From contig JAQZAZ010000009.1 in assembly GCA_029239355.1 (NCBI GenBank), positions 1 through 64,000 on the forward strand: 64,000 nucleotides of DNA, written 5' to 3'. This document shows positions 1-64,000 of the stretch, in pieces. The first letter of the stretch is position 1. Every line of letters begins with the position of its first letter. The DNA comes from Sphingobacterium sp. (GTDB lineage: Bacteria > Bacteroidota > Bacteroidia > Sphingobacteriales > Sphingobacteriaceae). Under the pieces are notes generated by a model, which saw only the letters and a list, made by a program, of their open reading frames with translations, was not told the DNA's origin and searched no databases. A program made the translations under genes and the position numbers.

Positions 1-43
1 AGCAGTAAATAAGTATATTTGCTTTCGAAAACAAATTAAAAAC

Positions 44-1048
44 ATGCAGGGGAAAAAGATTGGTATAATAGGTAGCGGGAGCTGGGCGACGGCGATGATC
101 AAGATGCTATGCGAAAATGACCAAGACAAACATATTTTTTGGTGGATTAGAAAAGAGGAAGATGCCGAATATATTCAAAAATTTAAACACAATCCAACTT
201 ATTTGAGTGGAATTTCTGTGGATTTGAATATTACTTCCATTGATACAAATGCCAAAAATGTTGTTACTAATTCGGATATTGTTATTTTAAATACGCCAGC
301 AGCCTACTTAAAAGACGCATTGAGGGGTGTCACCAAAGAAGATTTTAAAGATAAAATTGTGGTATCTGCCATTAAAGGGATTATTCCTAAAGATAATCTA
401 ATTATTGGCGAGTTTTTGGAACAGCATTATGATATTGACATCGAGCAGATTTGTGTGGTTGGAGGTCCCTGCCACGCTGAGGAAGTTGCATTGGGCAAGC
501 TATCTTATCTGACATTTGGTTGCAAAAATTTGGAAAGTGCAGCTTTGGTAGCGTCTCTTTTATCTTCTAGGGTCATTAAAACGATCCTATCTGCAGATAT
601 TTTAGGTATTGAGTTTGGAGCTGTATTAAAAAATATTTATGCCTTGGCGGGTGGTATCTGTCATGGGTTGGGCTATGGCGATAACTTTCAGGCGGTACTG
701 GTTTCTAACGCTATTCGCGAAATGCGCCAGTTTGTAGCTAAAGTAGATGGTGATACATCCAGGGATGTTAATACCTCGGCTTATCTAGGGGACTTGTTGG
801 TAACAGCATATTCGCAATTCAGCCGTAACCGAACATTTGGTAATATGATCGGTAAAGGATATAGTGTGCAGTCTGCACAACTCGAAATGAATATGGTGGC
901 TGAGGGCTATTATGCATCGGCTTGTATTCAGGAATATGCAGAAAAGTATGCAGTCGAATTACCAATTTGTGATGCAGTATACCAAATTTTATATCAACAT
1001 CAACCTGCATCCAAAATTATTCAGGCTTTGAGCGAAAAATTAACATAA
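44..1048 (+). CDS. gpsA: NAD(P)-dependent glycerol-3-phosphate dehydrogenase
   Basis: N-terminal GIIGSGSWATA Rossmann motif; LKNIYALAGGICHGLGYGDN catalytic Lys region typical of GpsA. Confidence 0.93.
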   Translation: MQGKKIGIIGSGSWATAMIKMLCENDQDKHIFWWIRKEEDAEYIQKFKHNPTYLSGISVDLNITSIDTNAKNVVTNSDIVILNTPAAYLKDALRGVTKEDFKDKIVVSAIKGIIPKDNLIIGEFLEQHYDIDIEQICVVGGPCHAEEVALGKLSYLTFGCKNLESAALVASLLSSRVIKTILSADILGIEFGAVLKNIYALAGGICHGLGYGDNFQAVLVSNAIREMRQFVAKVDGDTSRDVNTSAYLGDLLVTAYSQFSRNRTFGNMIGKGYSVQSAQLEMNMVAEGYYASACIQEYAEKYAVELPICDAVYQILYQHQPASKIIQALSEKLT

Positions 1049-1065
1049 ACGTAGCGATAGAGTAG

Positions 1066-1962
1066 ATGATAACAAGAGAAGCAATTGCTTTAGCTTATAA
1101 AGAAATTCAAGATGAAATATGCCAGGCCTTGGAGCGTTTGGATGGTTCGGCCCGATTTGAGGAAGAGCTATGGGAAAGGGATGGTGGTGGAGGTGGCCGA
1201 ACCCGGATTATTCAAAACGGCAATATATTGGAAAAGGGTGGGGTTAACTTTTCTGCCGTCCATGGGAAACTGCCTGAATCGATCAAAAAGGCATTCGGTG
1301 TGGATGAAGATGATTTTTTTGCCACTGGAGTTTCCATCGTTATTCATCCGAATAATCCTTGGGTACCGATCATTCATATGAATATCCGATATTTCGAATT
1401 AAATGAGCAGATCCGTTGGTTTGGAGGGGGGATCGACCTCACGCCGCATTATGTTGATGCAGATGACGCTAATTTTTTTCATCGGCAATTAAAATCGGTA
1501 TGCGATAAACATAATCCTACTTTTTACGATGAATTTAAAAAATGGGCCGATGATTATTTCTTTATTCGTCACCGCCAAGAAACGCGTGGAATAGGTGGAG
1601 TATTCTATGATAAGTTAAATACCGAGAAAACAGGAATGTCTATGGAAGAAATTTTTGCATTTTCCTGTGATTTAGGACGTATTTTCGCACCAACTTATAC
1701 GGTATTGGTTGATAAAAATAGAAATAAAACTTTCGATGATAAGCAGAAAAATTGGCAATTGATCCGCCGTGGACGCTACGTCGAATTTAATTTGGTATGG
1801 GATTCTGGTACCAAATTTGGATTGGAGACGAATGGACGCATAGAGTCCATATTAATGAGTTTACCATCCCAAGCCAATTGGGTATATGATCATCAACCCG
1901 AAGAAGGCTCCGAAGAAGCCAAAACCTTATCCTTATTGCGAAAAGGTGTTAACTGGATTTAA
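1066..1962 (+). CDS. hemF: Oxygen-dependent coproporphyrinogen III oxidase
   Basis: Motifs WERDGGGGGRTRI, WFGGGIDLTPHYV, FNLVWDSGTKFGLETNGRIESILMSLP typical of HemF. Confidence 0.95.
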   Translation: MITREAIALAYKEIQDEICQALERLDGSARFEEELWERDGGGGGRTRIIQNGNILEKGGVNFSAVHGKLPESIKKAFGVDEDDFFATGVSIVIHPNNPWVPIIHMNIRYFELNEQIRWFGGGIDLTPHYVDADDANFFHRQLKSVCDKHNPTFYDEFKKWADDYFFIRHRQETRGIGGVFYDKLNTEKTGMSMEEIFAFSCDLGRIFAPTYTVLVDKNRNKTFDDKQKNWQLIRRGRYVEFNLVWDSGTKFGLETNGRIESILMSLPSQANWVYDHQPEEGSEEAKTLSLLRKGVNWI

Positions 1963-1981
1963 TAATCGAAAAAAGAATTAG

Positions 1982-3241
1982 ATGGTTTCATACCAAAAGT
2001 TTACGTTAGAAAATGGCTTGCGTGTCTTGGTACACGAGGATCATAACACAGCAATGGCCTGTGTAAATATATTGTATGATGTAGGTGCGCGAGATGAATC
2101 TCCAGAACAAACGGGTTTTGCCCATTTGTTCGAGCATTTGATGTTTGGTGGTAGCGTCAATATTCCAAACTTTGATACTGAATTGCAAAAAGTAGGCGGT
2201 GAAAACAATGCCTTTACCAGCAATGATATCACTAATTACTACATTACTTTGCCCTCTTCTAATTTAGAAACTGCACTTTGGTTAGAATCTGATCGAATGT
2301 TGAGCTTGGCTTTCTCGCCTCAGAGCCTTGAAGTACAGCGGAGTGTGGTGAGTGAAGAGTTTAAGCAGCGCTATCTTAATCAGCCCTATGGTGATGCTTG
2401 GCTTAAATTGCGACCTCTGGCTTATAAGGTACATCCATATCGTTGGGCAACCATTGGAAAAGAGTTGAAACATATTGAAGATGCCACCATGGAGGACGTT
2501 AAAGCATTCTTTAAATTACATTATAATCCACAGAGTGCAATCATGGTGATTGCAGGGGATGTACATTATGAAGACGTTAAATCTATGGTCCAAAAATGGT
2601 TCGGTGATATTGATCCCGGTCAAAAATACATCCGCCAACTTCCACAGGAGCCCATACAAAAAGAATTGAGAAGGGAGATAATTTTTGCGCCTGTACCACT
2701 GGACGCCCTTTATATGACTTTCCATGGGCCTGCCCGGCTGGAAGAAGGTTATTTTGCTATGGATCTGTTGTCGGATATTCTTTCTAGAGGATCTTCATCA
2801 AGGCTCTACCGCAGACTGGTGAAAGAAGAGCAACTATTTAGTGAACTAAATGCCTATGTAATGGGCAGTATTGACAATAACTTGTTTGTAATTGAAGGTA
2901 AACCATCCGAGGGAATATCCTTAGAAGACGCCGAAAATGCCGTATGGGCTGAACTTGATCTCCTAAAAAAAGAATTGGTGTCTAATGTCGAATTGGAAAA
3001 AGTTAAAAATAAAATGGAGTCAACAAATGTATTTGCAGAATTATCGATCTTGGATAAGGCAATGAATTTGGCTTTTCATGAGTTGCTTGGCGACGCCGAC
3101 GGTATCAACACCGAAGTTTCGAAATATTTGACCGTGACTGCTGAACAAGTGCGGCAGCAAGCACAGGCTATTTTTAATCGTGAGAACGCATCAATATTAA
3201 TGTATAAAGCACAAGAGGAGGAGATACGACATGTTGGATAG
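1982..3241 (+). CDS. M16 family zinc metallopeptidase (catalytic subunit-like)
   Basis: HxxEH zinc motif in GFAHLFEHLMFGG; pitrilysin-like length and architecture. Confidence 0.9.
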   Translation: MVSYQKFTLENGLRVLVHEDHNTAMACVNILYDVGARDESPEQTGFAHLFEHLMFGGSVNIPNFDTELQKVGGENNAFTSNDITNYYITLPSSNLETALWLESDRMLSLAFSPQSLEVQRSVVSEEFKQRYLNQPYGDAWLKLRPLAYKVHPYRWATIGKELKHIEDATMEDVKAFFKLHYNPQSAIMVIAGDVHYEDVKSMVQKWFGDIDPGQKYIRQLPQEPIQKELRREIIFAPVPLDALYMTFHGPARLEEGYFAMDLLSDILSRGSSSRLYRRLVKEEQLFSELNAYVMGSIDNNLFVIEGKPSEGISLEDAENAVWAELDLLKKELVSNVELEKVKNKMESTNVFAELSILDKAMNLAFHELLGDADGINTEVSKYLTVTAEQVRQQAQAIFNRENASILMYKAQEEEIRHVG

Positions 3242-4553
3242 AACAAAGGCACCGGAATTTCGTGAAATTGGCAATATAACTTTAAAAAAGCCTGTTAAAA
3301 AACGATTCGCAAACGGCTTGCCAGTATATATATTTCACTCTCCTGAACAGGAACTTGTTCGTATCGAATGGATTTTTGAGAATAAATACCTGGATGCGCA
3401 AAGTGAAAATCCATTACTAAATAGTGCATTAAGCGCTTTGCTCAAAGAGGGGACGATGACGATGTCAAGTGCAGAGATTGCCGACAAGGTAGATTTTTAT
3501 GGTGCTTTTCTTGTACCTGAATACTCTTTTGATATTACTTCACTCTCTTTGTATACATTGAATAGACACAGTCAAGTACTTCTGCCACTTGTTAAAGAGA
3601 TTCTGACAGAAGCATCAATTCCGCAACAGGAGCTTGATACCTATCTTCGCAACAATAAACAAAAGTTTCAGGTGTCCGTTCAGAAAAATGACTACCTAGC
3701 GCGGCGGAAGTTCTACAATTTGGTCTTTGGAGAGAGCAATCGTTATGGGCGTACACCAAAATTGGAGGATTATGATGCGATCGATCGGGATCAATTAGTT
3801 GCGTTATATCAAAAAGAGATCGTGCCGAATAATTGTACCTTGATCGTTTCGGGGAATGTTTCTGACGATCTAATCAACGAGCTGGAGCAGATCTTTGGAC
3901 TTGAGTGGAGGAGTGAAACGACATGCGCTAATGTAGATCATCCTATATTATTCCAAGAAGTAGCTGGTCTGGCTTACGAAGAGAAAGAGAATGCATTGCA
4001 GTCGGCCATTCGTCTGGGGACTCAGACCATTTCGAGGACACATGCGGATTATCCTGCTCTACAATTTGTAAATACGCTGCTAGGAGGGTTTTTTGGTTCA
4101 CGTTTGATGCGTAATATCCGTGAGGAAAAAGGATATACCTATAGTATCGGTTCTGCGGTGGCTACCTTGAAACATACTGGCTTTTTAACGATTGCGACAG
4201 AAGTGGGGGTGGACGTAACTAATGCGACTTTGGTGGAGATAGAAAAGGAGATCAATCTCTTAAAGACTGCATTAGCTACGCATGAAGAAGTAGAGCTGGT
4301 GAAAACGTATATGGAAGGATCTATGTTAGGATCACTCGAGAGTATTTTTTCTCACGCTGATAAATTCAAAAGTGTGTTGTTGAACGATATGGGCTTGACG
4401 TATTATTCTTATTACATGGAGCAGATTAAAACGATGACGCCCGAAAAAGCTCGTGATATAGCAAATAAATATCTCGATTTCGACCAAATGGTAAAGGTTG
4501 TTGTGGGCAAGTTCAATCAATTGAAACCAATTCATCAAACGGTTGTAAATTAA
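3231..4553 (+). CDS. M16 family peptidase-like protein lacking HxxEH (non-catalytic partner)
   Basis: M16-like RNIREEKGYTYSIGSAV motif, no HxxEH; overlaps the upstream M16 gene by 11 nt. Confidence 0.87.
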   Translation: MLDRTKAPEFREIGNITLKKPVKKRFANGLPVYIFHSPEQELVRIEWIFENKYLDAQSENPLLNSALSALLKEGTMTMSSAEIADKVDFYGAFLVPEYSFDITSLSLYTLNRHSQVLLPLVKEILTEASIPQQELDTYLRNNKQKFQVSVQKNDYLARRKFYNLVFGESNRYGRTPKLEDYDAIDRDQLVALYQKEIVPNNCTLIVSGNVSDDLINELEQIFGLEWRSETTCANVDHPILFQEVAGLAYEEKENALQSAIRLGTQTISRTHADYPALQFVNTLLGGFFGSRLMRNIREEKGYTYSIGSAVATLKHTGFLTIATEVGVDVTNATLVEIEKEINLLKTALATHEEVELVKTYMEGSMLGSLESIFSHADKFKSVLLNDMGLTYYSYYMEQIKTMTPEKARDIANKYLDFDQMVKVVVGKFNQLKPIHQTVVN

Positions 4554-4624
4554 ATTTTGTGAACTACAAAAATCAAATCCAACTTTGTATTTTTGATTTT
4601 TGTTAAAAAAGCATACGATCCAGC

Positions 4625-5578
4625 ATGGAATTAAAATTAAAAAGACCATTGGTATTTTTCGATTTAGAGACGACAGGAGTTAATGTTGCGACTGATCGAA
4701 TTGTAGAAGTATCATTTTTGAAAGTGATGCCCAGTGGTGAGGAAACAGTATATACGAAGAAAATTAATCCAGAAAGACCGATTCCTGCGGAATCAACGTT
4801 TTTCCATGGCATTCGTGACGAGGACATTAAAGATGCGCCAACATTTAAAGCAATTGCAGTAGAACTGGCCGCCTTTATTGGCGAGTCGGACTTGGCAGGA
4901 TATAATTCAAATAAGTTTGACGTACCCATGCTCATGGAAGAGTTTTTACGTGCAGGCGTAGATTTTTCTTTGGAAGGGCGTGCCTTTGTTGATGTACAGA
5001 ACATCTTCCATCAAATGGAGCAGCGCACATTAAAGGCCGCGTATAAATTTTATTGCGATGAGAATCTTGAGAATGCGCATACTGCTGAAGCGGACGTACG
5101 TGCTACTTATGAAGTTTTGAAAGCACAATTGACAAAATATGAGGGATCTGCATTTGAGGATCGCCATGGTGTTATATCTTATCCTGTCGTCAACGACGTA
5201 GCTGCATTACATGAATTTACAAACTTAAGTAAGCCTGTGGATTTTGCGGGCCGCATTGTATATAACGAAGATGGCTTGGAAACTATTAATTTCGGCAAAC
5301 ACAAGGGAAAACCTATTATGGAGGTATTTGAACAAGAGCCGAGTTATTACGCCTGGATGCAGAATGGAGATTTTCCGCTATATACCAAAAAAGTACTGGA
5401 AAATATCTGGATAAGATATAAGAAAGAAAAAAGTGAGCAAAAAGCGAAAGCGGCACCCACCCATTCGGTAGAGGATAAAAAAACCGCTAAAAAGGAATTC
5501 AATCAGCAAAAAGAAGAGGCACCTCAAAGTATCTCTCTGGATATGCTGAAAGGATTGCAAGATAAATTTAAAAAATAA
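4625..5578 (+). CDS. DnaQ-like 3'-5' exonuclease with C-terminal DUF3820-like region
   Basis: FFDLETTGVN ExoI motif, GYNSNKFDVPML ExoII, AHTAEADVRAT ExoIII; FGKHKGKPIMEV downstream. Confidence 0.88.
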   Translation: MELKLKRPLVFFDLETTGVNVATDRIVEVSFLKVMPSGEETVYTKKINPERPIPAESTFFHGIRDEDIKDAPTFKAIAVELAAFIGESDLAGYNSNKFDVPMLMEEFLRAGVDFSLEGRAFVDVQNIFHQMEQRTLKAAYKFYCDENLENAHTAEADVRATYEVLKAQLTKYEGSAFEDRHGVISYPVVNDVAALHEFTNLSKPVDFAGRIVYNEDGLETINFGKHKGKPIMEVFEQEPSYYAWMQNGDFPLYTKKVLENIWIRYKKEKSEQKAKAAPTHSVEDKKTAKKEFNQQKEEAPQSISLDMLKGLQDKFKK

Positions 5579-5605
5579 CTTTATTAATAGCTTAGAAAAA
5601 GGATT

Positions 5606-6562
5606 ATGGAATTCAAACAAGAAGTGGAGCATGTACAATGTTTGATTATTGGTTCGGGCCCAGCGGGATATACTGCAGCAATTTATGCAGCTCGTGCGGA
5701 TATGAAGCCAGTGGTTTATACAGGTATTGTACCGGGGGGGCAGTTAACACAAACAACAGAAGTGGACAATTTTCCGGGGTATCCAAAAGGGATTACAGGA
5801 CCAGTTATGATGGAAGATCTACGGGAGCAAGCTGAACGCTTTGGAACTTCCGTACGCTTTGGTTATGTGACAAAAGTAGACTTCACAGGCGATGTACATC
5901 GCGTAGAAATAGACGGGACAGTACAAGTTACAGCAGACACGGTGATTATTGCTACAGGAGCAACAGCGAAGTGGTTGGGCTTGGAATCTGAACAAAAATA
6001 TAACGGCTTTGGGGTATCAGCTTGTGCGGTGTGTGATGGTTTTTTCTTTAAAAATCAAGAAGTCGCAATCGTAGGTGCCGGCGACACTGCCGCAGAGGAG
6101 GCAACTTATCTCGCAAAATTATGTTCGAAAATACATATGTTGGTGCGTCGTGATGAATTCCGTGCTTCCAAAGCAATGGTGCACCGCGTAATGAACACGC
6201 CAAATATTGAAGTACATTATAACTCCGAAGCAAAAGAGGTATTAGGTGATGGTCAGGTCGTGACTGGAATCCGAGTGATTAACAACAAAGACCAGTCTGA
6301 AAAAGATCTGGAAGTAACGGGGTTCTTCGTGGCAATCGGTCATAAACCAAATACTGAATTATTTACAGGAGTATTGGATATGGATGAAATAGGGTATTTG
6401 ATTACTAAGCCAGATAGTACGGCCACCAATATACCTGGGGTATTTGCCTGTGGAGATGTACAGGACAATATATTCCGTCAAGCAATTACTGCGGCCGGTA
6501 CCGGTTGTATGGCAGCGCTTGAAGCAGAAAGATATCTTGCAGCCAAAGAAAGCGGAGAATAG
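5606..6562 (+). CDS. trxB: Thioredoxin-disulfide reductase
   Basis: GSGPAGYTAAIYAARA, redox CAVC, GDVQDNIFRQAITAAGTGCMAA. Confidence 0.95.
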   Translation: MEFKQEVEHVQCLIIGSGPAGYTAAIYAARADMKPVVYTGIVPGGQLTQTTEVDNFPGYPKGITGPVMMEDLREQAERFGTSVRFGYVTKVDFTGDVHRVEIDGTVQVTADTVIIATGATAKWLGLESEQKYNGFGVSACAVCDGFFFKNQEVAIVGAGDTAAEEATYLAKLCSKIHMLVRRDEFRASKAMVHRVMNTPNIEVHYNSEAKEVLGDGQVVTGIRVINNKDQSEKDLEVTGFFVAIGHKPNTELFTGVLDMDEIGYLITKPDSTATNIPGVFACGDVQDNIFRQAITAAGTGCMAALEAERYLAAKESGE

Positions 6563-6630
6563 AACAGCCTGATCGGAAGTTTTTTTGGAAGTATTTCTAA
6601 TGGGGTAAAATTGTTTAAGCATTTTTAAGA

Positions 6631-6658
6631 AATAAGCTCGATTGTCATCGGGCTTATT
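6631..6658 (+). terminator. Putative rho-independent terminator downstream of trxB
   Basis: AATAAGCTCGAT-tgtc-ATCGGGCTTATT stem followed by T-rich sequence. Confidence 0.65.
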
Positions 6659-6836
6659 TTGTATTAAGTTGTCGCTGTCTCAGGGAGTAGGTGTTTGTTA
6701 TACTAATAAGCTTTGTCTATTAAGGTGAATTTATTTCCTTTATGGTATAGTTTTACTCTACGACATACTGCCCTTTGCAAAGCCTAAATACGATGAGCTT
6801 TTAGCTTCTCAAAATTGACTTTGACAATGCTTAATT

Positions 6837-7340
6837 TTATTTGTTTTCTTCGACTTCAAATACCGTGTCGATTTTCCAATTGGTTTTATCTTTGGATGCA
6901 GCCACAGCCAAACGGTCGCAACGTTCGTTTAAAGGATGCCCAGCATGGCCTTTTACCCAAACCAATTTGACCTTATGTAGTTTATAAACATTCATCAAAC
7001 GCATCCACAGATCTTTATTTTTTTTACCAGCAAAGCCCTTTTGGATCCATCCATGTACCCATTTTTTGTCAATAGCATCGATGATATATTTGGAATCAGA
7101 GTATACTGTAACCGGTTGGTTTAAGTTTTTCAAAGCTTCGAGCCCTACAATAACGGCCATCAGCTCCATACGGTTATTGGTTGTTTTTCTATACCCTCCC
7201 GAAAATTCTTTTTCTATCAATTTACCTTTAAATGCCTCATTGTCGCCTGTATAAATAGTCCTTAAGATAGTTCCATAACCCCCTGGACCTGGATTTCCAC
7301 TTGACGCACCGTCTGTATATAATTCGATCATACCCTCCAA
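6837..7340 (-). CDS. rnhA: Ribonuclease HI
   Basis: [51 protein letters not shown]. Confidence 0.94.
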
Positions 7341-7541
7341 ACATAGATAAATTTGTGTTGAAATACAATTATAATTGTTCCTTGCTAGATCTATATCCTG
7401 ACAATCTGATCTAAATGTTTTGAAGTTATTCGGTTTAGCAAGAGCGTCTTCGCTGTAATTTATCGCTTACACAATAAAATTCTGGTGATTTATATGTATT
7501 TTGCTGGCTTAAACTCGTTATGTAATCGATAATTTAGCTCT

Positions 7542-9377
7542 ATGAAGTTTCAAAAGGTTTCTCTTTTTGTTCTTTTAGCGTCGGCGTGTTTCAACGTCAG
7601 CGCTCAGAACACTATTTCAGCACAAAAAATGGATTGGTTTGAAGACGCCAAGTTGGGGATTTTTATTCATTGGGGGATCTACTCTGTTAACGGGATCTCA
7701 GAGTCATGGTCATTCTTCAATAATTATATTAACTATGATAATTATATCAAACAGCTTGATGGTTTTACAGCCAAAAATTATAAGCCAAAGGAGTGGGCTA
7801 AACTGATCAAACAAGCAGGAGCAAAGTATACTGTGATTACAACGAAACATCATGATGGGATTTCCTTGTGGAATACTCGGGCCGATAAAGCCATTACAAG
7901 CCTAAGAGATGCCGCTGCCAAACAGGATGTTATTACACCTTTTGTTCAGGCTATTCAGCAGGAGGGACTGCATACGGGGCTCTATTATTCCTTGCCGGAT
8001 TGGAGCCATCCTTATTACGATGTATTTACACGCGCAAGAAAACGATACGAACTTGTCAAAGAGCCTAATCGTTGGAACCACTATGTCGAATATTATCAAA
8101 AACAACTCAGCGAATTATCGCAGCAATATAAACCCGAATTGATCTGGTTTGATGGAGACTGGGAACATAGTGCAGAGGAGTGGAAATCCAAGGAAACGTT
8201 GTCGCTTTTGCGGAAATACAACCCGAACATTATTATTAATTCGCGCTTGAATCATCATGGCGATTACGAGACTCCTGAGCAGGGGATTCCAGTAAGCCGG
8301 CCAGATACTAAATTCTGGGAGCTTTGTTATACCATGAATGACTCTTGGGGATATCAGCCATTTGACAAGAAATACAAATCGCCCAATATGATTATCCGTA
8401 CTCTGGTAGATTGTATTTCCATGGGAGGAAATCTCCTCTTGGATATCGGCCCGAAAGCTGATGGCAGTATTCCCGAAGAGCAGGTGAATATTTTGAAGCA
8501 GTTGGGAAGATGGACGGATAAACACGCTTCTGCGATATATGGCACGAGAGCGGGTATTCCATTCGAAAATTACAATGGGAAGTCCGCTTTGTCAAAAGAT
8601 GGAAAAACCCTCTATCTCTATGTATATGAACAAAAACCGCAATTGCAGTTAAAGGGGATGCTGAATGGCGCTATTCAGGCGGTTTCTGTTGTTGGAGATG
8701 CCAGGTCTAAGGTAACTGCGGTATCGCTGGATGAAAAAGTGCAATTGGACCTGACAAAAGTTAACTTTGATCAGGACGTCACAGTATTCGCCTTGACATT
8801 CAAAGACAAGGTACAGTGGCATGAACCCCAGGAGGAAGCTATTACATTACAGGCTGTACTCGACAACAAGCAAACTAATACTGCATTAAACCAAATTGCA
8901 TCGACCCTCCATACTGGGAAAAATATTTTTGATCATTCCGGTTTGACATTCGATGGTATGGAAGCAAAATTACCTATTGGAAATTTGACGAATCCAGCCG
9001 TTTTAGATTGGGTTAAAAATCATGCTGAGGCACTTTATGAAACAGGGAAGGGACTTCCGGAAGGACATTATGAAGGTTTAAGCGCGCTTTCAAAGGATCG
9101 TCAGACCCTTTATCTTTTTGTTGAAGGGACACCAACAGGACCTATTGCGCTTAAAGGAATAAAAAACGGTATCGCTCGGATTCGACTGGTGGGTGAAGGA
9201 TCCATGATCAATCATGAAATTTTCAATAAACTTTACTGGAGCAGTATTCCTGGCATAGTTTATATTCAGGCTCCGAAGGAACGCTTGGATAAAAATATGA
9301 CTGTTATTGCGGTGTTATTGGATTCGCCTTTGGCATTGCACCGCGAGGAAGTTGGCGCGATTGAAAATAATCTCTAA
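7542..9377 (+). CDS. GH29 alpha-L-fucosidase with two C-terminal beta-type domains
   Basis: Signal peptide; KLGIFIHWGIYSV, TTKHHDGISLW, ELIWFDGDWEH (GH29 nucleophile region). Confidence 0.9.
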   Translation: MKFQKVSLFVLLASACFNVSAQNTISAQKMDWFEDAKLGIFIHWGIYSVNGISESWSFFNNYINYDNYIKQLDGFTAKNYKPKEWAKLIKQAGAKYTVITTKHHDGISLWNTRADKAITSLRDAAAKQDVITPFVQAIQQEGLHTGLYYSLPDWSHPYYDVFTRARKRYELVKEPNRWNHYVEYYQKQLSELSQQYKPELIWFDGDWEHSAEEWKSKETLSLLRKYNPNIIINSRLNHHGDYETPEQGIPVSRPDTKFWELCYTMNDSWGYQPFDKKYKSPNMIIRTLVDCISMGGNLLLDIGPKADGSIPEEQVNILKQLGRWTDKHASAIYGTRAGIPFENYNGKSALSKDGKTLYLYVYEQKPQLQLKGMLNGAIQAVSVVGDARSKVTAVSLDEKVQLDLTKVNFDQDVTVFALTFKDKVQWHEPQEEAITLQAVLDNKQTNTALNQIASTLHTGKNIFDHSGLTFDGMEAKLPIGNLTNPAVLDWVKNHAEALYETGKGLPEGHYEGLSALSKDRQTLYLFVEGTPTGPIALKGIKNGIARIRLVGEGSMINHEIFNKLYWSSIPGIVYIQAPKERLDKNMTVIAVLLDSPLALHREEVGAIENNL

Positions 9378-9399
9378 TTACTGCTGAATAAATTATTTG

Positions 9400-9430
9400 A
9401 GCCCGAGATGTTAGCATCTCGGGCTTTTTT
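9400..9430 (+). terminator. Rho-independent terminator downstream of GH29
   Basis: AGCCCGAGATG-ttag-CATCTCGGGCT followed by a T run. Confidence 0.85.
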
Positions 9431-9497
9431 ATCTGATCTACAATAATTTTTGATGTAGCTGTTATGGTGTGAAATATTTTTATACTAAATTAGACAG

Positions 9498-9956
9498 ATG
9501 AGCCTATTGCATACTTTTCTTGCATCCCTGTCGGCGGTCGCACTATGTGTTTGCTGTACTGCCGGAGATGGAAATAAAATGGAACGACAACGTGCGGATT
9601 CGCTAGCGAACAAAGTGGTTGAGGGAAAAATAAATCTGAAATGGCTGGCCAAATCAGACGAATTTATGTATTTCAATGAGAAATACTTTCATGAACCGGC
9701 TGATTTGAAAACGATACCGAAGTTTGACAAGGTACAGATTCAAATTGTAACCTATCGTATTTATAAGCATGTCAAGTTGTCGGATAACCGTTATCATTTT
9801 GCTGTAAAACAGGCAAAAGATTTGCATATACCCAATAAGGCTTTTGTTTATTATCAGCGTTCCTTCGATGAGATGAATCGAAAGGCCGCCGCTAGCAAAG
9901 ATTCTATTCGGCTGGAGCTTCCTGATAACTACGCTATCAAATTGATAAACGAGTAG
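9498..9956 (+). CDS. Hypothetical secreted protein / putative lipoprotein
   Basis: 152 aa ORF, hydrophobic N-terminus with Cys cluster (ALCVCCTAG). Confidence 0.6.
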   Translation: MSLLHTFLASLSAVALCVCCTAGDGNKMERQRADSLANKVVEGKINLKWLAKSDEFMYFNEKYFHEPADLKTIPKFDKVQIQIVTYRIYKHVKLSDNRYHFAVKQAKDLHIPNKAFVYYQRSFDEMNRKAAASKDSIRLELPDNYAIKLINE

Positions 9957-10042
9957 TGAACTCGTCTCTTATTTAAAAAGTTATCCTTTCGAGGCCAATA
10001 GATTCATCAGATTTATTTATTTTTAAGGGACTAAGCAAGCAC

Positions 10043-10750
10043 ATGGAAAAGAAAAATATCGTTGTATTAACAGGAGCGGGGATTTCTGCCGAAAGTGGGA
10101 TACCTACTTTTAGGGATGCAAATGGACTATGGGAGGGACATGATGTGATGGCTGTAGCCTCTATTGACGGCTGGAAGAAAAATCCGGCGCTTGTTCAGGA
10201 ATTTTACAACCTTAGACGCAAGGCGGCGCTGGCCGCAAGGGCAAATGCAGCGCATCTCGCTTTATGTCAGTTGGAATCTGCCTATCAGGTCACAATCATC
10301 ACACAAAATGTCGATTTGTTGCACGAGCAGGCTGGCTCTACGAAGATTATACATTTACATGGTCGGTTGGATCAATCCAAGTCGTCCATTGATGATCGTT
10401 TGGTATACCCGATAGAAGGTGATGAAATAAAAATGGGGGATCTCTGTGAAAAAGGAAGTCAACTGCGCCCGAATATCGTGTGGTTTGGCGAAGCGGTTCC
10501 GGAGATTGAACGGGCAATGTCCTATGTTTCAAAAGCAGATATCCTTATTATTATCGGAACTTCATTGCAGGTTTATCCAGCGGCCGGGCTGCGACAATTT
10601 GCGCCTAATTATTGCCGGTCTTTCTTAATCGACAAACAGATTCCGAATAGTACAACTTTAGGTCGAATACAATGTTTTGAAGAAGCAGCTACGGCGGCGG
10701 TTCCAATTTTGGTGGCACAGTTACTTAAAGAAACTTCGGTTAAAGAGTAA
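10043..10750 (+). CDS. SIR2 family NAD-dependent deacylase
   Basis: GAGISAESGIPTFRDANGLWE, FYNLRR, TQNVDLLHEQAGS, HGRL, GTSLQVYPAAGL. Confidence 0.9.
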   Translation: MEKKNIVVLTGAGISAESGIPTFRDANGLWEGHDVMAVASIDGWKKNPALVQEFYNLRRKAALAARANAAHLALCQLESAYQVTIITQNVDLLHEQAGSTKIIHLHGRLDQSKSSIDDRLVYPIEGDEIKMGDLCEKGSQLRPNIVWFGEAVPEIERAMSYVSKADILIIIGTSLQVYPAAGLRQFAPNYCRSFLIDKQIPNSTTLGRIQCFEEAATAAVPILVAQLLKETSVKE

Positions 10751-10866
10751 TATAATAGTAGATTATGAGCCTGATGCGTTAAGAACTTGGCCTAAGGACC
10801 AAGTTGCGTAAAACTTGGTAATATAACAAACTCCATCTTGAAAAGTTGGAATAAAAGCTTAAAAAA

Positions 10867-11964
10867 ATGAAAAGAATAATAGGACTGATTTGTAGTTCAG
10901 CATTGGGTATCTCTTGCCACAATAACTCAGAGATCAAGGTGAATAATAGTACAAATAATGCACCCATACAATTGGATAGTACGCAGGCAAAGCACTTGCT
11001 TACACTACCATTGCATTGTATTGAAGTTGAATATCCGAACAAATTGGGACAAGTACTTGGAAGTGACAAGGATTTGAAGGGGCCGCGCGCTTTGCATCCG
11101 ATTTTTTACGGATGTTTTGATTGGCACTCCTCGGTTCATGGTTATTGGTCAATCGTGCGAATTTTAAAGCAATTTCCTGATTTAGACAAGTCCGGCGTAA
11201 TCAGGAAATTGCTTAATCAGAATATTACCGCGGAAAATGCAGCAACAGAGTTGGCCTTCTTTCAGGATAAGAATAATAAAAACTTTGAACGCACCTATGG
11301 TTGGGCCTGGTTGTTGCAATTGCAAAAAGAACTACTAACCTGGAAAGATCCAGACGCGGAGCGTTGGGCAAAAGTTCTCGATCCGATGACAAAACATATC
11401 ATGAAAGCATATCAGGAATATTTACCAAAATTGGTTTATCCGATTCGAACCGGTTATCATGATAATTCTGCTTTTGGCCTATCGCTGGCATTGGATTATG
11501 CCCGGGGAACAAATCAGGTTGCTTTCGAAAAATCATTAATGACAAATGCTGTAAGGCTATACGATCACGACAAAAATTGTAATATCACCTTTGAACCTAG
11601 CGGAAGCGATTTCCTTTCACCCTGTCTTGAGGAGTCACTTTGCATGAGTATGGTTTTAAGACAGGATGAATATCGAAAATGGCTAAAGGATTTTCTGCCT
11701 GATCTTTTCAATCCAGATTTTAACTTGGAACCCGGCATTGTGAAAGACCGTACCGACGGCCACCTGGTTCATTTAGATGGATTAAATTTTAGCCGGGCGA
11801 CCTGTCTAAATGGTATTGCAAAGGCACTTCCTGAGCTAAATCATCTGCATGGCTTAGCCAATAAACATCTGAAATATTCATTGCCCAATATTACTTCTAA
11901 AGACGACTATATGGGGTCACATTGGTTGGGTACCTTTGCGCTTTATGCACTTTCCAAAAATTAA
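10867..11964 (+). CDS. DUF2891 family lipoprotein
   Basis: Lipobox-like LGISC; GCFDWHSSVHGYW and HLVHLDGLNFSRATCLNGIAKALP motifs resemble DUF2891. Confidence 0.7.
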   Translation: MKRIIGLICSSALGISCHNNSEIKVNNSTNNAPIQLDSTQAKHLLTLPLHCIEVEYPNKLGQVLGSDKDLKGPRALHPIFYGCFDWHSSVHGYWSIVRILKQFPDLDKSGVIRKLLNQNITAENAATELAFFQDKNNKNFERTYGWAWLLQLQKELLTWKDPDAERWAKVLDPMTKHIMKAYQEYLPKLVYPIRTGYHDNSAFGLSLALDYARGTNQVAFEKSLMTNAVRLYDHDKNCNITFEPSGSDFLSPCLEESLCMSMVLRQDEYRKWLKDFLPDLFNPDFNLEPGIVKDRTDGHLVHLDGLNFSRATCLNGIAKALPELNHLHGLANKHLKYSLPNITSKDDYMGSHWLGTFALYALSKN

Positions 11965-12054
11965 TGCCCACAGTCAAATGAAAGCTGTGAACCGAAATCT
12001 GGAGTAACAACAATAAAATAGAATCCTTGTATAATCAAATGCAGGGACTCTATT

Positions 12055-12405
12055 TTACATATTTGTCTCACCCCATTCATCCATAAGGATTAAAATCTTT
12101 TCCAACGAGCGTCCCAATGCCGTTAGTTCATATTCAACCTTCGGGGGTACTTGTTGATAGACAATACGATTGACCAGTCTGCCCTGCTCAAGTTCTTTTA
12201 ATTTAGCGATGAGCATACGCTCTGAAATACCGACGAGCCTTTTTCGTAGTTCACCATAACGTAACCTACCTTCATGGAGAAGATATGTAAGAATATTTAT
12301 TTTCCATCTTCCACCTATAGCAGATAATGTGAAAGCAATTCCACAATGATCTTTCCAATAGGTTTCGTTAATATGGTTGGTGGAATTTTCTTTTCTCTTA
12401 TTCAT
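12055..12405 (-). CDS. HxlR family winged-helix transcriptional regulator
   Basis: GGRWKINILTYLLHEGRLRYGELRKRLVGISERMLIAKLKELE; start chosen at MNKRKEN. Confidence 0.88.
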   Translation of the reverse strand: MNKRKENSTNHINETYWKDHCGIAFTLSAIGGRWKINILTYLLHEGRLRYGELRKRLVGISERMLIAKLKELEQGRLVNRIVYQQVPPKVEYELTALGRSLEKILILMDEWGETNM

Positions 12406-12498
12406 ACTTACTTTTCTGTTCGTATCACACAATTTCGTGCGTACTGTTATTCATGCAATTTAATAAAGAAATTTGTAGCTCATCTAATAAAGTATAAA

Positions 12499-12870
12499 AT
12501 GGAAACTATAAAATTTATCGTTCATTGGTTGAGTTATGCCTATTACCTGTATGTATTTGGATATGCCTCATTATTCAAAGTTTTTCAGAAACAGTCCATG
12601 ATGCAAAGCATGGATTCTTTAGGTTTTAATAAAACTTGGACGCTAGGCATCGGAGTCTGCGAGTTGCTGGGTGTTTTATTTCTTCTGATTGGTTTGTACA
12701 AACCAGAATTCAAAACTGTAGGGGTCTTACTTTTGCTTCCATTTGCAGTTGGTGCTTTTACGGCACATATGGCTCATGGAGAATATCATCATTTTTACAA
12801 TTCATTAATGATGTGTATTCTTAGCATTGTTTTATTGGCAACAGACAAAAATTTTAAAATTATTATTTAG
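12499..12870 (+). CDS. DoxX-like membrane protein
   Basis: Four hydrophobic segments, divergent from HxlR; start METIKFIVHW. Confidence 0.75.
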   Translation: METIKFIVHWLSYAYYLYVFGYASLFKVFQKQSMMQSMDSLGFNKTWTLGIGVCELLGVLFLLIGLYKPEFKTVGVLLLLPFAVGAFTAHMAHGEYHHFYNSLMMCILSIVLLATDKNFKIII

Positions 12871-12909
12871 TTGATATTTGGTTTCAAAAACCAAATATCA
12901 ACTAAATAA
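12863..12909. repeat. Perfect 22-bp inverted repeat with 3-nt loop overlapping the doxX stop codon
   Basis: TTATTTAGTTGATATTTGGTTT-CAA-AAACCAAATATCAACTAAATAA. Confidence 0.9.
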
Positions 12910-13142
12910 GTTACGTTACTTTTAAAGACAATGCTTAACCGCTCCGTTTTACTTTGGTAAGCAAATTGATTTAAAGGCAGCTCTCAGTTATAGCAATTAA
13001 TAGCTAATCTATGAAGCAAGTCCATATAACACCTTGGAGGATTGCTTAGACATTTATATTTAAGTTCTGTCATTTATGGCAAAAGTTTTTATTGGAGACT
13101 TTAAATGAGTTTGATAAGTTATCTGTGTACTAAAAATAAGTA

Positions 13143-13188
13143 TATCTAAAATCCAGTCTTAGCCGTGACTAAGACTGGATTTTAGATA
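13143..13188. terminator. Long hairpin (20-bp stem, 6-nt loop), possible bidirectional terminator
   Basis: TATCTAAAATCCAGTCTTAG-ccgtga-CTAAGACTGGATTTTAGATA. Confidence 0.75.
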
Positions 13189-13211
13189 AAATAGTAACGC
13201 TAGATCAATAT

Positions 13212-13364
13212 TTAAGCTGATCCACGAATGACACGTAGCAACACAACGATAATTGCTATAACCAACAATGTGTGGATTATGTTGCCTGTAGCATAGCCTC
13301 CGAAAAAACTGATTGCCCAAATAATCACTAAAATAACGGCAATGATGTATAATAAATTTCCCAT
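13212..13364 (-). CDS. lmo0937-type small membrane protein (50 aa)
   Basis: Translated by eye: MGNLLYIIAVILVIIWAISFFGGYATGNIIHTLLVIAIIVVLLRVIRGSA; absent from the supplied ORF track because of size. Confidence 0.85.
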   Translation of the reverse strand: MGNLLYIIAVILVIIWAISFFGGYATGNIIHTLLVIAIIVVLLRVIRGSA

Positions 13365-13559
13365 AATATTGATATGTTTTTATAAGAACAACATCTGTTT
13401 AATGAATGTTTTATAAATAAATAAAACAAACGAACTGTGGCTGACTGCTGTTAAAGTGTTAAGGTTCCTTTTGAGCTATAGTTTGCGGATGTATAATTTA
13501 CAGTAGCCTATTCTATGACGAGGAAACCATGATAATAGTTAACCGTAAAAATTGACAAC

Positions 13560-13847
13560 ATGGCAAAAGCTTATTTACAAATTACCTTAAAAATTAATAG
13601 CGCCAATAGGGGAGCAGCATCGGGTGTGTATGACAAATTTCAGGAACCATTTCTTGACCAGATAAAAGGCGCTACTTCAATTGAATTACTTGTCGGAGAT
13701 GAATATATCCAATTGTTATATGGTTTTGATACCGCTGATGATGCACACGCATTTTTATCTACTGAGCTATACAATAATGATATGCTTGCTGCTCTAAAAT
13801 CGTTAGTTGTGGATACACCCGATGTTAGGATATATACGGTTGTATAG
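13560..13847 (+). CDS. Hypothetical protein, 95 aa
   Basis: Complete ORF with coding-like composition. Confidence 0.6.
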   Translation: MAKAYLQITLKINSANRGAASGVYDKFQEPFLDQIKGATSIELLVGDEYIQLLYGFDTADDAHAFLSTELYNNDMLAALKSLVVDTPDVRIYTVV

Positions 13848-13879
13848 ATTAATTTACTAAATCAATAAATTTAAAAGCT

Positions 13880-14374
13880 ATGATTAAAATGGAGTTTCCT
13901 AAGTCACTGCTGGAACAAATTAAAAGTTCGCTAGCCAATTCTCATGGCCGTGTTGCAGTTGCTGAAAGCGTGACTTCAGGAGTTATGCAGTTTGCTTGCT
14001 CGCAAATCAAAAATGCGACAAATGTATTTGCTGGAGGCATAACAGTATATGCCCCCGACGAAAAAATCCGATTATTAGGAGTCGATCCATTGGAGGCAAA
14101 GAGATGTGACTGTGTATCTCCATTAGTAACTCAACAAATGGCGATCAGCGTATCTACTTTATTTCAAACTGATTGGGGGATAGCAACAACGGGATATGCA
14201 ACTATAGTAAAAGAATCTAAGGGGAAACTATTCGCTTTTTTTTCAATTGCATATCAAAGCGATATACTACTTACAGAAAAAGTGGAATTAGAACCAACAA
14301 CTATGCCCGAGGAAGCACAATTTATTTACACGTCTAAAGCTCTTCAGGCATTTAATTCAATACTGACTAAATGA
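13880..14374 (+). CDS. CinA family protein (nicotinamide-nucleotide amidase domain only)
   Basis: VAVAESVTSGVMQFACSQI, FAGGITVYAPDEKIRLLGV, GIATTGYA. Confidence 0.85.
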   Translation: MIKMEFPKSLLEQIKSSLANSHGRVAVAESVTSGVMQFACSQIKNATNVFAGGITVYAPDEKIRLLGVDPLEAKRCDCVSPLVTQQMAISVSTLFQTDWGIATTGYATIVKESKGKLFAFFSIAYQSDILLTEKVELEPTTMPEEAQFIYTSKALQAFNSILTK

Positions 14375-14450
14375 AGGATAACGGCTGAATAATGGAGTTA
14401 GTTTATATAATGTTTTTAATCCGCTTAGCTACTTTATCTCAAAGTGATAA

Positions 14451-14494
14451 AAAACTAAGAAAGTCTCTCTATTTTGAGAGACTTTCTTAGTTTT
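14451..14494. terminator. Bidirectional terminator between convergent cinA-like and GT4 genes
   Basis: Perfect 19-bp stem AAAACTAAGAAAGTCTCTC-tatttt-GAGAGACTTTCTTAGTTTT with A/T flanks. Confidence 0.88.
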
Positions 14495-15674
14495 ATGCTT
14501 CTTGTTTAAGATCAAACGCGCGGTAATTTTTGTATTGTACCAATGACCGTATTGGGGTCGATAGTGTTAATAAAAGTTCCAGATAGATTTTCGCAACCAT
14601 TTTCCATGTGGTCTGTTCACCGTAGCTGCGTGCTTTGAAACGATGCCAAGCAAGCAGTCGTTGAGAGGTATATAATATTCTGATATTCTTACCCATGGTT
14701 TCGACATCGTTAAAAGGTGTCAGAATTCCGCGTTCATCCGCCAATAAGTCTGTCGCATGCCAGTATGGTGTTGAAATGACAGCAGCACCCGCACCTACGG
14801 CAAAAGATAGGGTTCCACTACTGATTTGCTGTTCATGTTGGTAGGGTGATAAATAAATATCGCATGCGGATAAATATTCTTTTAATTGATCATCATTTAA
14901 GAATTCATCAATAAAAACTATTTTATCCTGTAATTTTAACTGTTCCACTAAACTTTGTAATTCAAAACGATAAGATTCACCTTCATGTGCTAGAACATTT
15001 GGATGTGTTTTGCCTACGATTAGATATTTAAAATGCGGTAGATCGAGCCCCGCTAAGGAACGGATAGCGTACTCTAATCCTTTACTTCTACCAATTAAGC
15101 CGAAAGTCATCATCACAAAATTATCTTGAAGTCCGAGTCGATACTTTGCCAATCCCTGGTTATAGTCAAATTGCGGTACACCGTGTGGGATGACTTTAAT
15201 TTTCTGAACGTCAATTGTAGGGAATAATTCGATGAGCAACTCACTTCCTTTTGGCGATAAGGATACAACTGCATGCGATTTCATAATAAGCAATTCCATG
15301 ATTTCCTTTTGTCGTAATGAGGGAGATTGCAATATGGTATGGAATATCGTTAATAAAGGTATCGTTAAATGGTGGGTAAGCTGGTTGATAAATATTCCAT
15401 CAGCGCCGCCAAATATACCATACTCGTGCTGTAGGATACAATAATCGTATTCTTCATTGATAATATGAGCAGCTTGGATATAACTGTCCAATCTTTCTTT
15501 GTCGATAACAAAGCGTACCGTTGGATCGAATCGTTCGCTACCGAATTTAGATACAGCAATCACATCAATGACCGTATTTTGATCTGCGCTCATGCCTTGT
15601 CTAAGATCTTTAGTGAAAGTTGCTAATCCACACTCCTGAGGTGGATAAGTGCTTAAAATAACTATTCTTTTCAT
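14493..15674 (-). CDS. Glycosyltransferase family 4 protein
   Basis: ILSTYPPQECGLATFTKDL N-terminus; GLIGRSKGLEYAIRSLAGL; SSGTLSFAVGAGAAVISTPYWHA. Confidence 0.88.
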   Translation of the reverse strand: MKRIVILSTYPPQECGLATFTKDLRQGMSADQNTVIDVIAVSKFGSERFDPTVRFVIDKERLDSYIQAAHIINEEYDYCILQHEYGIFGGADGIFINQLTHHLTIPLLTIFHTILQSPSLRQKEIMELLIMKSHAVVSLSPKGSELLIELFPTIDVQKIKVIPHGVPQFDYNQGLAKYRLGLQDNFVMMTFGLIGRSKGLEYAIRSLAGLDLPHFKYLIVGKTHPNVLAHEGESYRFELQSLVEQLKLQDKIVFIDEFLNDDQLKEYLSACDIYLSPYQHEQQISSGTLSFAVGAGAAVISTPYWHATDLLADERGILTPFNDVETMGKNIRILYTSQRLLAWHRFKARSYGEQTTWKMVAKIYLELLLTLSTPIRSLVQYKNYRAFDLKQEA

Positions 15675-15677
15675 ATT

Positions 15678-15797
15678 CTAGCTCTTTTTAGCGTCGTCAT
15701 TCTCAGTATTGACCGGGATGTCCAAAATTGCCATTAACAATAGATAATATCCTTTTTCTAAACCCATTTTTTTTGCTTGTTGATCTATATTTTCCAT
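15678..15797 (-). CDS. Short ORF (39 aa) directly upstream of the GT4 gene
   Basis: By-eye translation MENIDQQAKKMGLEKGYYLLLMAILDIPVNTENDDAKKS; stop is 3 nt before the GT4 start. Confidence 0.4.
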   Translation of the reverse strand: MENIDQQAKKMGLEKGYYLLLMAILDIPVNTENDDAKKS

Positions 15798-16109
15798 ATT
15801 AAGTACTATGATAAAGGTGGTACATTTGTTTCGTTTTATAAATCAAAAGCTATACCCAAAAGAGTACTTTTGTTCTATATCCGTAGTTTTCAAATGCGTA
15901 ATCCGTAGAGCACACAGTGTAAACCGCAAAAAAACTCTCCGAACAGGTATTTTTCCCGGTATGAAGAATTTATCTCATTTCTTAATGATAGTATATGTCA
16001 AAGCTATTTGTTTCTTCCTCCGAGTTAAACAATATTAGTCTGGGGATGGTTTTAATTGTAAGATACCTTTGGAGCATTGTTTTACGCTCAAAAAAAATCC
16101 GTAAACATT

Positions 16110-16493
16110 ATGATAGAAAAAAACAATTCAAAAAGGATTAACGATCATTTGGCCAATGAACGCACATTTTTAGCCTGGATAACCACAAGTTTGGGTATTA
16201 TGGGATTTGGTTTTGTCGTTGTCAAGTTTTCCTTATTTATACAGCAGGTGACATTGATGCTCAATTCAAAAAAAGCAATGGATATTGAGCATGAATATTC
16301 AGGTATTGTTGGTATTTCTATTGTGATTATTGGCGCCGTTACAGTTGTATTGGCGTATATTAAATATAGAAAAGTGGCAAAACAAATTGAGGAGGAAAGT
16401 TTTACTTACGGGTCTTATGGAATCGCTTTGATGTCTGCCTGTTTCCTTATCATTGGTCTGTTACTCGGTTGGCACTTGGTAGACAGTCTATAA
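16110..16493 (+). CDS. YidH/DUF202 family membrane protein
   Basis: NDHLANERTFLAWITTSLGIMGFGFVV motif; start MIEKNNSKR preferred. Confidence 0.85.
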   Translation: MIEKNNSKRINDHLANERTFLAWITTSLGIMGFGFVVVKFSLFIQQVTLMLNSKKAMDIEHEYSGIVGISIVIIGAVTVVLAYIKYRKVAKQIEEESFTYGSYGIALMSACFLIIGLLLGWHLVDSL

Positions 16494-16624
16494 AATATTG
16501 TATGTTAAGGCGACATCGTTTAATCCTTTTTTTTAAAATAGCATTGATAGTTCGATTTGATTGCAAAGCTGATTGAAGATCGTATTTACTATACCAGTTT
16601 GGATACAATATCTATGCTAAAAAG

Positions 16625-17005
16625 TTATTTTGAGTGCCTGCTGGGAGAACTTAAATTTTCTATAATTTTCGCGAGAACACTGCTCCAGTATTTTTTTGCC
16701 AGGTCTCGGTGTAACTCATTCCTGATTTGGTCAATATGTATTGCAATAGTTGTTTTTTTTGTCCTTAGATTTGGTAACACTCGGAGTTGAAAACTGGCAT
16801 CATCATTCCAGTCTCTCATTTTCCATTTGGTCCGGATGTGAGAATATTTTTTAAATGTGCTGAAGTCTGTCTGAACATGATCTGCCCATATTTCAGATCC
16901 ATTCTTAGAGAACAAATAATCCCAGGTTTCTTCTAGGGGTAAATCTACCGTTCTTCTGATTCCATATTGCCAGCCAGCATCTTTTGTTAAGCCAATTTTA
17001 TCCAT
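16625..17005 (-). CDS. SRPBCC/AHSA1-like domain protein
   Basis: YGIRRTVDLPLEETWDYLFS...WKMRDWNDDASFQLRVLPN. Confidence 0.6.
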   Translation of the reverse strand: MDKIGLTKDAGWQYGIRRTVDLPLEETWDYLFSKNGSEIWADHVQTDFSTFKKYSHIRTKWKMRDWNDDASFQLRVLPNLRTKKTTIAIHIDQIRNELHRDLAKKYWSSVLAKIIENLSSPSRHSK

Positions 17006-17084
17006 AATATTACTTCTTAAATAATTTTCTACGATGGTTATAACCTATTTTTGTAAAATATAAAATCGAAGTTACAAAATAGGA

Positions 17085-18662
17085 CTAGCTTTTCATATTC
17101 ATTCTTTCTTCCTGAAGATCCAGCAAACGTAGGTGTTTTCTAATAATTTCCTCGTCCAACAAAAGTTCTTCACGATTTTTATTGATAAGCCAGGTTCTTT
17201 GAGTCTCTAAAATGTCGATATAAATTTTTCGGTATTCAGCATAATTAATGATGATTTCAGAACTAGTCAATTGATTTTCATATTTCTGTAACTGGTCCTT
17301 TAATGTGGGAAAGCTGTCTACTTTGTCCGCATAATCCTGGCGAATTTTGTCGACTGCTACTTGAGCAAGTTTGTTTTGAATTTCGTAATCGATTTCTTTT
17401 TCTGTTCGCACAAAATCTCGGTCTATCAATGGGAATTTTTTTAATAAAAAAGGAAGGGTGAGCCCCTGAACAAGCAATGTTAGGAGAATGGCGACAAATG
17501 TGACGAAAAGGATCAGATTTCTCTGTGGAAAGGGACTTCCATCAGCTAATGTCAAAGGGATTGAAAGCGCCGCAGCTAAAGAAACTACACCCCTCATTCC
17601 GGTCCATCCAATAATCATAGGAGTACGCCAACCGGGGGACTGCGCATCAGCAACGGTAATGAAATTTCTCATAATTAATGTGGTGATTACTGCCGCATAG
17701 CCGGCGAAAATTCTTACAATAACTAAAACTGTTGTAACCGCAATACCATATCCGATCGCAGTATAAATATCAGTATCCCCCAAACCGTTGACAATTTCAG
17801 GTAAATCTAAACCGATAAGCATGAAAACCACCCCGTTGAGCAGAAAACAAAAGCTTTCCCACACTGTTACAGTACGAATTCTAGATGCACTACTCAAGAA
17901 ATCGTGACTGCGATAGGAGAGAAACAATCCCCCACTTACCACTGCCAAGACGCCAGAAGCATGAAGCTCTTCTGTTGCCAAATACATGGAGAAAGGTGCA
18001 ATAAAAGTCAATAATATATCTGTGTTTGGGTCGGTTGGTAAAATCTTGTGCATTTTTAAAAAAATATATGCCATTCCAACGCCAATACCAACACCACCAA
18101 CACACATCCACACAAAGCTTCCTGCCGCTTCATACCATACAAATTGTCCGGTTGCGGCTGCAATCATCGCAAAACGAAAAATTATTAGGGAAGAAGCATC
18201 GTTCAACAGGCTCTCACCTTCAAGAATGGATGCCAATCTTTTTGGCACTTTTACAAATTTTAAAATCGCACCAGCACTCACTGCATCAGGTGGAGAAACA
18301 ATCCCACCCAATAAAAAACCCAAAGCCAAAGAAAACCCAGGGATGAAATAATTAGCGAAAATCGCAACTGATAATGCTGTAAAAAATACCACAACGAAAG
18401 CAAAACTGAAAATAATTCTGCGCCATCGCCAAAGTTCTTTCCATGAAGTAGACCAGGCTGCTTCGTACAATAAAGGGGGAAGAAAAATAATAAATATTAA
18501 TTCAGGTTCTATTTTTATAGGCGGTACGCCCGGAATAAAGCTTATCAAAAGCCCGGCTAAGACAAGTAACACAGGGTATGCAACCTGAATTTTTTTTGCC
18601 AGCATGATAAGCATGGTAATCAATAGTACCAAAAATAGATAGAATGCGAAATTTTCTAACAT
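17085..18662 (-). CDS. Na+/H+ antiporter (CPA1 family)
   Basis: FLPPLLYEAAW, GGIVSPPDAVSA, EGESLLNDASSLI, WTGMRGVVSLAAALS. Confidence 0.93.
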   Translation of the reverse strand: MLENFAFYLFLVLLITMLIMLAKKIQVAYPVLLVLAGLLISFIPGVPPIKIEPELIFIIFLPPLLYEAAWSTSWKELWRWRRIIFSFAFVVVFFTALSVAIFANYFIPGFSLALGFLLGGIVSPPDAVSAGAILKFVKVPKRLASILEGESLLNDASSLIIFRFAMIAAATGQFVWYEAAGSFVWMCVGGVGIGVGMAYIFLKMHKILPTDPNTDILLTFIAPFSMYLATEELHASGVLAVVSGGLFLSYRSHDFLSSASRIRTVTVWESFCFLLNGVVFMLIGLDLPEIVNGLGDTDIYTAIGYGIAVTTVLVIVRIFAGYAAVITTLIMRNFITVADAQSPGWRTPMIIGWTGMRGVVSLAAALSIPLTLADGSPFPQRNLILFVTFVAILLTLLVQGLTLPFLLKKFPLIDRDFVRTEKEIDYEIQNKLAQVAVDKIRQDYADKVDSFPTLKDQLQKYENQLTSSEIIINYAEYRKIYIDILETQRTWLINKNREELLLDEEIIRKHLRLLDLQEERMNMKS

Positions 18663-18852
18663 GTATAAGTTTTAGTTACATAAATATATATTAAACTTTT
18701 TAAAAAGATTTATTGCCCGTTTAAAAATTTGACAAGAGTTAAAAGTTGTGAAATGATTAGGCCCTTTGACCAACTTAATAAACTGCGTAGGCTCCGGTCA
18801 ATAGAACGTTCATGAAACCGCAGATGGATTTTGGCTTCGCCAATGAAAGTCG

Positions 18853-19032
18853 CCAGTAAATTTTCCAAGAGGTATAAATGATTTATTGTCAAATGAGACT
18901 TTAGCAAACGATGTTTCGGAAATACTAGCTTATGTAGTGAATAAGGGTGGAGAAGAACGTGGCCTACTCAGGAGTAGACAAGTAAACCCAAATACGTTGA
19001 CTTGGGATCAATTACTGCGTAGTACTAAATAG
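18853..19032 (+). pseudogene. Possible 3' gene remnant (C-terminal fragment)
   Basis: Start-less reading frame PVNFPRGINDLLSNETLANDVSEILAYVVNKGGEERGLLRSRQVNPNTLTWDQLLRSTK*, followed by an intact hairpin. Confidence 0.45.
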
Positions 19033-19043
19033 AAAGAAGAGAA

Positions 19044-19075
19044 ACCTATTTTATCACACATTTGATAAAATAGGT
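19044..19075. terminator. Hairpin, 12-bp stem
   Basis: ACCTATTTTATC-acacattt-GATAAAATAGGT. Confidence 0.6.
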
Positions 19076-19105
19076 AAAGATGTTGCGTTCATACACTTTT
19101 TCCTA

Positions 19106-20035
19106 TTAAAATGTTGGAGCGCTTGTTTTTAAATCAGAATTCAAAAAATCGTCGATCATCGGTACTAACCAATCCATTCGATACATCATACCAATATGGG
19201 TTGTGCCCGGTATGATAGCAAGACGAGATTTGGGCAGTCCGTGTATATCTCCCATTTTTCCTCCTCCCATTGCTCTAAATAATGTTAAAGCATGCTCATA
19301 TTGTATGCCATCAGAATCACCAATAGCCATAAAAATGGGTGCTTTTATTTTTTTTACCTCCTTAGACCAGTCGTAAGGTTCAAGGTCAATGCTGATCACC
19401 TTTTTTACAAATTCTGGAAAATGTTTCGGATCATTGCCAAGACTTTCGTATTGTTTTTCTATAGGAGAGTCTTTAAACATTTCGGCATTTATTGAAGAGT
19501 AGGATGCTTCAACCTCCGGCCACCAACCGTCATGCGCATAACTGCCCGACAATACAATAAGCCTACGTACCTGTTCAGGATGGCGTATTGCTAGCTGAAA
19601 AGCTATGCCTCCTCCCATGCTATAGCCTAGTATATCTGCACTATCTATTTTAAGGTGTTTCAAAAGACCAGACACATCGTCAGCCATGCCTTCATAGCTG
19701 ATTTTTCGTGCAGTATCTCTGGTACGGCCATGGCCTTGCATTTCTGCAACAATTACTTTTCGACCGTTAAACATAGGGATAATGTCTGACCAGTTCAATG
19801 GAATTGTCATATATGACCCATGAAGTAGCACAATTGGCTTACCTTTACCATATACTTCATAATACATTTTCAATCCATTGAGATTCACATATCCAGTTTC
19901 TGATGGCTTCTTAATTGTTTTAGTATTCGGGACATCCTTTGAAGAATCTGATTTCGTTTTTATCTCTTGTTGGCAAGATAGGAATAAAGCAATGGCTACT
20001 GCTATTATTAATCCTAATGTGTTCTTTGTTTTCAT
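19106..20035 (-). CDS. Alpha/beta hydrolase, putative lipoprotein
   Basis: Lipobox LFLSC; IVLLHGSYM, nucleophile elbow GYSMGGG, C-terminal PGTTHIG. Confidence 0.88.
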   Translation of the reverse strand: MKTKNTLGLIIAVAIALFLSCQQEIKTKSDSSKDVPNTKTIKKPSETGYVNLNGLKMYYEVYGKGKPIVLLHGSYMTIPLNWSDIIPMFNGRKVIVAEMQGHGRTRDTARKISYEGMADDVSGLLKHLKIDSADILGYSMGGGIAFQLAIRHPEQVRRLIVLSGSYAHDGWWPEVEASYSSINAEMFKDSPIEKQYESLGNDPKHFPEFVKKVISIDLEPYDWSKEVKKIKAPIFMAIGDSDGIQYEHALTLFRAMGGGKMGDIHGLPKSRLAIIPGTTHIGMMYRMDWLVPMIDDFLNSDLKTSAPTF

Positions 20036-20407
20036 ATTTATATTATTGTTTGATTGTTATGATCAAATGTATTATTTTTCGACAGTGGGTTTAGGTTGGC
20101 TTTACGACAATTTAAAGGGGTAAAAACGACAAAAGAGTATTCTTAATGATCTGCATTGGTTTATGCAGTGTTTGCAAGTCTTGATCTGTCTTTGGTGACT
20201 CAGAATAATGGGTTCTCAATAAATTAAAATTTAAGTTATGTTACTAAGCGCTAGAAGGGTGTTCAGTTCTGAACATTCGCTGTCCGATTGCGACCAGTTT
20301 ATGACCTCGGATATTTTGTAATATTCTGTTTGCCAGGTGTATACTGTTTTGGCAAAAAATTGGCAATTGACTTAACAGCGTTACGCAAATTTAAAAATCA
20401 AAATTGC

Positions 20408-22210
20408 ATGAAGATCATAAAACCAATATACATTACCCTTTTTGCACTTATTATGTCAGAAGCTCCTGCTCAGACCACCAGTCACTTGCAAAAAGAAATT
20501 TCCAATGTTGAATCCGCTTTAATACCTCCGGTCCGTTTTGCGGGCGAACCTGCTTGGGATATCACGTCCCGGATGAAATTTTATCATATTCCGGGTGTGA
20601 GTATCGCTGTTATCAAAGATTCCAAAGTCCGCTGGAGTAAGACTTATGGGGTTGTAGATCTCGAATCCAAAGCTCCAGTTACCACAAACACCCTGTTTCA
20701 GGTGGCTTCCATGAGTAAACCAGTAAGCGCTTATGCTGCTCTGAAAGAAGCAGAACTTGGTCGGTTAGCTATCGATACTGATGTAAACCTATATTTAACA
20801 TCATGGAAAGTACCTGATAACGAATGGACTAGGGTAGAAAAGGTCACACTCAAAAATATTGTCAGTCACACTGCTGGTTTTACGGTAAGCGGATTTCCGG
20901 GATATCAGGTTACAGATGCGATTCCCTCGACGGTGGCGGTCCTGAACGGGGCGAAACCAGCCAACACACGCCCAGTCTCTGTTGATAAGTTGCCGGGATC
21001 TGGGTTTCGTTATTCGGGTGGCGGGTACACCGTAATGCAACAGATGCTTATGGATATTGAGGGCAAAGATTATACAAGCATTATGAATGAAAAAGTGCTA
21101 TCACCATTGGGTATGAAAAATAGCACTTTTGCACAGCCACTACCTGCTGAACTGGCTAAGTTCGCTGCAACGGCTTATACTGCGGACGGCAGACGCGTTG
21201 AAGGACGATATCATGTCTATCCGGAGCAAGCTGCGGCTGGCTTATGGTCAACAGCGGAGGATTATGCCAAATTTGTTATTGACATTCAGCGCACACTGGA
21301 TGGGAAAAGCAATCGCATTATTTCAAAAAATGCAGCAAAAGAGTTTACAAGTCCATTTATAGAATCCTATATAGGTTTGGGAGTATTTATCGAAAATTAT
21401 GCCGGATCGGTTTATTTCTGCCATGGCGGTTGGAATGAAGGGTTCAGTTCCTATTTTATCGGCAGCAAAACAAGTGGGGATGGAGTTGTTGTGCTCACCA
21501 ATACCAACAAACCAATGTTTATTAATGAACTTGTCCGTGCCGTCGCTTTAACCTATAAATGGCCCAACTATATTGCACCAGTTAATAAAATTTTGCCATC
21601 AACCGCTCAGGAGTTTAATGGCTACATTGGTCGATATAGATCTGACAAGTATGGGGTAATTAAGGTATATCAGGAAAATGGTAAACTGATGTCCATGCAG
21701 AATCTAGATAGCCCTGTGGAACTTATTAAAGTGGGAGTAGATACATTCGCTATGCGCGATTGGGATTTTAAGGCAGGATTTGTAAAAGCTAAAGCTACAG
21801 GTAAACACGAGCTTGTACAGATTTTACGTGATAAAACGATCCTTTCCCGAAACCCACAGCTCGATAAGGAGGACAAAGTTCCTCTAGAACTAATTTTAGA
21901 AGGACATTTTGAAGCCGGAGTAAAAGCCTATCAACAGGCAAAACAGGCGGACAGCACACATAGATTGCTAGCTGAAGATTTTTTGAATGGAACTGGTTAT
22001 GAACTACTACATCAAAAAAAACTAGCTCAGGCTATCGATATTTTTAGAGTCAATACGATTTTATATCCGACGAGCGAAAATGTATATGATAGTTTAGCTG
22101 AAGCTTATCTGAAAGCAGGCCAAAAAGACAAGGCGAAGCAGAATTATAAAAAGGTGCTCGAAATCAATCCTAGGAACGAAAAAGTAATTAAGACGTTGGA
22201 GAAATTATAA
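20408..22210 (+). CDS. Serine hydrolase (beta-lactamase/class C-like) with C-terminal TPR repeats
   Basis: FQVASMSKPVSA (SxxK), YSGGGYTVMQ, HGGWNEGF; TPR-like NVYDSLAEAYLKAGQKDKAKQNYKKVLEINPRN; start MKIIKPIYI preferred (signal peptide). Confidence 0.9.
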   Translation: MKIIKPIYITLFALIMSEAPAQTTSHLQKEISNVESALIPPVRFAGEPAWDITSRMKFYHIPGVSIAVIKDSKVRWSKTYGVVDLESKAPVTTNTLFQVASMSKPVSAYAALKEAELGRLAIDTDVNLYLTSWKVPDNEWTRVEKVTLKNIVSHTAGFTVSGFPGYQVTDAIPSTVAVLNGAKPANTRPVSVDKLPGSGFRYSGGGYTVMQQMLMDIEGKDYTSIMNEKVLSPLGMKNSTFAQPLPAELAKFAATAYTADGRRVEGRYHVYPEQAAAGLWSTAEDYAKFVIDIQRTLDGKSNRIISKNAAKEFTSPFIESYIGLGVFIENYAGSVYFCHGGWNEGFSSYFIGSKTSGDGVVVLTNTNKPMFINELVRAVALTYKWPNYIAPVNKILPSTAQEFNGYIGRYRSDKYGVIKVYQENGKLMSMQNLDSPVELIKVGVDTFAMRDWDFKAGFVKAKATGKHELVQILRDKTILSRNPQLDKEDKVPLELILEGHFEAGVKAYQQAKQADSTHRLLAEDFLNGTGYELLHQKKLAQAIDIFRVNTILYPTSENVYDSLAEAYLKAGQKDKAKQNYKKVLEINPRNEKVIKTLEKL

Positions 22211-22248
22211 AGGAGCTGTAATAAGCCAATTTTTTCCTAATTTGCAAC

Positions 22249-22515
22249 ATGTCAATGCAAGCAAATACTTATCAATTATTTTCTGGCGGGATTCTGTCTA
22301 TCTGGAAAAATCAAGGAGTATCCTATATTAAGGTTGAGGAACTATCTACAATAGAGGGAATCACTTTTTTTGAGCTCATACCAGATGCTGAACTTTTGGA
22401 TGGCGGTGAGGTAGATACGCTTTATGCTATAGATTCTGAGGATGTGGATGATATGCTATTATTCAGTAAAAATGTTAGGTTTGTCGTTCACAAGATCTAC
22501 TTGGAAGAATATTAA
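22249..22515 (+). CDS. Hypothetical protein, 88 aa
   Basis: Complete ORF, acidic composition. Confidence 0.5.
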   Translation: MSMQANTYQLFSGGILSIWKNQGVSYIKVEELSTIEGITFFELIPDAELLDGGEVDTLYAIDSEDVDDMLLFSKNVRFVVHKIYLEEY

Positions 22516-22605
22516 GCCGAAAATTTGTATAAAATAAGAAACAGCATTCTGAAAATTGGAAATTAGTGATAATTGTAAAGCCTTGCCTATAATGCGTTTA
22601 TTCAG

Positions 22606-23091
22606 ATGACCAAAAAGAGATTCAGTGCCGGAATATTACTGTATAAATGCCAGGGAACAGAAATTTCTTTTTTTCTGGTCCATCCCGGCGGCCCCTTCTT
22701 TGCTAAAAAAGACGAAGGATGGTGGACGGTGCCCAAGGGGGAGGTGGAGGACAATGAAAGTGAACTGGAGGCAGCTAAGAGAGAGTTTCAGGAGGAAACT
22801 GGGTATTTGCCCAGGGGAAGTTTTATACGATTAGATCCTGTTAAGCAAAAAAGCGGAAAAATTGTACTGTGCTGGGCTGTTGAGGGCGACATTGATCCAG
22901 AACGTCTTATCAGTAATAATTTTCAGATGGAATGGCCACCAAAATCGGGTAGGATACAAACTTATCCGGAAATAGACAGTGGCGCCTGGTTTACGATGGA
23001 AGAGGCCAAGAGAAAAATCAATGTGCAGCAAATTTCTTTTCTTGCACAAATAGCGGCTATTTTTGATGCAAGTATTGTAAATAAATCTTAG
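22606..23091 (+). CDS. NUDIX hydrolase
   Basis: Nudix box GEVEDNESELEAAKREFQEETGY. Confidence 0.92.
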   Translation: MTKKRFSAGILLYKCQGTEISFFLVHPGGPFFAKKDEGWWTVPKGEVEDNESELEAAKREFQEETGYLPRGSFIRLDPVKQKSGKIVLCWAVEGDIDPERLISNNFQMEWPPKSGRIQTYPEIDSGAWFTMEEAKRKINVQQISFLAQIAAIFDASIVNKS

Positions 23092-23441
23092 CCTGATTGC
23101 AGATAAGCTTTGTTTTTTTGAATCAATTTTTTTGACAAAGAGACCTCTTATTGTGTAGGTAGCGCTTCAGATTTTTTTAGAAGTTGATTTGGCGCTATGC
23201 CATATTGCTTATCATTACAAAATCGATCAATTTCATTACTGGAAAATACATTGTTAGCCGTAAAGAAAAAGGGAAGAAAAATGTTATTACAGGTGGTTGA
23301 TCAGCGGAACTTGAAAATAATATCTATACCGAATATTGGAATTTATCATTTTTGTGAGATAAGATCTTTTTGGTAGGGAACGAAATGGGACCGAACCAAA
23401 ATTAATTTGTTAAATAACAAAAGGTTGTGCATTTATACGTT

Positions 23442-23576
23442 ATGAAAGAAACTATCTTTCAATTTTTGCTGGTCAATATTCTGATAAGCATAACCCTATC
23501 TGTTCTGTACAAAATTGTTATTAATGACCTGAACTCCGCTGATAATACCCTTTTGAAAGGTTTATCGGTATATTGA
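23442..23576 (+). CDS. Small membrane protein (44 aa)
   Basis: By-eye translation MKETIFQFLLVNILISITLSVLYKIVINDLNSADNTLLKGLSVY. Confidence 0.4.
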   Translation: MKETIFQFLLVNILISITLSVLYKIVINDLNSADNTLLKGLSVY

Positions 23577-23851
23577 ATATATTGATAAATTTGGGTTTTT
23601 CAACGGTATGTCTTGTTGTAATCGTTTTTAGTTCCTTATCATTTTTTCTCAATCAAATTGAAAAAATCAGGTATAATTATTTTTTGTCGTTTTTGACATT
23701 TTCATGGATACCCTTCTTCTGCGTTCTTGTTCTGGGAGGTGAGGTTTTGTTCGACTATTATCGATATGATATCGTACTTCCGCCGCTAAAGCTGCTGCTG
23801 CTTTTTTCAATAGTTTATTCATTATACAGTTGTCGAATTTTTGGAGTTTAG
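23573..23851 (+). CDS. Small membrane protein, TTG start overlapping the previous stop
   Basis: 92 aa hydrophobic ORF; TTGA overlap with preceding small ORF. Confidence 0.45.
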   Translation: MNILINLGFSTVCLVVIVFSSLSFFLNQIEKIRYNYFLSFLTFSWIPFFCVLVLGGEVLFDYYRYDIVLPPLKLLLLFSIVYSLYSCRIFGV

Positions 23852-23901
23852 GAAAAAAGTAGAAAAGATATATAGTTCATGTTATTTTAGCAAACCAAAC
23901 T

Positions 23902-23941
23902 AACAATCGCTATTGATAATAGGATATCAATAGCGATTGTT
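23902..23941. terminator. Bidirectional terminator hairpin (17-bp perfect stem)
   Basis: AACAATCGCTATTGATA-atagga-TATCAATAGCGATTGTT between convergent genes. Confidence 0.85.
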
Positions 23942-23964
23942 TACGATCAGTAGCATATTGGCGC

Positions 23965-24648
23965 TTAGGTCAGTACTTCATCTATTATACCAAATTCTTT
24001 TGCCTCAGAAGCAACCATCCAGTGATCTCTGTCGCTGACATCATGTACTTTTTGATAAGGTTGTCCACTATGTTTGGCAATAATGTCATAAAGTTCTTTT
24101 TTTATTTTCAAAACTTGATTGGCGGTAATCTCTATATCCGAAGCCTGTCCTTGTACTCCACCCAAAGGTTGATGTATCATAACCCGTGCATGTGCTAAGG
24201 CACTCCGTTTACCAGCAGCGCCACCACACAACAATATCGCGCCAAAGGAAAGGGCCATTCCAGTACAGGTCGTTGCGACGTCTGGACTAATTAGTTGCAT
24301 GGTATCGTAAATGCCAAGTCCAGCATAAACTTCCCCCCCAGGAGAGTTAATATACATATGTATATCCTTTTTGGGATCAACGGATTGAAGGAATAATAAC
24401 TGGGCCTGTACGATATTGGCGATATTGGATTCGACGGGCGCTCCCATAAATATAATACGGTCAATCATTAATCGAGAAAATACATCCATCTGCGATACCC
24501 GAAGCTCGCGTTCCTCAGTAATGTATGGCGTCATTGCTAGGGGAGTGCTGATGCGTTCAACGCTAGTAATGTAAGTATCTACTCGATCTTTTGGGACATA
24601 GCAATGCCCGACCGCAAATTTGCGGAACTCATTTTTGTCAATATTCAT
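23965..24648 (-). CDS. clpP: ATP-dependent Clp protease proteolytic subunit
   Basis: GMALSFGAILL (Ser), RVMIHQPLGG (His), SDRDHWM (Asp). Confidence 0.93.
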   Translation of the reverse strand: MNIDKNEFRKFAVGHCYVPKDRVDTYITSVERISTPLAMTPYITEERELRVSQMDVFSRLMIDRIIFMGAPVESNIANIVQAQLLFLQSVDPKKDIHMYINSPGGEVYAGLGIYDTMQLISPDVATTCTGMALSFGAILLCGGAAGKRSALAHARVMIHQPLGGVQGQASDIEITANQVLKIKKELYDIIAKHSGQPYQKVHDVSDRDHWMVASEAKEFGIIDEVLT

Positions 24649-24659
24649 GATATCTGGGA

Positions 24660-24932
24660 TTATGGTTTTCTAAATAGCCGCTTTACTTTTTGGCTAAATC
24701 GTATATGTTTAGGTTGTGAGAATAATGTTTGGTGTATTACTTCAATTTCCTTTTTCAATTGCTTGCGACCAAATTGTTTTATGACACAGTAAGCTTTTTG
24801 TTGCGCAATAACTTTACTGGCCAGGTCCTCGTCCAACAATAATTGGGCATCAAACAACAATGAGTCGCCAGGATCAGTCTCCCCCATAATATGGGTCTCT
24901 ATCTGTAGGGTTTCATTCCATAAAGTCGTCAT
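24660..24932 (-). CDS. Hypothetical small protein between sigma factor and ClpP
   Basis: 90 aa ORF overlapping the sigma factor 3' end by 20 nt. Confidence 0.65.
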   Translation of the reverse strand: MTTLWNETLQIETHIMGETDPGDSLLFDAQLLLDEDLASKVIAQQKAYCVIKQFGRKQLKKEIEVIHQTLFSQPKHIRFSQKVKRLFRKP

Positions 24933-25446
24933 AAACCAAAGATTTTTCTCGAATATTATCTCTTACTTTCTCCAAGCATTTATATTTCTGAACAGTGGCA
25001 CTTCGTACTCCCGAATAACCGAATTCATCTGCTATTTCTTGGAGCGACATTTGGTCATAGTAAAAGCCCTTTAATACCTCCATGCATTTACGTCCTGCAG
25101 TTTCCAAGAATCTCAACAAGCGCTTACTGGAGGGCAATTCGTCGATTGTTAGGGGGATTTCCAAATCATCTAACGGTTGGTTCTGACTCGTTTGACAATA
25201 ACGTTTTAACCATAGGTTCTTGGCCGTCCCAATCAGATAGCCAATGTCATTTTTCAGTACCATTGGATTTAAAATGGCTTTCTCATAATATACAACCAAA
25301 GCATCTTGAAATACATCCTTGGCTTCATCAAAGCTGCCACCCATGCGGCTTATATACTTTGCGACCGCGGGAAACGCACTTTTATATAAATTAATAAAAA
25401 GTGCCTGTCGCCCCGCTACTCGTTTTGATTTGCTAACACCGTGCAT
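24913..25446 (-). CDS. Sigma-70 family RNA polymerase sigma factor
   Basis: FDEAKDVFQDALVVYYEKA (region 2), MSLQEIADEFGYSGVRSATVQKYKCLEKVR (region 4). Confidence 0.85.
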   Translation of the reverse strand: MHGVSKSKRVAGRQALFINLYKSAFPAVAKYISRMGGSFDEAKDVFQDALVVYYEKAILNPMVLKNDIGYLIGTAKNLWLKRYCQTSQNQPLDDLEIPLTIDELPSSKRLLRFLETAGRKCMEVLKGFYYDQMSLQEIADEFGYSGVRSATVQKYKCLEKVRDNIREKSLVYDDFME

Positions 25447-25710
25447 ATAGTTACCTTTTATAACAATGTACCAATTATGGTTAAGGTATCACCTTATATT
25501 TGAAAAAATAATTTTATATCATTAAAGAATAGCTTTTATCAAGCTCAAATGTGTAATTATCATGCATCTTTTTACGAGATAGTAATTTTCGTGACGCTCT
25601 ATAGTGAGCATCTTAACATTCTGAGATTTTGCACTATGGATAAGTTATGATATCAGTACTTAGATTTTGTTTAATAAATTCTCTATTTTTAAAGGGTATA
25701 AAAATAGATC

Positions 25711-26340
25711 ATGACGTTGTCTCAGAAAAGCCTAGCAGCTTTCATAGCGCTATTAAGTTGGGGTGCAATTATTGCACAATTTTTAATCAGTATTAATAAT
25801 TCAACGATTTCGCATTTGGAGCTGATCATTCGTTTTTTTAGCTATTTTACCATTTTGACGAATTTAATGGTTGCAATTAGCTGTACCTCTATTGTACTCT
25901 TACCCAATAGTGCTATTGGACACTTTGCTGTTAAGCTAGTGACGGTCACAGCTGTGACACTATATACTCTTATTGTCGGACTGATCTACAATTTTGTTTT
26001 ACGCTTCTTGTGGCAGCCTACAGGGATAGTTAGGATTATTGACGAAATCCTGCATTTGATTATTCCGATGTTGGTATTAATTTATTGGTGGCGCTCAATT
26101 AATAAACCTTTAATACAATGGCGCTCGATATTTAGTTGGTTGCTTTATCCCATGTTCTATTTACTGTATACCTTGTGGCATGGAGCGTCTTCTGGATTTT
26201 ATCCATACCCTTTTGTTGATGTCTCCGTATTGGGAATAAATCGTGTATTAACCAATAGCCTGAGCCTTTCCTTAGTCTTTTTGCTTTTAGGATTGCTTTT
26301 AATACTAATAACCAGACTGATCGCTAAAAAACGGGGGTAA
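25711..26340 (+). CDS. Pr6Pr family integral membrane protein
   Basis: Multiple TM helices; FFSYFTILTNLMVA, YPMFYLLYTLWHGASSGFYPYPF. Confidence 0.8.
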   Translation: MTLSQKSLAAFIALLSWGAIIAQFLISINNSTISHLELIIRFFSYFTILTNLMVAISCTSIVLLPNSAIGHFAVKLVTVTAVTLYTLIVGLIYNFVLRFLWQPTGIVRIIDEILHLIIPMLVLIYWWRSINKPLIQWRSIFSWLLYPMFYLLYTLWHGASSGFYPYPFVDVSVLGINRVLTNSLSLSLVFLLLGLLLILITRLIAKKRG

Positions 26341-26601
26341 TGATATAGTTAAAATAAGCTATGGTTGATAAATTTTTCTTAACTGGTCTTAACCCCGCTC
26401 TCAGCTATTCTTTTGTACAATCAAAAATTTAAAGGAGTCTTAGGATTATTATTTCTACCCAGTGCATATACCTAATCCAATTATCTAGAAAGGAATATAA
26501 AAGAAGTATAACACGGGCGGGATTATATTATATAAAAAAGGTAAAATAAACAGCTGTATGATTCAACCCTCAGCTTACCCATAACTTATCAGATTTTTAT
26601 G

Positions 26602-26964
26602 TCAGGAGTTTTTCTTTACGACATCAACCATATGATCGAGATCAAAAGGCTTTTCGATAAAATCATCTGCTTTGCATGCGTTCGCTTTTGTCGGCAAGTC
26701 AAAGGATGTGGAAGTTAATACCGCAGATATATCTTCGGTATCAGGATCTGATTTAAGTTCTTCGATAACCTTTGATCCTCTTTTTGTTCCTTTAATGTGC
26801 TCGTCAACAATGACTAGATTGGGGTCAATTTTATCAATTTTTTCGATCGGTTCTGTGGTCAAAGATGAAGTAACATCATACCCTTCGTCTTCCAGAACTT
26901 CGTCCATTATGTTTAGAATATCTTCGTTATCCTGAATAAGCACAATCTTTTTTTTCTTTCTCAT
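26602..26964 (-). CDS. Response regulator receiver domain protein
   Basis: IQDNEDI acidic pocket, VIVDEHIKG phosphoacceptor, ADDFIEKPFDLDHM. Confidence 0.85.
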   Translation of the reverse strand: MRKKKKIVLIQDNEDILNIMDEVLEDEGYDVTSSLTTEPIEKIDKIDPNLVIVDEHIKGTKRGSKVIEELKSDPDTEDISAVLTSTSFDLPTKANACKADDFIEKPFDLDHMVDVVKKNS

Positions 26965-27109
26965 TTTAAAAATTTATTCAAATATATGGAATTCGAAGGC
27001 TTATTTAATGCTGTCTTTCTTATGTTTTATTTGGCCGATCAACGATTTTGCCTGTTCGATTGTTATGTATAAAAAGATCAATAAATTTATAAAATATTTA
27101 ATGTACTGA

Positions 27110-27283
27110 ATGATGAATATTAATTACGATGATCCTAAGGGTATTACAAATGATGCTAAGGAAAAAGAAAAAGATTTGAAAAAGGAAGGAGGTGCTTTCG
27201 GAAACACACCCGAAACCCGGCCTTTATCGAAGGCCATAGTGAAAGAAGATAAGAAAAAAAAATCTGACCAAGGTGATCGATAG
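27110..27283 (+). CDS. Short charged hypothetical protein (57 aa)
   Basis: By-eye translation MMNINYDDPKGITNDAKEKEKDLKKEGGAFGNTPETRPLSKAIVKEDKKKKSDQGDR. Confidence 0.4.
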   Translation: MMNINYDDPKGITNDAKEKEKDLKKEGGAFGNTPETRPLSKAIVKEDKKKKSDQGDR

Positions 27284-27312
27284 CGGGGATACATAGATCG
27301 AAAATATTTTAG

Positions 27313-28047
27313 CTAGTAAAGTTTTTGATCTTTTAGGCAGTAAAAACATCTTCGTTTGGTTTTGCCCAAATGGTTTCGAGTTAGCCTTTCTCCGCATTTC
27401 GGACAGATCGATTTATTATGTACCAACCAATGTTTTTTTAATACAAACTCTCTTTTTCAGTGTAAAAAATCAAAACTGTAATTACGGGCTTCGACAATTA
27501 GTTTGTCTATCAATTTTGCGGGTAATTTTCCGATTAAACTTTCGGGCTGCACCCGGATTCTGAAAAGCACCTCATTTTTAATAATATTGCCGACACCCGA
27601 AAAGATATTCTGATCCAGAAGGGCATCACAAATCATAATATCTGGTAAAGATTTCAATTTTTTCTTTGCTTTTTTGGGATTCCAGATAGGACTCATCACA
27701 TCTGCTTCCCAATCGATTTCGGACAAGAAGATTTTATCAACGATTTTAGCCGAGCAGGTGTAGAAAAAAATACTACCGGTTTCGAATTGTATCATGAAGC
27801 GTAGACTTCTGTCTGTTTTGGTTTGTTGATCAATACTGTAAGAACCGAACATAAGTAAATGAATACGTATGGCCGCTGTATCAAACAGCAAATACAATTG
27901 TTTACCAAAGGTTTTGATATCGGATAGTACTTCATTATTTAACCAATATTTATCGAATTTGGCATTTCCCGAAGTACCTATTACCTTTTCACCTACAAAT
28001 TTTTGGAGATGTTCCTTTATCAATATTATTGAAGGACCTTCGGGCAT
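27313..28047 (-). pseudogene. Fpg/Nei family DNA glycosylase interrupted by an in-frame TGA before the zinc finger
   Basis: N-terminal MPEGPSI; first ORF stops at 27457, but the same frame continues KREFVLKKHWLVHNKSICPKCGERLTRNHLGKTKRRCFYCLKDQKLY* to 27313, restoring the CxxC...CxxC zinc finger. Confidence 0.8.
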
Positions 28048-28305
28048 ATCTTTAGATAACTAAATTGTTATTAATATTTATCCTGACTATACAAAAAAAA
28101 TCTACATTTATTTGAGCCTTTAGTGGTTATTTTCCTTTGGAGAAACAAAGTCTTATCGATTTTTGGTTAAGAACAATGCTCATAGTTCAAAAGTTTTACT
28201 ATAATAACGTTGCTATTGACTTATGGGCGTGACGTAGCCTTTTGTTAAGAATCAATGGGTATCCACAAAATTATTGTGTAAATTAGATGATAATTATCTA
28301 AACGA

Positions 28306-29445
28306 ATGGATTCAAATTTTATCTATCTTGATTATAATGCGACGACACCAGTAGATGAGCGGGTATTAGATGAAATGCTTCCCTTTTTTACAACTTATTA
28401 TGCCAACCCAGCTGGGCTGCACCTGTTTAGCTTAACGATGCAGGATACTATCGAACAAGCAACAGAAGAGATTGCAAGCGCATTTCGTGTCCCATCAAAA
28501 AATATTATCTTCACTTCTGGCGCTACCGAAGGAATCAATTTAGCGATCAAGGGATTTCAGTTTTCTGTCAAGAAACATATTGTTAGTATTGTCACTGAGC
28601 ATAAAGCCGTACTGGAGGCTTGCGTTTTTATGGAGCGGCTGGGTTTTGAAGTCTCTTACCTTGAGGTGGATGACAAGGGAATGCTGGATCTGAATGCATT
28701 GACGGACATTATCCGTCAAGATACGGTGTTGGTTTGTGCTATGCTGGCGAATAATGAAACAGGTGTTATTTTGCCCATAAAAGAGATAAGCGAAATTGCC
28801 CATCAGCGCAACGTGTTCGTTTTGTGTGATGCCACCCAGGCAGTCGGTAAAATACGAATTGATCTCTGTGATCTTGCTGTTGATTTTCTTGTGTTTTCTG
28901 CACATAAATTTTATGGTCCGAAGGGCATCGGAGGACTCTATATTTCCGATCGTGCAAAACAAGATATTTTCCCGCTGATGCATGGTGGTGGACAGCAGCA
29001 GGGATGGCGTGGCGGTACACTCAATACAGCAGGAATCATCGGTATGGCTGCAGCCCTTCGAATTGCTTTTGATGAACTCGAGTGGGATCAACAGCGGGTA
29101 GCTCATCTTAGGGATTCGCTCGAAACTGAACTACTTGATATTACTGGAGCATACCGAAATGGCCATAGTCCCCAACGGCTCTACAATACAACAAACATCT
29201 GTTTTCCCGGTGCGCTTTCCGAACAGCTAATCATTCGGCTCAAGTCGATTTCTGTATCTAGTGGTTCGGCGTGCTCGGCAGTAACTTCCCGTCCTTCACA
29301 CGTACTTAAAGCCATGGGGCTTTCGGATCTGCATGCACTTTCTTCCATTCGATTTAGTCTTGGTAGATTTACCACCGAAGCGGAAATTGACCAAACGCTG
29401 GAGCAAGTCAAACAGCAGGTCCGAAAGCTGAGAAATTTAGCCTAA
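28306..29445 (+). CDS. Cysteine desulfurase (NifS/IscS-like)
   Basis: YLDYNATTPVDERV, SAHKFYGPKGIGGLY (PLP Lys), SSGSACSA (active Cys). Confidence 0.92.
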   Translation: MDSNFIYLDYNATTPVDERVLDEMLPFFTTYYANPAGLHLFSLTMQDTIEQATEEIASAFRVPSKNIIFTSGATEGINLAIKGFQFSVKKHIVSIVTEHKAVLEACVFMERLGFEVSYLEVDDKGMLDLNALTDIIRQDTVLVCAMLANNETGVILPIKEISEIAHQRNVFVLCDATQAVGKIRIDLCDLAVDFLVFSAHKFYGPKGIGGLYISDRAKQDIFPLMHGGGQQQGWRGGTLNTAGIIGMAAALRIAFDELEWDQQRVAHLRDSLETELLDITGAYRNGHSPQRLYNTTNICFPGALSEQLIIRLKSISVSSGSACSAVTSRPSHVLKAMGLSDLHALSSIRFSLGRFTTEAEIDQTLEQVKQQVRKLRNLA

Positions 29446-30389
29446 TGTCCCGTGTTTTCCCGAACTTGAAAAACATGAAGCACCTGTGGAAAAAGTGCAG
29501 CAATACTTTCTCGCACTCCATTTGGTGATCCGGGCAACGTGAGAATAAGCATATGGTCTGCAAACCCCGCAATGCCTCTGGATAGCATTGCCGTCTTGAC
29601 ACGTTGCTGGCCATATTGGCGTGCTGTTTCCATAATACCAGGGATGTTCGTCGTAATATAAGGGGCTACAGTATCAGGTGTAATATCTCGCTCCGAAAGC
29701 CCAGTACCACCGGTAAAAATTAAAAGATCAATTCCTGTTTGCTGATAATATTCTAACCTTTCTGCTATGGCCTCGCGTTCATCTGCAACCACTGAATAGA
29801 CAATATCGTGCAATCCTTGCTGCTCGAGAAGTTCGAAAAGGAGCTTTCCCGAAATATCTTCTTTGTTGCTCTTTGCGACCGAATCGCTACAAACTACGAC
29901 AGCGGCTTTAAGATGCTCGATCCAGGGAAGGGATTCATTACTCTTGCCTCCTCGTTTTTCGAGCAGACGGATGCCTCGGATTTCTACTTGTTTGTCCACA
30001 GGCTTCAGCATATCGTAGATGACCAGTGCTGCGACCGAAGCTCCATGCATGGCTTCTACTTCGACCCCCGTTTTGTATATCGTATGTACCTCGACTTCAA
30101 TATTGATCTCCAATCCGGAAAGGGTATAACGAATTGCAGCATATTCTACCGGCAGAGGATGACAATCGGGGATCATATCGCCTGTCTTTTTTATCGCTAA
30201 CAGAGCCGAAGCACGTGCAAATTCAAATATATCGCCTTTAGGAATCTGTCGTTGCTCGATGAGCTTGATGGTATGTTCGGATGATACCTTTATCGTTGCT
30301 AGCGCAATAGCCTTCCTTAAGGTAGTACTTTTATATGTAATATCGACCATGTTATCTATTCGTTTTCCATTGATGAGTGTTGTCTTCAA
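29442..30389 (-). CDS. moaCB: Bifunctional molybdenum cofactor biosynthesis protein MoaC/MogA
   Basis: N-terminal MoaC (MVDITYK, CHPLP, VEVEAMHGAS) fused to MogA/MoaB-like (TGGTGLSERDITPD, LPGSPNGVRE). Confidence 0.92.
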   Translation of the reverse strand: MKTTLINGKRIDNMVDITYKSTTLRKAIALATIKVSSEHTIKLIEQRQIPKGDIFEFARASALLAIKKTGDMIPDCHPLPVEYAAIRYTLSGLEINIEVEVHTIYKTGVEVEAMHGASVAALVIYDMLKPVDKQVEIRGIRLLEKRGGKSNESLPWIEHLKAAVVVCSDSVAKSNKEDISGKLLFELLEQQGLHDIVYSVVADEREAIAERLEYYQQTGIDLLIFTGGTGLSERDITPDTVAPYITTNIPGIMETARQYGQQRVKTAMLSRGIAGFADHMLILTLPGSPNGVRESIAALFPQVLHVFQVRENTGH

Positions 30390-30792
30390 ATAGTTCTTTG
30401 CCCCAGATTGGCATTTCTTTTTTTATGCGTTCAACAAGCTCGTCACAGGCACCAATAGCTGCCCGACGATGCGCTGAAGAAGTAAATACGAAGAAGCAGA
30501 TTTCACCTACCTGTACCATGCCCTCGCTGTGGTACACGTGCATACAGTTGACGGGATAGTTATCAAAGATTGCTTTGCGGATCTCAGCCATTTTTTGCAG
30601 CGCAAGTTCGCTGTTGATACTGTACTCAATAGCTTGAACTGATTTACCTCCGACTTGGTCAGCACGGATCTGTCCAAGAAAGACACTGTGGGCACCGATA
30701 TCGGATTTACTACCATGCTCTGCAATTACATCTGCAATCAATGACTGAGGAATGGGGCCTTGTATAAATATATCGTTTTTTTGTTTAGTCAT
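30352..30792 (-). CDS. moaE: Molybdopterin synthase catalytic subunit
   Basis: FTSSAHRRAAIGACDELVERIKKEMPIWGKE typical MoaE. Confidence 0.93.
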   Translation of the reverse strand: MTKQKNDIFIQGPIPQSLIADVIAEHGSKSDIGAHSVFLGQIRADQVGGKSVQAIEYSINSELALQKMAEIRKAIFDNYPVNCMHVYHSEGMVQVGEICFFVFTSSAHRRAAIGACDELVERIKKEMPIWGKELFEDNTHQWKTNR

Positions 30793-31891
30793 CTAAATAG
30801 TTTTTTAAAGCGATCATGCCGCCCTCCAGATGAAATACCTGTTGGCTGCTGCCTCGCTGGTCGTAGAAATATTGTGCGGCCGTAAGACTGCGTTTGCCGC
30901 TCTGACAGATAAAAACAATGCGCCTGCGGTCGATTTTTTCCAATTGCGTCGGCAATGTCCCCAGGGGAATGGAGAGATGGGGTACTTGGAGCCGGGGCGT
31001 TTCATTATACTCTCGCACATCCACAAGCAAGAGGTCGGTGGCCTCCCAGGTGGTTATCAGTTCAGCTATCGTTATACCCTGTATCTGACTACGCACTGAA
31101 GCACAATACTGAATATAATCGAAATCTTTCAATGCATTTAAGCTCCGTGGATAGGAGCTTTCATTGAAACTTGTTTGTGGTATATTAAAAGTAAATATGC
31201 CGTTATCAAGCAAGTTGATTGTCATTAGCTTATTGCTTAAAATGGTTCCTATACCTGTCAATAATTTAATAGCTTCTGTAGCTTGATGAATTCCGATCAT
31301 CCCAGGTAGCACGCCCAAAACTCCTGCAGCATTACAATCGGGCGATTCCATAGGATTGGGGGGGATCGGGAATAAATTTCTGTAAGTGGTCTTGACACCT
31401 TGTACATCCGCTACATTGAAAACTGCCAGCTGACCTTCATACTGGTAAATGGCACCAAAAACCAGAGGTTTGTCCAAGAGAAAGCAAGCATCGCATAGCA
31501 GGTAGCGTGTAGCGAAATTATCCGTACAGTCCAAAATCACATCATAGGGTTGGAGCCGTTCAGCTGCATTAGCAGGGCATAACTGCTCTACCCAAAAAGC
31601 AATGTCAATATCGGGGTTTTGTAGTCTCAATTTACGGGCTGCGACCTCAGCTTTGGCACGGCCAATGTCCATTGTATCGTAGAGTACCTGCCGGTGTAGA
31701 TTGCTCAGCTCCACACGATCATCATCAATAATACCGATATGGCCAATGCCGGCTGCAGCTAGGTACTGGAGTACCGGACAGCCTAGACCGCCAGCCCCTA
31801 CAACAAGGAGGCGTGCCGCCTGCAGCTTCTGTTGACCTACCTCGCCAAACCCTTGCAAGGCAAGCTGTCTTGTGTAACGTTCATTCTGCAT
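30785..31891 (-). CDS. moeB: MoeB/ThiF-like adenylyltransferase with C-terminal rhodanese domain
   Basis: RYTRQLALQGFGEVGQQKL, GAGGLGCPVLQYLAAAGIG, C-terminal VFICQSGKRS rhodanese loop. Confidence 0.93.
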   Translation of the reverse strand: MQNERYTRQLALQGFGEVGQQKLQAARLLVVGAGGLGCPVLQYLAAAGIGHIGIIDDDRVELSNLHRQVLYDTMDIGRAKAEVAARKLRLQNPDIDIAFWVEQLCPANAAERLQPYDVILDCTDNFATRYLLCDACFLLDKPLVFGAIYQYEGQLAVFNVADVQGVKTTYRNLFPIPPNPMESPDCNAAGVLGVLPGMIGIHQATEAIKLLTGIGTILSNKLMTINLLDNGIFTFNIPQTSFNESSYPRSLNALKDFDYIQYCASVRSQIQGITIAELITTWEATDLLLVDVREYNETPRLQVPHLSIPLGTLPTQLEKIDRRRIVFICQSGKRSLTAAQYFYDQRGSSQQVFHLEGGMIALKNYLDD

Positions 31892-31894
31892 TAC

Positions 31895-32122
31895 TTATCC
31901 TCCTGAATAGGGTGGCATCAATGCCACGACATCATTATCACGTAGGTCTACAGGTGTGTTAATAATTGTATTGTTAACAGCAACTAACAGTTTGCGATGG
32001 GAAAGTTCCGGATGTTGGCGGGATAGGGCAGTGAGCAGCTCAGCGGTGTCACCTGCTGTGACATAAAACTCTCTTTCGAGGATTTCCGTCAAAGCACCAA
32101 ATGTCTTCACTTGTATTCTCAT
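31895..32122 (-). CDS. moaD: Molybdopterin synthase sulfur carrier subunit
   Basis: 75 aa ubiquitin-like, ends VALMPPYSGG. Confidence 0.9.
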   Translation of the reverse strand: MRIQVKTFGALTEILEREFYVTAGDTAELLTALSRQHPELSHRKLLVAVNNTIINTPVDLRDNDVVALMPPYSGG

Positions 32123-32625
32123 TTTTCGATACGTTTAATGTGGATATAATTCAGTCCTTTTACATAACGTCGGCCTGTGGCGACATCCGCGGTAGAAAGG
32201 AGTACATAGGGACCTTTTTCTTTGCCTTGGCTGGCGTGTTCAATATTGGTAACCAGCAGGGTATGATCACCGACGCTGGTGTTGAATAGCTCGTTCCACG
32301 AAAATACAACTTTATAGCCGTCGGTAGCCTCGCAAATTATATAATATTCGCTGAGTGCTTTCGGGGATTCAACAGGAAAGGTAATGTCTTTCAACAGGTC
32401 CTTTAGCAGACCACCCTGGATATTTTTGAGGGTGGACCGATAAGCACCCGTATGGTTATAAATCCGCACGCTATCGAGCGAGTGTGCTGGAAGCCGCCTA
32501 ATCTGCTCAAAAGTTATATTGGTTTCTTGCTTTCCCAAGACAGTAACGCCAATGTTGGCAGGTTGTTGCCCATTGAGAGGAAAATACAAAATAGATAGAA
32601 TGAAGAAAACAAACGTTATGCGCAT
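32119..32625 (-). CDS. Secreted molybdopterin-oxidoreductase-like (SUOX-fold) protein
   Basis: Signal peptide; ITFEQIRRLP, QGGLLKDLL, DGYKVVFSWNELFN resemble SUOX-fold domains. Confidence 0.6.
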   Translation of the reverse strand: MRITFVFFILSILYFPLNGQQPANIGVTVLGKQETNITFEQIRRLPAHSLDSVRIYNHTGAYRSTLKNIQGGLLKDLLKDITFPVESPKALSEYYIICEATDGYKVVFSWNELFNTSVGDHTLLVTNIEHASQGKEKGPYVLLSTADVATGRRYVKGLNYIHIKRIEK

Positions 32626-32634
32626 ACCTTTATT

Positions 32635-33369
32635 TTAAGCTGTTGTAAATAATAATTTATATGCCGCTACCAAAAGTACGGTGGCAAGTACATATTTTAA
32701 AACATCTTGTTTTAATATTTTTGATCCTAGATAAGCACCCAATAGGCCACCCGAGAACGCGACGGCAATGTAGACCCACATGTGTACATTAAATGAAATG
32801 CCCTTTGTAAGCATACCGCCCAGTCCTGACAATGAATTTACGAAAATAAATGCAGCGCTGATAGCTGCAGTTTGTTTTTGATCGGTCCATTTGAGTAAGA
32901 TCAAAAAGGGCGACAGGATAATTCCGCCACCGATTCCAATCATGCCGGACAACAGACCAACAACAGCACCGATCACAAGTGCCCCTAGCGTATTAAATGA
33001 TTTGAGCTCATCCGCTGATGGACTCCTAAAAAAGAAAAAGCGAAAGACCGGGAAGAGTAGCAATAGACCCAGCAATCGTTTATAAAGATGATCCTCAAGG
33101 GTGATCATGCCACCAATAAATGCCATTGGCACAGATGAAGCAGCCACCATCAAAAACAGATTGCGTTTAAAATAATTGCCTCTGTAATATTGGATAAATG
33201 AGGTTAACGAAACAAAAAGATTAAGCACGAGTGCTGTAGGTTTCATCTCCTGGGGAGCAATACCATAGAGCGCCATCAAAGCTAGATAACCACTGGCGCC
33301 ACCATGTCCCACAGCGGCGTAGAGGAATGCGAGAATAAACAGAAAGAAATAGAAGAGTTCAAACTGCAT
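32635..33369 (-). CDS. Sulfite exporter TauE/SafE family protein
   Basis: GHGGASGYLALMALYG, GLLSGMIGIGGGIILSPFLIL. Confidence 0.88.
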   Translation of the reverse strand: MQFELFYFFLFILAFLYAAVGHGGASGYLALMALYGIAPQEMKPTALVLNLFVSLTSFIQYYRGNYFKRNLFLMVAASSVPMAFIGGMITLEDHLYKRLLGLLLLFPVFRFFFFRSPSADELKSFNTLGALVIGAVVGLLSGMIGIGGGIILSPFLILLKWTDQKQTAAISAAFIFVNSLSGLGGMLTKGISFNVHMWVYIAVAFSGGLLGAYLGSKILKQDVLKYVLATVLLVAAYKLLFTTA

Positions 33370-33375
33370 GGCTCG

Positions 33376-35145
33376 TTAGGTTAAAAGATGTATAAAAACT
33401 TCGTCGCCCACTGCACAGCCTTCGGTATCCTCTTCTAGGATCAATAGGCAATTAGCCTGTGCATAGGAGTGGAGTCTATAAGACTCCTGTGCATGGAGAG
33501 GTTCGACTGTATGCCCATCATAGTGCGCTTTCAGAAAGTGGGTCAGACCAGGTTTTTTGCTGTATGCATGGGTAGTATGTGTTTTGATGCGGCGGTTGTG
33601 GTGGGGGAGCTGCATGATCTGTTCCAAAGCCGGCTTAACATATAGATAAAAGCAGGTCAGTGCTGAGGAAGGATTGCCAGGCAGTCCAAAAACTATTTTT
33701 TGCTCCCGCGTACCAAAAAATAGGGGTTTTCCCGGTTTCTGTCGGATGCGATGGAAACGTTGCTTTACACCACAGCTCTTTGCAACGTCCACGACATAAT
33801 CGTAGTCGCCTACACTTACACCACCCACTAAAAGTACAATATCGGCTGTTTTCAGTGCCTCTTGCAATGCGTGTTTAAGTTGCTGTTTGTCGTCCAGCAC
33901 ATGTTGGCATTCGGCACTAGATATTCCCACTTGTTGCAAAGCAGCCTTCAGCTGATAAGAATTGGATTCATAAACTTCGCCATATCCAATCCTGCCCCCC
34001 GCCGCTCTCAGTTCGTCACCGGTGAGGATAATATGGATTTTGGGTGGAGCGTATACCGTCACCTCACTACAGCCAATGTTGGCTAGATAACCGATAGCAG
34101 CGGGTGTCAGGCTGGTTCCAGGGAGCATTGCGACGGCCCCAGCACTGATTTCAGCGCCCTCGGGGCGGACATTATCCCCCAGTTTTAGTGCCTCGTCCTG
34201 TATGCGGATCGTATTTGTTTTATTTACAACCACTTTTTCCTGCATCACGACGGTGTCAGCACCCAATGGTAGTGGTGCGCCTGTATAGATGCGCATGGCC
34301 TGTCCGCTGTGTAGTGTCCTAGGTGTTGTAGTGCCGGCGGGTATCTTGTCTACAACAGGAAGGTCCTGTTCGCTATCGGCATAACGGATGGCATAACCGT
34401 CCATGGAAGACTGCGCAAAGCCCGGAATGGCTTGTGAAGCGATTACAGTACGGGATAGCGTATGTCCAAGTGCATCTTGAATGGCTACTCGCTGTTCCTG
34501 CGAGGCAGGGATATAATGATGAATAATATCTTTCGCTTGTTGAACACTGATAAATTGATGCGGCAGATTGAAGTAGTCCTCTTGGGTATCCACATCGTAT
34601 TTTGCGGGTTCATAAAGGAGTATTGCCCGGTCATCAGGGTATTGCTCAGCAAGTTTCTTAGCGCCCTTTTGGCCTTCAAGCTGCATCAGGCTATCAAAAT
34701 ATTTTTTTTCAAAAAGAACCGGTGCACCCCATGTTCCTGCAAAGCCCGTAGCGACAATACCTTTCCCGCTGCTATCGGCAAGGTGAATAAGCTGCTGAAA
34801 GAAGTGTTGATCCACAAAGGGCTGATCGCATAAGCTAATAATGCAACGGTCCAGAAGCGGCTGATTTTCCAACATATCCTTCAATCCCACAATAATGGAG
34901 CTCGATAAACCAGTCGCCCAACGCGGATTGATCACGATGTTCACGTTACTATGCTGTAAGGTTGAATGGATTGGATCGGGGTAGGCGCCGATAACTACCG
35001 TGACAACGACATCCGGGACCGCCAAGGCCTCCCTGCTGATGCGTTTCAAGAGAGATTCACCTTCAAATTCGAGCAATTGCTTGGGAAGCCCAAGCCGTGA
35101 AGAATTGCCCGCCGCTAATATGATTATACCTGTATGTTTCGTCAT
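33376..35145 (-). CDS. Fusion of MocA-like nucleotidyltransferase and MoeA molybdopterin molybdotransferase
   Basis: N-terminal IILAAGNSSRLGLPKQLLEFEGESLL; C-terminal MoeA motifs SSMDGYAIRY, GVSVGDYDYV, GLPGNPSSALTCF. Confidence 0.9.
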   Translation of the reverse strand: MTKHTGIIILAAGNSSRLGLPKQLLEFEGESLLKRISREALAVPDVVVTVVIGAYPDPIHSTLQHSNVNIVINPRWATGLSSSIIVGLKDMLENQPLLDRCIISLCDQPFVDQHFFQQLIHLADSSGKGIVATGFAGTWGAPVLFEKKYFDSLMQLEGQKGAKKLAEQYPDDRAILLYEPAKYDVDTQEDYFNLPHQFISVQQAKDIIHHYIPASQEQRVAIQDALGHTLSRTVIASQAIPGFAQSSMDGYAIRYADSEQDLPVVDKIPAGTTTPRTLHSGQAMRIYTGAPLPLGADTVVMQEKVVVNKTNTIRIQDEALKLGDNVRPEGAEISAGAVAMLPGTSLTPAAIGYLANIGCSEVTVYAPPKIHIILTGDELRAAGGRIGYGEVYESNSYQLKAALQQVGISSAECQHVLDDKQQLKHALQEALKTADIVLLVGGVSVGDYDYVVDVAKSCGVKQRFHRIRQKPGKPLFFGTREQKIVFGLPGNPSSALTCFYLYVKPALEQIMQLPHHNRRIKTHTTHAYSKKPGLTHFLKAHYDGHTVEPLHAQESYRLHSYAQANCLLILEEDTEGCAVGDEVFIHLLT

Positions 35146-36122
35146 CCACCAATTGTAATCATACTCCGATTTTTCAGAAAATCGGTGTCTATATGTTCAA
35201 AATTTGTCGCTAATTGCCCACCAAGCTTTTGTGCTTTGGAAAGTATATTTTCCTGAATCAATGGCAGTACTTCACCACCGGCCCGCAAAACTGTCAATAG
35301 ATCTGTCTCATCAGCGGAAAACAAACAATTTTTAAGTTTACCGTCAGCGGTGAGTCGTATGCGGTTGCAGCCGGCACAAAAGGGTGCCGTCATCGTACTG
35401 ATAATTGCGATACGCCCAGCATGACCGGCAATTGAAAATGCTTTGGCCGTATCATGAGGACCTGCTGTAATAGATTCTGTTGTATAAACAGAATGTATTT
35501 TATTTAGTATATCGACCTGAGTATATACTTGGTTGCTGGTCCACTTATTCCCGCTAAATGGCATGAATTCGATAAATCGTATTTCAAGAGGATTGGCTTT
35601 GGTTAGAGCTACAAAGTCAAGGATCTCGTCCTCGTTGATCCCTTTCATCACCACCATGTTGATCTTAGTGCGGATGCCGTGCTGCAGGAGAAGATCAATA
35701 TTAGCACGCACGCGTTCGAAGTAATCCCTCCGGGTAATCTTAAAAAAACGCTCCGATCGTAAAGTATCTAGACTGATGTTGATGCTTTTGAACTGTGCTG
35801 TCACTAATTGAGGCAACATATCGTCAATCCGTATGCCATTGCTGGTCATATGCAGTTCGACTGGTAGTTGAGCTAAACGTTCGATAATGGCCGGAGCATC
35901 TTTGCGTACCAGAGGTTCACCACCAGTGAGACGGATCTTGCTAATACCTTGCATTACAAATAGCTGGGTCAATTGCGCAATCTCGTCGACTTGCATCAGA
36001 CGGTTATGTGGAGTAAAACTATATTCTTCCTCCGGCATACAATAGAAACAACGTAGATTGCAGTTATCGGTGAGCGATATCCGTAAATAGTTGTGTATAC
36101 GTCCAAATGTATCCTTGAGCAT
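35142..36122 (-). CDS. moaA: GTP 3',8-cyclase MoaA
   Basis: DNCNLRCFYCMPEEE radical SAM motif, second CxxC, C-terminal GG. Confidence 0.95.
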   Translation of the reverse strand: MLKDTFGRIHNYLRISLTDNCNLRCFYCMPEEEYSFTPHNRLMQVDEIAQLTQLFVMQGISKIRLTGGEPLVRKDAPAIIERLAQLPVELHMTSNGIRIDDMLPQLVTAQFKSINISLDTLRSERFFKITRRDYFERVRANIDLLLQHGIRTKINMVVMKGINEDEILDFVALTKANPLEIRFIEFMPFSGNKWTSNQVYTQVDILNKIHSVYTTESITAGPHDTAKAFSIAGHAGRIAIISTMTAPFCAGCNRIRLTADGKLKNCLFSADETDLLTVLRAGGEVLPLIQENILSKAQKLGGQLATNFEHIDTDFLKNRSMITIGG

Positions 36123-36128
36123 AGCGTT

Positions 36129-37259
36129 TTAAAGTATTAAGGGATTTTCCGTATGTATTTTTGTCGCCAGAAATTTGAGCGAACCCCCACGACGATTACT
36201 TAGTACAGCCTTGATTTCAGCGACAATAGCGATTGCGATTTCTTCGGAAGTTTCAGCACCAATATCAAGCCCCACAGGGCCATGAACAATTTCTTTCTGC
36301 GTTTCAGTAAGTTCGAGCCCTGCTTGTTTAAGATCCTCAAACATCCGAAGTAGTTTTGTCTTTGGCCCCAACGAACCAATGTAGCTGGTAGGCGTATGAA
36401 TTAAATTTTTTAGGAGCGTTAGGTCATAGTGATAATTATGTGTCATCAGTACAATAGCCGTACATGGATCGATGTTTATTTTTTGAAGCACCTCATCTGC
36501 CGCAGATAGGATGAGCTGATCAGCCTTGGGGAATCGTGCTGCTGTCACATGGCTGGCCCGCCCCTCGACGACGATGACTTCCCAGCCCAGCAGCTTAGCT
36601 GTGTCCACAAGAGGCTGGACATCATTGCCCGCTCCAGCAATGATTAGCTGTATGTTTGGGACGAGGTATTCAATAAAGGCCTCGCAATGTTTTCCGTCTA
36701 GCTGGACCGCCGCAAGGACAGATTGCCGTTTTGTGGTGGCGAGCACAATATGATCGGCTAGCTTCGATAATAAAGGGTCGGATATGGACTTTTTATCCCG
36801 ATAGCTATTGATTACAAGGCTACTTCCGCGTTGTTCACTTAATCTGTGTGTTGAAAAACAGGTAATCAACAGTATCTCAGCACGCTGCTTTAATACGCAT
36901 TCCAACAGTGCAATGGGATGGTTGGTCTGTTGCAAGTCAACGTATTCAAAAAGAATATGGATAATCCCATTGCATCCGAGCTGTAAACCAATTGCTGAGC
37001 CCTCCTCAGTATTTGTATCGTAACTAACAAGTCTATTTTTGCGCTGGTGTATCGCCAATAAGGCCTTTTTCAACGCATCACCTTCGAGACAGCCACCGCT
37101 GATTGCACCTGTCATGTGTCCATCTTCGGTTACCAACATACGGGCACCAGGCCTGCGGTACGAGGAACCCTCGACCTTGACCACTGTCGCGAGGGCCATC
37201 GAACGGTTTTCGGAAGCGGCTACACCTGCAGCTATCAAAATGTCTCTTATCTCTTTCAT
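36129..37259 (-). CDS. XdhC family protein (Moco insertion/sulfuration)
   Basis: SSYRRPGARMLVTEDGHMTGAISGGCLEGD; TSYIGSLGPKTK; GLDIGAETSEEIAIAIVAEI. Confidence 0.9.
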   Translation of the reverse strand: MKEIRDILIAAGVAASENRSMALATVVKVEGSSYRRPGARMLVTEDGHMTGAISGGCLEGDALKKALLAIHQRKNRLVSYDTNTEEGSAIGLQLGCNGIIHILFEYVDLQQTNHPIALLECVLKQRAEILLITCFSTHRLSEQRGSSLVINSYRDKKSISDPLLSKLADHIVLATTKRQSVLAAVQLDGKHCEAFIEYLVPNIQLIIAGAGNDVQPLVDTAKLLGWEVIVVEGRASHVTAARFPKADQLILSAADEVLQKINIDPCTAIVLMTHNYHYDLTLLKNLIHTPTSYIGSLGPKTKLLRMFEDLKQAGLELTETQKEIVHGPVGLDIGAETSEEIAIAIVAEIKAVLSNRRGGSLKFLATKIHTENPLIL

Positions 37260-37534
37260 GCAAATACGGGCAATGCTATAATCATTAAATTGAACAGTGC
37301 TTTTATTACAATACCGTTTACCAAATTTAACGATTTACATGGTAAAAAACACGAAAACTGTAATAATGGCAAAAACATCCATAAAATCTACAATTAATTG
37401 ATTAATTTAAATAAGAATTTTGATGCTGAATGTGCTGAAAGCGAATGCATAAGTGAAAATTTGTCTTATTATTACGGCAAAACAAAACCAATTGATTAAA
37501 TGAAATTTGTAGAAGCAAGAAAAAAATAACGATT

Positions 37535-38005
37535 ATGGCAAAATATTCAATTTTGGTAAACGGTAAAAAGCATGATGTTGATGTCATGGAAGATATGCCT
37601 TTACTGTGGGTGCTCCGCGATATTATTGGTCTGAAGGGGACCAAATTTGGCTGTGGGAAAGCCCTGTGCGGCGCGTGCACAGTGCACCTCAATGATACCG
37701 CAATCCGATCCTGTTCATTTCCAATTTCAGCAATAGGATATGGTAAAGTGACCACGATAGAAGGTCTCTCTGAAGCCGGGGATCATCCTGTTCAGGAAGC
37801 CTGGGAGAAATTTGTGGTCCCTCAATGTGGCTATTGCCAGACAGGGCAGATTATGAACGCAGCTGCGCTGTTGAAAAAAAATGCCAAACCTTCAGAACAG
37901 GAAATCGAACAGGCCATGCAAGGCAATTTATGTCGTTGTGGAACATATAATCGAATTAAAGCTGCCATCTTGGAAGCGGCCGGTACGCCGGTTACAGCCG
38001 GGTAG
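37535..38005 (+). CDS. (2Fe-2S)-binding subunit of isoquinoline 1-oxidoreductase-type hydroxylase (IorA-like)
   Basis: [40 protein letters not shown]. Confidence 0.93.
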
Positions 38006-38029
38006 GGCTTCACTTAAAGCAGAGATAGC

Positions 38030-40321
38030 ATGAATATATTAACTCCTTTTCAAAAAAGAAAGACGGCAAGGGTCGATTCGGAGATTTTTAGTGTTTCCAG
38101 ACGTGACTTTTTAAAAACCAGTGGCCTGCTTACCGGTGGACTGATACTCGGCGTTAGTTTTTTTAGCTGTGACAGTAAAGGTAAGAAGCTGGCAACTTTG
38201 GCTCCCAATGTCTATCTGAGCGTAGCTTCAGATGGCAAAGTAACGATTGTCGCCCATCGATCAGAGATGGGACAGGGGATTCGAACCTCGCTTCCGCTGA
38301 TCATAGCTGATGAAATGGGGGCCGATTGGAATAAGGTGGAAATTATACAAGCCGAAGGAGATGAAAAGAAATATGGAAATCAAAATACTGATGGTTCATT
38401 CTCGGTACGGATGTTCTATAAACCCATGCGGGAGGCTGGAGCCATTGTTAGGTTATTGCTCCTGCGTGCTGCCGCCAAAGAATGGCAGATTGACGTAACT
38501 AAGTTAGATACCCAAAATGGACAGGTTATCCAACTTGGATCAAGTAGGAAGAAAGATTTTGGGGATCTGGTGCAAACGGCCTTGTCCCTGCCAGTTCCAA
38601 AAGTTTCCGAGATCAAGCTGAAGGACAGGCAGCACTTCAATATGATTGGGAAAGAAACCCCGATTATTGATTTGCACGATATTGTAACAGGCAAAGCAGT
38701 TTTCGGGATCGATGCTATTGTCGAAGGAATGAAAATCGCCGTGATCAAGCGCTGTCCTGTGGTTGGGGGAAGTGTAAAGTCGGTCAACGATCGTAAAGCA
38801 CTTGCTGTACCTGGTGTCGTCAAAGTGATTACAATCAAAGGTGCAGGCCTGCCAGCAACCCTGTCAAGACCACTTAGTGGCGTGGCCGTGATTGCTGAAA
38901 ATACTTGGGCAGCGATCAAAGCACGCGATCTATTAGAGGTGGAATGGGAATTGGGTGCAAATGCGAGCTACAACTCTGCCATACAGATTGAAGAGCTCAA
39001 GCAGGTGGTTGGGCAGGAGGGAACGCTTCGGCGTAAGCGGGGCGATTTCGATGCTGCCAAGGCGAATGCAAAAAAAGTGATTGAACATACCTATATAGCA
39101 CCCTACCTGGCGCATGCAACCATTGAACCCCCCTGCGCGCTGGCTATCGTGACAAACGGAAGCTGTGAAATATGGGCATGCACACAGAATCCCCAAGGCG
39201 CACGTGATGCTGTGGCCAAGGAGCTGGGAGTTGCCGCGGAAAAGGTAAAAATGAATGTTACACTGCTTGGAGGAGGATTCGGGCGAAAGTCTAAACCTGA
39301 CTTTATACTCGAGGCGGCTATTCTTGCCAAGGAATCCGGTCTGCCTATTAAAGTACAGTGGACACGGGAAGATGATATCCGTCACGATTACTATCATGCA
39401 ATGAGCGTGCAACGCATTGTGGCGACCATCGATAGCCAAAATAAATTGAGCGGCTGGGCACATCATATTGCCAATCCATCCATCTCTGCGACGGAAGACC
39501 AAGCCGTTGTACAACCCAGTGATGGTGAATTAATGTTGGGCGCCTCGGATTTCCCGTACAACGTGCCAGCTATCAATATTGCAACACATGATGCAAAGGC
39601 ACATCTGCGGATTGGTTGGTTGAGATCGGTTCGCAATATTCCGCAAGTATTTGCCGCAGCAACCATGCTGGACGAAATTGCAGAAGCAAGAGGCCTGGAC
39701 GCTGTAGCCAATGCATTGGAATTGCTTGGAGAAGATCGCCATATTACTTTCGAACAAGAATTAATCAAGACAACCTATCCCAACTATGGTGAAAAGATCG
39801 AAGACTATCCCTGGGAAACCAGTCGAATGAAAAAAGTGATTGAACGGGTCGCTAAAGAATCGGGTTGGGGAAAAAGTATGCCTGCAGGTAGCGCACTTGG
39901 CTTTGCTGCACATAAAAGCTTTCTGACCTATGTCGCTTGTGTAGTGGAAGTAAAAGTTAGTCAGGATAAAAAAATTAGTATCCCCAATGTGTACTATGCA
40001 GTTGACTGTGGGTTGGCGGTCAATGTGGACCGGATCAAATCGCAGTTTGAGGGTGGGGCACAATTTTCAGCCAGCTTTGCGCTAAAAAGCGCGATTACGG
40101 TAAAAAATGGGGAGGTAGAGCAGAGTAACTTTGACGGCTATCAGATTATCCGGATGCCTGATTCGCCTAAACAGATCCATGTGTATATCCTAGATAGTGA
40201 TGCGAAGCCTACGGGCGTAGGCGAGCCTCCAGTACCACCGTTTACGCCAGCGCTCTGCAATGCAATTTACGCTGCTACTGGAAAACGGATCTATACACTT
40301 CCAATTGATCTGACTGTTTAG
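38030..40321 (+). CDS. Molybdopterin-binding subunit of xanthine-dehydrogenase-family oxidoreductase (IorB-like), Tat signal
   Basis: SRRDFLKTSG twin-arginine; GGGFGRKSKPDF; GVGEPPVPPFTPALCNAI. Confidence 0.93.
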   Translation: MNILTPFQKRKTARVDSEIFSVSRRDFLKTSGLLTGGLILGVSFFSCDSKGKKLATLAPNVYLSVASDGKVTIVAHRSEMGQGIRTSLPLIIADEMGADWNKVEIIQAEGDEKKYGNQNTDGSFSVRMFYKPMREAGAIVRLLLLRAAAKEWQIDVTKLDTQNGQVIQLGSSRKKDFGDLVQTALSLPVPKVSEIKLKDRQHFNMIGKETPIIDLHDIVTGKAVFGIDAIVEGMKIAVIKRCPVVGGSVKSVNDRKALAVPGVVKVITIKGAGLPATLSRPLSGVAVIAENTWAAIKARDLLEVEWELGANASYNSAIQIEELKQVVGQEGTLRRKRGDFDAAKANAKKVIEHTYIAPYLAHATIEPPCALAIVTNGSCEIWACTQNPQGARDAVAKELGVAAEKVKMNVTLLGGGFGRKSKPDFILEAAILAKESGLPIKVQWTREDDIRHDYYHAMSVQRIVATIDSQNKLSGWAHHIANPSISATEDQAVVQPSDGELMLGASDFPYNVPAINIATHDAKAHLRIGWLRSVRNIPQVFAAATMLDEIAEARGLDAVANALELLGEDRHITFEQELIKTTYPNYGEKIEDYPWETSRMKKVIERVAKESGWGKSMPAGSALGFAAHKSFLTYVACVVEVKVSQDKKISIPNVYYAVDCGLAVNVDRIKSQFEGGAQFSASFALKSAITVKNGEVEQSNFDGYQIIRMPDSPKQIHVYILDSDAKPTGVGEPPVPPFTPALCNAIYAATGKRIYTLPIDLTV

Positions 40322-40359
40322 CAAATCAATTTTCTTTAAGAGTGCGAATAAAAGATATA

Positions 40360-40385
40360 CGAGAGCCTGTACAACTAGGCTCTCG
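40360..40385. terminator. Hairpin between convergent iorB-like and mobA-like genes
   Basis: CGAGAGCCT-gtacaact-AGGCTCTCG. Confidence 0.7.
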
Positions 40386-40430
40386 CTATTTACTGACAAG
40401 AAAGTAGATCAACGCGCTAAAGCGAGTACC

Positions 40431-41081
40431 TCAGCGGCCCTGAGATTTGTTGGCTATAATCGCTTTTGCATACCTGGCCTCATCTTGTGTATTGACATTT
40501 GTGAGAATATTTGCATCTCGAGGACCAATTAGCGAGACCTGTTGTTGAATTAATGCCTGACGCGGAGATAACTTATTTTGTGCGATTAGCTGTTTGAGGA
40601 TTGCGTAGCCCTTTGGCTCCCATATCGTACATAGTGGTTCTGGAAGGCCATTTAGCGGATTTGTAAATGCCGTTGCTATTTTTTTTGAATCGCGTCTTTG
40701 GATCAGAAAATCGATAGTCGCGCTGTCAATGAGAGGCATATCACAGGCGAGTACCAGCCAAGCTCGATTGGGCTCCAAATCAAATGCCGTCAATATACCT
40801 CCTAAAGGGCCAATATTTGCATAGACATCGGGCAGAAACTTATAAATCTGATCTCCTTCAAGTTTGTTGCTCATCTCTACCTCCTGTTCGGCACGACAGG
40901 AAATATAAACGGTTTTACAATAAGCTTTCAGCAGGTCTACTAAATAATAACACTGTTCTTTGTCGTACCATTGGATCTTTTCTTTTGGGATGCCCATCCG
41001 CTGGCTTTTACCCCCGACAAGTACTAGGCCATTTAATAGTGGGTATATATTTTCATTCGAAACCATTGTATTTGTTATCAA
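40431..41081 (-). CDS. mobA: Molybdenum cofactor guanylyltransferase-like NTP transferase
   Basis: NGLVLVGGKSQRMGIPKEKIQ, GPLGGILTAFD, LVLACDMPLI. Confidence 0.85.
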   Translation of the reverse strand: MITNTMVSNENIYPLLNGLVLVGGKSQRMGIPKEKIQWYDKEQCYYLVDLLKAYCKTVYISCRAEQEVEMSNKLEGDQIYKFLPDVYANIGPLGGILTAFDLEPNRAWLVLACDMPLIDSATIDFLIQRRDSKKIATAFTNPLNGLPEPLCTIWEPKGYAILKQLIAQNKLSPRQALIQQQVSLIGPRDANILTNVNTQDEARYAKAIIANKSQGR

Positions 41082-41298
41082 TTAATCTATTTTAATGAAG
41101 TTACGTAATTTAACTGGACCAGAAAAATAAGGCGCCTAGGCTCAGAAATGATTGCTTCTACCTATATTTGTCGCTGCCAGCAATGCGTTATTTGCTAATA
41201 ATGAAAAACGATATTATAAGTCATTTTGTTAAGCAAATTTTAATACTTTTAGCAAGTTTGAAATACGGAAAAATTTATACCTGTTAAAAACTAAGAGA

Positions 41299-42153
41299 AT
41301 GCAGTACAAAAAAAATATTCCGGTTCGAACTTTGCCCAAGGAATTTGGCAATGGCATTGCTGTTTCCAAAGTTTCACCCGAATCGTTTTGGGAAGATGAA
41401 GAAACTATGCAGGCGCATCGGCATGATTATCATTTCTTTGTTTTACAGAAAAATGGAGTCACACTTACTGAAATAGATTTTGAACAATACCTTGTTGATA
41501 AGCCTACTATCTTTTATCAATCACCCAATCAAGTGCATAAAGCACTGAAGGTAGAGAACATAGAAATGTTTATGCTTATTATTAGTAATGAAAACATTCA
41601 TTCCGATTATTTAAATGTGTTGCAAAGTATCACACCTTTAAAACCTTTAGCGATTGATTCAAAAGATCTTGATGTTATTGAAAGGACCTATAATCTGTGT
41701 ATTGATTTTTATAAAAGAACTCCCGACAAATTGTATTTTTCCCTACTAAAAGATAGCACTAATGCTTTGGTAGCTTTACTTATTTCCTTGTATCTAAAAT
41801 ACACCAAAACTCCAGCACTACTCTCCAGATTTGAACGTATTAATAAAGCCTTCTTCCTGTTGTTAGAACGAAAATTTCATATCTTGAAACGTCCTTCGGA
41901 GTATGCCGCCCAATTTAATATTTCGGTTTCCTACCTCAATGAGTGCGTGAGAAATGCGACAGGTTTTTCAGTTTCATATCATATACAGCAGCGTATTGTT
42001 TTGGAAGCTAAACGGTTGCTTTATCACTCCGATATGTCAGTTAAAGAGATTGCTTTTCAATTGGGCTATGAAGACTATCCTTATTTTTCTCGGTTGTTTA
42101 CTAAGGCATGTGGCATGAGTGCGAAATTGTTTCGTTTAAAAAACCGCGATTAG
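41299..42153 (+). CDS. AraC family transcriptional regulator
   Basis: Cupin-like N-terminus; C-terminal SVKEIAFQLGYEDYPYFSRLFTKACGMSAKLFR. Confidence 0.9.
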   Translation: MQYKKNIPVRTLPKEFGNGIAVSKVSPESFWEDEETMQAHRHDYHFFVLQKNGVTLTEIDFEQYLVDKPTIFYQSPNQVHKALKVENIEMFMLIISNENIHSDYLNVLQSITPLKPLAIDSKDLDVIERTYNLCIDFYKRTPDKLYFSLLKDSTNALVALLISLYLKYTKTPALLSRFERINKAFFLLLERKFHILKRPSEYAAQFNISVSYLNECVRNATGFSVSYHIQQRIVLEAKRLLYHSDMSVKEIAFQLGYEDYPYFSRLFTKACGMSAKLFRLKNRD

Positions 42154-42183
42154 TCCAATTACTACAACTATTTATTCTTTTTT

Positions 42184-42948
42184 GTGTTGAAACCGATGGC
42201 TTTCTTTGTTTCGATAAAAAAACGTAAGATTATGCCAAGCGCTCCAAAATGGGTTTTTGACACCCTGAATTTCTTCATATCTCAAATTCCTGGCATACAT
42301 GTATGCCAAACAGAATATCTATCAAGATCCGTAAAACGGATTAGTTTACAAGGAAATTTTGAAAAATTTCAATTTCCTATTGGTGCTTTTTTTGACATAC
42401 GTGTCTCTGAGACCGATGCCAGAAGATATACAGTTGCCGAAATAAATAATGAGAAAAACAGACTAAAACTGATTGTATATATACATGGTAAAGGATGTGG
42501 TAGCGATTTTATGAATAAACTGAAACCAGGTGATCGTATAAAGTTAAACAAGCCACGAACGGAACAAAAGTATTATGACAAATCGGTAGAAAAAATAGTA
42601 TTTTTTGGAGATGAAACTTCACTTGCCCTAGCGAGTTCTTTTCTGCCAATTATGCAAAATCAAAAGAAACAGTATCGGTTTCTTTTTGAGTTGGATGCAG
42701 AAAATAACCATATCCCAGAGTTGTTGGGGTTGGATAACAGTATTGTGTTTCCAAAATTAGATTTGTTTGAAAATCCGGACAGGATTAAGGATCTAACCAT
42801 TTTTAAAAATGAGGACTGGTTAGATGCGTACTTTGTTCTCACTGGAAATGTGAAGACTGTACAAAACTTTAGGAAAATCATAAAAACGCACATTAATGGC
42901 CGAATTAAGCATCATGGCTATTGGCTTCAAGGAAAAAAAGGACTTTAA
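42184..42948 (+). CDS. Siderophore-interacting / FAD-binding reductase-like protein
   Basis: RRYTVAEINNEKNRLKLIVYIHGKGCGSDFMNKLKPGDRI; FFGDETSLALA. Confidence 0.75.
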   Translation: MLKPMAFFVSIKKRKIMPSAPKWVFDTLNFFISQIPGIHVCQTEYLSRSVKRISLQGNFEKFQFPIGAFFDIRVSETDARRYTVAEINNEKNRLKLIVYIHGKGCGSDFMNKLKPGDRIKLNKPRTEQKYYDKSVEKIVFFGDETSLALASSFLPIMQNQKKQYRFLFELDAENNHIPELLGLDNSIVFPKLDLFENPDRIKDLTIFKNEDWLDAYFVLTGNVKTVQNFRKIIKTHINGRIKHHGYWLQGKKGL

Positions 42949-42962
42949 TTAAAAAAAGAAAT

Positions 42963-43304
42963 ATGCATTATTTAATATTAGAAAATGAGCAGATAGAGGA
43001 ATTGACGTATAACGTCGTGGGCTTTTTGTGGGACAATGGGAATGAAGTATCAATACAGAAACGATATACAAATAACGACAAATATTCACTTGAAGCAGAT
43101 TGTATCGTTTCTTTGGAAAATAAGTGCTTTTCAATGGATAATTTAGCAAAATCAAAATTGTTTCTACGCTTTTGTAGTGATGGCGTTTACTCCAATGCTA
43201 TTCCATCTCCGTATAGAATATTCGAATATAAGATTTTGAATAAGCATACGCTGGCGGCGTTTTTTTCTTGGTGCAAAAAGTTGAATCTTTTTGAAGGCAA
43301 ATAG
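42963..43304 (+). CDS. Hypothetical protein
   Basis: 113 aa from internal start MHYLILENEQ; follows the FAD-binding gene. Confidence 0.5.
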   Translation: MHYLILENEQIEELTYNVVGFLWDNGNEVSIQKRYTNNDKYSLEADCIVSLENKCFSMDNLAKSKLFLRFCSDGVYSNAIPSPYRIFEYKILNKHTLAAFFSWCKKLNLFEGK

Positions 43305-43355
43305 CTTTATCATAGATGTAATTTAGATAAATAAATCAAATAACAATTGTGCAAT

Positions 43356-43652
43356 TCACAGTGAATGGGACTTCGATTGTATATTTTCCATGATATTCCA
43401 GGAATCATTTTCCTGTTCATATACAAGACGCCACATTTTTTCGGGGATCTTTATACCATTCGCTGTAACATATTCGCCAAGCCGTATAATTACTTCCGAA
43501 GATAGTACTTTAGCTATCTCAGCATAAGCTTTTACACCACCGTAGAATTCTGCAATTGCAGGTGTTGCTTCTTGGCCAATTTCGGGTTTGAATAAAAATT
43601 TTGCTGAACATCCTACATACACCTTACTGTCCTTAAAGATTATTCCATTCAT
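43356..43652 (-). CDS. Hypothetical protein, 98 aa
   Basis: Complete ORF with coding-like composition. Confidence 0.5.
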   Translation of the reverse strand: MNGIIFKDSKVYVGCSAKFLFKPEIGQEATPAIAEFYGGVKAYAEIAKVLSSEVIIRLGEYVTANGIKIPEKMWRLVYEQENDSWNIMENIQSKSHSL

Positions 43653-43862
43653 ATTTTTATCGTTAGAGAACCAGGTGGTTCTATTAAACCATCGACTAGG
43701 TCTGTACCTAAAGGGCTATCGACCAAACATTATGAAATATTTAAACGATTCGCCTTCGAAATTGTTTTCCGGCCATTTGTAATCTGAAAATGAGATGACA
43801 ATAAAGGGTCGGTCGGGCAATTGTAATCTGATACCTTGTAAGTAAGTCAAACTATTTAACGA
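43649..43862 (-). pseudogene. Frameshifted 3' gene remnant
   Basis: Two minus-strand frames join: ...LTYLQGIRLQLPDRPFIVISFSDYKWPENNFEGESFKYFIMFG(R*) and DSPLGTDLVDGLIEPPGSLTIKI*. Confidence 0.5.
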
Positions 43863-44040
43863 TAACAGATGTTATCAAAGAAGATTTTCATAAGCAGGTT
43901 TATCCAAAGTTGGGCAACACGATGTTCCTTACTTGCTTGTTTATTTTTTATGCTAATCTCATCCACGTTTATTGAGTGTCTAAGGTACGAATTGAAGCAT
44001 AACAAACGAATGTGATTTTTTTGGAGCTAATTTAGGATAG

Positions 44041-45174
44041 ATGAAAACAGTGTTTGATGTGATTATTATTGGTGGCGGTCTTGCCGGACTTACAAGCGCA
44101 CTACACCTGTTGAAACAGGGCTTACAAGTCACTTTAATCGAAAAGCATAGTTATCCTCGTCATAAAGTTTGCGGTGAGTATTTATCCAACGAGATTTTGC
44201 CCTATTTTAGCTGGCTTAATGTAGATATCTCAGAGTTGTACCCGGCTTATATACAGCATCTTAATGTTACAACGCAACATGGGCGATCAGTAGATGTGAA
44301 GCTGCCTCTAGGCGGTATTGGAATAAGCCGCTACAGATTGGATAATTTTTTATACCAGAAGGTGAATGCACAAGGTTGCAATATATTAAATGCAATTGTC
44401 TCGCGCATAAATTTTAATAATGATACATTTACCGTTTTCGTTAAAGATCGGGCTTTGGAAGCAAAATTTGTTTTAGGGGCCTTCGGTAAACGTGCTAATC
44501 TTGATCAGCTTTTGTCTCGTGGTTTTATTAAAAAGACGTCTACATGGATGGCTGTTAAGGCCCATTATTCTGGCGAATTTCCAGATGACCAAATCTCCCT
44601 ACATAGTTTTAGCGCCGGATATTGCGGTATTTCCAAAGTTGAAGAAAACAAAATAAATCTTTGTTACCTGACAGATGTTAAGACGTTTAAAAAATATAAA
44701 AACATAGCTGACTACCAAAAGTACGTCCTTTCCAAAAATACTCAACTAAAATATTTCTTCGAGCAGAATGTGTTGTTGTTCGACAAGCCAATAACCATTA
44801 GCCAAATTTCGTTCGACAGAAAGTCCATTGTAGAAGATCATATACTTATGATCGGGGATACTGCCGGTCTTATCCACCCCTTATGCGGGAATGGGATGGC
44901 TATGGCGATCCAAAGTGCAAGAATAGCTTCAGAACTTATTGTGGACTATTTTATCGGCAAAATTACATCACGTAAGCGATTGGAAATAGATTATGTTAGG
45001 CAATGGGAACAAAATTTTGGGCGCCGTCTGTTGTTTGGTAGAATTTTGGCCTATGTACTACGACATGAGTTTGGTGCCAATATTTTAATAAAGATTGCCG
45101 CTACTTTTCCGGCGACATTGAAATGGATAATTAAACAAACTCATGGAAGCGCGAAGACAATAAAATGGGATTAA
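44041..45174 (+). CDS. FAD-dependent oxidoreductase (geranylgeranyl reductase / monooxygenase-like)
   Basis: VIIIGGGLAGLTSALHLLKQG, PRHKVCGEYLS, GDTAGLIHPLCGNGMAMAIQSA. Confidence 0.88.
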   Translation: MKTVFDVIIIGGGLAGLTSALHLLKQGLQVTLIEKHSYPRHKVCGEYLSNEILPYFSWLNVDISELYPAYIQHLNVTTQHGRSVDVKLPLGGIGISRYRLDNFLYQKVNAQGCNILNAIVSRINFNNDTFTVFVKDRALEAKFVLGAFGKRANLDQLLSRGFIKKTSTWMAVKAHYSGEFPDDQISLHSFSAGYCGISKVEENKINLCYLTDVKTFKKYKNIADYQKYVLSKNTQLKYFFEQNVLLFDKPITISQISFDRKSIVEDHILMIGDTAGLIHPLCGNGMAMAIQSARIASELIVDYFIGKITSRKRLEIDYVRQWEQNFGRRLLFGRILAYVLRHEFGANILIKIAATFPATLKWIIKQTHGSAKTIKWD

Positions 45175-45878
45175 ACACTAAATTTAGAACTGAGCGCATT
45201 GAAATCATGGACGATTTTTCGCTCGAGGGAGAGGAACTTCAGACGACATTAAATAGACTATCCAAAATCAATAAGTTCTTGGGTGGTCATAACATTACAT
45301 TGGATGGCGTAAAGAAATTGTTATCGAAAACTGATATTTCCAAAACAGTGACAGTTCTAGATATCGGCTGTGGAGGAGGGGATATGTTGCGTATGTTGAG
45401 TGATTTTGGTGCTAAAAATAATATTGATTTTAAAATGCTTGGAATAGATGCGAATTATTTTACTATCACCTATGCTCAAGGTTTATCAAAAGGATACTCC
45501 AATATATCGTATAGCTGCAAGGACGTATTGGGAGAGGATTTTTCAACTAAACAATTTGATATTGTATTATGTACTCTTACATTACATCATTTTGGCAATG
45601 AGCAAATTATTGATTTGATGGGGCGTCTTTCCAATATGTGTAAGCTTGGTATCATTGTCAATGATTTACAGCGAAGTAAAATTGCATATCGACTATTTCA
45701 AACCATTTGTGTTGTTTGTGGGTTAAATAGAATGACCAGGGAAGATGGGCTTGTATCCATACTTCGGGGCTTTAAAAAATGTGAGTTGGAGCAATTCGCT
45801 AAGAAACTGCATTTGAGAAATTATAGCATCCAATGGAAATGGGCTTTTCGTTACCAGTGGATAATTTTTGATATATGA
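45165..45878 (+). CDS. Class I SAM-dependent methyltransferase
   Basis: VLDIGCGGGDMLRML, DIVLCTLTLHHF; overlaps flanking genes. Confidence 0.88.
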   Translation: MGLNTKFRTERIEIMDDFSLEGEELQTTLNRLSKINKFLGGHNITLDGVKKLLSKTDISKTVTVLDIGCGGGDMLRMLSDFGAKNNIDFKMLGIDANYFTITYAQGLSKGYSNISYSCKDVLGEDFSTKQFDIVLCTLTLHHFGNEQIIDLMGRLSNMCKLGIIVNDLQRSKIAYRLFQTICVVCGLNRMTREDGLVSILRGFKKCELEQFAKKLHLRNYSIQWKWAFRYQWIIFDI

Positions 45879-46927
45879 GCGTTAAGATAATAACTGTTGC
45901 AAAGCAACTACCCAAATATTCTTGTACTACTGCTGAAATTCTTCCGTTATTGGAAAGGTGGCTTCAAGGGCAGGATACACGTTTCATCAAAAAAGTAAAG
46001 AAGCTATTTGAGGGTGCCACTATAGACAGGAGGTATGCCATTATGGAGCCGAAAGAGGTTTTCACAGCCACATCTTTTGAAGAAAAAAACGATATTTATT
46101 GCCGCGAAGCGACGATTTTGGCTGAATTAGCACTTCGCAAAGCACTAGCCAATGCCGATTGGGGGCCACAGTCGCTGGATTATATCATTACTGTAAGCTG
46201 CACAGGGATCATGATACCCTCATTAGACGCCTACCTCATCAATAAGCTAAGATTACGACAGGACATTGTTAGGCTGCCTGTCACTGAGATGGGCTGTGTT
46301 GCTGGAGTTTCTGGTATTATTTATGCCAAAAATTTTTTGCAAGCCAATATCGGCAAACGAGCAGCAGTAATAGCTGTCGAAGCACCCTCTGCCACCTTTC
46401 AATTAGCAGATCTTTCAATGTCCAATATGGTAAGTGCTGCTATTTTTGGTGATGGAGCGGCCTGCTGTCTACTTTCATCCCATGAAGCAGACGCAGGGCC
46501 GGCGATCCTTGACCAACGGATGTATCATTTTTATGATGTCGAAGATATTATGGGCTTCAAACTTACCAATAGTGGGATGCAGATGATATTGGATGTTGAT
46601 GTACCTAATGTAATTGCATCGCATTTCGATGCAGTTATACATCCATTTTTAGCCAGTAATAACCTAGGAGTGCAAGACATAAAATATATGATTTTTCACC
46701 CTGGTGGTAAAAAGATCATAGCAACGATAGAGAAGATTTTTGCAGTATATGGTAAAGATATCTCTGACACTAAAGCTGTGCTATCACAATATGGAAATAT
46801 GTCAAGTGCTACAGTACTCTATGTGCTTGAACACATCATGGAGCGCGCTCCTCAAGCTGGTGAGTTGGGATTAATGTTAAGTTTTGGTCCCGGGTTTACG
46901 GCACAGAGTGTCTTATTGCAGTGGTGA
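45875..46927 (+). CDS. Type III polyketide synthase
   Basis: Catalytic Cys in EMGCVAGVSGI, His in MIFHPGGKK, Asn in SQYGNMSSATVLYVLE, FGPGFTAQSVLLQW. Confidence 0.94.
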   Translation: MSVKIITVAKQLPKYSCTTAEILPLLERWLQGQDTRFIKKVKKLFEGATIDRRYAIMEPKEVFTATSFEEKNDIYCREATILAELALRKALANADWGPQSLDYIITVSCTGIMIPSLDAYLINKLRLRQDIVRLPVTEMGCVAGVSGIIYAKNFLQANIGKRAAVIAVEAPSATFQLADLSMSNMVSAAIFGDGAACCLLSSHEADAGPAILDQRMYHFYDVEDIMGFKLTNSGMQMILDVDVPNVIASHFDAVIHPFLASNNLGVQDIKYMIFHPGGKKIIATIEKIFAVYGKDISDTKAVLSQYGNMSSATVLYVLEHIMERAPQAGELGLMLSFGPGFTAQSVLLQW

Positions 46928-46944
46928 TTTAATAGAAAAGAGCG

Positions 46945-47382
46945 ATGGAGTTAAATGATATTATTGCAAAATTGCCCTACAGAAATCCATTTTTATTTGT
47001 GGACGAGTTGCTCTATGTGGATGATAATAGCATTATCGGTAACTATACGTTCAGTGAAAATCTCGATTTTTTTAGAGGACATTTTTATGGTAATCCCGTT
47101 ACTCCCGGGGTAATTTTAACCGAAACGATGGCTCAGATAGGTCTGGCCTGCTTCGGCGTCTATTTGCTAGGTAGCGAAGCCAGTACCGAAACTGCCATGG
47201 CGTTGACATCAACGGAAATCCAATTTTTAAAAACGGTGTACCCCAAAGAAAAGGTTACTGTAATTTCTAACAAAATATACTTCAGATTCGGTAAACTGAA
47301 ATGTGCAGTTACGATGAAAAACGAAGCAGGGCAGGAGGTTTGTAAAGGAATGTTAGCAGGTATGATAATCGGCGGAATATGA
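46945..47382 (+). CDS. FabZ-like 3-hydroxyacyl-ACP dehydratase
   Basis: LPYRNPFLFVDELL; RGHFYGNPVTPGVILTETMAQIG hot-dog active site. Confidence 0.88.
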   Translation: MELNDIIAKLPYRNPFLFVDELLYVDDNSIIGNYTFSENLDFFRGHFYGNPVTPGVILTETMAQIGLACFGVYLLGSEASTETAMALTSTEIQFLKTVYPKEKVTVISNKIYFRFGKLKCAVTMKNEAGQEVCKGMLAGMIIGGI

Positions 47383-48650
47383 GTAGAGTAGTTATCACAG
47401 GGATTGGGGTAGTTGCACCAAATGGAGTGGGGATACCCGCCTTTACACATGCCATAAGAAATGGAGTTTCGGGTATCAGACATGATCCATTTTTGGAGCG
47501 GCTCCAGTTCACCTGCCAAATTGCAGGGATGCCGGTCATAGAGGAAGATTTGAAAAAACAATATTTTAGCGAACTTGAACTTCGGGGCTTCAATAGTACT
47601 GGTATATTGTACGGAGTCATTGCGGGTATGGAGGCTTGGACAAATGCAGGCCTACCTATTGCTGCAAATTCTGCACCCGATTGGGATAGTGGAACGGTAT
47701 TCGGATCAGGCACTTCAGGCATTGACAAGTTACGCGAGAGCATTTATAAAATAGATGATTTGCAAACCCGTAGACTTGGCAGCACGGTAGTCGCTCAGAC
47801 TATGAACAGTGGAGTCAGCGCTTATTTGGGGGGAAAATTGGGATTAGGAAATCAAGTCACTAGCAACTCATCGGCTTGTGCTACAGGTTCGGAAGCTATC
47901 CTTATGGCTTATGACCGTATCCGTTCCGGAAGGGCCAAAAGGATGCTTGCTGGAGCCACTGGAGATAGCGGGCCATATATCTGGGCCGGTTTTGATGCAT
48001 TACGTGTTTGTAGCTCTCAGTTTAATAGTCGACCACATGAGGGCTCACGTCCAATGAGTGCAACAGCTGGAGGATTTGTTCCCGGTAGTGGCGCTGGCGC
48101 ATTGGTGTTAGAAGACTTAGAAGGAGCCTTAGCGCGGGGGGCAACTATATACGCGGAGTTGTTGGGAGGGCATGTGAATTCGGGAGGGCAGCGGGGCACT
48201 GGTAGCATGACCGCCCCGAATAGTGACGCGGTGCAGCGATGTATTCTGGGAGCACTTGAAAATGCAGGTATTTCTGCCGTGGACGTTGATGCCATCAATG
48301 GTCACCTGACAGCAACTGCTAAAGATGCCTTGGAGATAGAAAACTGGATTAAAGCCCTGGGGTGTAGAGGCAAAAATTTTCCTTATATTAACTCACTCAA
48401 AGGCATGACCGGGCATTGTCTGAGCGCAGCTGGTAGTGTAGAAAGCGTAGCTGCCGTATTACAGCTGTATCATGGATTTTTATTTGGGAATAGGAATTGT
48501 GACGATTTACACCCTGAAATTGCAAAACAGATAGATCGCACACGAGTGCCTTTGAAATCAATTGACTATGCACCAAATATTATTGCCAAAGCCAGTTTTG
48601 GTTTTGGAGATGTGAATGTCTGTTTAATATTTAAAAAATTTGACAACTAA
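47379..48650 (+). CDS. Beta-ketoacyl-ACP synthase (FabF-like)
   Basis: VVITGIGVVAPNGVG; Cys in NSSACATGSEA; His in INGHLTATAKD and KGMTGHCLSAAGSVE. Confidence 0.93.
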   Translation: MSRVVITGIGVVAPNGVGIPAFTHAIRNGVSGIRHDPFLERLQFTCQIAGMPVIEEDLKKQYFSELELRGFNSTGILYGVIAGMEAWTNAGLPIAANSAPDWDSGTVFGSGTSGIDKLRESIYKIDDLQTRRLGSTVVAQTMNSGVSAYLGGKLGLGNQVTSNSSACATGSEAILMAYDRIRSGRAKRMLAGATGDSGPYIWAGFDALRVCSSQFNSRPHEGSRPMSATAGGFVPGSGAGALVLEDLEGALARGATIYAELLGGHVNSGGQRGTGSMTAPNSDAVQRCILGALENAGISAVDVDAINGHLTATAKDALEIENWIKALGCRGKNFPYINSLKGMTGHCLSAAGSVESVAAVLQLYHGFLFGNRNCDDLHPEIAKQIDRTRVPLKSIDYAPNIIAKASFGFGDVNVCLIFKKFDN

Positions 48651-48653
48651 CAT

Positions 48654-48908
48654 ATGAATAGGGAAGAACTTATCGGTGTATTAAAGCCTATTATAGAGCC
48701 ATATACCACAAATAACGAATCTTTTGGAAATCTAAATGAGGAAACGGATTTTATCAATGATCTCCAAATCAATTCAGCAAATTTGGTTGACATTGTACTG
48801 GATATTGAAGAAAAATTCGATATTGTCATTGAAAATGCTGATATGGAACGTATGCTCAATGTAAGAGCTGCAATTGAAATTATTGAACTCAAGCTTAGCG
48901 AACAATGA
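48654..48908 (+). CDS. Acyl carrier protein
   Basis: 84 aa acidic; DLQINSANLVDIVLDIEEKFDIVI. Confidence 0.88.
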   Translation: MNREELIGVLKPIIEPYTTNNESFGNLNEETDFINDLQINSANLVDIVLDIEEKFDIVIENADMERMLNVRAAIEIIELKLSEQ

Positions 48909-49426
48909 TTGGCAATGATGTAATCGATCTTGTGCAGTCCCGAAAAGAGAGCAATTGGAGAAGGCCAGGATTAATTCCAAAACTTTTCGATGTGAATGAA
49001 CAGCTGCTGATAGCCAATAGCGAAGATCCTGAGATTGCCATATGGGTTTTATGGAGCATGAAGGAAGCCGCTTATAAAATATGGCATCGATACACCCGGG
49101 TTAGGAAATATATCCCAAAAAATTTGGTATGCTCTTTGGTAACGCAATGCAACAATAGCGCAACAGGCGAAGTGAGTTGTGGTGGACGAACCTTTTATAC
49201 CAAAACGCAGCTATCACTGGGTATTATCCATACAGTAGCAGTAGACAATCTAGGTAATCTTAATCATATTGCTGAGATTGAAAGGAATAGGATTTTTAAA
49301 GATTATTATGGCATTCCATATATTGTAATTGAAGGGCAACAAGGGGTATCGCCGGCATCTGTAAGTAACCATGGGCATATCGAAAAAGCAGTTGCTATTT
49401 TAACACCTAATTTACATTTTTTTTAG
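48905..49426 (+). CDS. 4'-phosphopantetheinyl transferase
   Basis: MIGNDVIDL and VLWSMKEAAYKIWHR motifs. Confidence 0.9.
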   Translation: MIGNDVIDLVQSRKESNWRRPGLIPKLFDVNEQLLIANSEDPEIAIWVLWSMKEAAYKIWHRYTRVRKYIPKNLVCSLVTQCNNSATGEVSCGGRTFYTKTQLSLGIIHTVAVDNLGNLNHIAEIERNRIFKDYYGIPYIVIEGQQGVSPASVSNHGHIEKAVAILTPNLHFF

Positions 49427-49447
49427 TTGCTAAAAACAACCGCTTTG

Positions 49448-49715
49448 ATCATGGTTAGACAACAATTTTATTTCGTGTAAATTTTTAACTGACGAACTCA
49501 TATTTGCAGAGCCTTATCGCCAAAATTTTTTACAAAGCGTTAGAAATTTTTCTAATCAACAATTGGCAGACATTATCATTCACCCGGGGAGTGGTTCGGA
49601 AAATTTTCCTGGCAACTATTTATTGCGAAGTGCATATCATGAATCAATACATGCTGGGCAGTTTATAAGTTATCTTCCAGAAATAGGAGTGGAAGGACCC
49701 TTTATCTGGGATTAA
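49448..49715 (+). pseudogene. Possible DinB-like gene remnant (no start codon)
   Basis: Open frame TDELIFAEPYRQNFLQSVRNFSNQQLADIIIHPGSGSENFPGNYLLRSAYHESIHAGQFISYLPEIGVEGPFIWD*; HESIHAGQ resembles DinB C-termini. Confidence 0.45.
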
Positions 49716-50152
49716 TTAATGATCATGACACCGGCATTCAATCTATTTTTAAGACTTAAATAAGTATTTTGTAAATTCATATTGACTGGTAAAATATCCA
49801 AAAATTCAACCAGGTATTTGTAATAACCTGTAAACAAGTATAAGCGAAAAATGGCTTATTATTTTTGTGCGAAAAATAATAAGATGACGTTCCTAAGGAT
49901 CAGAACTAAGGCTGTGAATTATTTTCAAAATCCGATGAACATACTTTTATAATAAAATTCATTACATCATGGAGGTTAGTTGGGAAAAAAATTAGAGGAT
50001 TGTACTTAAGTGACTCTATCTATAGATTAAACATTTTATTATTTTGTGTTTTTTAAATTTAAATATGTATATTTATAAAACCTCCCTACGTGCAGCACCT
50101 TGTTAAGGATACAAGACGATAGTATGCAAGGACTTCACATAAATATTCAACA

Positions 50153-52381
50153 ATGATTTCGACATCGAAAAGGGGAATAGCATTCCTTTCGACTTTTCCA
50201 CCACGCGCCTGCGGTATTGCTACATATACAACAGATTTGATAAAAGCCATTTCAAGTAAATTCCAAGGTTCATACCATCTTATTCCTATCCCGATTGAAG
50301 AGTCTAAAAGTTATACTGACTATAATTCCGCTCTGCTAGGTATATTGGATATGGCCGATCCACTTTCATTCGATGCTATATTCGAAAACATTCAACTATA
50401 TAAACATATCGATTTGATCTGTATCGAACATGAGTTCGGCTTATTCTCAGCACAGGAAGCGAAATTCAGGTCGTTCCTTTCAGAACTTTATAAAGCACAA
50501 ATCGCAGTTGTAATTACTTTTCATACAGTATTGCCATCTCCAGATAAAATCCTATTTGACCAAGTTTCTGCTATTGCGGATTATTGTTCACAGATCATCG
50601 TAATGACTCAAAGCTCTGCTGAAATCCTTATTAATGCTTACCAGATCTCTCCGAATAAAATAACAGTGATCGCACATGGTACGCATTTAGCCCCAGCAAC
50701 AGATAAACGTACGATTTTAGGACGTTATAATCTACTGGATAAGAAGGTTCTAAGTACCTTTGGCTTATTGGGGCCAAGTAAGAGTATCGAAACAACACTC
50801 TATGCGCTTCCTGCTATTATCGAGAAGAATTCCAATGTGATGTTTCTTATTTTAGGGCAGACACATCCTACGTTGTTGCTGCGAGAAGGGGAAACTTATA
50901 GAAATCATCTACAAGAAATAATAGATCATCAAGGAATCTCCGATCATGTCAGATTTGTTAATGAATTTCTCCCAATTGAAGCTTTGCTGGATTTTCTATC
51001 CATTACTGATATTTATCTATTTACATCAAAAGACCCTTTTCAGGCAGTTAGCGGTACATTTTCCTATGCCCTGAGTTCAGGTTGTCCCATTGTTTCAACA
51101 CCGATTCCCCATGTCAGGGAAGTTCTGAAGGAAGATATGGGAACAATGATCGATTTTGAGGCATCTGATCAGCTCGCAAATGCTGTCAGTCAAATTTTGG
51201 ATGATGCCCCAAGACTAAAGAATATTCGTCATGTCAATCTCCAAAAAATGGTTAAAACTTCTTGGCAAAACGTCGCTATAGCACATGTTAATCTATTCGA
51301 ACTTCTCATTGACGATAAAAGAGAGACGATATATTCAATTCCGCCTCTCAATCTAGACCATATCTTTCGTATGTCAGCGGGGAGAGCATTTATTCAATTT
51401 GCAGATATAAGCATGCCAGACCTGGCCAGCGGTTACGCCCTGGATGATAATGCAAGAGCGCTTATCGCTATATTGCATCACTATAAATTATACGAGTCTT
51501 TCGAAGACCTCGATCTGATACAGAAATTTTTAAATTTTATAGACTATTGTATGCAAGACGATGGTACATTTTTGAATTATGTAGACAGTTACGGTAATTT
51601 TACGATACAAAATGAACAGGAGAATCTTGAGGACGCAAATGGAAGAGCTATATGGGCATTGGGTGAAGTGGCTGGTTTAGCCAATCATTTACCAGATCAA
51701 ATAGTTGAACTCGCCCGGGTGCTCTTGGATAGGGCTTCCAAGCATGCTTTAGTTTATTATTCAACCAGATCAATGGCCTTTACGATAAAAGGATTAAGTT
51801 TTATGAAAGCTAAAAAGTATAAAGCTATCATTGAGGTCTTGGCTAATCGTCTGGTTGCAATGTTTGAGTATGAAAGTACTGCAGATTGGCAATGGTATGA
51901 ATCCTATATGACCTATGGCAACAGTGTAATTCCGGAAGCATTATTAGCGGCCTATGAGTCAACTGCAAATAACAGATATAGAGACATTGCCTATCAATCT
52001 TTCGATTTCTTGTTAAGTAGAATTATAGTTAATGATGAGATCCATGTCATTTCCAATAAAGGATGGGCACAACGCGACCAGCCAAGAGCCGAACCCAAAG
52101 GCGGAGAACAGCCTATCGATGTTGCCTATACGATTATTGCTCTTGATAGATTTTATAGGCATACCAAAGATGAGCATTATAGGAGGACCATAAGTATTGC
52201 ATTCGAATGGTTTTTGGGACGCAACCACCTACAACAAATAGTATATAACCCAGTTACGGGGGGATGTTTCGATGGTTTGGAAGAGCGGGCGATAAATATT
52301 AATCAAGGAGCCGAATCTACTATAAGTTATCTATTGGCAAGGCTTAAGATGGAAGCCTATTTACCCGAAAACATAGGTTGA
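50153..52381 (+). CDS. GT4 glycosyltransferase with fused C-terminal alpha-helical domain
   Basis: FLSTFPPRACGIATYTTDL, LLGPSKSIETTLYALP; C-terminal ~360 aa with LASGYALDDNARALIA and ININQGAESTISYLLARL. Confidence 0.88.
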   Translation: MISTSKRGIAFLSTFPPRACGIATYTTDLIKAISSKFQGSYHLIPIPIEESKSYTDYNSALLGILDMADPLSFDAIFENIQLYKHIDLICIEHEFGLFSAQEAKFRSFLSELYKAQIAVVITFHTVLPSPDKILFDQVSAIADYCSQIIVMTQSSAEILINAYQISPNKITVIAHGTHLAPATDKRTILGRYNLLDKKVLSTFGLLGPSKSIETTLYALPAIIEKNSNVMFLILGQTHPTLLLREGETYRNHLQEIIDHQGISDHVRFVNEFLPIEALLDFLSITDIYLFTSKDPFQAVSGTFSYALSSGCPIVSTPIPHVREVLKEDMGTMIDFEASDQLANAVSQILDDAPRLKNIRHVNLQKMVKTSWQNVAIAHVNLFELLIDDKRETIYSIPPLNLDHIFRMSAGRAFIQFADISMPDLASGYALDDNARALIAILHHYKLYESFEDLDLIQKFLNFIDYCMQDDGTFLNYVDSYGNFTIQNEQENLEDANGRAIWALGEVAGLANHLPDQIVELARVLLDRASKHALVYYSTRSMAFTIKGLSFMKAKKYKAIIEVLANRLVAMFEYESTADWQWYESYMTYGNSVIPEALLAAYESTANNRYRDIAYQSFDFLLSRIIVNDEIHVISNKGWAQRDQPRAEPKGGEQPIDVAYTIIALDRFYRHTKDEHYRRTISIAFEWFLGRNHLQQIVYNPVTGGCFDGLEERAININQGAESTISYLLARLKMEAYLPENIG

Positions 52382-52437
52382 TGGAGTAATTAGAGAAAGA
52401 GCCTTGCCTATGTAATCGCAGTTATTAATTAGAACAG

Positions 52438-52714
52438 TTACGGAAGCTGGTATATAAATGTAAATATATTGTAATAGCAACCAAGAGGTCGCATTTCTTT
52501 TAGCGAAATCAATGACGGTAATTCCTTTAAGATTTGCTGTACCTCATAAACCATTCCGTTCTCTTGGTTAGTCTGGCCGCTTATACTAACCATGTATAGT
52601 AAGCCCTGAGATTGAAATGGCCTTTAGGTAGGTTTTTGCAATACTTTTTTGATGTGTATAGACGTCAATAGTTTTATCGAAATAATTTGCAACAGCTTCC
52701 ATATACGTCCACAT
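52438..52714 (-). pseudogene. Possible frameshifted gene remnant
   Basis: Minus-strand frames MWTYMEAVANYFDKTIDVYTHQKSIAKTYLKAIS.. and ..GLLYMVSISGQTNQENGMVYEVQQILKELPSLISLKEMRPLGCYYNIFTFIYQLP* join through a frameshift. Confidence 0.4.
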
Positions 52715-52813
52715 ACTTATTGCAGTGAACTTTATAAAACCGCTAAGCCTCGTCTCCATCTTGCAGGGCTATAATGGTATCGGGCTTTTTGAGAGGCGGT
52801 TTTAAATGCTTTG

Positions 52814-52846
52814 TACAGAATAAGAGTTGTAGGCTCTTATTCTGTA
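52814..52846. terminator. Hairpin, 13-bp stem
   Basis: TACAGAATAAGAG-ttgtagg-CTCTTATTCTGTA. Confidence 0.6.
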
Positions 52847-52949
52847 AGGTATTCAGCGAGGGGTTAACCTCAGATAATATTTTGTCACATATAGATTTTC
52901 CTGATGAATCAAAATCAGGAAGATCTTTAAATTATTCAATTTAACGGTT

Positions 52950-54716
52950 CTAATTGTTTTTGAAATGATCAGCGACAATATACCAAGCCTTCTTTTTTTC
53001 CCCCCGATCGGATATTAATCCTTTTCGGTTCCATCCTTTTTGATAAATAGGATGTGCTCTTCCCGGTGAACGAAAGTCGACCAAGAGCCAGGGTGTCACC
53101 CCCCGTAAGAAAGGTATATTAGTGAACATCTTAAATTGACGTTTATAAATATCTACCAGATAATCTTCACTCCAGCTGCTTGCCCGATTTGGATCGATAT
53201 TGTTTCCGAAAACTGCTTCACCACCAAATTCCGAAAAGATTAGCGGTTTATTGAATTTGGATATCCACTCGACTTCTTTATCGGTTTCGGGCCATATTTT
53301 ATACCAGCCGAGGTATTGATTGATCGCCATGACATCCATCAAACTATTGAGTTTATCTTCAATATAAGCTTTGTTGCCCTCAAAGCGCATATTATTAAAC
53401 GCTGATGTCACGAGACGGCTGCTATCTAGCGATTTTGTTAAATAATATAATGCTGTTAGCGAACTGTCCCTGGCTGGGGAGGAGTAGGTTTCGTTCGAAA
53501 GGCTCCAGATAATCGTAGCCGCTCGGTTTTTATCGCGGGCAATCATTTCTTTGAGCATCAAGTTCATTTTTTCTTTCATGTCTGCATTTGCAAAGTCTAT
53601 TCCTTGGTAAATGGGCAGTTCTTCCCAAACCATCAGGCCCATTTTCTCCGCCATTTTTACCATTTTTTCGTGATGTGGGTAATGTACCAGACGCACATAA
53701 TTACAGCCTAAATCCTTGGCCCATTCCAAAAGCATTTTATAATCACTTTCGCTATAGGCACGGGACCGACGTTGCGGAACTTCTTCATGAATATTAATCC
53801 CTTTTAGAAAGATTGATTTGCCATTCAATAAAATATGTGTTCCATCAACTTTTATTGTTCGAAACCCAATTTGCTCCTTTATGCAATCTGTTTCTGCGGA
53901 GACACGTACTTCATATAGCTTCGGATTTTCTGGTGTCCACAAAGTCTTCTTCCGAAAAGGAAATTTGAGTATAGCTTTTCCCTCTTTATCTGTTCTGGTT
54001 TTAAACCTGACATGCAATTCTGGAATGTTTATTTCTATATCTTGTTCTTTTGAAGGGCCATCAAGAGATAGGTATCCGTCAATGATATTTTCATCATTTT
54101 GTCCTAGTTGGATAAAGTAATCCTTAATATAGGTTTTTGGTGTCTGTACGAGGTCGACATCACGTGTTATCCCGCCATAATTGAACCAGTCGAAGCCTAA
54201 TCCCGGTATACCATCTTTAGTACGCTGATTATTTACTTTGACAATAAGACTATTTTCTCCACCCTTTATATGATCTGTTAATTCCAATTGGAAGGGCGTA
54301 AAACCACCTTCATGCTCTCCAAGTTTAGTCCCATTAAAATATACCTCTGCCTTGTAGTTGACTGCAGCAAAATGTAGAAAGAACCTGTTATTTTCAGTTG
54401 TTTGTATGTTAAATGTACGTTTGTACCAGATACTGCTTTCATAGTAGTTGAGATCAGGAAATTGTGAATTAAAGTCACCAGGCACATACAGCTGAGGACC
54501 ACCTTCAAACGCAGATTCGACAAAGTTCGCGTTGCCCAATGGCTTTCTATCCTTACAGTAGGCAGCCCAATCTCCGGATCCAGCGTCGAAGGGATCGATA
54601 ATGACATTCCATATGCCATTTAAGCTGACGGTTTGCCTCCCTTCGATATTTGTCATCGCGGATTGAGCAAACAATAGGAGTGGGAACAACTGGAATAATG
54701 CTAAAATAATTTTCAT
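52950..54716 (-). CDS. GH2 family beta-glycosidase (beta-galactosidase/glucuronidase-like)
   Basis: Signal peptide; FLKGINIHEE, IIWSLSNETYSS (acid/base), PLIFSEFGGEA (nucleophile). Confidence 0.92.
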   Translation of the reverse strand: MKIILALFQLFPLLLFAQSAMTNIEGRQTVSLNGIWNVIIDPFDAGSGDWAAYCKDRKPLGNANFVESAFEGGPQLYVPGDFNSQFPDLNYYESSIWYKRTFNIQTTENNRFFLHFAAVNYKAEVYFNGTKLGEHEGGFTPFQLELTDHIKGGENSLIVKVNNQRTKDGIPGLGFDWFNYGGITRDVDLVQTPKTYIKDYFIQLGQNDENIIDGYLSLDGPSKEQDIEINIPELHVRFKTRTDKEGKAILKFPFRKKTLWTPENPKLYEVRVSAETDCIKEQIGFRTIKVDGTHILLNGKSIFLKGINIHEEVPQRRSRAYSESDYKMLLEWAKDLGCNYVRLVHYPHHEKMVKMAEKMGLMVWEELPIYQGIDFANADMKEKMNLMLKEMIARDKNRAATIIWSLSNETYSSPARDSSLTALYYLTKSLDSSRLVTSAFNNMRFEGNKAYIEDKLNSLMDVMAINQYLGWYKIWPETDKEVEWISKFNKPLIFSEFGGEAVFGNNIDPNRASSWSEDYLVDIYKRQFKMFTNIPFLRGVTPWLLVDFRSPGRAHPIYQKGWNRKGLISDRGEKKKAWYIVADHFKNN

Positions 54717-54798
54717 GATACTGAGATTAATTTTATTTATCTATCGTCGAAATTCAGGAATCGCTTTGGAGATCTAGCTTTTTGCTAGAAAAACTAAA

Positions 54799-56433
54799 TT
54801 AATTTATTTTCAAAACTAATGATATTGGATTTGGCTTCTCTGCAGGCAAGTTAACGAAAAGCGCTTCTTCATTTTGATTGAATACCAGTTTTTTCTTGTG
54901 GCCCAATAGCGATACGGTTTTAACGGCAACCGGGGGAACTGTTTTATTTTTCTTTCCCAAAGATTTTATCAAAATTCTCCCATCGGCTGGCCAAGCCATA
55001 ATATGGGCATAAATGGCATCTCCTTTTTGCACAAAACGGATATCTTCTGCGGTATAGGCATTGTCTTTATCTTCATTGAATCCAGCCGCATTCAAAGGTC
55101 TTTTTTTGGCTGTACTTGGGCCCTCACCGTACATTTTCCATGGGCGGGTATCAAAGATTCCTTCTTTATTGATTTGCATCCAATCGCCTATTTCATGCAG
55201 AATTTTCTCCTCTTTTTCGTCGATACTGCCATCTCCCTTGATCGGAACGTTAAGTAAAAGATTTCCATTTTTACTGACAATATCAATAAGCATATGGACA
55301 ACTTTTTTACTGGACTTGTAATTGTTGTTATCATAGTCAGCTTTATTATAATGCCAGCTGCCTAGACAGGTACATGTCTGCCAGGCTTTTTCTTGAACTT
55401 GATCCGGCACGCCACGCTCGACATCCCATACCAAACACTCTTTTTGTTGTTCGGATAAAATTTTTCCGAACAACACTGCGTCGACCTTTCCCTTGTTTTT
55501 CTTTGCGTTACTGTTATAAAAATGAGCTGCAATATCGAGTCCAACAGTACTGATAGGCCATAGGGGGAGCGTGGTATCATCAAAATAGAGTAGGTCAGGT
55601 TGATAGGTATCGACCACGTCGATCGTTCGTTGATAGAAATTATCGATATACTCCTGTGTCGGTTTTGAGGCTCCATTATGCCAATCCCATTGCGCCCATA
55701 ATGATTTCACATCCTCGCTTCCTTTGCTGAGGGAGTGATTTTGACGGTACAGTTCTTGAGGATCATAGCCTTCCCACCATTTGCCTTTCCCATCTTCTTT
55801 CGTTATGTTTCCATCATAGGGTACGCCTTTAAGCGGACCTGATTGATCAGCCCTTTGGGCTGTCTCATACCAGGTCCATGCATGGGAGGAGTGAATGCTT
55901 ACGCCAAAGGGAAGATTATTTTTTTTTGCTGCCTTTGACCATGCGGCAATGATATCACGTTTAGGCCCCATATTGACCGAATTCCATTTTTGATATTTGC
56001 TATCCCACAAATCGAAGTTGTCATGATGGTTTCCCATCGCAAAGAAATATTGCGCCCCTACCTTTTTGTATAGTGCTACAAGTCTTTCAGGGTCCCACTT
56101 TTCGGCTTTCCAGGTATTGATAATATCTTTAAATCCAGCTACAGAGGGATGACCATAGTTTTTTACATGTGAATTATATTGCCAGCTTCCTTCGTCATAC
56201 ATGCCACGGGCATACCAATCGCCCTGTTCTGGCTGACATTGAGGCCCCCAGTGCGCCCAGATTCCGAATTTGGCATTGCGAAACCATTCAGGTGCTTCAT
56301 ATTGCGCCAGGGATTCCCAGGTAGACTGAAATTTGCCCGAAGAGTCTGTTTGTTCTTTTTGTTGGGCGGGTGCATTTAAAGTCGTTCCGAGGACTGTAAA
56401 AAATAATAGTGTTTTACAAATATTCTTTTTCAT
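54799..56433 (-). CDS. GH29 alpha-L-fucosidase
   Basis: AKFGIWAHWGPQCQPEQGDWYARGMY, GNHHDNFDLWDS, PDLLYFDDTTLP. Confidence 0.92.
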   Translation of the reverse strand: MKKNICKTLLFFTVLGTTLNAPAQQKEQTDSSGKFQSTWESLAQYEAPEWFRNAKFGIWAHWGPQCQPEQGDWYARGMYDEGSWQYNSHVKNYGHPSVAGFKDIINTWKAEKWDPERLVALYKKVGAQYFFAMGNHHDNFDLWDSKYQKWNSVNMGPKRDIIAAWSKAAKKNNLPFGVSIHSSHAWTWYETAQRADQSGPLKGVPYDGNITKEDGKGKWWEGYDPQELYRQNHSLSKGSEDVKSLWAQWDWHNGASKPTQEYIDNFYQRTIDVVDTYQPDLLYFDDTTLPLWPISTVGLDIAAHFYNSNAKKNKGKVDAVLFGKILSEQQKECLVWDVERGVPDQVQEKAWQTCTCLGSWHYNKADYDNNNYKSSKKVVHMLIDIVSKNGNLLLNVPIKGDGSIDEKEEKILHEIGDWMQINKEGIFDTRPWKMYGEGPSTAKKRPLNAAGFNEDKDNAYTAEDIRFVQKGDAIYAHIMAWPADGRILIKSLGKKNKTVPPVAVKTVSLLGHKKKLVFNQNEEALFVNLPAEKPNPISLVLKIN

Positions 56434-56479
56434 CGTATGGTGTATTTTTATATTGAATGGTATGTTTTGTCGGTTGATG

Positions 56480-58429
56480 TTATTGTGGTTTTATAACCGC
56501 AGCATAGCCGCCACCGCTGACCATTGGTATTTTTACTGAATTTCCTGCTTCGAATACCAGCGTTTTTTTCTCGAGTTTTGTGGGGGCTGTTGCCGCATCT
56601 CTTGTATCCTGCCAGTATTCCAGCACATATTTTCCAGTAAGTAGAAAATTGGTCGGCATTATAATCGTGCGGGCCGTGTTATTGGTCATGGCACCGATAA
56701 ACCAGTTTGTTCCCGAACGTTTGGCCATCACGATAAATTCTCCAGGATAACCGTCTATGAAACGTGTATCATCCCATACTGTAGGTACGATCTGCAAAAA
56801 ATCACTTCCGGGTTGGCCCAATACATGCTTTGGGTGATCGCAGAACACGGTCAAGGGACTTTCATATAGCACAAATTTGGCGAGTTCGGCACAACGGGTA
56901 TTCATCATCATGGTCGGTGATTGCTTCTTAAACTGGACTGGAGTCACATTAAGAAAACCGCCTGGCGTATAGTCCATCGGTCCTGCCAGCATGCGCGTAA
57001 AAGGTAAAGTAACGTTATGCGTAGGAATGATGCGGTCAGAAAATTTGGCGTACTCTTCACCCAGTACACCTTCACGCGTGATCATATTGGGGTAGGTACG
57101 TTCGATGCCATCAGGTTTGTAGGCACCATGGAAGTTGACCATCAGTCGGTGCTCGGCTGCTTTTTTGATCACTTTATGGTACCAGTTCACCATCTCCTGA
57201 TCATCGCGGTCCATAAAGTCTATTTTTACGCCAGCGATTCCCCAACGTTCATATAGGGCAAAGGCTTCTTCAAAAGCATTGTTGCGGTTGGCATCGGTGC
57301 TGTACAGCCAAAGCCAAATCCGTACATCTTTCTTTCGGGCATAATCGAGTATTTCAGGCATATTGATTTGGGATGCCGGTTTGGTAATATCGGCTTGAGC
57401 TTGGTTGAACGGTCCATACCACTGCCAGTCTATTAGCATATAGGGCCATCCTTGAGCAGCGGCAAAGTCAATATATTCTTTGACAACAGCAGTCTCCATT
57501 TTCACTTCTCCGCTCCACCAGTGGTCCCATGCGCAAAGTCCCGGTTTTATCCATGTGGGGTCTTCGATCGCGCATGCTGGGTTGAGAGACTGTACAATCT
57601 CGGATTCGATGAAGTGTCCGGGATTGTTACCTATCATCACAACACGCCAAGGGGTATATATTTTGTCTGAGAAACGCGCTTTAATACCCTCTTCTTTTTC
57701 ATTCGGCAAAGGGGAAAGTTTGGTTGTGAGCATTGCCTGCCCTGTAATATCAGCGGAGCTGCTACCGATATAAAATCCGGGATAATTGTCTATGTTCGCT
57801 TCGGTGATGGCCAAATAGTTCTCCTTGTCTATTTCGATTAATAAAGGAAGTCCAGTTAGGGTCTGATCGCTGAATCCTGTCAAGGGAACTTTATTGAATT
57901 CGCTTTCCTGGCTAGAGGTGTAACGTGGCTTATATGTTGCTGCCCAAGCGTGAGCCTGATCAGCGACTGAAAACCCGGTCATCTCCCGTCTGATGGCTCT
58001 ACTGCCTATTTTTGGACTGCTGTACAATTGATAGCGAAAGGCTATCCCATTGTTATACGCCCGAAAGAAGAGGTCCATCCGCCGTTTCTCGCCTTCCTTT
58101 TCGATCAGGGCAATATGAGTTTCGTTCCACTGCACGTCTATATGGGCGTGTTTATTCTTCACGACGGGTGTCCAAGAATCGTGCTGACTGCTGGTTTGAG
58201 GCGTGCTTAGCAAGGTAAAGCCTCTATGCATGGCAGGTTCATCTTGTAGTTCAAAACCCAGTGGCGAAGGGTGTATCATTTGTCTGTTCCTGTAGGATAC
58301 GGAGTAGGAGAGCCCATCGGATAGGTCAATGTCCAAACAAATTTTTCCATCAGGCGATTTTAGTGTGTAAGTCTGCGCCGAAAGGCTAGACGATATTGCG
58401 AGAAATAGAAAGATAATAAATGCTCTCAT
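56480..58429 (-). CDS. GH97 alpha-glycosidase
   Basis: WRVVMIGNNPGHFIESEIVQSLNP, CAWDHWWSG, GVKIDFMDRDDQEMVNWYH. Confidence 0.92.
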   Translation of the reverse strand: MRAFIIFLFLAISSSLSAQTYTLKSPDGKICLDIDLSDGLSYSVSYRNRQMIHPSPLGFELQDEPAMHRGFTLLSTPQTSSQHDSWTPVVKNKHAHIDVQWNETHIALIEKEGEKRRMDLFFRAYNNGIAFRYQLYSSPKIGSRAIRREMTGFSVADQAHAWAATYKPRYTSSQESEFNKVPLTGFSDQTLTGLPLLIEIDKENYLAITEANIDNYPGFYIGSSSADITGQAMLTTKLSPLPNEKEEGIKARFSDKIYTPWRVVMIGNNPGHFIESEIVQSLNPACAIEDPTWIKPGLCAWDHWWSGEVKMETAVVKEYIDFAAAQGWPYMLIDWQWYGPFNQAQADITKPASQINMPEILDYARKKDVRIWLWLYSTDANRNNAFEEAFALYERWGIAGVKIDFMDRDDQEMVNWYHKVIKKAAEHRLMVNFHGAYKPDGIERTYPNMITREGVLGEEYAKFSDRIIPTHNVTLPFTRMLAGPMDYTPGGFLNVTPVQFKKQSPTMMMNTRCAELAKFVLYESPLTVFCDHPKHVLGQPGSDFLQIVPTVWDDTRFIDGYPGEFIVMAKRSGTNWFIGAMTNNTARTIIMPTNFLLTGKYVLEYWQDTRDAATAPTKLEKKTLVFEAGNSVKIPMVSGGGYAAVIKPQ

Positions 58430-58453
58430 GATATGTTGATAAGGATATGTGAA

Positions 58454-60514
58454 TTACTTTTCTTCCAGGATGGATACGTCCCAAGGGCCCAATAGGATCT
58501 GTTGATTTGCTTGCGCCACATTGCCCGAAATAAGTTCTTTCGCTGGAGCACCTGTATATGTAATCTGTTTTGGTTCGGCACTATAATTAAATAGGTAATG
58601 TATCGCCTTGCCCCATTTATTCGTTCCCGAACGCTGAATGATTGGGAAAGTGTAGCTGTCGACGGCGGCAACCTTGGCTGCCTTAGCAGTTTCTCGGATG
58701 ATCGCATTGAGCAATTCCTGTGAAGGATAGGTTCCGATATAGGTTAGCTTTCCTTTGCCGTATGTATTTTCTGTGATCACGGGCCACTTTCCAAAGAAGG
58801 GGTGTTCGGCATAGGCCAAGGGTTTGGCCGTCTCTGGTATCAAAAATTCATACCAGTCGCCTATTTGATTCCTGTTGGTCAATTGAAAAGGATTATCTTT
58901 CAAGTGCATTTCGCCGATTGTGGAGAACTCTTGATAGTAGAATCCACAGGCTTTCCGTAATGGCCCGGGCGCGGCTGTGACCCTAACAGCCGAGTGCTCG
59001 TTGCAATAGCCGCTTTTGTGCATCATGACGACATGGCCACCGTCTTTTACAAATTTATCAATCGCCTGAAGCAGTCCATCCGTAGCGACATAAAGCGGAG
59101 GTATAACTAACATGGCATAGCCGCTAAAATCGTAAATTTTATCGCATGGGATAATATCGGCTTCGATATTTTGAAAGTAGAGCGACTTGTGCACCATGTC
59201 GATGGGATAATTGCTTTTGTAGGTATAAGGCATAAAGTTCAGTGCGTGGTATGAATCGTGGCTATACAAGATTGCTACTTTATTTTTCTTTTTCAAGTCG
59301 ATAATATGATCCCCGATTCTTGCCAACTCTTCTGCTGTAGTTTTAAACTCATGGTATATTCGATTCGGCTGCAGATCGTGTCCCAATACGCCGCGCCAAT
59401 AGGTTTCCTGGCCATAATGTAGGGTAGACCAATGCCAGTATTCCACCATATTGGCACCTGAGGCATAATGGGCATACACGTTTTGCCGTAACTGTCTGTC
59501 GTAGGGAGGAAATTGGGTACGGGCGTCCCAACCTATGCCCTGGGCGTTGGTTTCCATAACGATGTAATTATTTTTGCCGACAGTGCGTACAAAATCACCC
59601 GCGTAAGCTATGCGCTGGCCATCTTGTTTATCCTGTACGTCATGGTAAATATTGATAGCAGGGTATTGCATCTGGCGGAAACTTTCCACCTGGTCTATAT
59701 TATGAAAATCAGGCATGAAGCAATGTGTTACAAACTGGTCCTTGCGTCTATATTCATTGACAATGTCGCATTGCCAGTTGAGAAAGTCAGCGACCTGTTT
59801 GCGATTGTACCGTTCCCATTCGTTTTTATAGGAGGGATTGGTGACACCATCGCGGGTATAGAATTCTTCCCAAGTACGAATATTCATTCCCCAGTAGTTC
59901 ATCCCCCAAGCTTTGTTGAGTGAATCAAGGTCGTTGTTAAAGCGATCCTTAATGTAATTGCGGAATCCGATAAAATAATCAGGGTTGTTTACACCACGTG
60001 CTTCTGTTTCATTGTCTACCTGATAGCCAATGACCCCGGGATGTTTTGCATATCTTTCCATTAACTTACGGATGATACGCTCACTGTAATATTTAAAAGT
60101 GGGATTGGTAAAATCTATATTCTGCCTGATCCCATAATAAGCTTTATTGCCGCGCTGATATTCTGCCAATACCTCGGGATGTGAGTGGGCAAGCCATGCG
60201 GGAATGGAATAAGTAGGTGTTCCCAGTATCATTTTAATACCTGCCTGATGCATTTTGTTGATAATCCGGTCCATCCATTCAAATTCAAATACGCCTTCCT
60301 GTGGTTCAAAAAGACCCCAGGCAGATTCGCCTATACGTATGACGTTGAGCCCTGCATTTTTCATTAAACGGATATCTTCCTCCAGTCGCTCGCTCGGCAT
60401 ATACTCGTGATAGTAGGCCGCACCGTAAAGGGGGCTATCAAACTTATATTGTGCCTCCAGAGGAAGGACTGCGAAGAACATCAAGCAGAGGAGAAAAATA
60501 TTTTTTGGTGTCAT
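58454..60514 (-). CDS. GH42 beta-galactosidase
   Basis: GAAYYHEYMP, VIRIGESAWGLFEPQEGVFEFEWMD, VIGYQVDNETEARG, HWSTLHYGQE. Confidence 0.93.
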   Translation of the reverse strand: MTPKNIFLLCLMFFAVLPLEAQYKFDSPLYGAAYYHEYMPSERLEEDIRLMKNAGLNVIRIGESAWGLFEPQEGVFEFEWMDRIINKMHQAGIKMILGTPTYSIPAWLAHSHPEVLAEYQRGNKAYYGIRQNIDFTNPTFKYYSERIIRKLMERYAKHPGVIGYQVDNETEARGVNNPDYFIGFRNYIKDRFNNDLDSLNKAWGMNYWGMNIRTWEEFYTRDGVTNPSYKNEWERYNRKQVADFLNWQCDIVNEYRRKDQFVTHCFMPDFHNIDQVESFRQMQYPAINIYHDVQDKQDGQRIAYAGDFVRTVGKNNYIVMETNAQGIGWDARTQFPPYDRQLRQNVYAHYASGANMVEYWHWSTLHYGQETYWRGVLGHDLQPNRIYHEFKTTAEELARIGDHIIDLKKKNKVAILYSHDSYHALNFMPYTYKSNYPIDMVHKSLYFQNIEADIIPCDKIYDFSGYAMLVIPPLYVATDGLLQAIDKFVKDGGHVVMMHKSGYCNEHSAVRVTAAPGPLRKACGFYYQEFSTIGEMHLKDNPFQLTNRNQIGDWYEFLIPETAKPLAYAEHPFFGKWPVITENTYGKGKLTYIGTYPSQELLNAIIRETAKAAKVAAVDSYTFPIIQRSGTNKWGKAIHYLFNYSAEPKQITYTGAPAKELISGNVAQANQQILLGPWDVSILEEK

Positions 60515-60628
60515 TGGTTTTTGTATTTGTTTATGTAAAAGTTAGAGACGCACATTGTACGTCTCTTTGGGTCAATGTATTCAAAAGCTCATTGTTGTGC
60601 GCGATCCATAAGTTGCGAATGGCAAACT

Positions 60629-61855
60629 TTACTTTTTATTGCGTGGGTATTTAGTAGGTATTGCCATCATTTGTTCCAAAAAGATGGGATCTTTAAATGT
60701 ACTGGTTGTCCGATCATATTGCCCGGCACCCTGAACATCCCAGAGCATCGGACACATGCCACGAGAATAGATCGCTTCGGTAACAGAAACGTTAAATAGT
60801 CTCACCACTTCCTGCGTTCTATTAAGTGATGAACATGCATATTCGCCAATGACGACCGGTATCCCTTTATCAACACAATTTTTTTTCAACAGATCCATAT
60901 TGTCGTTAAGTTCCTTAAATTCTTGTGTTGTTCCCCAAGATGGAACACCAACTCCCCATCCTGCATCTTCGCCATTGCCTAATATGGCAAATAAAGGCGG
61001 AGTATAGTAATGTACGGTTAACGCAAGATGTTTTGCCGGATCGGTAGGAATTCTGGTGAGTGGGTCAAAAGCATACTCCAGACCAGTATTGTAAATTTCT
61101 ACTAAAAGATGGCGTTTTGCATTGTTACCACCAGATCTCCTGACGATGTCGACAAAAAGTTGATTAAGTTCATTTACATAGCCGAATGCTTTAGCTTTTT
61201 CGATCTGTCCTCCTTTCCAAGGAGTCCATATCTCATCATAGCCGATTTCATTCATGGGTTCAAAGATCAAGTGATCACCATATTTCTCAAAACGGTTACA
61301 GAGTTGTTCCCAGATCGAAGTAAACTTTTTCTTAGCTTCATTGTCTGTTGGGACTTTCTTCACCCATTCATTTTCATGGTGTACGTTTATAATAGCAACC
61401 ATGCCGCAATCAAGTGTCCAATTTAAGATCGATTCGACTCTATTCAGCAAATCCGGATGTATTCTGTAATTTTCCTCGTTTATCATCATATTACTCCAGG
61501 TAACCGGAATTCGCAGTGAGGAATAACCTGCTTTGGCATATCCTTCAATCATTTGTTTTGTAATGATAGGGCTACCCCATGCCGTTTCGTAATTTGAGAT
61601 ACTGCTTGGGTTGATCCAATTACCTGTCGCATCTAAGGCATTGCCTAAGTTGATCCCCAAACCCATTTCATCAACTAATTGGTTGGTACTGAAGTTTTCG
61701 CGTATCGCGAATTTACTGTAAGCAGATTTTGGCTCTTCTTTCTTGTCAGGTGTAGGCAGCTCTGTATTGGCCTTAATTTCTTTATTCGAGCATGCTGGAA
61801 GTATCAACAGCATGATGATGTAACTCAATAATTTTTTCATTGGATTAATTTTCAT
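60629..61855 (-). CDS. GH5 family endoglucanase lipoprotein
   Basis: Lipobox LPAC; GLGINLGNALDA, LIFEPMNEIGYDE (acid/base), PVVIGEYACS (nucleophile). Confidence 0.93.
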   Translation of the reverse strand: MKINPMKKLLSYIIMLLILPACSNKEIKANTELPTPDKKEEPKSAYSKFAIRENFSTNQLVDEMGLGINLGNALDATGNWINPSSISNYETAWGSPIITKQMIEGYAKAGYSSLRIPVTWSNMMINEENYRIHPDLLNRVESILNWTLDCGMVAIINVHHENEWVKKVPTDNEAKKKFTSIWEQLCNRFEKYGDHLIFEPMNEIGYDEIWTPWKGGQIEKAKAFGYVNELNQLFVDIVRRSGGNNAKRHLLVEIYNTGLEYAFDPLTRIPTDPAKHLALTVHYYTPPLFAILGNGEDAGWGVGVPSWGTTQEFKELNDNMDLLKKNCVDKGIPVVIGEYACSSLNRTQEVVRLFNVSVTEAIYSRGMCPMLWDVQGAGQYDRTTSTFKDPIFLEQMMAIPTKYPRNKK

Positions 61856-61901
61856 ATTTATTTTTTGATTGAATCATGCAACTTATGGTCTTACGTTTTA
61901 A

Positions 61902-63815
61902 TTACTCATTACTGAAAGGCACAGCGGGTAAACCTTCCCTATTGAATAAATTGACATCTGGGTTATCACTCCATGCATAGCGAACAAATTCAGGATTTAC
62001 AATCTGATCAGCGAAGACAATTATTTTATTGCCTTGTATATGAGCCTTGGCCCATACAAATTTTTTATCTGCCCCAGCAATGGCAAAACCTTCTACGTAA
62101 CCGTATTTGTTATTAACCACGAGTCCTCCTCCGGTAGAGTCAAAAGAAATAACCAGTTTATTGCCCTGCTTCACTAGAGATTTGAATGTTGGTCCAGAAT
62201 AGATAAGGTCTTTTTTACCGTAATCTTTTGCCAATGCAATTAGAGCGAGCCGTCGACCGACTTCTTGTTTGTTTCGTGGATGGATATCATCTGCTTCGCC
62301 TATATCAGTGATTACAGCTTGGCCTGTATGTGCAAGACGGAGGGTCCGTGTTTGCGCATCTCTCAATTTTGCCCAGTCGCTGTCCTCTGGAGTTTTTTCT
62401 TTGGCCATATAATTTGCTAATTGAACCCAATAAAAAGGAAATTCAATTTTCCAGTGTGATCGCCAATCTTGTATTAGATTGGGAAAGAGGGTGCGATAAT
62501 CATAGGCTCGGCCGGAATTATTTTCTCCCTGATACCAGATGACACCTCGAATGGTATAAGGAATCATCGGATTGATCATCGCATTAAAGAGCAATGAATG
62601 AAACATATTAGGTGAAACTTCTTTATAACCATACTGCTTAGTTGTGACGGCCTCTTTATAATCCCATTCACCATTAAGGGGGAATTTCTCGCCTTCAACT
62701 TCGAGATATAGCTGGGCAGGGTTTCCGTAAAATCCGCCGCCGCCGCCGGTATCCATAATTTTTACAGTAATTATATTTTCACCATCTTTTAAAACAGTTT
62801 TTGGGATATTGTAGCTCCTAGGAATGGTATATCCTTTTGTTTCACCTACTTTTACGCCGTTGATCCAACAGACATCATCGTCATCAATGGTCCCAAGATG
62901 GATAGATGCTGACTTGCTGGCGCTACCCTTTGGAAGATAGATGCTGCGTTTGAACCAAACAATGCCGTCAATATTATCCAATTTAGGTTCCCATAATTGT
63001 GGGAGATTCATTTTCCCCCATGTTGGTAAGTCCGAATTGTTTTCGTACCATTTCTCGGCTATCCCCGGGTCTTTCGCTAAAGCCTGTTGATAGGCCTGTT
63101 TCTTCAATTCGTTTTCGCTCATAAAACTCTTTAGATCGCTTGTGAAAGTCTGTTTGTAGGGTTCGTTGAAGTGTGCGGGCAGTTTATTAAAGCTGTTTCC
63201 ACTAGTCCAGGTCTCGACACCGGTACCACCCCAGGAAGAATTGATTATTCCGACGGGTATACCTAGTTCCTGATAGAGCTTAAGGGCAAAGAAGTATCCT
63301 ACAGCTGAAAAATCGCCTACGGTGGCAGGGGAGCATATTTCCCATTTCCCGTTAAGATCTTTTTTTGGCACATCACTCATATTCTTCTCTACATTGAATG
63401 CCCGAATGTTCGGATAATTTGCCTGGCTGATTTCGCCGGTGGCATTATTGGAATTTTTTACGATCCATTCCATGTTAGATTGACCAGAAGCAAGCCATAC
63501 CTCACCGACCAAGATATTTTTTAATAGGATCTGTTCCTGACGGCCTTTTATTTCCAAACGATACGGCCCTCCGTGTGAAGTAGGGGCTAAGGTGAGGTTC
63601 CATTGACCATTTTTATCTGCCTTTGCCTTGAGGTTTTGCTGCATAAACTGGACATGGATCGTTTCATTTTTTTCGGCCCATCCCCATAAGTTTATGGGAC
63701 TGTCCCGTTGTAGGATCATGTTGTCGCCAAATATAGCGGGAAGCCTAAGCTCGGCTTTTAATAGAAACGCATGTAAGAAAAAAGCAATGAAAATTGGGAG
63801 ATGTTTTAGATTCAT
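61902..63815 (-). CDS. Sialate O-acetylesterase-like carbohydrate acetylesterase
   Basis: EVWLASGQSNMEW (Ser), GVIWYQGENNSGRA, DDIHPRNKQEVGRRLA. Confidence 0.92.
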   Translation of the reverse strand: MNLKHLPIFIAFFLHAFLLKAELRLPAIFGDNMILQRDSPINLWGWAEKNETIHVQFMQQNLKAKADKNGQWNLTLAPTSHGGPYRLEIKGRQEQILLKNILVGEVWLASGQSNMEWIVKNSNNATGEISQANYPNIRAFNVEKNMSDVPKKDLNGKWEICSPATVGDFSAVGYFFALKLYQELGIPVGIINSSWGGTGVETWTSGNSFNKLPAHFNEPYKQTFTSDLKSFMSENELKKQAYQQALAKDPGIAEKWYENNSDLPTWGKMNLPQLWEPKLDNIDGIVWFKRSIYLPKGSASKSASIHLGTIDDDDVCWINGVKVGETKGYTIPRSYNIPKTVLKDGENIITVKIMDTGGGGGFYGNPAQLYLEVEGEKFPLNGEWDYKEAVTTKQYGYKEVSPNMFHSLLFNAMINPMIPYTIRGVIWYQGENNSGRAYDYRTLFPNLIQDWRSHWKIEFPFYWVQLANYMAKEKTPEDSDWAKLRDAQTRTLRLAHTGQAVITDIGEADDIHPRNKQEVGRRLALIALAKDYGKKDLIYSGPTFKSLVKQGNKLVISFDSTGGGLVVNNKYGYVEGFAIAGADKKFVWAKAHIQGNKIIVFADQIVNPEFVRYAWSDNPDVNLFNREGLPAVPFSNE

Positions 63816-63818
63816 ATT

Positions 63819-64000
63819 TTATCGTGTTTTATAGTCGAACCAGTCAAAAAATACTTTTGCATTACTCGGAACACCATTGGAGGTGCTGTAAAGCCCTATC
63901 ATTACGCCGGTAAAACCGCCAGCAACTTCGGTTGCAAGATAGCGCGTGTCCAGTTTCCCGATTTCGCTGTAATTTTCACTGTCGGGATTTGCTACAGAAA
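63819..64000 (-). CDS. GH43-like glycoside hydrolase, C-terminal part only (runs off the window)
   Basis: Minus-strand NPDSENYSEIGKLDTRYLATEVAGGFTGVMIGLYSTSNGVPSNAKVFFDWFDYKTR* resembles GH43 beta-xylosidase C-terminal domain ends. Confidence 0.75.
   Translation of the reverse strand, partial: SVANPDSENYSEIGKLDTRYLATEVAGGFTGVMIGLYSTSNGVPSNAKVFFDWFDYKTR

Follow-up and report, generated by a model that had tools for sequence, protein, structure and literature searches.

The window, a 64,000-nucleotide stretch of Sphingobacterium sp. DNA (assembly GCA_029239355.1, contig JAQZAZ010000009.1, positions 1 to 64,000 of the forward strand), contained an interrupted gene for a DNA glycosylase of the Fpg/Nei (H2TH) family, encoded on the minus strand (Table 1). 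The annotated ORF (28047–27457) comprised 196 codons followed by TGA. As the initial annotation had claimed, the same frame continued beyond this stop, for 47 further codons and then TAG; reading the TGA as Trp gave a protein of 244 residues. The downstream part was real coding sequence, as residues 198–244 aligned with the corresponding residues of relatives. The neighbouring genes (28306–32122) were a class-V aminotransferase (cysteine desulfurase-like) gene and apparent molybdopterin-synthesis genes adjoining the glycosylase gene, among them a MoaC/MoCF_biosynth fusion at 29442–30389.

Table 1. Features of the interrupted glycosylase locus (window positions)
Feature	Position	Strand	Description and basis
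Interrupted Fpg/Nei (H2TH) family DNA glycosylase frame	27316..28047	(-)	244 codons, break at codon 197; translation, Pfam PF01149 and PF06831, full-length copy in S. prati
Codons 1–196, product expected with normal termination	27460..28047	(-)	N-terminal catalytic domain (MPEGP, K49) and H2TH domain (GVGNIIKNE); domains at 1–97 and 128–184
In-frame TGA, codon 197	27457..27459	(-)	TGG (Trp) in every readable relative; followed by A (+4)
Codons 198–244, undamaged tail	27316..27456	(-)	Finger C215, C218, C237, D240, also C234; conserved Arg232
Ancestral TAG stop	27313..27315	(-)	Sequence and read-through translation

Family membership and the C-terminal finger

Two Pfam domains were recovered above their cut-offs: PF01149, the N-terminal domain with the catalytic Pro-Glu (29.5 against 25.5 bits; the sequence starts MPEGP), and PF06831, the H2TH domain (40.3 against 34.7 bits). 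The best NCBIfam model was NF040775 (the Nei2 equivalog), yet it scored 60.5 bits against a cut-off of 400. Scores were far under the equivalog cut-offs for Nei2, Fpg and Nei alike, and by these scores the glycosylase is classed as a divergent Nei-like subfamily, not as Nei2 proper. Its best sequence match in the PDB was NEIL3. The gene shared the MPEGP N-terminus, K49 and the GVGNIIKNE motif with the Nei2/Nei-like branch of Fpg/Nei, and its read-through frame added the C-terminal finger and conserved Arg; it differed from that branch in having TGA ahead of the finger and Asp in place of the fourth zinc Cys.

The zinc ligands of the family occupy positions 215, 218, 237 and 240. Three of these (C215, C218 and C237), together with R232, were encoded only beyond the TGA, while the normal product stops at residue 196. 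Position 240 was Asp, as in most Chryseobacterium homologues, the fourth canonical Cys being usually Asp in this subfamily. The intact C-x2-C...C-x2-C zinc finger described in the initial annotation was, therefore, nearly canonical, but not wholly so; furthermore, the C-x2-C that had been read there was C234/C237, which is three residues off the finger pattern of the family. C234 was common to all five Sphingobacterium copies. R232 was kept in 66 of 67 relatives and, from its placement relative to the last shared Cys, we take it to be the conserved finger Arg of the H2TH family. H2TH glycosylases insert one absolutely conserved finger Arg into the active site (PMC9266487).

Codon 197 in relatives and the age of the lesion

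A scan of genome contigs identified 69 homologues; 68 were readable at codon 197 and one was frameshifted just upstream. Codon 197 was Trp, coded TGG, in all 68 readable homologues, each from a named genome. This agreed with the earlier expectation of a Trp at the stop codon and with the proposal that one change, from TGG to TGA, explains the stop. Within Sphingobacterium the gene was present in 5 of 94 genomes, and was therefore considered accessory; these comprised the present genome, with TGA, and four others without any stop, which were 74–93% identical and had TGG at codon 197. The nearest was the orthologue of Sphingobacterium prati (NZ_JABJWY010000024.1), which was intact, full length, 93% identical in protein sequence and set in the same gene order, but had TGG at codon 197; DNA identity between the S. 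prati and window genomes was approximately 94–95% across most of the collinear region. No relative examined had TGA at codon 197.

Isolated lesions were seen across other species (TAA at codon 34, TGA at codon 82, TGA at codon 207 and a frameshift near codon 194). Within the genus-level set that included Chryseobacterium, internal stops affected 3 of 149 homologue-bearing genomes; these were the TAA at codon 34 and the TGA at codon 82, neither position being Trp in aligned relatives, and a copy with a frameshift, from a record that was 75% complete. A case resembling the present one was the homologue in Dyadobacter sp. CY347 (NZ_JAKFFT010000002.1; L078:6001-6738), which also had a single TGA at a Trp codon and an undamaged finger downstream. 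This TGA was situated at another Trp (207), where the relatives of the Dyadobacter homologue have TGG, and was therefore an independent event. Isolated, and differing in codon and kind, such lesions are as expected where a repair gene is dispensable and is lost sporadically, rather than where readthrough is conserved.

The gene was under normal constraint (dN/dS = 0.22 relative to S. prati; local median = 0.13; rank 52 of 66 local genes). When changes were assigned to branches using three outgroups, no substitution in tail codons 198–244 was assignable to the window lineage, while two nonsynonymous changes fell on the S. prati branch and one could be placed on neither; the earlier description of the downstream frame as otherwise undamaged was, therefore, borne out. 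Across the whole gene, at most 12 nonsynonymous changes could belong to its own branch, against approximately 38 expected if it had been neutral since the S. prati split (P ~1e-6, roughly estimated by placing half of the pairwise dS of 0.13 on the window branch). On these substitution counts, a loss dating to the S. prati split was excluded and the lesion would be much younger. Given this deficit, and a tail in which no change was resolvable to the window lineage, the lesion was either young or absent from the living cell. A single disrupting change, an intact copy in the sister species and the lack of accumulated decay are the marks of a recent nonsense (pseudogene) allele, and all three were observed.

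The locus was best explained, and probably correctly so, as a nonsense allele of ordinary kind and very recent origin, in an accessory DNA glycosylase gene of the Fpg/Nei type, seen in one genome of the species. Of the three origins initially proposed for the stop, a recent nonsense mutation was the most likely and a base error was possible; functional readthrough was disfavoured because the stop occurred in no relative and because other species had isolated stops at other codons.

Quality of the draft sequence

The main rival to a nonsense allele was a base-calling or assembly error, or a minority variant in the consensus, such that the living strain would have TGG and a normal enzyme; this was considered unlikely, though a realistic alternative. 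Only one base need be wrong, in a gene that was normally constrained over its whole length, and the draft assembly was fragmented (316 contigs, 91% complete) and missing essential genes. Neither the organism's own tRNA-Trp gene nor a canonical prfA gene, which was found in relatives, was found in the draft genome, where a NusG-type search produced one weak match only; therefore, assembly gaps exist. An IUPAC pattern search for tRNA-Trp gave no match.

However, among 137 ORFs shared with S. prati (on three contigs, amounting to approximately 150 kb of coding sequence) there was one internal stop, this being the TGA at codon 197, and no other internal stop or frameshift. The assembly was therefore not generally corrupt here and its error rate not high, and the same comparison led to the rejection of genome-wide error or recoding. 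Other flagged ORFs had stops or joins either within their first few dozen codons, which were ascribed to start sites predicted too far upstream, or between genes; a frameshift at position 38490 of the organism's own contig C234 was rejected, since the position falls between two genes. Moreover, similar isolated lesions occurred in well-assembled relatives.

UGA decoding and the expected product

The tRNA-Trp genes of three relatives (near nusG; L161, L162 and L163) had a CCA anticodon and five anticodon-stem pairs, and that of a fourth relative was identical. A tRNA-Trp with a 4-bp anticodon stem was rejected, as the genus gene pairs five. The Sphingobacterium tRNA-Trp (CCA) naturally had A24, which is the base of the Hirsh-type UGA suppressor change in E. 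coli, where the wild-type tRNA-Trp has G24; this may indicate that the genus misreads UGA more often than average. Changes G24A and A9C in tRNA-Trp favour the reading of UGA (PMC13092985), and in E. coli tRNA-Trp is especially apt to misread UGA when the next base is A (PMC5289835).

The A24 base and the UGA-A context are both consistent with functional, selected readthrough, in which decoding by tRNA-Trp would give a regulated ratio of fingerless to full-length enzyme, as are the intact tail and the second TGA-for-Trp in Dyadobacter. Nevertheless, this was judged very improbable: the stop was found in no relative, and the isolated lesions elsewhere were at other codons and included a TAA, a non-Trp TGA and a frameshift, which tRNA-Trp would not restore. 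The genus tRNA-Trp had a normal anticodon and anticodon stem, and there was no unusual fold downstream of the TGA (z = -1.0), so that a readthrough element was also rejected. Programmed readthrough would entail a stop conserved across relatives and selection on the downstream frame, whereas this stop was unique among the relatives examined.

Slightly less probable still was selection for the 196-residue protein as a functional glycosylase or AP lyase that lacks a finger. Its N-terminal and H2TH domains were complete, and the superfamily includes zincless members (PMC9266487); but zincless members retain the finger fold and the Arg, and the truncation here loses both. R232 was conserved almost universally, and no relative ends naturally at this position. 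An organism-wide code change from UGA to Trp was strongly disfavoured and UGA reassignment rejected, since RF2 was intact, TGA served normally as a terminator (of 78 local ORFs, 12 ended in it) and the ORFs compared contained no further in-frame TGA in place of Trp, even though the tRNA-Trp evidence came from relatives only, the organism's own gene apparently lying in an assembly gap.

Returning to the nonsense allele, comparison with relatives shows that a G-to-A transition on the coding strand, in the third position of codon 197, converted the invariant TGG to TGA. With RF2 intact and UGA normally used as a stop, translation would end at codon 197 and yield 196 residues without the C-terminal finger and Arg232. 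Judging from the mechanism of the family, this protein would fail to position damaged DNA in its active site, and should be inactive. Some UGA leak is plausible, in that near-cognate tRNA-Trp may occasionally insert Trp at UGA-A and so provide a trace of the full-length, normal enzyme; there was no stop in common with relatives and no unusual fold downstream, and such leak was not, therefore, marked as programmed.

A second family member elsewhere in the genome may cushion the loss. This was the only other Fpg/Nei member detected there; it was of the zincless-finger type (KIGGRSTYY) and intact (L009:1501-2271; G000:C234:49753). The zincless-finger paralogue in S. prati (L097; G009:C34:24033 region) was disrupted at codon 175, by a +1 frameshift within a C-run, whereas the S. 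prati copy of the window gene was intact; hence, the sister species each had one clean lesion, affecting a different one of these two paralogues.

Alone, the finding is of little weight, adding another nonsense allele of recent origin, in a repair gene that is accessory. When a clean in-frame UGA replaces Trp and the tail behind it is undamaged, this does not on its own indicate recoding, and comparison with relatives settles most of that question. There is a slim chance that Bacteroidota with A24-type tRNA-Trp tolerate TGA at Trp codons, such that leaky decoding of UGA-A makes the finger of this glycosylase at low level, with Dyadobacter as a second case. If this were true, the gene would offer a simple way to test the extent to which nonsense mutations in Bacteroidota are buffered by natural misreading of UGA.
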